23,461 bases of DNA, taken from a virus. The notes beneath the pieces were generated by a model. That model did no database searches and had not been told where the DNA came from. It saw only the letters and a list, made by a program, of their open reading frames with translations. Made by a program: the position numbers and the translations under genes. Location of the stretch: the IMG/VR virus record IMGVR_UViG_3300009128_000133, positions 1 through 23,461 of that record, one strand, 5' to 3'. Positions 1-23,461 of this stretch are shown piece after piece (the first letter of the stretch is position 1; each line of letters begins with the position of its first letter).

Positions 1-468
1 CATGTCACCCCCCCCCTGACACCCATGTCACCCGAAGGTAAGCCATTGAAGGTAACCAAGCAGAAGGATGGCCAAGAAGACCAAGGCCTCTTGCTCATTT
101 CGCCAGAAGACGATTCGCCCAACGGCACCTTCACCGACGAGGACGCGGAGATGATCTTCATGGTGTACCCCCGGAGGGTGGGGAAGAAGGCGGCGCTGCA
201 GAAGATTCACTCGGCACTCGTCATTCTCCACAAGCGGGGCATCGAGGACCCAGTTGAGTGGCTGCACGACAAGACCCTCGAGTTCGCCACGTCGCCAAAG
301 GGTCAGGCTGGGCAGTTCTGCCCACATCCGAGTACGTGGTTCAACCAGGGGCGTTATGACGATGACCCACGGGAGTGGTCGAGGCTGGATTCTTACGCCA
401 AGGCTACTCCGCGGAGCATGGACGAGCAGAGGCGGGCAATTGTCGCCAGAGCGGAGGGCAGAGCATGA
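1..468 (+). CDS. Replication initiator / replisome organizer, C-terminal part (cut by window edge)
   Basis: The frame is open from the first base, so the gene probably begins upstream; the first in-frame ATG is at 25. The N-terminal residues visible are a Thr/Pro-rich stretch (VTPPLTPMSP) of the kind that links domains in phage O-type and DnaD-type initiators. The C-terminal part holds the pattern YPRRVGKKAALQKI followed by FCPHPSTWFNQGRYDDDPREW. From family knowledge this combination closes many phage replication initiators and helicase-loading proteins. The DNA-binding N-terminal domain is not in the window. The stop overlaps the next gene (ATGA). Role in starting phage replication is inferred from the C-terminal signature only. 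Confidence 0.65.
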   Translation, partial: HVTPPLTPMSPEGKPLKVTKQKDGQEDQGLLLISPEDDSPNGTFTDEDAEMIFMVYPRRVGKKAALQKIHSALVILHKRGIEDPVEWLHDKTLEFATSPKGQAGQFCPHPSTWFNQGRYDDDPREWSRLDSYAKATPRSMDEQRRAIVARAEGRA

Positions 469-704
469 AGTACCACGAGATCGAGGGAGTATGCGGCGGT
501 TGCGGAGGGATCATGGCCGACTGCGGGAGCCCGACGACAGATGATTCGCCCCCAGAGGGCGCCCGGGTGTACTGCTGCGAGTGCGGTCACCTGATGTTCG
601 CTGACGGCGAGGGGCAGTTGCGGGAGCCTTCGTTGGCAGAGGTGTGCTGTTGGAGCGAAGAGGAGTGGTCTGAGATCCTTGAGGTGCAGGAGGTGTTGGC
701 GTGA
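465..704 (+). CDS. Small zinc-ribbon protein
   Basis: Protein of 79 residues starting at the ATG that overlaps the previous stop (ATGA). It carries two cysteine knuckles, CGGC at residues 10-13 and CCEC at residues 37-40, so it most likely binds one zinc ion. The remainder is acidic, ending in a W/E-rich tail. No catalytic motif is visible and I do not recognise a named family. Its position between the replication gene and the cytosine methyltransferase suggests translational coupling with both. Function unknown. It could be a nucleic-acid or protein adaptor. Confidence 0.7.
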   Translation: MKYHEIEGVCGGCGGIMADCGSPTTDDSPPEGARVYCCECGHLMFADGEGQLREPSLAEVCCWSEEEWSEILEVQEVLA

Positions 705-1990
705 CATGGGTACACGTCCCGTCAACGTGCTCTCAATCTGCTCCGGAGTCGGAGGCCTCGACCTCGCCGCCCGTCTGGCAGTGCCACATGCTCGCACTGT
801 CTGCTACGTGGAGAGGGAAGCCTGGGCGATTGCCTACCTGGCTGAGGCGATGGAAGCGGGTCTCCTGGATGCAGCGCCTGTGTGGGATGATCTTGCGACC
901 TTCAACGGCGAGGAGTGGCGTGGAGTCGTGGATCTCGTCATTGCGGGCCTGCCGTGCCAGCCGTGGTCAGTTGCCGGCAAGCAGCGAGGCCACGACGACG
1001 AGCGAGCCATCTGGCCCGACTTCATCCGAGTCGTGGACGAGTGTAGACCCTCCCTGGTCTTCCTCGAGAACGTCCCAACTTTCGTTACCGCTGGATGGTT
1101 TCTACGACCGGGAGATGAGCTATCGCGACTGGGTTACGAGCTCGCGGACCCGCTCTTCCTACGTGCGTCGGATGTTGGTGCAAGCCATCGGAGGGAGCGG
1201 GTGTTCATCCTGGCCCACACCAGACGCCAGTGCCGGAACGGGCTACAACCAGACGGACTCCCCGGGGGCAGCGAAGAGGCCGCTGCTGGGGGCGAAGGTG
1301 CAGGAATGGCCCACGCCTCGCAGCGAGAACACGGACTCGACGAGGACCGAGGGCGGGAATCCGGCCAAGGATGGGAGGGTACTGTCGCAGACAGCGAGGC
1401 TCTGGGGCACCCCTCGGGTAACGACGAACTCCGGAGTGGGCAACACCGGACGGGACGAGCAGTGCAGGCTGGAGGACCAGGCGGCGAGTTGGGCAACACC
1501 TGCTGCCCAAAACTGGAAGCAGGGATGGACGAATCAGGAGAACTCCCGACCACTACAGGAGCAAGCCAATGCATGGGAATCGACCAAGAGTGTGCCCGAA
1601 CTGTTGCCGAGCAGCGATCGAGGAGGGAATCTGTCGAGCGGGGAATCTCTGCCCGGGATGCCAAGGGATATGCAGCACTCCCACTCTTTGCCCCCGGCCC
1701 AAGCGACCGAGACGCCTGGGAGTTCACCCTCAGCCGGGACCCGACACTCGAACCTGCCAGTGAAAAAGCTATTGGAGTCGTGGCTGCAGCGAGGCGACTA
1801 TACAGATTGGCGCTCACTACGGGTAATCGTCGAAGCCGCGGGCAGGCAAGCTCCCAAGCGTTTGAACCCGCGCTTCGTCGAGTGGCTTATGGGAGTCCCG
1901 CCGGGCTGGACCATCGCGTCGATAGACTCCGAGCACTGGGAAACATGGTTGTCCCGATGCAGGGAGCAGTTGCGCTTTCTGTGCTGTTGA
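701..1990 (+). CDS. Overlapping +1-frame ORF with WPTP repeats inside the methyltransferase gene
   Basis: A 429-codon frame without stops covers nearly the whole methyltransferase gene. It starts with a GTG at 701 that overlaps the upstream TGA and lies 6-7 bases after the same AGGAGGT. Its second half contains WPTPDAS (1211), WPTPRS (1307), WGTPR (1403), WATPAAQNW (1490) and, near the end, RLNPRFVEWLMGVPPGWT. From family knowledge, WPTP repeats followed by LNPxFVEWLMGxPxGWT are the hallmark of the C-terminal part of many phage Dcm proteins and of standalone phage ORFs. Here they lie one base out of frame with classical methyltransferase motifs. The first half (to about 1100) looks like a shadow. 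Translation is unproven. Confidence 0.3.
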   Translation: MTWVHVPSTCSQSAPESEASTSPPVWQCHMLALSATWRGKPGRLPTWLRRWKRVSWMQRLCGMILRPSTARSGVESWISSLRACRASRGQLPASSEATTTSEPSGPTSSESWTSVDPPWSSSRTSQLSLPLDGFYDREMSYRDWVTSSRTRSSYVRRMLVQAIGGSGCSSWPTPDASAGTGYNQTDSPGAAKRPLLGAKVQEWPTPRSENTDSTRTEGGNPAKDGRVLSQTARLWGTPRVTTNSGVGNTGRDEQCRLEDQAASWATPAAQNWKQGWTNQENSRPLQEQANAWESTKSVPELLPSSDRGGNLSSGESLPGMPRDMQHSHSLPPAQATETPGSSPSAGTRHSNLPVKKLLESWLQRGDYTDWRSLRVIVEAAGRQAPKRLNPRFVEWLMGVPPGWTIASIDSEHWETWLSRCREQLRFLCC

Positions 1991-2007
1991 AGGAGGTCCT
2001 ACTGTGA
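706..2007 (+). CDS. C5 cytosine-specific DNA methyltransferase (Dcm-like)
   Basis: 433-residue protein that transfers a methyl group from SAM to C5 of cytosine in DNA. The canonical motifs appear in order: motif I LSICSGVGGLDLAARL, motif IV with the catalytic cysteine GLPCQPWS, motif VI FLENV, motif VIII HRRERVFI, then a long variable target-recognition region rich in MAHA/LGH/LGNT-type repeats, and motif X RLRALGNMVVP near the C terminus. The ATG at 706 is preferred; AGGAGGT at 688-694 precedes it, while a TTG at 679 lies inside the upstream gene. It likely protects phage DNA from host restriction. A second complete open frame runs through the same DNA (see the 701-1990 entry). Confidence 0.9.
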   Translation: MGTRPVNVLSICSGVGGLDLAARLAVPHARTVCYVEREAWAIAYLAEAMEAGLLDAAPVWDDLATFNGEEWRGVVDLVIAGLPCQPWSVAGKQRGHDDERAIWPDFIRVVDECRPSLVFLENVPTFVTAGWFLRPGDELSRLGYELADPLFLRASDVGASHRRERVFILAHTRRQCRNGLQPDGLPGGSEEAAAGGEGAGMAHASQREHGLDEDRGRESGQGWEGTVADSEALGHPSGNDELRSGQHRTGRAVQAGGPGGELGNTCCPKLEAGMDESGELPTTTGASQCMGIDQECARTVAEQRSRRESVERGISARDAKGYAALPLFAPGPSDRDAWEFTLSRDPTLEPASEKAIGVVAAARRLYRLALTTGNRRSRGQASSQAFEPALRRVAYGSPAGLDHRVDRLRALGNMVVPMQGAVALSVLLKEVLL

Positions 2008-2240
2008 GCCAGATGACGAAGCAAAAAGCACACACCCAGCTCACCGAAGCAGGGCACTCTCCAGTTGACCATGTCATCCGAGCCCTCATCGACGCCTCAA
2101 CGCTGCCGGAGGAGCCGGAGTACGCCCCGTGTCCATTCTGCGGGAGTCAGCCTCAAATCGGAGTCGAAAGGGCGTCTTGCAGCAGCTACGACCACAGCAT
2201 TTCCGTGTTCAAGGAGAAGTGGGGGAAGTGGAACCGATGA
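2004..2240 (+). CDS. Lar-like restriction alleviation protein
   Basis: 78-residue protein. It contains PCPFCGS in the middle, a later cysteine (ERASC), and ends with FKEKWGKWNR. The layout CPFCG, then cysteine, then a terminal W..WN matches the Lar_restr_allev family, small zinc-ribbon proteins of phages and prophages whose founding member reduces type I restriction of unmodified DNA. The start is a GTG overlapping the methyltransferase stop, with AGGAGG at 1991-1996 and a 7-base gap; an ATG at 2013 is too far from that site. Position next to a DNA methyltransferase fits an anti-restriction role. Many proteins of this family are untested, so the function is inferred. Confidence 0.65.
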   Translation: MSQMTKQKAHTQLTEAGHSPVDHVIRALIDASTLPEEPEYAPCPFCGSQPQIGVERASCSSYDHSISVFKEKWGKWNR

Positions 2241-2575
2241 CCCGCAGCCAAGCCGCCAGCCCCGCGAGTGACCTCGACCGGAAGGTAGGCGCCCTCGTCA
2301 TGCTCAAGGGCGTCCTGAGGACCTACGGGGAGAAGTCAGACGAGGACCTGGCTGTGTTCGCCCGGTCACTGGACGACCTGACTGCTGACGAGGTGGATGT
2401 TGCCTCTCAGGTGATTCTCAAGAACGACACCGAGTTCCCGACGCCTGCTCGGTTCCATGAGATTGTTGGCAGGATGCGGTGGCGCGTGGAACACGTTGCG
2501 TTCCAGCGTCACATGGTGGCTGTGAGCGGAATGGGGCAGTTGCCCGAGGGAGCTCGGAAGGAGTTGGCGGAATAG
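2237..2575 (+). CDS. Possible replication accessory / helicase-loader-like protein
   Basis: 112 residues from the ATG overlapping the Lar stop (ATGA). The open frame extends upstream to 2129, but that part overlaps the Lar gene. The central section, helical and acidic, reads LTADEVDVASQVILKND followed by TEFPTPARFHEIVGR. A turn containing FPTPARF after an acidic helix is common in phage helicase loaders and replisome accessory proteins (for example the G39P type), in which a helix bundle binds the replicative helicase. That resemblance is weak. Position in the replication region supports it. It may equally be an unrelated small protein. Confidence 0.55.
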   Translation: MTRSQAASPASDLDRKVGALVMLKGVLRTYGEKSDEDLAVFARSLDDLTADEVDVASQVILKNDTEFPTPARFHEIVGRMRWRVEHVAFQRHMVAVSGMGQLPEGARKELAE

Positions 2576-2576
2576 C

Positions 2577-2696
2577 ATGTTCACCATAGGCGTTCGGTTT
2601 GAGTTCAGTGCCGCGCATAGCCTGCCTAATGTTCACGAGAAGCATCCGTGCCGAGAACAGCGTGGTTTGATGACGATGACGACGTGGTGTTCATAG
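2577..2696 (+). pseudogene. queD: Truncated QueD-like (6-carboxytetrahydropterin synthase) remnant
   Basis: The 39-codon frame starting at 2577 opens FTIGVRFEFSAAHSLPN and continues VHEKHPCRE before running into unrelated sequence and a TAG. QueD/PTPS proteins begin with a beta-strand ending FxFxAAH, whose histidine binds zinc, then a catalytic cysteine in HxCxxLHGH. Here the first histidine and the cysteine are present, but the LHGH zinc ligands and the remaining roughly 90 residues are absent. It is therefore a fragment, not a working enzyme. Right after it, a frame from 2648 to 2719 encodes PRTAWFDDDDDVVFI and looks like the tail of another lost gene. The adjacent DpdA-like gene belongs to the same 7-deazaguanine chemistry, which supports the call. 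Confidence 0.55.
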
Positions 2697-2715
2697 CCTG
2701 CGAGGTGAGGAAGAC

Positions 2716-3384
2716 TTGACAATTTACACGTCAAATGCTAATGGGAACAAGCTGAAAGAAGTGGGGCGACTGGGCATGGGGATGCTTCTTGTGGCGAATC
2801 CATCAAAAATAAGCGAAACGTATAGACACTATACTACCGCTTTAGACAATGGCGCGTTCCAGTATTGGAAGCGAGGGCTTCCGTTTATCGAAGAACCGTT
2901 CTTGGAGTCTATTCGGAAAGTTGCCGAGAAAGGGCTTTCGTTGGAGTTCATTGTAGTGCCAGATATTGTCGCTGGCGGGAAAGAGTCTCTCGCGTTCTCT
3001 ACTGAGTGGATTCTCGGAAATCTAAGAACCGCCCCTCGATTAGCACTCGCTGTGCAGGATGGAATGGAACCGTCAGACGTAAAGAATGCGGGGATATTAC
3101 GCAAGCTTACGCATATTTTCGTCGGAGGAACGCCAGAGTGGAAGTGGGCTGTCGCTTCGGAGTGGGTTGACTTTGCGCATGACGAGGGGAAAAAGTGTCA
3201 TATTGGGCGCTGCGGCACGTTGGATAAACTTCAGCGTGCCAATAGGATTGGCGCGGATAGTGTTGACAGTAATATGTTTGTACGATACGACAATTGGCAC
3301 ATCGTGGACGAGTTCCTGAATCCTGGACAGATGGAGTTGCCGATGGACGAGGCGCGGAAGGAGCGAGATGCCATCCCTGAATGA
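2716..3384 (+). CDS. DpdA/Tgt-like 7-deazaguanine transferase paralog
   Basis: 222 residues. Recognisable blocks are ALDNGAFQYW, IVVPDIVAGG, LAVQDGM, IFVGGTPEWKW, KKCHIGRCGT and GADSVDS. This is the pattern of a short phage family related to tRNA-guanine transglycosylase and DpdA, a TIM barrel that swaps guanine for a 7-deazaguanine; PD and the DSVDS aspartates correspond in place to the acid/nucleophile positions of Tgt. A DNA-modification role is inferred. The start is TTG overlapping the TGA of an upstream frame, with GAGGTGAGG just before it; the start matches the family's YTSN opening. Hand counts of four 60-base rows give 48-53% G+C, against 62-70% for rows in neighbouring genes, so the gene may be recently acquired. 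Confidence 0.65.
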   Translation: MTIYTSNANGNKLKEVGRLGMGMLLVANPSKISETYRHYTTALDNGAFQYWKRGLPFIEEPFLESIRKVAEKGLSLEFIVVPDIVAGGKESLAFSTEWILGNLRTAPRLALAVQDGMEPSDVKNAGILRKLTHIFVGGTPEWKWAVASEWVDFAHDEGKKCHIGRCGTLDKLQRANRIGADSVDSNMFVRYDNWHIVDEFLNPGQMELPMDEARKERDAIPE

Positions 3385-3892
3385 CCAACGAGGAATGATG
3401 AATCCGACCGAGCCAGCGCGCGCGTTCGTGTTCCCGTCACTACCCGAGGGCTTCGAGGCGCCGGCTGGCCTGGATCCCACCGAGAGGAAGATCTGGGGCG
3501 CGAAGAAGCTGGGAGCTCTGTTGGCTCGAGACCCGAAAGACAGCCCGATCTTCGGCCATCGGTGCATGAGGCGCCGGGCGGAGAGGTCACGTCGAGGGAA
3601 GCAGACGCGGGAAGAGAGGATCGTTGAGTCGACGCCGCCCAGCGAGTTCGAGGGGATCCTGTCACTGAAGGGATCTGATGACCCGGACACGATCCGCGCG
3701 GGAGGACTTCTCGGCCCAGTGGTGATGAACGACCCGATTGCGGCCCAGGCGATAGCTGATGGATTCCGGGAGGTGAAGGATGCCCAGGAACAAGACGAGG
3801 TTCGTCAAGCGATCACAGCGGGTGAATCGTTGGACGGCGAAGCAGGGTCCGTCGAGGATAACGCGATCGCCAACCCTTGGGGTGTGCGGTAG
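3368..3892 (+). CDS. Hypothetical protein
   Basis: 174 residues if started at the ATG at 3368, which has GGAAGGAG four bases upstream and overlaps the DpdA-like gene by 17 bases; ATGs at 3395 and 3398 are alternatives. A Pro-rich N-terminal stretch leads to PTERKIWGAKKLGALLARD, then an Arg/Lys-rich patch (MRRRAERSRRGKQTREER) and an acidic, Ala-rich C-terminal half. There are no obvious catalytic residues, membrane segments or zinc knuckles. I do not recognise the family. The basic patch would suit nucleic-acid binding, but that is a guess. Its 3' end overlaps the next gene by 113 bases in another frame. Confidence 0.55.
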   Translation: MPSLNDQRGMMNPTEPARAFVFPSLPEGFEAPAGLDPTERKIWGAKKLGALLARDPKDSPIFGHRCMRRRAERSRRGKQTREERIVESTPPSEFEGILSLKGSDDPDTIRAGGLLGPVVMNDPIAAQAIADGFREVKDAQEQDEVRQAITAGESLDGEAGSVEDNAIANPWGVR

Positions 3893-3998
3893 GTGCGGGA
3901 GGCCGACCTTCGCCTTGGCGAGTATCTGCCGGGCGTGCTACGGTGAGGGGCAGTATCGGGTTCAACCTGTTGGGGGCGACGAGGAGGAGTCGGAGTGA
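3780..3998 (+). CDS. Small basic zinc-knuckle protein
   Basis: 72 residues. A very basic N-terminal half (MPRNKTRFVKRSQRVNRWTA) is followed by two knuckles, CGRCG and CRAC, and an acidic tail (GGDEEESE). One zinc ion could be held by the four cysteines. GGGAGG at 3768-3773 sits six bases before the ATG, which is good support for real initiation although the start is inside the preceding gene. The stop overlaps the GTG of the next gene. No known function; a nucleic-acid binding adaptor is possible. Confidence 0.6.
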   Translation: MPRNKTRFVKRSQRVNRWTAKQGPSRITRSPTLGVCGRCGRPTFALASICRACYGEGQYRVQPVGGDEEESE

Positions 3999-4483
3999 CC
4001 GAGACCAGAAGAGCTAAGCTGAACTACGACCGTCTCCAGTGGCTGCATTCGTCGATCAGGAACAAAGTCCACGCGGTGTTGACGGATCTGGAGGGGCACG
4101 GGCTGAAGCCGCTCATTGCCAGCTCGACGTATCGGACGCCGGCGCAGCAGAGGAAGCTCAAGAGGCAGGGGCGATCGAAGCTCTCGTGGGGATTCCACTG
4201 CGCGACGAAGAACGGGAAGCCCTGTGCTCTGGCGGCAGACATCGTGGATGCCAACAAGGGCTGGGGGGCTTCGTTCAAGTTCTGGATGATGCTGGGGAGT
4301 TCGGCCACCGCCCACGGGATGGAGTGGGGAGGCTTCTGGGGTTTGCCCAAGGCACTACGACACGAACTCAAGCGTGCGTGGTTGTACAAGCGCTGGGAAC
4401 GCCGGAAGATTGGCTGGGACCCGGCCCACATCCAGACGAAGAACTGGACTGTCCGCGAAGCTCGGAGGGCGTTTGGAGGATAG
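3995..4483 (+). CDS. M15-type D,D/L,D-peptidase, probable endolysin
   Basis: 162 residues. STYRTPAQQ is followed by GFHC at residue 68, ALAADI with an aspartate at residue 82, HGMEWGGFW around residue 110 and DPAHIQ with a histidine at residue 145. This His..Asp..His order is the zinc site of the peptidase M15 family (SxHxxGxAxD and DxxH), which includes phage endolysins and bacterial D-Ala-D-Ala or L-Ala-D-Glu peptidases that cleave cell-wall peptide stems. There is no signal peptide, so a holin or other release route would be needed; none is visible nearby. Start is GTG overlapping the previous stop, with GAGGAGGAG at 3981-3989. A particle-associated entry lysin is an alternative. Confidence 0.75.
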   Translation: MTETRRAKLNYDRLQWLHSSIRNKVHAVLTDLEGHGLKPLIASSTYRTPAQQRKLKRQGRSKLSWGFHCATKNGKPCALAADIVDANKGWGASFKFWMMLGSSATAHGMEWGGFWGLPKALRHELKRAWLYKRWERRKIGWDPAHIQTKNWTVREARRAFGG

Positions 4484-4485
4484 TC

Positions 4486-5460
4486 ATGCCGACGAAGATC
4501 GAGTGGATCGAGGAGACTTGGAACCCCATTGTGGGCTGCTCCAGGATCGACAAGGAGACGGGGTGCCGCAACTGCTACGCCGTGCGGATGGCCCGGCGGC
4601 AGATGAAAACGGCGAAGTACAAAGGGCTGACGTATCGTGACGACGCTGGAACAGACCTCTTCTATCCCAACTGGACTGGCGAGGTCCGCTTCGTGGAGAG
4701 CGAGTTTGAGAAGCCGCTGCGGTGGCGGAAGCCTCGTACCATCTTCGTGTGCAGCATGGGGGATCTGTTCCACGATTCTGTCGATGGAGATTGGCTGAAT
4801 GCTGTGTTGGACGTTGTGCGCCAATGCCCGCAACATCAGTTCGTCATGCTGACGAAGCGGGAGGTGAACATGCGTGCTCGCATGGAGGCGGCATGGGTAG
4901 TACGGGCGTACTCTGGCCAAGTATTGCCCAACCTCGCCCTCGGCGTCTCATGCTCCACGCAGGAGGAACTCGACAGGCGCGTGCCGGTGCTGCTGGATAC
5001 TCCGGCGGCTTGTCGGTTCGTGTCGTTGGAGCCGTGTCTCGCCGAAGTCAACGTGGTGCCATACTGTGGCGGTAGCACGTATCGTTGTGAGTGTGGTTGG
5101 CATGAAACGGAGCGCGAGTTATTTGTCTCGGGTGGCGAGGCGCTGTGCATGGAGTGTCAGCGCAAGGCGACTATCTTCCCATCTCTCGACGGCATCATAG
5201 TCGGCGGCGAGACCGGACCCGGCGCGAGGCCCATGCACCCGGACAACGTGCGGAGCGTGCGCGACCAGTGCGCGGAGGCTGGGGTGAGCTTCTTCTTCAA
5301 GGGTTTTGGAGAGTACGCATGGCAGTACATGCCAACCTCCCACAATGGCACGCCAACGTCCAACTCGTTTGACTTTGTTCGCGTCGGCAAGAAGAACACC
5401 GGTCGCACCCTCGACGGCCGCACCCACGATGACCTGCCGTGGAGGTGCCATACGCCATGA
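4486..5460 (+). CDS. Phage Gp37/Gp68 family protein (DUF5131), radical SAM-like
   Basis: 324 residues starting at ATG with GGAGGA five bases upstream. It opens IEWIEETWNPIVGCSR, then C27 and C30 in GCRNCYA, followed by FVCSMGDLFHDSV, FVMLTKR, LALGVSCS, FVSLEPCLAEV, IIVGGETGPGARP and FFFKGFGE. This is the full order of blocks of the phage Gp37/Gp68 family. C18, C27 and C30 resemble the iron-sulfur cysteines of radical SAM enzymes, but the substrate is unknown. Unusually, a four-cysteine zinc-ribbon-like insertion (CECGW and CMEC) sits just before the GGE block. It is coupled to the next gene by ATGA. The open frame extends upstream of 4486, but that part overlaps the peptidase gene. Confidence 0.85.
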   Translation: MPTKIEWIEETWNPIVGCSRIDKETGCRNCYAVRMARRQMKTAKYKGLTYRDDAGTDLFYPNWTGEVRFVESEFEKPLRWRKPRTIFVCSMGDLFHDSVDGDWLNAVLDVVRQCPQHQFVMLTKREVNMRARMEAAWVVRAYSGQVLPNLALGVSCSTQEELDRRVPVLLDTPAACRFVSLEPCLAEVNVVPYCGGSTYRCECGWHETERELFVSGGEALCMECQRKATIFPSLDGIIVGGETGPGARPMHPDNVRSVRDQCAEAGVSFFFKGFGEYAWQYMPTSHNGTPTSNSFDFVRVGKKNTGRTLDGRTHDDLPWRCHTP

Positions 5461-5663
5461 GAGAAGAACCCCTCCAGTGCGACGACTGCGGCGGTTACTG
5501 GTTCGAGTTCCGAGCCGGGCAGTTCATGACGCCGCGGAAAGACATCGAGAACTTCATGCGGTCGCCATACGCGATCCCGGCCCACATAGCAACCCGCAGC
5601 GCGGCCGTCGTCTGTGTCAACTGCGGCAAGCGGTACGAACAGGATGCGTCGAAGCCATTATGA
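5457..5663 (+). CDS. Small zinc-ribbon protein upstream of terminase
   Basis: 68 residues from the ATG that overlaps the previous stop; GGAGG lies at 5441-5445. The upstream in-frame GTG at 5439 is part of that ribosome-binding site. Two knuckles, CDDCGG near the N terminus and CVNCGK near the C terminus, frame a short aromatic and basic core, so a single zinc ribbon is likely. The stop overlaps the terminase ATG (ATGA). The position directly before the large terminase is where small terminases or HNH proteins often lie, but it has neither a clear helix-turn-helix nor HNH residues. Function unknown. Confidence 0.7.
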   Translation: MREEPLQCDDCGGYWFEFRAGQFMTPRKDIENFMRSPYAIPAHIATRSAAVVCVNCGKRYEQDASKPL

Positions 5664-7357
5664 TCGCTGACCCCCAAGCCCTCGACGCTCCGGCAATCCT
5701 CCTCCCGTCACAGCGGAGGAAGCGACAGCGCGAGGCTGAAGTCATAGTGCCGCCGGAGCCCCTCCTTGGAGTGCCCGAGGACTTCCTTGAGTACGGCGAG
5801 GAGTACGGCTGGGTCCAGGACAAGATGACGAGTGATTACGGGCCGTTCAGACCCAACAGCCACCAGTTGATCGTCAAGGCGGAGATCGAGAAGGCCCACG
5901 CCGAGGGGCGCCCGGCTCTCATCATCGTCCTCAAGGCGCGCCAATTGGGGATCACGACGTTCGTGTACCAGTATTTCCTGCACCGGGCTCTGAGGCTCGC
6001 CGGCCGGAACTGCCTGCTCGTAGTCCAGGACCAGGTGAACAAGTCGCAGATCCACGATGACAAACTCCGGGAGCAGTTCAAGCACCTCCCCAATGACTTC
6101 GCGGGATCGAGCGAGAGCAACCGGCAGAGGCTCGTGTTGGAGAATGGCAGCCGCTTCGTCGTAGACATCTCAACCGGGATGCAGTTGTCAGCGAAGAAGG
6201 CCGAGAGAGGGCAGGTTGCTTCGGAACGCAAAGGCCGCGGTGGCACGTACCAGATGGTCCACTGCTCGGAGGTCGCGTTCTGGGTCGGTGCCAACAACAC
6301 CCTCAGCGCCATCAACGAGATGAACCATCCGATTCCCGGGAACATCCGCATCCTGGAGAGTACGGCGAATGGCAAGGGCGGGAAGTTCTATGAGACGTGG
6401 GACAACGCCTGCAAGGGGCTCAACGACTACGTTCCCCTGTTCTTCTCGTGGAAGGACGATCCCGGCAGCCGGATGAAGCCTGCGCCGGACTTCGAGCGAA
6501 CGCCATTTGAGAAAGACCTCGCCGCGCGCCACAAGCTGGATGACTGGCAGCTCCAATGGCGTCGGTACAAGATCGCCAACGACAACCTCGGGGATGAGCG
6601 CAAGTTCCGCCAGGAGAATCCCCTGACGCCTGACGAGGCGTTCCTCATCACGGGCAACTGCTGGTTCGATGCCGACAACCTCCAGAAGTACAAGGACGCT
6701 GCGCCCGACCCCTTGTGGAAGGGTGAACTTGTCGACGAGGACCGCCAGGTCAAGCTGCATGAGAAGGCCAGCGGGTTCCTGAGCATCTACAAGATGCCGG
6801 AGAGAGGACGGGCTTACGCGATCGGGGCTGACGTTGGTGAGGGAACCGAGGACGGCGCGTACTCCTGCGCCCAGGTCTGTGACCGAGACACGTTCGAGCA
6901 AGTCGCTACTTGGCACGGCCGCATTGACACCGACCTCTTCGCCTACGAGCTGGTGAAGCTGGGGCTCCTGTACAACACCGCGCTGATCGCGTGTGAGCGC
7001 AACGGACCCGGGCTCTCGACGGTGATCGAGTTGGGCAAGACGACCTATCCCGACGAGAAGATCTACAAGAGCAAGAAGCTGGAAATGCAGAACAACCGGA
7101 TGACGGAAAGCCAAGAACCGGGATGGGCGACGACGCCCTACGGAACTCGGCGAGTGCTGTGTGCCACGGGGAAAGCTATCGTGCGTGACTTCCGCGTGAA
7201 GATCAATGACCGCACGACGTTGGGCGAGATGGAGACGTTCGTTGACGCGGGGGATGGTAAGCCGGCTGCGGCTTCGGGGTGCTACGACGATGCCGTGATG
7301 GCGTATCTGATCATGGCGCAAGTCGCGCGAGAGAGGTTGTTGGATTATGACGAGTGA
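5660..7357 (+). CDS. terL: Terminase large subunit
   Basis: 565 residues. It cuts concatemeric phage DNA and pumps it into the prohead at the portal. The N-terminal ATPase has a Walker A-like block VLKARQLGITT around residues 90-100 and a Walker B-like MVHCSEVAFW around 199-208, ending in the catalytic Glu. A coupling motif candidate follows (ILESTANG). The C-terminal RNase H-like nuclease has AIGADVGEG with Asp at about residue 391, LIACERNGPG, and CYDDAVMAY with Asp 543/544. Length is normal for the family. The ATG at 5660 overlaps the preceding stop; the frame is open further upstream, but inside other genes. No separate small terminase is evident. Confidence 0.95.
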   Translation: MIADPQALDAPAILLPSQRRKRQREAEVIVPPEPLLGVPEDFLEYGEEYGWVQDKMTSDYGPFRPNSHQLIVKAEIEKAHAEGRPALIIVLKARQLGITTFVYQYFLHRALRLAGRNCLLVVQDQVNKSQIHDDKLREQFKHLPNDFAGSSESNRQRLVLENGSRFVVDISTGMQLSAKKAERGQVASERKGRGGTYQMVHCSEVAFWVGANNTLSAINEMNHPIPGNIRILESTANGKGGKFYETWDNACKGLNDYVPLFFSWKDDPGSRMKPAPDFERTPFEKDLAARHKLDDWQLQWRRYKIANDNLGDERKFRQENPLTPDEAFLITGNCWFDADNLQKYKDAAPDPLWKGELVDEDRQVKLHEKASGFLSIYKMPERGRAYAIGADVGEGTEDGAYSCAQVCDRDTFEQVATWHGRIDTDLFAYELVKLGLLYNTALIACERNGPGLSTVIELGKTTYPDEKIYKSKKLEMQNNRMTESQEPGWATTPYGTRRVLCATGKAIVRDFRVKINDRTTLGEMETFVDAGDGKPAAASGCYDDAVMAYLIMAQVARERLLDYDE

Positions 7358-8150
7358 TCCTGACTTCACGGTCGTTCAGTGGGGCCGGTACGATGACGAC
7401 AGCAACGACTGGCCGTACAGGCAGCAGATGAGCTTGCAGAGCTTCTTGTGGTCGTCAAACTTCGCAGGCACAACCATGGAGGTGATTGTCGTTGACTGGG
7501 GGAGCAAGCGGCCAGTTCGAGAAACGCTGGTGCAAGACGCTCCCGAGGACTCCATTCGCTGGATGAAGGTTCCCCGCGAGATTGCTGGCGACGCGCTGCA
7601 CCCACAAGACGAAGCGAAAGCCTGGAACGTCGGTCTGCGCCGGGCCAAAGGAAAGTATGTCATGTGGGTTTGCGGCGACACGCTGATGCTGCCTGAGTGC
7701 TGGTGGGCTCTTGCCAAATGCATCCACGACAACGAGGAGTACGAACCCAGCTACTACCTGCCGAAGCTGTGCTTCCCGCAGGGACTCGTTGACCAACAGC
7801 CTGCCCTGACGACCTTGATGGGCATGGCGAGTGACTGGGTGATGAGGGGGCAGGGAATACAGGGCCACGACATTCGCTGCTTCTTTGGAGGCTCCTCGGG
7901 GTACTGCCTTCGGAAAGACGTGTGGCACGAGATTCGAGGAATCAGCGAGCATGAGTTCGGATACGACAACGACCTCGGCTGTCGCGTGGCGCCTTACTAT
8001 CCGCCGGTCAACGTGGGGAACCATGGCTGTTGGCCGATTCACTTGGACCACGCGATTCGCGACAAACCTGGGCGCGAGCCGTGGAAGCCACCGGCGGAAC
8101 TGGTGGTCAATGACGAGAACTGGGGCTTGCCCCAACTGGAGGTTGAGTGA
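7347..8150 (+). CDS. GT-A fold family 2-like glycosyltransferase
   Basis: 267 residues, overlapping the terminase by 11 bases. The N-terminal half has MEVIVVDWGSK, then AKAWNVGLRRAKGKYVMWVCGDT, the arrangement of family 2 glycosyltransferases in which AxNxGxxxAxGxxxxxxDxD places the nucleotide-sugar and metal site. Here the DxD position reads CGD, so metal binding may be altered. Later, FFGGSSGYCLRKDVW and HEFGYDNDLGCRV fit the acceptor side. It would add a sugar from a nucleotide donor to an unknown acceptor in the cytoplasm. It heads the cassette inserted between terminase and portal. Confidence 0.75.
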   Translation: MTSDPDFTVVQWGRYDDDSNDWPYRQQMSLQSFLWSSNFAGTTMEVIVVDWGSKRPVRETLVQDAPEDSIRWMKVPREIAGDALHPQDEAKAWNVGLRRAKGKYVMWVCGDTLMLPECWWALAKCIHDNEEYEPSYYLPKLCFPQGLVDQQPALTTLMGMASDWVMRGQGIQGHDIRCFFGGSSGYCLRKDVWHEIRGISEHEFGYDNDLGCRVAPYYPPVNVGNHGCWPIHLDHAIRDKPGREPWKPPAELVVNDENWGLPQLEVE

Positions 8151-8713
8151 TGGGATACGCAGGAACAGGAATAGATCCTTGGCTCGAGCGACTTGGGGCG
8201 TCGGAAAAGCAGATTGTGCTGATGGAGGTGGGTGTCTTCCAGGGCGATCTTGCCAAGGAGGTGTTGGCGCGCTTCCCACTTCTGCGCTACGTCGGCATCG
8301 ACCCGTACCGCTACCAGCCGTCCTATGATGCAGACGTCCCGATCAAGGACGACACCAACGATCAATCGCGGCTTGACAATGCACGGGCAATGGCATGCGG
8401 TGTGGTCAGCGAACACATCCACCGCGCAAAGCTCCTTGTCAAGGAGAGCCTGGAAGTGTGTTCGGACTTCTTGCCAAACTCAGCCGATATCATCTTCATC
8501 GACGCCGACCACCGGGAAGAAAGCGTCGTTCAGGACATCCACGCCTGGGCCCCGATTGTGAAGCCGGGCGGAATGTTGACAGGACACGACCTCGGCATCT
8601 GGAAGAGCGTCGACGCAGCGGTAAGCCGATGTGCCGAGTCTGTGTGCAAGGACTGGCCCTTCGAGGCAATGGGAGCCATGTGGGCGTTCACGAAACCAGA
8701 GGAGACAACATGA
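8150..8713 (+). CDS. Class I SAM-dependent methyltransferase (Methyltransf_24-like)
   Basis: 187 residues from ATG 8150; GGAGG at 8138-8142 gives 7-base spacing, so this start is preferred to the GTG three bases earlier. Motif I reads LMEVGVFQGDLAKEV, motif II YVGIDPY, and a later block DIIFIDADH is followed by VKPGGMLTGHDLG. The order and the IDADH block match the Methyltransf_24 group, which methylates small molecules, often sugars or secondary metabolites, rather than DNA. Flanking glycosyltransferase and epimerase genes suggest O-methylation of a sugar. It overlaps the next gene by ATGA. The exact substrate cannot be read from the sequence. Confidence 0.75.
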   Translation: MGYAGTGIDPWLERLGASEKQIVLMEVGVFQGDLAKEVLARFPLLRYVGIDPYRYQPSYDADVPIKDDTNDQSRLDNARAMACGVVSEHIHRAKLLVKESLEVCSDFLPNSADIIFIDADHREESVVQDIHAWAPIVKPGGMLTGHDLGIWKSVDAAVSRCAESVCKDWPFEAMGAMWAFTKPEETT

Positions 8714-10206
8714 GATCCCCCAAAGACATGACCGTCATTCAGATCGACATCACGAACGCCTGTAACCGAACGTGCTCCAACTGCCAGCGGTTCTGCGGCT
8801 ACCACGAAGAGCCGTTCTTCATGGATCTGGACACCTACGTGAAGGCCGTAGACAGCTTGGCCGGGTTCCAACGGCAGGTCGGTATGATCGGGGGCGAACC
8901 GTTCATGCACCCTGACTTCGACGAGATGTGTGCCATCCTGCGGAAGAAGCGGCCCCGTGAACTGTGCGGTCTCTACACCGCAATGCCGCCGGCCTACTGG
9001 CGCAACTTCAACATGGTTCACGATACCTTCGGCCCGCAGAACCTCAACGAGCATTCCCAGGAGATCACGCACCAGCCTCTCCTCGTGAAACACGAAGATC
9101 TCGGGATCGACCGGGAGTTGTCCGAGTGGTACGTCGCTCACTGCTGGGTCCAGATGTGCTGGAGTGCGACGGTGACGCCGTGGGGGGCCTATCTGTGCGA
9201 GATTGCTGCTGCCATGGACATCCTACGCGGCGACCCTCATGGTTGGCCCGTGACAAGCGACTGGTGGTGCATCGACCCGCTATCCGCTGACTTCAGGGAG
9301 CAAGTCAATCGCTTCTGTTACGACTGTGGCGCCTGTATCCCGCTGGAGCTACGGCACGACTACGAGCGGATTACCGATGTGTCCCAGACGTGGGCCGACT
9401 TCCTCGAAGGCAAGCCTCGGCTGAACCTGCTCACGAAGGACGATCTTCAAGATCTGGATAGTTGGCTTCCCGGACGGGCCCGGTACGCAGTCACCTACAA
9501 CATGCTCTCCGACAAGACCAAGGAGCGATATCAGGGGCTTCACAATTCCTGGTCGAAGGGCCGCGGCGAGAAGATTGAGCGTGTGACGGCGTGCGTGGAC
9601 TATGACGACACGTTGGGGAGATCGCTTGACTCGACGAAGGGTGTGTTCGACAACACGATTGTCGTATCGTCGTTTGACGACCGCGCTACCCACGAAGTCT
9701 GCGAAGCCCGGGATGACGTGCAGTTGGTCAAGACAACCCGCTTCCGCGAAGACGGAGCCAAGTTCAACAAGGGGAAGGCTCTCAACGACGCCTTCGAGCA
9801 TCTGAAGCACCGGCAGTGGGTCTGTGTCATGGATGCCGACATTGTTGCCCCGCCAAACGTCGGGGAAGCCGTAAAGCAACTGAAGACCATGAATCGCTCT
9901 GCTCTCTACGTTGCCGCGCGGCGCCGTCACCCAAGCGGAATGCGCTGGGATTGGGATGCCCAAGAACACCTCGGCAAGTCCGCACCGGGACCTTGGCCGC
10001 CGGGATTCTTCTCGGTCTTCCACTGGCACGCCATCAAGTGGAACCCGGTCTACCCGGAGAACTGGCCGGCCGCCAACGGATCGGACTCGGAGTTCAGCCA
10101 ACGCTTCAGCACCAACAAGATGCAGTGGGGCGTCATCCCCATGGAGTGCCAACACCTCGTGCCCGGTGAAGTCAACTGGAAGGGGAGAGTGAGCGAGCGT
10201 GTTTGA
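8710..10206 (+). CDS. Radical SAM/SPASM-like - glycosyltransferase fusion protein
   Basis: 498 residues in two parts. The N-terminal part has the radical SAM cluster motif CNRTCSNC (Cys 18, 22, 25), then MIGGEPFMHPDF (the GGE SAM-contact motif), and later CWSATVTPWGAYLCE plus CYDCGAC, which resemble the auxiliary-cluster (SPASM/twitch) cysteines. The C-terminal part, from about residue 295, has TACVDYDDTL, NTIVVSSFDD, FNKGKALNDAFEHLK and WVCVMDADIVAPPN, the donor-site pattern of a family 2 glycosyltransferase with a DxD. The radical SAM half could modify a peptide or a sugar. The ATG overlaps the preceding stop. Co-location with sugar genes points to glycan chemistry. No frameshift is needed: it is one continuous frame. 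Confidence 0.75.
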   Translation: MRSPKDMTVIQIDITNACNRTCSNCQRFCGYHEEPFFMDLDTYVKAVDSLAGFQRQVGMIGGEPFMHPDFDEMCAILRKKRPRELCGLYTAMPPAYWRNFNMVHDTFGPQNLNEHSQEITHQPLLVKHEDLGIDRELSEWYVAHCWVQMCWSATVTPWGAYLCEIAAAMDILRGDPHGWPVTSDWWCIDPLSADFREQVNRFCYDCGACIPLELRHDYERITDVSQTWADFLEGKPRLNLLTKDDLQDLDSWLPGRARYAVTYNMLSDKTKERYQGLHNSWSKGRGEKIERVTACVDYDDTLGRSLDSTKGVFDNTIVVSSFDDRATHEVCEARDDVQLVKTTRFREDGAKFNKGKALNDAFEHLKHRQWVCVMDADIVAPPNVGEAVKQLKTMNRSALYVAARRRHPSGMRWDWDAQEHLGKSAPGPWPPGFFSVFHWHAIKWNPVYPENWPAANGSDSEFSQRFSTNKMQWGVIPMECQHLVPGEVNWKGRVSERV

Positions 10207-11140
10207 CCTTGCAGGCAAGACCGTCGTTGTGACCGGGGCTGCTGGATTCATCGGTTCGGCGTTTGCGAAGAGGGCGTTGGCTGAAGGGGCGACAGTGTAC
10301 GCCGTCGACTGCCGCTTCATCACACCCGAGGTGATCCCAGTAGACACCAACCTTGTGCGCCGTAAGTGCCGCGTGGAGGACGGGGGGTGCGGCGAAACCA
10401 TCCTCGGTGCTGACTACGTGTTCCATGCGGCCGTGGTCAACATGACGATCGCGCAGAACAACGTGCCAGATAGCTTTGACACGAACGTCGCTGGCACAGT
10501 TAGCGTCCTCAGCGCAGCCCGAGAAGGCAACGTCAAGCGCGTTGTCTATCCTGGATCGGTCTCGATCTACAGGCCCAGCCCAGACCCTCTCACCGAAGAT
10601 TCGCCGAAGAAGTGCGCCACCAACTACGCGGCAAGCAAACTCGCGGCCGAAGCCTACTGTGAGGCGTTCGGAGAGATGATGGAAGACGACAGCATTGTCC
10701 GCCTGCGCTACTCAAATGTGTACGGACCAGGGCAAGACCCGAAGCGCGCGGGAGCCGGTGTCGTTGCTCGATTCTTCGACCTGGCGCGGAATGGCGATCC
10801 TCCCGAGGTCTGTGGCAACGGCAGCCAATCTCGTGACTTTACGTACATCGACGACGTGGTGGACGCGACGCTGTTGGCCATGACCGCGGACCTCCCGAAC
10901 GAGAACCCCGTCTACAACGTGGCGACGTGCTGCCCGACGAAGATCTGGGATCTGGCAGAGATGATCGCTGAGATGTACGACCTCCACCCCGCCAAGATCG
11001 GAATGCGCGACATCGACACTTTCCACAAGCGCACTGTGAGCGCAGAGAAGATCTGGCGGGAGCTGGACTGGCAGCCGAAGGTGGATATCCGGGAGGGGCT
11101 TCAGCGGACGAAGGAGTGGTTTGAGCGTGGATGTGCTTGA
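10199..11140 (+). CDS. NAD-dependent nucleotide-sugar epimerase/dehydratase (extended SDR)
   Basis: 313 residues starting at GTG, overlapping the fusion gene by 8 bases with GGGGAGAG upstream. It has the Rossmann motif VVTGAAGFIGS, VFHAAVVN, the conserved NVAGT, a serine in YPGSVSIY, the catalytic YAASK tetrad element, RYSNVYGPGQ and RDFTYIDDVVDA. These are the full set of blocks of the GalE/dTDP-glucose dehydratase-like extended SDR family, which act on NDP-sugars in the cytoplasm. Which sugar is made (epimer, keto or deoxy form) cannot be read from motifs. In this cassette it probably supplies the donor for the adjacent glycosyltransferases. Confidence 0.9.
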   Translation: MFDLAGKTVVVTGAAGFIGSAFAKRALAEGATVYAVDCRFITPEVIPVDTNLVRRKCRVEDGGCGETILGADYVFHAAVVNMTIAQNNVPDSFDTNVAGTVSVLSAAREGNVKRVVYPGSVSIYRPSPDPLTEDSPKKCATNYAASKLAAEAYCEAFGEMMEDDSIVRLRYSNVYGPGQDPKRAGAGVVARFFDLARNGDPPEVCGNGSQSRDFTYIDDVVDATLLAMTADLPNENPVYNVATCCPTKIWDLAEMIAEMYDLHPAKIGMRDIDTFHKRTVSAEKIWRELDWQPKVDIREGLQRTKEWFERGCA

Positions 11141-11393
11141 GACTGAGACGGAATGGTATCTTCCGCCCGAGCATGAAACTCATGTCAAGTGGTGGCAGCC
11201 GTTTGCTCCCTGGTGTTGCGGCAGGCAAACCACTCCGTTTACAACGAACTGGTCGGTATGCCGAAGATGCAGAAGTCTCAAAGCATATGGGCACATCGCA
11301 GCGCACACCGTGAATGAGTTCTTCGCCGACTCATTGGTCGGTTGGCCGCGAATGACCGTCGAGGAGTACCGCGACTATGTGGACTGCCAGTGA
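11127..11393 (+). CDS. Hypothetical cysteine-containing protein
   Basis: 88 residues if begun at GTG 11127 (AAGGAG at 11111-11116); TTG 11121 is an alternative. The protein has KWWQPFAPWCCGRQTTPF and then CRRCRSLKAYGH, so CC and CxxC could hold a zinc ion. The C-terminal part (FFADSLVGWPRMTVEEYRDYV) looks helical and acidic. I do not recognise a family. It overlaps the epimerase at its start and the following gene at its end, so it is translated in the same cluster. Confidence 0.55.
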   Translation: MDVLETETEWYLPPEHETHVKWWQPFAPWCCGRQTTPFTTNWSVCRRCRSLKAYGHIAAHTVNEFFADSLVGWPRMTVEEYRDYVDCQ

Positions 11394-11991
11394 CCCAACA
11401 GACGAAGAGTGCCGCTGGCTCATCTCGATCGACGACGGGGATCCATTCCGCTGCTTCCTCGTCTCCGCCGGCGTGGAGTACCCGCGAATGGTTGGTGGCC
11501 TCTTCCGACAGGGCCGCTCCGTGCTGTTGGGCGCCGAACTCGACGAGACCCTTCCGGGGAAGCTCGGCATGTACCGGGTGCTCGATTGGTTCACCTCCCC
11601 CAGTACCGCGCGGATTGGCAGCGAAACAGCTACGTGGGCCAGGCGTCTTCGTCGAGGGGCGTCTCCCTGGGAGCAGGTGAGTATCTGCGCGCCCTACGAG
11701 CCACGCAACGAGCGTCGAGAGCTCATAGCCGCCAACCCGCTCTTCCTGTGCCGTAACTGGCGCCACGAATGGTCTGAGCACGACTTCTGCCTGGAGGTCG
11801 TCAAGGACCGCTACAACCTGCCCCCGTATGACGAGGGGATGCTCCGCTACGAGTCCGAATTGCCGTCAGCGAGGGCTGCCCTGGGACGTGCCATGTGTGA
11901 CCTTGACGAAGCCTTCGCGCACTACACGAGGATGTCTCGGCCGAAGCCCCCACCCGTGCCCGAGCAGGATGCCGGGATTGCAGGATATTGA
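11377..11991 (+). CDS. Hypothetical protein
   Basis: 204 residues from the ATG at 11377, 17 bases inside the previous gene, with GAGGAG at 11361-11366. The composition is ordinary and soluble, with scattered tryptophans and cysteines and a Pro-rich tail (RPKPPPVPEQD). There is no transmembrane segment and no motif I can assign. It closes the cluster between the terminase and the head genes. Its TGA shares its last base with the strong ribosome-binding site of the next gene. Function unknown. Confidence 0.6.
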   Translation: MWTASDPTDEECRWLISIDDGDPFRCFLVSAGVEYPRMVGGLFRQGRSVLLGAELDETLPGKLGMYRVLDWFTSPSTARIGSETATWARRLRRGASPWEQVSICAPYEPRNERRELIAANPLFLCRNWRHEWSEHDFCLEVVKDRYNLPPYDEGMLRYESELPSARAALGRAMCDLDEAFAHYTRMSRPKPPPVPEQDAGIAGY

Positions 11992-12001
11992 AAGGAGGTG
12001 A
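11991..12001 (+). promoter_or_regulatory. Near-perfect Shine-Dalgarno site
   Basis: The 11 bases AAAGGAGGTGA complement the 3' end of bacterial 16S rRNA almost completely. They sit directly after the previous stop and three bases before the GTG at 12005. Spacing from the GGAGG core to the start is normal. This is the strongest ribosome site in the window, which suggests high expression of the small downstream protein. Confidence 0.8.
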
Positions 12002-12004
12002 ATC

Positions 12005-12265
12005 GTGGAAGAGAAAACCCTGGGTGTGACCAACATGGAGGAACTGGAAGAGAAAGTCTCTGACGTTCAAGTCCATGGAGACCCCGGAGCATGGGTCTGT
12101 GTCTGCAAGGCAAGTTCTGAGTCACAGGGATGGATGAAGAGCACTAAGGTCATGGAGATCGCGCCTTATGGCTGCCTTGTGCAGGTCAGTACGCATCAAG
12201 GCGAGCAGGTTGCGGAAGCCCTGACGTTCGTGCCAGGAGCCACCCTGGAGCAGTTCCAGCGGTAG
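12005..12265 (+). CDS. Hypothetical small protein with strong ribosome-binding site
   Basis: 86 residues from GTG 12005. The N-terminal section is acidic (MEELEEKVSDV), followed by a core WVCVCKASSESQGWMKSTK and a C-terminal section GCLVQVSTHQGEQVAEAL that reads like alternating beta strands. There are no membrane or zinc features. I cannot name the family. The gene sits just before a terminator, and its ribosome site is near-perfect, so a highly expressed small virion or regulatory protein is plausible but unproven. Confidence 0.65.
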   Translation: MEEKTLGVTNMEELEEKVSDVQVHGDPGAWVCVCKASSESQGWMKSTKVMEIAPYGCLVQVSTHQGEQVAEALTFVPGATLEQFQR

Positions 12266-12284
12266 CCGCAGTGCCACCCCAAAG

Positions 12285-12325
12285 CGCCCCTCGGTTGCCT
12301 GGACGGACCCGAGGGGCGTTTGCCA
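12285..12325 (+). terminator. Rho-independent terminator
   Basis: Ten-base inverted repeat: CGCCCCTCGG at 12285-12294 pairs with CCGAGGGGCG at 12309-12318 around a 14-base loop, followed by TTT and a mixed tail (TTTGCCATTT). The stem is G+C rich and lies 20 bases after the previous stop. The T tract is short, so termination may be partial. It separates the terminase/glycan cluster from the head genes. Confidence 0.7.
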
Positions 12326-12348
12326 TTTCTCAGGCCCTGTGTTAGTAT
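12320..12348 (+). promoter_or_regulatory. Likely sigma70-type promoter for the head operon
   Basis: TTGCCA at 12320-12325 matches the -35 consensus in five of six positions. A 17-base spacer leads to TAGTAT at 12343-12348, matching the -10 consensus in four of six. It directly follows the terminator stem and lies 22 bases before the ATG of the first head-operon gene, a sensible place for a new transcript. Predicted by eye only. Confidence 0.5.
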
Positions 12349-12369
12349 ACCGACCAGAGGAGACCCCCG

Positions 12370-12624
12370 ATGGAGACCCTGATAACAGAGCTTCCGATTA
12401 CCGCGCAGGTCGCCGGTAACGCCGCTGAGGCGGCAAGCCAGCTATGCAACATCCTAACGAATGGCGACCTGGAACTCACGGCAGAGCAAGCCATTCTGAT
12501 CGCTGACCGGATGCAGCAATGCGGGAACATGGCAGCTCACCTCGAACTGATCGTTGCCCGAGCCGAGAACGGCATGGAGTTCCACCCGAATGTCACGCCT
12601 CCGCCTGACCAGCCGCCAACGTAA
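12370..12624 (+). CDS. Hypothetical small protein, first gene of head operon
   Basis: 84 residues from ATG 12370, preceded by the leader CCAGAGGAGACCCCC whose AGAGGAGA is the ribosome site. The sequence is mainly helical (AAEAASQLCNILTNGDLEL, EQAILIADRMQQC) with a Pro-rich tail. No motif is recognisable. It overlaps the portal start by 35 bases. Role unknown; small helical proteins next to portals can be chaperones or terminase partners, but nothing here shows it. The same 15-base leader recurs before the glycosyltransferase gene at 17827. Confidence 0.6.
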   Translation: METLITELPITAQVAGNAAEAASQLCNILTNGDLELTAEQAILIADRMQQCGNMAAHLELIVARAENGMEFHPNVTPPPDQPPT

Positions 12625-14431
12625 CGAGGTTCTGACCCGGCTACGTGAAGCTGTCTCCGATGCTGAGGGGAACCGTGCGGTCAAACTGCAGCATCTGCAG
12701 AAGTGGCGACGCTTCTACGAGCAGGACATGCCGAAGAAGAGCCCTGACAAGCCCTTCAAGAACGCTTGCAAGGTAGTGCCTCCCTTCATTCGGCCGGCGA
12801 CGGACATGATCGCGGACAGGCTGGGCAAGACGACGTTTGGGGTCGACCCGTTCTTCATGGTCAAGGGCCAGAACGACGTACAGGACGACGTGGTTGCTGC
12901 CTACTTGCAGCGCGGGCTCCAGTGGTACATGGAACGCATGAGGATGCCGGCCAGGATGGATCGCGGCAACTCGTTGATAGCCAGGGATGGACTGTCATGG
13001 GCAGTAGTCCGGTACGTCCACAACACCACCTGGGTCAAGAACTCCGTGCGGCGAGAGGTCGAACAGCAGGTACTCGGGGAAAACGGGCAGCCAATGCTCA
13101 ACGCCCTGAGTGGCCAGCCCTACACGACCCTCGCTGAACGCCAGGAAGACTCCTGGGAGCGCGTGACGACCTACAAGGGACCCGAGGTTAGGATCGAGTC
13201 GGCGGAAGACTGCGGTGTTTACCCTGCTGCTGCCACGACCACCGACGACGTAGAAGGCTACTACCGCAAGGTCACTCGTACCCTCCGGGAATGGCGCGAA
13301 CTCGAATCGGCTGGGATGTACGAGAACATCGACGACCTTGAGCGCAACGTCGAGGTCCGCAACGACCAGGACGAACAGACGCGCAAGGAAGGCGTCGAGC
13401 CCTCTCTCCCCGGCAAGGACCCGGCTGCCCCCAAGACCGCCTATGAGTGCATTTGGCGATGGCGCAGCAAGCAGGGGCCCGATGCCTGGTACGTCTTCAC
13501 GATCTCCCTCGAGCCAAGAGCCCTCCTCCGGGCAGAGGAATACTGGTACAACCACGGGCGCCCGAACATCATCCCACTGCGGATTCTCCCGCGGCAGAAC
13601 AGCCTCTACGGCTACTCGATCCCCGAGCTGTGCGAGAACCTCCAGGAGGAGATGAACGCCCTCCTCCGCCAGCACACCGACGCCGGGACCGCTTCCAACC
13701 AGATCACCACCGTAGGCCCCAGACTTACCGGCATGGAAGAGGTCGTCCACCAGATCGGCCGTCACAACCAAGTGGATGATCCTGCCAGCACCCAGGTAGT
13801 CAACATGCCAGGTCCCGATGGGTCTCTCACGACGGTCTTCGCGATGTTGGATACGTTGGGGCAACGACTCACGGGCGCCGGCGATCTGAGCTACGGAGCC
13901 ATCCCCAAGCAGGAAGTGAAGGCAACCGAGGGCAACGCTGCGCGGGCCGAAGCCGATATCAAGTTCAACCAGCATCTTGCTCGATACCAGTTTGGATCCG
14001 GCGCCCTGCTCTACGGAGTAGGGCTCAACGAGGTTGCCCTCCAGGTCCTCGGCGTCATGCACCAATACTGCGGCGACCAGTTGGAGCGAGTCCTGGGTGC
14101 GGATCCATTCGTCGTTGTGCCCCTGCGGGATCTCATCAGCGAGTACGACATAAGCGCAAAGGCAGTAACCCCTCGGTCGAACATGGACATCGAGAAGCAG
14201 ACGCGCCTTGCATTCGCCTCCGTCCTCACCGACAACCCAGTCTTCGCACAATTCGTGATGGCGTTCCCGCAGAGGGCACACGCACTACTTGAGTGGATCG
14301 CAGAGCCTCACGACATCCACGGTCTCGATCGGTTCATTGGCACCACACAGGAAGCCGGCCAGATGCAGGGCGCCGGGATGCCGCAAGAGGGAATGATCCC
14401 CCAAGGAGAGCCCCTTGCCGTCGGACCTTGA
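12590..14431 (+). CDS. Portal protein
   Basis: 613 residues from ATG 12590. It forms the ring at the unique capsid vertex through which DNA enters and leaves. Supporting blocks: KWRRFYEQDMP and VVPPFIRPATDMI in the N-terminal section, MDRGNSLIARDGLSWAVVRY, an ordered mid-section with NIIPLRILPRQNSLYGYSIPELCENLQEEMNALLRQHTD, the clip/stem feature seen in many portals, and a Gln/Met/Gly-rich C-terminal tail (QEAGQMQGAGMPQEG). Length and placement between terminase and scaffold-capsid genes fit. A TTG at 12554 is a possible earlier start but overlaps the previous gene more. Family assignment rests on these blocks and on synteny. Confidence 0.85.
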   Translation: MSRLRLTSRQRNEVLTRLREAVSDAEGNRAVKLQHLQKWRRFYEQDMPKKSPDKPFKNACKVVPPFIRPATDMIADRLGKTTFGVDPFFMVKGQNDVQDDVVAAYLQRGLQWYMERMRMPARMDRGNSLIARDGLSWAVVRYVHNTTWVKNSVRREVEQQVLGENGQPMLNALSGQPYTTLAERQEDSWERVTTYKGPEVRIESAEDCGVYPAAATTTDDVEGYYRKVTRTLREWRELESAGMYENIDDLERNVEVRNDQDEQTRKEGVEPSLPGKDPAAPKTAYECIWRWRSKQGPDAWYVFTISLEPRALLRAEEYWYNHGRPNIIPLRILPRQNSLYGYSIPELCENLQEEMNALLRQHTDAGTASNQITTVGPRLTGMEEVVHQIGRHNQVDDPASTQVVNMPGPDGSLTTVFAMLDTLGQRLTGAGDLSYGAIPKQEVKATEGNAARAEADIKFNQHLARYQFGSGALLYGVGLNEVALQVLGVMHQYCGDQLERVLGADPFVVVPLRDLISEYDISAKAVTPRSNMDIEKQTRLAFASVLTDNPVFAQFVMAFPQRAHALLEWIAEPHDIHGLDRFIGTTQEAGQMQGAGMPQEGMIPQGEPLAVGP

Positions 14432-14636
14432 ACAGGAAGAGCTCTTCGCTCTGATGAACCACCCCGGTTACCGCCGGTTCGAAGCGCACATGAACGAGAG
14501 AATCATCGACATCCACCGCAAGCTGGAATCCTGCACGGCAGAGGACCTCCCTCAACTACAGGGGGGCGTGAAGGAGATTCGCAACCTGCTTGCCCACATG
14601 GAAGGCGTCTACAAGTCGAGAGGAGCGACTGAGTAA
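14415..14636 (+). CDS. Small helical head-region protein
   Basis: 73 residues starting at TTG 14415, with AAGGAGAG at 14403-14410. The sequence has NHPGYRRFEAHMNERI followed by AEDLPQLQGGVKEIRNLL. A short protein with HPGW/YxxF near its start and a paired-helix body is often found directly after the portal gene in phages; its role in the head is not established. It overlaps the portal stop by 17 bases and is separated from the next gene by one base. Confidence 0.65.
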   Translation: MPSDLEQEELFALMNHPGYRRFEAHMNERIIDIHRKLESCTAEDLPQLQGGVKEIRNLLAHMEGVYKSRGATE

Positions 14637-14637
14637 C

Positions 14638-15648
14638 ATGGAACTGGGAACGATCGTCTTCGCACTAACTGCCGTCCTGCTGCTGGGAGCTGGTGTGGCT
14701 TCGGCTGAGACCCCACCTGCCGGCGTGACGGCCACGGTCAGCCAGACGGTGCCTGCTGGAGAAGAGCCCGCCTCCGAAGAGACCCTCACCGTTGAGCAGT
14801 GGGAGGAGAGGTACGAGAACGCCCGAAAGCGGATGAACACCGCCGTCGAAGCCGAGAAGGCTGCCCAGGACGAAGCAGAGAGGATACGTCAGCAAGCCGC
14901 AGCCGGCCAGGAGCGTTTCTCCGCGCTGGAGAGCGAACTTCACCAGGTCAGGGATCTCGTAGCGAGCCAGGCGCACCAACCCGCCGCGCCTCCACCTCCA
15001 GCCGCAGCCCCGGAGGATGCTTGGGACGGAATCACAGACGAGTTCGGCGCCGTCGACCCGGCCCGGCTTCGAGGTGCAATCGCCCGAGAGCTTGGAAGCG
15101 CCAAGAACGAGATCGTAGAGGCAGTGCAGAGCACCATCCGCCCGGTCATGGATGGTATCGGCAACAACGCCAAGGAGTCGCTCTACCAGAAGATCCCCAA
15201 CGGACCCCACAAGGAAGAGTTCGTCCGGCGCGTCAACGAGCAGGTCTCCCAAGCCGCGTCATCCCGTGGTGTGGATCCGGCCGTCATCAACAACCCGGAG
15301 TCTGTGCAGTGGCTTGCCGACGGTGTAGCCGGCGCCATGCAGCGCGAGGGGAAGCTGGTTCACGGGGTAACCGCTGGTGGGGGCAATGGATCTCCTGCTG
15401 TGGCATCTTCCGCGCCCGCAAGCTCACCCGAGCCAACCTTCGGCCCAGACTTCGGCAACCCGCAGCCGACGACCCCCGAGGAGCAAGAGGAGGACTGGAC
15501 TGCCCAGATCGACCTGAAGGGATCGAAAGACATGCGGGACTACTACGAACTCGAGAAGGCTCTTGGCGAGCACGGGATCGGCATTGACAAGGTTCTCCAG
15601 GGGATTGCCCGTGACGCCAAGAAGGCCGCCGAACAGAGGAGTGCATGA
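14638..15648 (+). CDS. Scaffold-like protein with N-terminal signal-peptide-like segment
   Basis: 336 residues, acidic, lying between portal and capsid genes. After an initial hydrophobic stretch (TIVFALTAVLLLGAGVASA, residues 5-23), there is a Glu/Lys-rich coiled-coil region (residues about 55-110), a Pro/Ala-rich hinge (PPPPAAAPED), a helical mid-section and a Gly/Ser/Pro-rich linker leading to a charged C-terminal helix. Coiled coil plus linker plus basic C-terminal helix is the usual plan of a scaffold that binds the capsid protein. The hydrophobic start with ASA|E looks like a Sec signal peptide, which scaffolds normally lack. The start is the ATG at 14638, two bases after the previous stop. 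Confidence 0.65.
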   Translation: MELGTIVFALTAVLLLGAGVASAETPPAGVTATVSQTVPAGEEPASEETLTVEQWEERYENARKRMNTAVEAEKAAQDEAERIRQQAAAGQERFSALESELHQVRDLVASQAHQPAAPPPPAAAPEDAWDGITDEFGAVDPARLRGAIARELGSAKNEIVEAVQSTIRPVMDGIGNNAKESLYQKIPNGPHKEEFVRRVNEQVSQAASSRGVDPAVINNPESVQWLADGVAGAMQREGKLVHGVTAGGGNGSPAVASSAPASSPEPTFGPDFGNPQPTTPEEQEEDWTAQIDLKGSKDMRDYYELEKALGEHGIGIDKVLQGIARDAKKAAEQRSA

Positions 15649-16130
15649 TGCCAGCGTACACGAAGCCGAGGCTCGACCCCGGCGAGGTTTGCACCGTACC
15701 GCCCGACATCCAGAAGCGTCTCGCGAAGGAAGGCAAGCGGGGCTCCTTTCAGCACCAGAACCCGACTCTCCGACGGCACGGGACTGCGGGAACGAACATC
15801 CGGCCAGAGACCCTCACGAAGGAAGAGCAAGAGGCTCACAAGGAGTTCGTCGAGGAAGGTCGCTTCACGCAAGCTGAGATGGTTTTGTGCACGGAGAAGA
15901 ACGAAGCCTTTGACCAGCGCGAGGAGTTCAACAAGTTCCGCGGCTCCGGGCACCTCACCGAAGAGGAGTACCGACAGAAGCAGCTCGAAATCGCAGACAA
16001 GGCTAACTCCAAGATCGGCCGCGAGGTCGTACATGCGATGACCGACAAGCAGGTCGACGAAGCTCGGAGCACCCCTGGCGCGACGAGCGAATCTCTGGAA
16101 GACTTAGAACGAGCACGAAACGCGGACTAA
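15645..16130 (+). CDS. Hypothetical charged head-region protein
   Basis: 161 residues from the tandem ATGATG at 15645/15648, with AGAGGA at 15635-15640; the first ATG overlaps the scaffold-like stop. The composition is very polar, rich in Glu, Lys, Arg and Gln (LTKEEQEAHKEFVEEGRF, LTEEEYRQKQLEIADKANSK), indicating long helices and probable coiled coil. It has no membrane segment, zinc site or recognised enzymatic motif. Placement between scaffold-like and capsid genes suggests a head-assembly accessory, an inference from synteny only. Confidence 0.65.
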   Translation: MMPAYTKPRLDPGEVCTVPPDIQKRLAKEGKRGSFQHQNPTLRRHGTAGTNIRPETLTKEEQEAHKEFVEEGRFTQAEMVLCTEKNEAFDQREEFNKFRGSGHLTEEEYRQKQLEIADKANSKIGREVVHAMTDKQVDEARSTPGATSESLEDLERARNAD

Positions 16131-16140
16131 CCTCCGTTGC

Positions 16141-16278
16141 TTGATAGAAGCCTCATCGTTCTATTCGGCACCCCGTAATTGGCGACCTCCTTCCTCAGGA
16201 GCACTTGCCAACACCTCGGACCCGGTAGGCGTCGTTGAGTACCTTCAGCGAATGGGCCGCCTGCCCACTGACCTATAA
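16141..16278 (+). CDS. Possible 45-residue protein in the gap before the capsid genes
   Basis: The otherwise gene-free 172 bases between 16131 and 16302 contain a frame from TTG 16141 to TAA 16278. It reads plausibly as protein: SFYSAPRNWRPPSSGALAN followed by TSDPVGVVEYLQRMGRLP. No ribosome-binding site precedes the TTG. The nearest in-frame ATG, at 16252, would give only a fragment. It could be a real small protein, a remnant of a larger gene, or chance. I do not recognise it. Confidence 0.3.
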   Translation: MIEASSFYSAPRNWRPPSSGALANTSDPVGVVEYLQRMGRLPTDL

Positions 16279-16302
16279 CCCCACCATCCGAGGTGATCCC
16301 AC

Positions 16303-16809
16303 ATGCCTGCCCTGCCCCCGGGCGGAATCGTTCCCCGTAAAGGGAATCCGCTCTGTACCCGGGTGTACATGAAGCCGGGCGAGGACTGGCAAGCTGGCCG
16401 TTTGCTCAAGCAGACTGCCGACTCCCCCAGTGCCGAGCTGGCCGGCAATCCGACGCTGGCCCTTACTGCAACGGCTCTCTACGTGACCCCCGGATCGGTA
16501 GACGGCGACTCCAGCGCTTCTCTGGAACAGGCCGCTTACCGTATCGACGACCCGCAGGTGATCTGGGCCATCCAGATCGTGACCGACGGGTACACCGCCA
16601 CTGGCGTCGAGGAGCTCTACGGTCAGTTCTTCGACATCATCCCCAGCTCGGCGGGCCAAGCGATGCTCGACACGGCGTTCTCCACGAGTAGCCATTGTCG
16701 ACTTGTGTCGCTTGACGCTGACCACATGACCATCGGCGGGAAGTACCCCTCCGGTACGGCCCAGTGGATCGTGAACGTCGTCTTCACACCGACGTACACG
16801 AAGAACTAA
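16303..16809 (+). CDS. Putative head decoration/stabilisation protein
   Basis: 168 residues from ATG 16303, with GAGGTGA at 16290-16296. The protein has no charged helices; it alternates small polar and hydrophobic residues (LALTATALYVTPGSV, VIWAIQIVTDGY, AQWIVNVVFTPTY), pointing to a beta-rich fold. It lies 18 bases upstream of the major capsid gene and would share its transcript. Beta-rich proteins of this size directly beside the capsid gene are often decoration proteins, but no family motif confirms this. Confidence 0.6.
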   Translation: MPALPPGGIVPRKGNPLCTRVYMKPGEDWQAGRLLKQTADSPSAELAGNPTLALTATALYVTPGSVDGDSSASLEQAAYRIDDPQVIWAIQIVTDGYTATGVEELYGQFFDIIPSSAGQAMLDTAFSTSSHCRLVSLDADHMTIGGKYPSGTAQWIVNVVFTPTYTKN

Positions 16810-16827
16810 CGAAGGGAGTGACGCTCG

Positions 16828-17739
16828 ATGCCCGTTCTACGCACCACCGTACCACAAGCACTGGAGCGTGGGCTTGACGAGATCGCTCTCAACAAGTACC
16901 CGCTCATCAAGGCCGCGGTCGGCAGATTCCTCGTTGTCAAGAGTACCGACGACGGGGAGTTCAAGTCGCGCCTTCTCTGGGGCGCTGGACTGCCTCAGAA
17001 CATCGTCGAGAACGAGGAAATCCCGTTCGGCACCATCCACCAGGAGCCCGAGTACAACCTGACCGTAGAGACGGTTGCTGGTGGTCTGGAGATTGGCATG
17101 GCCATGCTCCAGGATGCCAAGTACGGGATCATCCTCGACGCCGTGGCGGAACTGATGGACCTCATGGCGTACCGGCGAGCCCAAGACGCGGCAAGCCCCT
17201 GGAACAACGGCTTCTCGGCCAGCCACACCGGTCGAGATGGTAAGGCGTTGTTCGCGGATGACCACACGATCAGCTTTGCGTCCGGCGGAGCAACCACGTT
17301 CAGCAATGTGGCGGCTGCCGGTGCCGCGATCAGCTCCACCACGTTGATTGCTGCCTACATCAACCTGATGACTCAGGTCGATGGGCGCAACCTGTTGATC
17401 GACCAGGACAGCCAGTTCTTCCTGAAGACGGCTGTCAACCAGCGGTTCGTGGCCAAGACCATCCTTGGCTCGACTCAGCTACCCGGAGGCAACAACAACG
17501 ACATCAACCCCATCGGCAACGAGGATATCTCTCTGGAGATCGACCGTTTCCAGACCTCGACGACCGCGTGGGTCCTTGGTGTTCGCGACAAGCACTCCGT
17601 GGTCTGGGTGAACCGGATGGATCCGTGGAGAGTGAAGGGCGGCGACTTCGCCACTCAGAACTCGCGCTACGGGACTCTCTCCCGTCACCAGATTGGCTTC
17701 ACTGACTGGCGTGGAGTCTACGGGAACGAGGGAGCCTGA
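16828..17739 (+). CDS. Major capsid protein
   Basis: 303 residues from ATG 16828, preceded by AAGGGAG. Recognisable stretches are ENEEIPFGTIHQEPEYNLTVETVAGG written in blocks, GLEIGMAMLQDAKYGII, HTGRDGKALFADDHTISF, NLLIDQDSQFFLKTAVNQRFV and a C-terminal RYGTLSRHQIGFTDWRGVYG. The FADDHTI/GxLLxxD arrangement and the final trp-rich strand resemble Mu-type (gpT-like) HK97-fold shell proteins. Length is typical. It follows the scaffold-like gene and is followed at once by a terminator, as expected for a very strongly expressed gene at the end of a head operon. Confidence 0.8.
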   Translation: MPVLRTTVPQALERGLDEIALNKYPLIKAAVGRFLVVKSTDDGEFKSRLLWGAGLPQNIVENEEIPFGTIHQEPEYNLTVETVAGGLEIGMAMLQDAKYGIILDAVAELMDLMAYRRAQDAASPWNNGFSASHTGRDGKALFADDHTISFASGGATTFSNVAAAGAAISSTTLIAAYINLMTQVDGRNLLIDQDSQFFLKTAVNQRFVAKTILGSTQLPGGNNNDINPIGNEDISLEIDRFQTSTTAWVLGVRDKHSVVWVNRMDPWRVKGGDFATQNSRYGTLSRHQIGFTDWRGVYGNEGA

Positions 17740-17749
17740 GAGGAGTTTT

Positions 17750-17809
17750 GCCGGCGGTGTGTGGGGATCCTCCTCTTCCCCGCCTTGCAAGCGCACCGCC
17801 GGTCTTTTT
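17750..17809 (+). terminator. Rho-independent terminator after the capsid gene
   Basis: CCGGCGGT at 17751-17758 pairs with ACCGCCGG at 17795-17802; the pairing extends inward by G17759-C17794 and, after a G-U pair, G17761-C17792. The stem is followed by C and TTTTT (17805-17809). The loop is long, about 30 bases, and could hold a small inner hairpin. This is the only substantial gap between the capsid gene and the next gene. Confidence 0.75.
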
Positions 17810-17826
17810 CCAGAGGAGACCCCCCC
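17810..17826 (+). promoter_or_regulatory. Repeated translation leader
   Basis: CCAGAGGAGACCCCC occurs here (17810-17824) and at 12354-12368, each time directly before an ATG (17827 and 12370). AGAGGAGA serves as ribosome-binding site; the run of C that follows is unusual. It starts immediately after the terminator T tract, so readthrough or an unrecognised promoter must supply the transcript. Confidence 0.5.
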
Positions 17827-20091
17827 ATGAACCTGACAGCGTATTGGATGGTCAAGAACGATGAAGTTGGGATGACGCACTCCTTGGAGAGTGTGAAGGA
17901 ACGACTGGTGCCGGATGAGTATGTCGTGCTGGATACTGGGTCTGAAGACGGGACGATGGAGACGTGCGGCGAACTGCTGGCGGACCTGAACGGAACCCCC
18001 TGCGAGATGGCCAGGATGACCTTCCCCGAGCCTCTCCACTTCGGCAACGCGCGCAACACCGCCCTGGAGATGTGCCACGGCGACTGGATCCTCCAGATTG
18101 ACAGCGACGAGACGATAGTCCACTGTAACCGTGAAGCCCTCACGAAGCTCCTGGACGAAGCCCCCGAGGATGCCAGGCTCTACCGGGTTCCCATGCAGTT
18201 GTGCGGCGACGACGGGCGCCAGGCGGGCCTGACCTGCCTACCTCGACTCTTCCGCCAAGGCGTGACCTACAAGTACGGTTACCACGAAGTGCCGAACGTC
18301 GGTGACAGCGACGGAATCGACATGGACGGTAGCATTATGGTCATGCGCCACTGCCGGGAGCATCGAGACGCTGAGGCTGAGAGGGTCCGCAGCGATCAGA
18401 GAGAGGCGTGCTCCGAGACCTACTTCTCCGAGGAAGCTGTTGAGGATGCAGACGCTGGCGAGAAATGGCGCGCGCTCATGTACCTCGGCGTGGATCGGGT
18501 GCGGCGGGAAGAGTTCGAGGGTGCCTGTGACTGTTTCCGCAAGAGCCTCGAGTCCCTGGGTGACACGCCGAACCGCTACTCCTACCAAGTGGGGCACTAC
18601 CTGGCCGGTACGCTGAACATCATGGGCAAGTTCCAGGAAGCCATCTTCGTTGCCCAGAAGTACGTGGCCCATGACCTCTCCCGGTGCGAGCTGGCGATTG
18701 ACCTGGGCGATGCCCTCTGCGGCTACGGATGGGAAAGGCAACAGCCCAACGTCATTGACCGCGGTCGCCACTGGTTCGAATACGCTGCTGCCTTCAAGGG
18801 AGTACCAGTCTCCAACCTCTTCGTCGAGGTGCCCGCCCACACGTTCATCCCGGCGCTGCGCCTGGTCCGCTGGTACACGCGGTTCGGTGCTCCGTCCGTT
18901 GGCGCCAAGATGCGCCGGCACTGGTGGCAGGAAGCGATTGCGGCCGGAGCCCCAGCCGACATGATGGGCGAGACGCTCTCTGACAACATCTGGTGGAACG
19001 TGCCCGAGGATGAGGAGCTGAAGCTGTACCTGCGGAATCGTGGGTGTCGGGTAGATGAGATTGACACTGGGCATACGGATGTGCGGTTGACGACACTCGA
19101 TGACGGCAACGATGCGAGACCGGGTGAGCGAATCATCCAGGTGGTGCCTCCCGATTTTGAGTTTGACAAGCAGGTGCCCCGGAACGCTCATCAGTACATC
19201 GTTGACAGCTTCGATGCCGGCCAACTACTCCTCCAGCTTGAGCCCGAATTGGCTGGCGTTCCGATCCACATGATCCCCGACGACGAGAAGAAGGCCCAGC
19301 GGCTCTATCGTGTCATCCGACAGCCCGGCGTCCACATCGTCCACGAAGGCGAAGACTGGCAGATTGAGGCGCGGATGCAGGAAGCCCTCCCGATCCTGGG
19401 ATGCCGCAACGTGCCCGTCGAGGATGCCGACCTCGTGATTGCCTGCCAGCCGGGCTTCGACCGTTCCCGCATGAGAGGCGACGCGAAGCTGATCTTCTGG
19501 AACACGGAGTACCTTGGCAGCGATGACGAACGCCAGCAGAAACGCGCGGCGATCTGGGGGCAGGCTGCGGAGGACGCCGACATTCATCTCTCCGCTGTGG
19601 ATCCCGACACCCCCTACCCTGGGGGCGCCTGCTATCCCTTCGTGCCTGACGGGACCGCCCCAGACGTTGACGTGATGTTCTACGGCTACATCAACGATCG
19701 GCGCCGGCGGATGCTGGACGAGCTGAAGGAGCGCGGGATCGAGGTCAAGGAAGTCTTCGACCTGGACGCCGAGGCTCTGGCAGAAGAGATCAACCGCGCA
19801 AAGATCGTGCTCAACCTGCACTACTACGAGGAAGGACACGAGTACCGGATCTGGGAGTGCATGGCTTGCGCAACGTATGTTCTGAGTGAGCTGCTTCCCA
19901 GTTGGTCGCCCTTGAGAGACTACGCAGATGCTCACCCCTGGAATCCAGACGCTTGGGCTGGTGGCATTGAAAGTCTGCTGAGGAATGACGAGTTCCGCAC
20001 AGACTGGGCTATGAAGTGCTGCCAATGGGTCTGGCACAACTTCCGCCTCGACCAGAACCTCGAAGGTGTCCTGGAGCGAGTTGAACTCTGA
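17827..20091 (+). CDS. Three-part glycosyltransferase: GT2 - TPR-like - GT-B-like
   Basis: 754 residues from ATG 17827. Part one (about 1-190): YWMVKNDEVGM, YVVLDTGSEDGTMET, GNARNTALEMCHGDWILQIDSDE and a closing PRLFRQGVTYKYGYHE, the pattern of SunS-like family 2 glycosyltransferases. Part two (about 210-330): helical repeats such as MYLGVDRVRREEFEGACDCF and YLAGTLNIMGKFQEAIFVA, consistent with TPR. Part three (about 450-754): DADLVIACQPGF, VDVMFYGYINDRRRRML, RAKIVLNLHYYE and YRIWECMACATYVLSE, the C-terminal signature of GT-B/CgeB-like transferases. Two active sites in one chain imply successive sugar additions. The acceptor is unknown; the gene follows the capsid gene directly. Confidence 0.75.
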   Translation: MNLTAYWMVKNDEVGMTHSLESVKERLVPDEYVVLDTGSEDGTMETCGELLADLNGTPCEMARMTFPEPLHFGNARNTALEMCHGDWILQIDSDETIVHCNREALTKLLDEAPEDARLYRVPMQLCGDDGRQAGLTCLPRLFRQGVTYKYGYHEVPNVGDSDGIDMDGSIMVMRHCREHRDAEAERVRSDQREACSETYFSEEAVEDADAGEKWRALMYLGVDRVRREEFEGACDCFRKSLESLGDTPNRYSYQVGHYLAGTLNIMGKFQEAIFVAQKYVAHDLSRCELAIDLGDALCGYGWERQQPNVIDRGRHWFEYAAAFKGVPVSNLFVEVPAHTFIPALRLVRWYTRFGAPSVGAKMRRHWWQEAIAAGAPADMMGETLSDNIWWNVPEDEELKLYLRNRGCRVDEIDTGHTDVRLTTLDDGNDARPGERIIQVVPPDFEFDKQVPRNAHQYIVDSFDAGQLLLQLEPELAGVPIHMIPDDEKKAQRLYRVIRQPGVHIVHEGEDWQIEARMQEALPILGCRNVPVEDADLVIACQPGFDRSRMRGDAKLIFWNTEYLGSDDERQQKRAAIWGQAAEDADIHLSAVDPDTPYPGGACYPFVPDGTAPDVDVMFYGYINDRRRRMLDELKERGIEVKEVFDLDAEALAEEINRAKIVLNLHYYEEGHEYRIWECMACATYVLSELLPSWSPLRDYADAHPWNPDAWAGGIESLLRNDEFRTDWAMKCCQWVWHNFRLDQNLEGVLERVEL

Positions 20092-20318
20092 TGGCTACTC
20101 CAAACCTCGGCCACGAACCAACCTACCGACCGCGCGGCTACCACACCAAGATAAAGATCTGCGGCCGGTGCGGCGCGGAGTTCCTCGAAGTGGACTTGCA
20201 CGACCAGGACGACCTCAAAGTCTGTGAACGGTGCATTGACCGCCACGTCCTTGCGGCTCATCCCCGCGAGGGTGACAAGTACAGCTTCGACGATATGCCC
20301 GGAGTAGTATTCCCGTAG
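20091..20318 (+). CDS. Small zinc-ribbon protein
   Basis: 75 residues; its ATG shares one base with the preceding TGA. Two knuckles, CGRCG around residue 24 and CERC around residue 45, separated by an acidic turn (DLHDQDDLK), form a likely zinc ribbon. The C-terminal tail (KYSFDDMPGVVFP) is acidic and aromatic. Such proteins recur throughout this genome. No function can be assigned. Confidence 0.7.
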   Translation: MATPNLGHEPTYRPRGYHTKIKICGRCGAEFLEVDLHDQDDLKVCERCIDRHVLAAHPREGDKYSFDDMPGVVFP

Positions 20319-20328
20319 GAGGATTATC

Positions 20329-20685
20329 ATGGGATACGATGCCTCAATTGCAGGAGAATCCAGAGTTCACACAGGACTCAAGCACTGCATCAAGCGCTAC
20401 CCCAGTGGGCCGTTTACGTGCGACTCGACGACCGTAGCAGACGCGAGTGATTCGTTTGACGTGGCCGTTGAGACCATCATGATCGTGTCTACGGAAGACA
20501 TCTACTGGGGCGAGACCGCGGCGATTGCACAGGCTGCGGCCGACGGTGGTGTCTCGGGACGGCAGTTCCTCCCAGGTAACGTCATGATGACGCTGCCGTG
20601 CGATTCGACCCAGCAGATTCATGCAGTCAAGCGCACATCCAACGCCCTTGTCCATGTGACCGGACTCAAGGAGGTTGAGGTCTGA
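20329..20685 (+). CDS. Small virion-like protein
   Basis: 118 residues from ATG 20329 with a good ribosome site (TAGGAGG). The chain is rich in small and beta-forming residues, for example [19 protein letters not shown] and [20 protein letters not shown], with few charged helices. It looks like a beta-sandwich or fibre-linked structural protein. It is translationally coupled to the collagen-like gene (TGATG overlap), so the two may form one appendage. Family not recognised. Confidence 0.6.
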
Positions 20686-21452
20686 TGCTGTTTGCATCGG
20701 CGTCTTCACCGCAAGCGGAAGGTTCCACCGGCCCAACTGGACCGACGGGGGGCACTGGCCCCACAGGCCCAAGCGGCCCAACAGGACCTACTGGCGGTAC
20801 GGGGTCAACTGGTCCCACAGGTCCTACGGAGCCAGGAGCCACGGGTTCGACTGGACCCACTGGGGCGACTGGTGGAACCGGCCCCACAGGTCCTACTGGC
20901 CCGACAGAGCCTGGTGCTACCGGATCAACTGGTCCTACAGGTCCCACTGGTGGAACCGGTCCTACTGGTCCTACTGGCCCGACGGAACCAGGAGCTACCG
21001 GGTCGACTGGCCCCACGGGTGCCCAGGGACCTACTGGACCGACAGGGCCGACAGGTGCTCAGGGCGCTACGGGAGCAACGCAGGCCGGCCCGACCGGCGC
21101 TACTGGAGGTACTGGTGCTACCGGACCTACTGGCCCAACAGGTCCAACCCAAGCTGGCGCCACTGGAAGCACAGGACCTACTGGCCCGACGGGTGCCCAG
21201 GGCCCCACTGGGTCTACTGGCCCGACGGGCCCCACACAAGCCGGCGCCACGGGCTCTACGGGAGCGGCGGGTGCCACTGGAGCGGCAGGTGCTACGGGAG
21301 CTACTGGCCCAACGGGACCGACAGGCCCCACTGCATGGTCAGCCGAGGACGCCATCACTCACCTGACGGCTGGCTCCGACTTGACTGCTGTCATTGATAC
21401 CGTGAACACCATTCTTGGTGCCATGGAGAACTTGGGACTCATCAACTCATGA
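20685..21452 (+). CDS. Collagen-like Gly-X-Thr repeat protein (fibre-like)
   Basis: 255 residues. A 12-residue N-terminal segment is followed by about 200 residues of Gly-X-Y triplets (residues 13-216), mostly GPT, GAT, GST and GGT, then a 39-residue C-terminal segment ([20 protein letters not shown]) likely to trimerise. Such phage proteins form triple-helical rods in tail or head fibres. Six five-residue interruptions (GPTEP three times, GPTQA twice, GATQA once) break the triplet phase at intervals and may act as hinges. Threonine occupies nearly every Y position, as in Bacillus BclA, where those threonines carry sugars. AAGGAGG precedes the ATG; the stop overlaps the glycosyltransferase downstream. 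Long open frames in other phases are shadows of the repeat. Confidence 0.9.
20835..20990 (+). repeat. Two 78-base tandem repeats within the collagen gene
   Basis: The 26-codon unit from [10 protein letters not shown] to PTGPTEP occurs at 20835-20912 and again at 20913-20990, and a third, diverging copy begins at 20991. The two protein copies differ at one residue (GAT versus GPT), whereas many third codon positions differ, so the protein repeat is kept while the DNA drifts. Confidence 0.8.
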
Positions 21453-22957
21453 GCGCAGTAACCGCTTGCATGATCGTTCGTAACGAGGCCGAGGTTCTGG
21501 AGGAGACGGTACAGTCCGCCCTCCAGGACTTCGACGAACTTGTGATTGTGGATACTGGCTCAGAAGATAGCACAGTCGACGTGGCCAAGTCAGTTGATGC
21601 CCACCTTGGTTACTTTGAGTGGTGTGACGACTTCTCCGCTGCCCGGAACTACGCTGCCTCAAAGGCCCGCACGGAGTGGATACTCGTACTTGATGCCGAC
21701 GACTACATTCCCGAGGAACATCGCGGCAAGTTCAAGGAAGCGGCTCTCCAAGCGGGTGACGATGTTGCGGCCATCCGGGTGACCATTACTGACCGCGGCC
21801 GACGGTGGAACCAGCATCGACTCTATCGTCCTGTCATGGCCCACTACGAAGGCGCCTGCCATAACCAGTTGGCCATAACTGCCGGCACGCAGATTCGCAG
21901 AGAAGATCTCGCAGTAGAGCATGATCGTACTCGACGCAGTGAGGAGCGACGCGCAGAACGTAGCGCCCAACGCTCAGAGATGAACGAGGCGATCCTCCGC
22001 AAGGAGAACACCCCTCGGGGTCGCTTCTATCTCGCGATGACCGTTATGGACGCCGGGCGCACTGAAGAGGCTGTTGGCCTGTGGCTGTCGTACTTGGAGA
22101 TCGGCGCTTGGACCGAGGAACGCTATGAGGCGCGCTGCCGTCTCGCCACTTGTAAGCAGAGGCTCGGGGACATACCTGGTGCTGTTGAGCAACTGGCCCT
22201 TGCTTGCACTGAAGAGGGGCGACGTGCTGAGGCTGCCCACCGCCTGGGGCAGATGTATGAGGGCGGTCGTGCGTTTGAGCGCGCGCGCTTCTGGTACGCT
22301 GCTGCGGCTGCTGTTCCTGCCCCTGACACGACGGGCTGTTCTCTATTCGTGGACCCTTCCTGCTACGGCGTCGACACACTGAAGCGATTGGCGGCAGAGC
22401 AGCAGGTGAACTCCCCGGAGTGGTTCGATGCTCACTACCGGAACGGCTTGGAGATCACCGAGCGCAAGCGGCTGTTGCTCCAGCATATCGCGGACATGGT
22501 GAACGCTGAGGCTCCAGTGCGCGTTGTAGACGTTGGGACCGGACGCGGGGAGCTCTTGGCGATGCTGGATGCCCCCGAGGTTGTAGGGGTGGACTTCTCA
22601 GAAGAGGCGGCCAGGGAGAATCCGGCAATCGTTGTTGACGATGCGACTGTACTCAGCACCCAAGAAGACGAAAGTGCCGATGCCGTCGTAAGCGTAAGCC
22701 TGCTGGAACACTTGGAAGAAGCGAGTCAGAACGCCGTCGTTGAGCAGATGGATCGAATAGCAGCTCCGGGGGCGATGGTCGTCGTTGCGATGCCAGTACC
22801 TGGCGCGATGGAGGAGCCTGCACACCAGCGGGAGTTGGCGCAGGCAGAACTTGAAGAGATGCTCGGTGGTTTCTTTGCGAACGTGCAGAGCCATGTGTAT
22901 GATGCGTGGATCTGTGCTTCGGCGAACAAGACGCTTTCCTACCAGGAGGCAGGCTGA
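21449..22957 (+). CDS. Glycosyltransferase 2 - TPR - SAM methyltransferase fusion
   Basis: 502 residues, coupled to the collagen gene by ATGA. Part one (1-180): [53 protein letters not shown], and CHNQL, a family 2 glycosyltransferase with an intact DxD. Part two (about 190-320): helical repeats ([40 protein letters not shown]) of TPR type. Part three (about 340-500): [23 protein letters not shown] and [11 protein letters not shown], a class I SAM methyltransferase. The three parts suggest binding of a protein acceptor, addition of a sugar and methylation of that sugar. The adjacent Thr-rich collagen-like protein is the obvious candidate acceptor. Confidence 0.8.
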
Positions 22958-22958
22958 T

Positions 22959-23276
22959 ATGCCAGTACCACTAATCACTGAGTTCGACGTAGAGCGTGCC
23001 CAGACGCTCGCAAAGAGAATGAATGATATTGAGACGAGCGTGCTCGGCAGAATCGTGGAGGCTCGCAATCTCATCCAAGCTGACATGAGCACTGTGGATG
23101 AGCTCAAGCCGCAGTTCAGTGCCGAGGGGCAGGCCGAGATGGGATCAAAACCAGACGCCGGGCATGCGCTGTGCGACCTACTTGACTACCTCGTCAAGCA
23201 GGCCCAAGGAGACACTGCTGATTACGCCGCCTGGAAAGTGGCTCTCGACGCATGCAGACCTGCGCCTATTGCCTGA
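22959..23276 (+). CDS. Hypothetical protein
   Basis: 105 residues from ATG 22959, with AGGAGG at 22943-22948. It is mainly helical: ITEFDVERAQTLAKRMNDIE, EARNLIQADMSTVDELK and ALCDLLDYLVKQAQGDTAD. There is no membrane segment or known motif. It follows the glycosyltransferase fusion by one base and is presumably in the same transcript. Function unknown. Confidence 0.65.
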   Translation: MPVPLITEFDVERAQTLAKRMNDIETSVLGRIVEARNLIQADMSTVDELKPQFSAEGQAEMGSKPDAGHALCDLLDYLVKQAQGDTADYAAWKVALDACRPAPIA

Positions 23277-23284
23277 TACTCATC

Positions 23285-23461
23285 ATGGGTTACCTCGCCG
23301 ACGGATGGACAAAGCGGGAGAAGATCACGTTTGACGGCTCCGTGCTGTCGGGCGCAGTCTCGGACGCCATCTGGAAGGTACTTCCCTCGGCGGGAATGCG
23401 AACAGAACTACAAGCAGCGTGGGAGGACTTGCGATTCTCATCTGATGACCAGGGGAACACC
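23285..23461 (+). CDS. Hypothetical protein, 5' part (cut by window edge)
   Basis: The frame from ATG 23285 stays open to the last base, giving 59 residues: MGYLADGWTKREKITFDG, then SGAVSDAIWKVLPSAG and WEDLRFSSDD. No clear ribosome-binding site precedes it; an in-frame ATG at 23252 inside the previous gene is an alternative that would add MQTCAYCLILI. Too little is present to assign a family. Position suggests another virion or late gene. Confidence 0.45.
   Translation, partial: MGYLADGWTKREKITFDGSVLSGAVSDAIWKVLPSAGMRTELQAAWEDLRFSSDDQGNT

Follow-up and report, generated by a model that had tools for sequence, protein, structure and literature searches.

A methyltransferase-like gene in a viral record raised the question of whether one stretch of DNA, read in two overlapping frames, could encode the two structural domains of a single C5 DNA methyltransferase. 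The window, by which we mean the whole stretch of DNA analysed here (IMG/VR record IMGVR_UViG_3300009128_000133, 23,461 bases), contains replication-initiation, endolysin-like and terminase genes according to PHROG matches.

Overlapping reading frames at the methyltransferase locus

The original prediction described two overlapping frames with methyltransferase-type C-termini at 1130-1990. This overlap is real and larger than described, with a beta ORF (701..1990, GTG 701, 429 aa) lying in the +1 frame on an alpha ORF in frame 1 (706..2007, ATG 706, 433 aa), both of them, like all of their features given below, on the plus strand. Frame 2 is free of stops from 683 to 1987, so that the beta ORF spans the entire methyltransferase gene. 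An antisense ORF at 1134-1817 had no family match in Pfam or PHROG. Elsewhere in the window, a 222-aa ORF (2716-3384) matches phrog_15826 (unknown function, 2.6e-24), and a 603-aa ORF (8395-10206), 3′ of the terminase-like gene, has weak PHROG matches to radical SAM proteins.

Division of methyltransferase motifs between alpha and beta

Alpha matched PF00145 (9.5e-29) over residues 6-173, with motifs I-VIII, including PCQ and ENV, present, and phrog_363 ("DNA methyltransferase", 1.4e-47). In its AlphaFold model, pLDDT was above 80 and mostly above 90 at residues 1-170, below 50 over most of 178-325 and about 94 near 421-430, and the best Foldseek matches of the model were M.HaeIII and M.HhaI. 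The large domain with motifs I-VIII (706-1209) is followed by an open, low-complexity linker (about 1210-1850) and then by motif X, RLRALGNMVVP (1924-1956), which had been correctly recognised in frame 1; it conforms to GNxVxP, occurs only in alpha, and its G412 and N413 are invariant in 75 homologues. The view that frame 1 encodes a complete methyltransferase did not hold, as Pfam covers residues 6-173 only, motif IX and a recognisable target-recognition domain (TRD) are absent from alpha, and residues 178-325 are disordered in AlphaFold. The modelled alpha consists of a large domain that is interrupted by disorder at the place of the small domain.

The beta frame matched phrog_1008 ("DNA methyltransferase", 2.5e-21) and phrog_27243 (unknown function, 2.5e-11). 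Beta is without a catalytic core, and searches of Pfam, NCBIfam and PDB sequences with it gave nothing useful; weak MS2 coat-protein matches were taken as chance. Its N-terminus reads MTWVHVPS in the window and MWLYVPS in relatives, and its N-terminal half (701..1210) lies over the alpha catalytic core. It continues into a putative target-recognition region (1211..1855), in which the expected repeats were found (WPTP at 1211 and 1307, WGTP at 1403 and WATP at 1490), each the +1 reading of LAHT, MAHA, LGHP or LGNT in frame 1, and then into motif IX (RLNPRFVEWLMGVPPGWT, 1859..1912), where LNPRFVEWLMG, also expected, was located at 1862. The beta segment LNPRFVEWLMGVPPGWT aligns with motif IX of C5 methyltransferases, and a gap-free, position-by-position alignment could be made between RLNPRFVEWLMGVPPGWT of beta and RLTPRECARLQGYPDSY of a canonical methyltransferase.

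In C5 methyltransferases, motifs I-VIII and X form the large domain, and the TRD and motif IX form the small domain (PMC3404938). Motif IX (beta) and motif X (alpha) of the window are 80 nt apart across the two frames, and in phage proteins Vash gp33, YungJamal gp6, Cerulean gp80 and SchottB gp4 motif IX precedes the GN of motif X by 32-54 residues within one ORF. Since motif IX of beta aligns with the canonical enzyme and precedes motif X in the split relatives, the small domain is placed in beta. Beta alone was modelled by AlphaFold at low confidence (pTM 0.27), and Foldseek found no PDB structure match for the model, so that the WxTP repeats were assigned to the TRD by position; this position, together with the adjoining motif IX, suggests that the WxTP region could be the TRD.

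Beta might alternatively be a separate overprinted protein with another function, such as a regulator or an anti-restriction factor, rather than a methyltransferase subunit, as its lack of a Pfam or PDB match and the conserved residues proper to its N-terminal half would allow. We consider this unlikely, because alpha misses exactly what beta has, TRD and motif IX, at the right place, and because the split relatives hold motifs IX and X in one ORF following a core-only ORF.

Conservation of the double-coded design in phages and bacteria

The first relatives were found in Acidovorax phage Alfacinha1, Synechococcus phage Ssp-JY39 and one IMG/VR contig, each with two full-length overlapping frames and a beta beginning MWLYVP or MWLYIP. 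The tblastn matches of beta in phages were weak (4 records), because TRDs diverge fast, and a scan of viral contigs with the window beta alone gave no matches, a four-sequence alignment being required. Viral contigs were therefore scanned with a beta alignment and, separately, with an alpha alignment (80 loci each), and bacterial genomes supplied 80 further loci, mostly from Alphaproteobacteria, with some from Verrucomicrobia, Chloroflexi and Planctomycetota. Beta played no part in the selection of the alpha-found loci. The same contigs recur across sets, and statistics were computed on non-redundant loci.

The loci were compared with profiles of the core and motif X of alpha and of the N-terminus and motif IX of beta. 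In 242 of the 252, core and motif X share one frame and both beta elements lie within a single open +1 ORF, and beta was the +1 frame of alpha in all 132 non-redundant loci. By these profile matches, at least 200 further phages and bacterial genomes share the double-coded design, and most annotations give one protein of the two.

A few loci depart from this pattern by an in-frame beta stop (L035/L088) or a frame change (L023/L155). At L035:2498-3835/L088, one contig from an AT-richer genome, a single in-frame stop cuts beta into ORFs 2498-2869 and 2873-3835, which could reflect an error, a decaying gene or a beta that is truly split. At L023/L155 (one contig) and at L213, it is the third frame that holds motif IX, and motif X shares the frame of the beta N-terminus, which could be due to an indel, to misassembly or to yet another arrangement of frames.

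Stop-codon depletion and selection in alternating frames

In 5000 synonymous shuffles of the window's frame 1, +1 stops averaged 5.4 against none observed (P=0.0004), WxTP averaged 0.21 against four observed, a number never reached, and the motif-IX string never arose, while three plasmid R-M methyltransferases used as a control had +1 stops as expected by chance. Among 72 non-redundant alpha-found loci, 6 stops were observed in the +1 frame against 234 expected from synonymous-codon shuffles, the leftover ones mostly in the last tenth of the gene, where beta ends; in the same loci no depletion was seen in the +2 frame (762 vs 849) or the reverse frames (observed/expected 363/363, 388/411 and 624/621). 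The wider set of 129 non-redundant loci had 21 beta-frame stops against 505 expected, and 227 flanking genes, taken as a control, had 2054 against 2018.

The frame under selection was followed along the gene in 55 independent close pairs, all from the window's subfamily, the second-subfamily pairs being too divergent. Alpha position 3 was most variable in the core (54:0), as expected if the alpha frame is selected, and alpha position 1, which is beta position 3, in the TRD (44:8), pointing to the beta frame; the beta frame was also favoured in motif IX (33:2) and the alpha frame after motif IX and in motif X (45:1). The codon position that varies most differs by segment, therefore selection changes frame at domain borders: judged from these substitutions, the core (I-VIII) and motif X are selected in frame 1, and the WxTP region and motif IX in frame 2. 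Thus the proposed overprinting of the recognition region found strong support; the idea that both readings are kept as recognition domains did not, since selection there acts on frame 2 and frame 1 is an open, fast-changing linker.

Beta residues also fix the third bases of alpha codons. Among four-fold degenerate codons of alpha, the third base set by beta W77 was G in 68 of 72 cases (22.8 expected), that at beta L60 was T in 64 of 66 (12.3 expected) and that at V of FVEW was T in 49 of 50 (6.1 expected); W3 acts likewise over the core, where 34 of 58 four-fold degenerate alpha columns exceed z=4, these z values being large excesses and not probabilities, as the sequences share ancestry. The fixed alpha third bases over the core thus indicate that the beta N-terminal half is a selected protein segment, not just an open frame. 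Two observations had been named as speaking against overprinting, common frame-2 stops in homologues and a lack of reduced synonymous change; the stops proved strongly depleted and the alpha third bases constrained by beta residues, and overprinting withstood both.

It had also been suggested that a frameshift near 1150-1210 joins the core to the WxTP tail. Such a programmed +1 shift would yield a fusion of core, TRD and motif IX, for which the collinear domain order speaks, as does Gordonia phage SchottB gp4, whose single ORF with core, IX and X indicates that frame changes occur in evolution. In a gene of this type, however, the second frame upstream of the shift is free to hold stops, whereas beta has 2 stops over the catalytic core against about 142 expected, and its residues there are selected; a downstream shift needs neither. 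The beta start is its own and conserved, and alpha is open through the TRD to motif X, with 0 alpha-frame stops over the TRD against 491 in beta-synonymous shuffles, a set that required motif X in the alpha ORF and that shows alpha to be open rather than how often it is so. The fusion would moreover be without motif X unless the ribosome shifted back. The frameshift is unneeded and disfavoured, and we regard it as quite improbable.

A second subfamily and other arrangements

An alignment of a second-subfamily alpha type, first met in an additional pair at locus L055, fetched 80 viral contigs with no beta used. All 76 non-redundant loci were free of +1 stops across twelfths three to eleven of the gene (0 vs 234), and stops were normal outside the nested ORF, in the first twelfth (114 vs 98) and the last twelfth (65 vs 51). 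By its stop-codon distribution, the second subfamily carries a nested beta with sharp borders. Both frames are annotated in Phage K1G (ADA82277 and the nested +1 ADA82276, "Mte8-like") and in Xanthomonas phage PhiXhv-18. One phage contig (L055) has two overprinted pairs from different subfamilies in tandem, at 2215-3651 and 3888-4826.

That the open +1 frame is a fossil of one recent frameshift or a chance product of high GC (62% in the window, long open frames being common in such DNA) can hardly be credited, as it is contradicted by the synonymous-shuffle and flanking-gene controls, by equal depletion of beta-frame stops in members at 46-54% GC, by the sharp limits of the stop-free stretch in the second subfamily and by the frame-specific substitutions.

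Four arrangements could be distinguished, namely a full-length overprint (window), a nested overprint (K1G), a core ORF with an overlapping TRD-IX-X ORF after it (Vash gp32/33, YungJamal gp7/6 and Cerulean gp81/80), and motifs IX-X in the core frame, as in SchottB gp4 (L005:1501-2571), where the +1 frame has LPTP-like repeats that end at a stop codon. A partial +1 ORF with NPTWLAWLMGFP was observed at L003:1504-2217 and in cluster F mycobacteriophage methylases. Out-of-frame HNH insertions have been described in mycobacteriophage methylases (PMC11855218); the genes that carry them could be double-coded too, and this may have to do with the lack of stops in the insertions.

Start region and proposed model

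GTG 701 and ATG 706 stand behind a single Shine-Dalgarno-like AGGAGG (688..693, plus strand) common to both, as originally noted, and the stop TGA (702-704) of an upstream plus-strand ORF (375..704) overlaps the beta start GTG. Among 119 loci, the beta start reads NTGTGG in 72, with the GTG start of alpha overlapping it at +2, and an alpha start codon lies within -13 to +11 nt of the beta start in 117; the beta start abuts or overlaps a TGA in 70, and a Shine-Dalgarno-like motif occurs in only 69. Several loci have an alpha-frame stop 1-4 nt upstream, so that the GTG at +2 is the earliest possible alpha start. The conserved M-W of beta may be partly set by the alpha start codon, and the upstream ORF is, from its overlap, probably translationally coupled to the beta start.

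Across the loci compared, both frames are conserved and open, with selection switching frame by domain, and it is very probable, on this comparative evidence, that two separately initiated polypeptides, with starts 2-5 nt apart, assemble into one bipartite overprinted C5 methyltransferase. Ribosomes would reach the one Shine-Dalgarno site, probably in coupling to the upstream gene, and would start at either GTG 701 for beta or ATG 706 for alpha, each chain then being translated straight through its own passenger region. Alpha would bring the large domain, responsible for SAM binding and bearing motif X besides the catalytic PCQ and ENV motifs, and beta the small domain, with the WxTP target-recognition region and motif IX, so that their pairing as a heterodimer could rebuild the ordinary I-VIII / TRD-IX / X fold. 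The paired enzyme would be active in methylating phage DNA, presumably against host restriction.

Implications for phage methyltransferases

We lean towards the view that large groups of phage C5 methyltransferases as a rule have the overprinted bipartite form, their frames being kept in the databases as unrelated "DNA methyltransferase" or "hypothetical" families (phrog_363 versus phrog_1008 and phrog_27243), and that the small domain switched frames more than once (nested, full-length, AquI-like and single-frame), so that the recognition subunit could be exchanged or tuned independently of the catalytic subunit. It is rare that one enzyme has its two structural domains in different frames of one DNA stretch and that selection switches exactly at their borders, and with two subfamilies and several split forms to compare, the evolution of overprinting becomes measurable. 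A likely function is thereby offered for WxTP phage proteins of unknown function. The double coding also explains why gene callers choose different frames in near-identical phages, such as the cyanophages Ssp-JY39 and Yong-M2-251, which have identical match statistics at this gene and of which the former is annotated with beta (hypothetical protein) and the latter with alpha (methyltransferase). Where past work expressed such a phage methyltransferase from a single frame, the product may have been half of the enzyme. In DNA length, the overlap brings no saving over a normal single-chain enzyme, and the reason for its upkeep is a testable question.

Comparison with known systems

The kind of arrangement described here is known from a single R-M enzyme, and the nested ORF is already annotated in some phage records. 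The R-M enzyme, M.EcoHK31I, recognises YGGCCR, and Lee, Kam and Shaw are said to have reported in 1995 that its beta is read from an alternative frame within the alpha gene; two chains from overlapping frames of one DNA, which we found here, would then be a shared feature. In this two-polypeptide C5 methyltransferase, the large subunit contains motifs I-VIII and X and the small subunit motif IX (PMC3404938), and the window divides these motifs between its two chains in the same manner, the likeness being one of motif partition and not of compared sequences. The predicted TRD of M.EcoHK31I was assigned to the large subunit, whereas selection puts the TRD region of the window in beta. Unlike in M.EcoHK31I, the window beta equals alpha in length and has its start next to that of alpha, in an arrangement conserved over many phages.

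M.AquI recognises CYCGRG. It is a naturally split alpha/beta C5 methyltransferase whose small subunit contains motif IX as well as motif X (PMC3404938). The window differs from it in that motif X is read in alpha, whereas Vash gp32/33, YungJamal gp7/6 and Cerulean gp81/80 have the M.AquI-type partition. Phage K1G is like the window in that ORF30, a nested +1 ORF with LNPAHSRWLMGYP, lies within a C5 methyltransferase gene, ORF31 (putative C-specific methylase), but the K1G beta begins about 88 nt inside alpha, whereas that of the window begins beside the alpha start, and the K1G record proposes no function for it. PHROG lists phrog_363, matched by the alpha frame, and phrog_1008, matched by the beta frame, as separate families, without stating that they represent two frames of a single gene.

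Our literature search, which did not extend to subscription journals and bioRxiv, did not find the arrangement, and the nearest descriptions were the split-enzyme summary in PMC3404938 and the HNH insertions in PMC11855218. As far as this literature goes, the full-length overprint, the common start region, the change of selected frame from domain to domain and the wide distribution among phages are the new features that distinguish the present locus and its relatives from the enzymes above.
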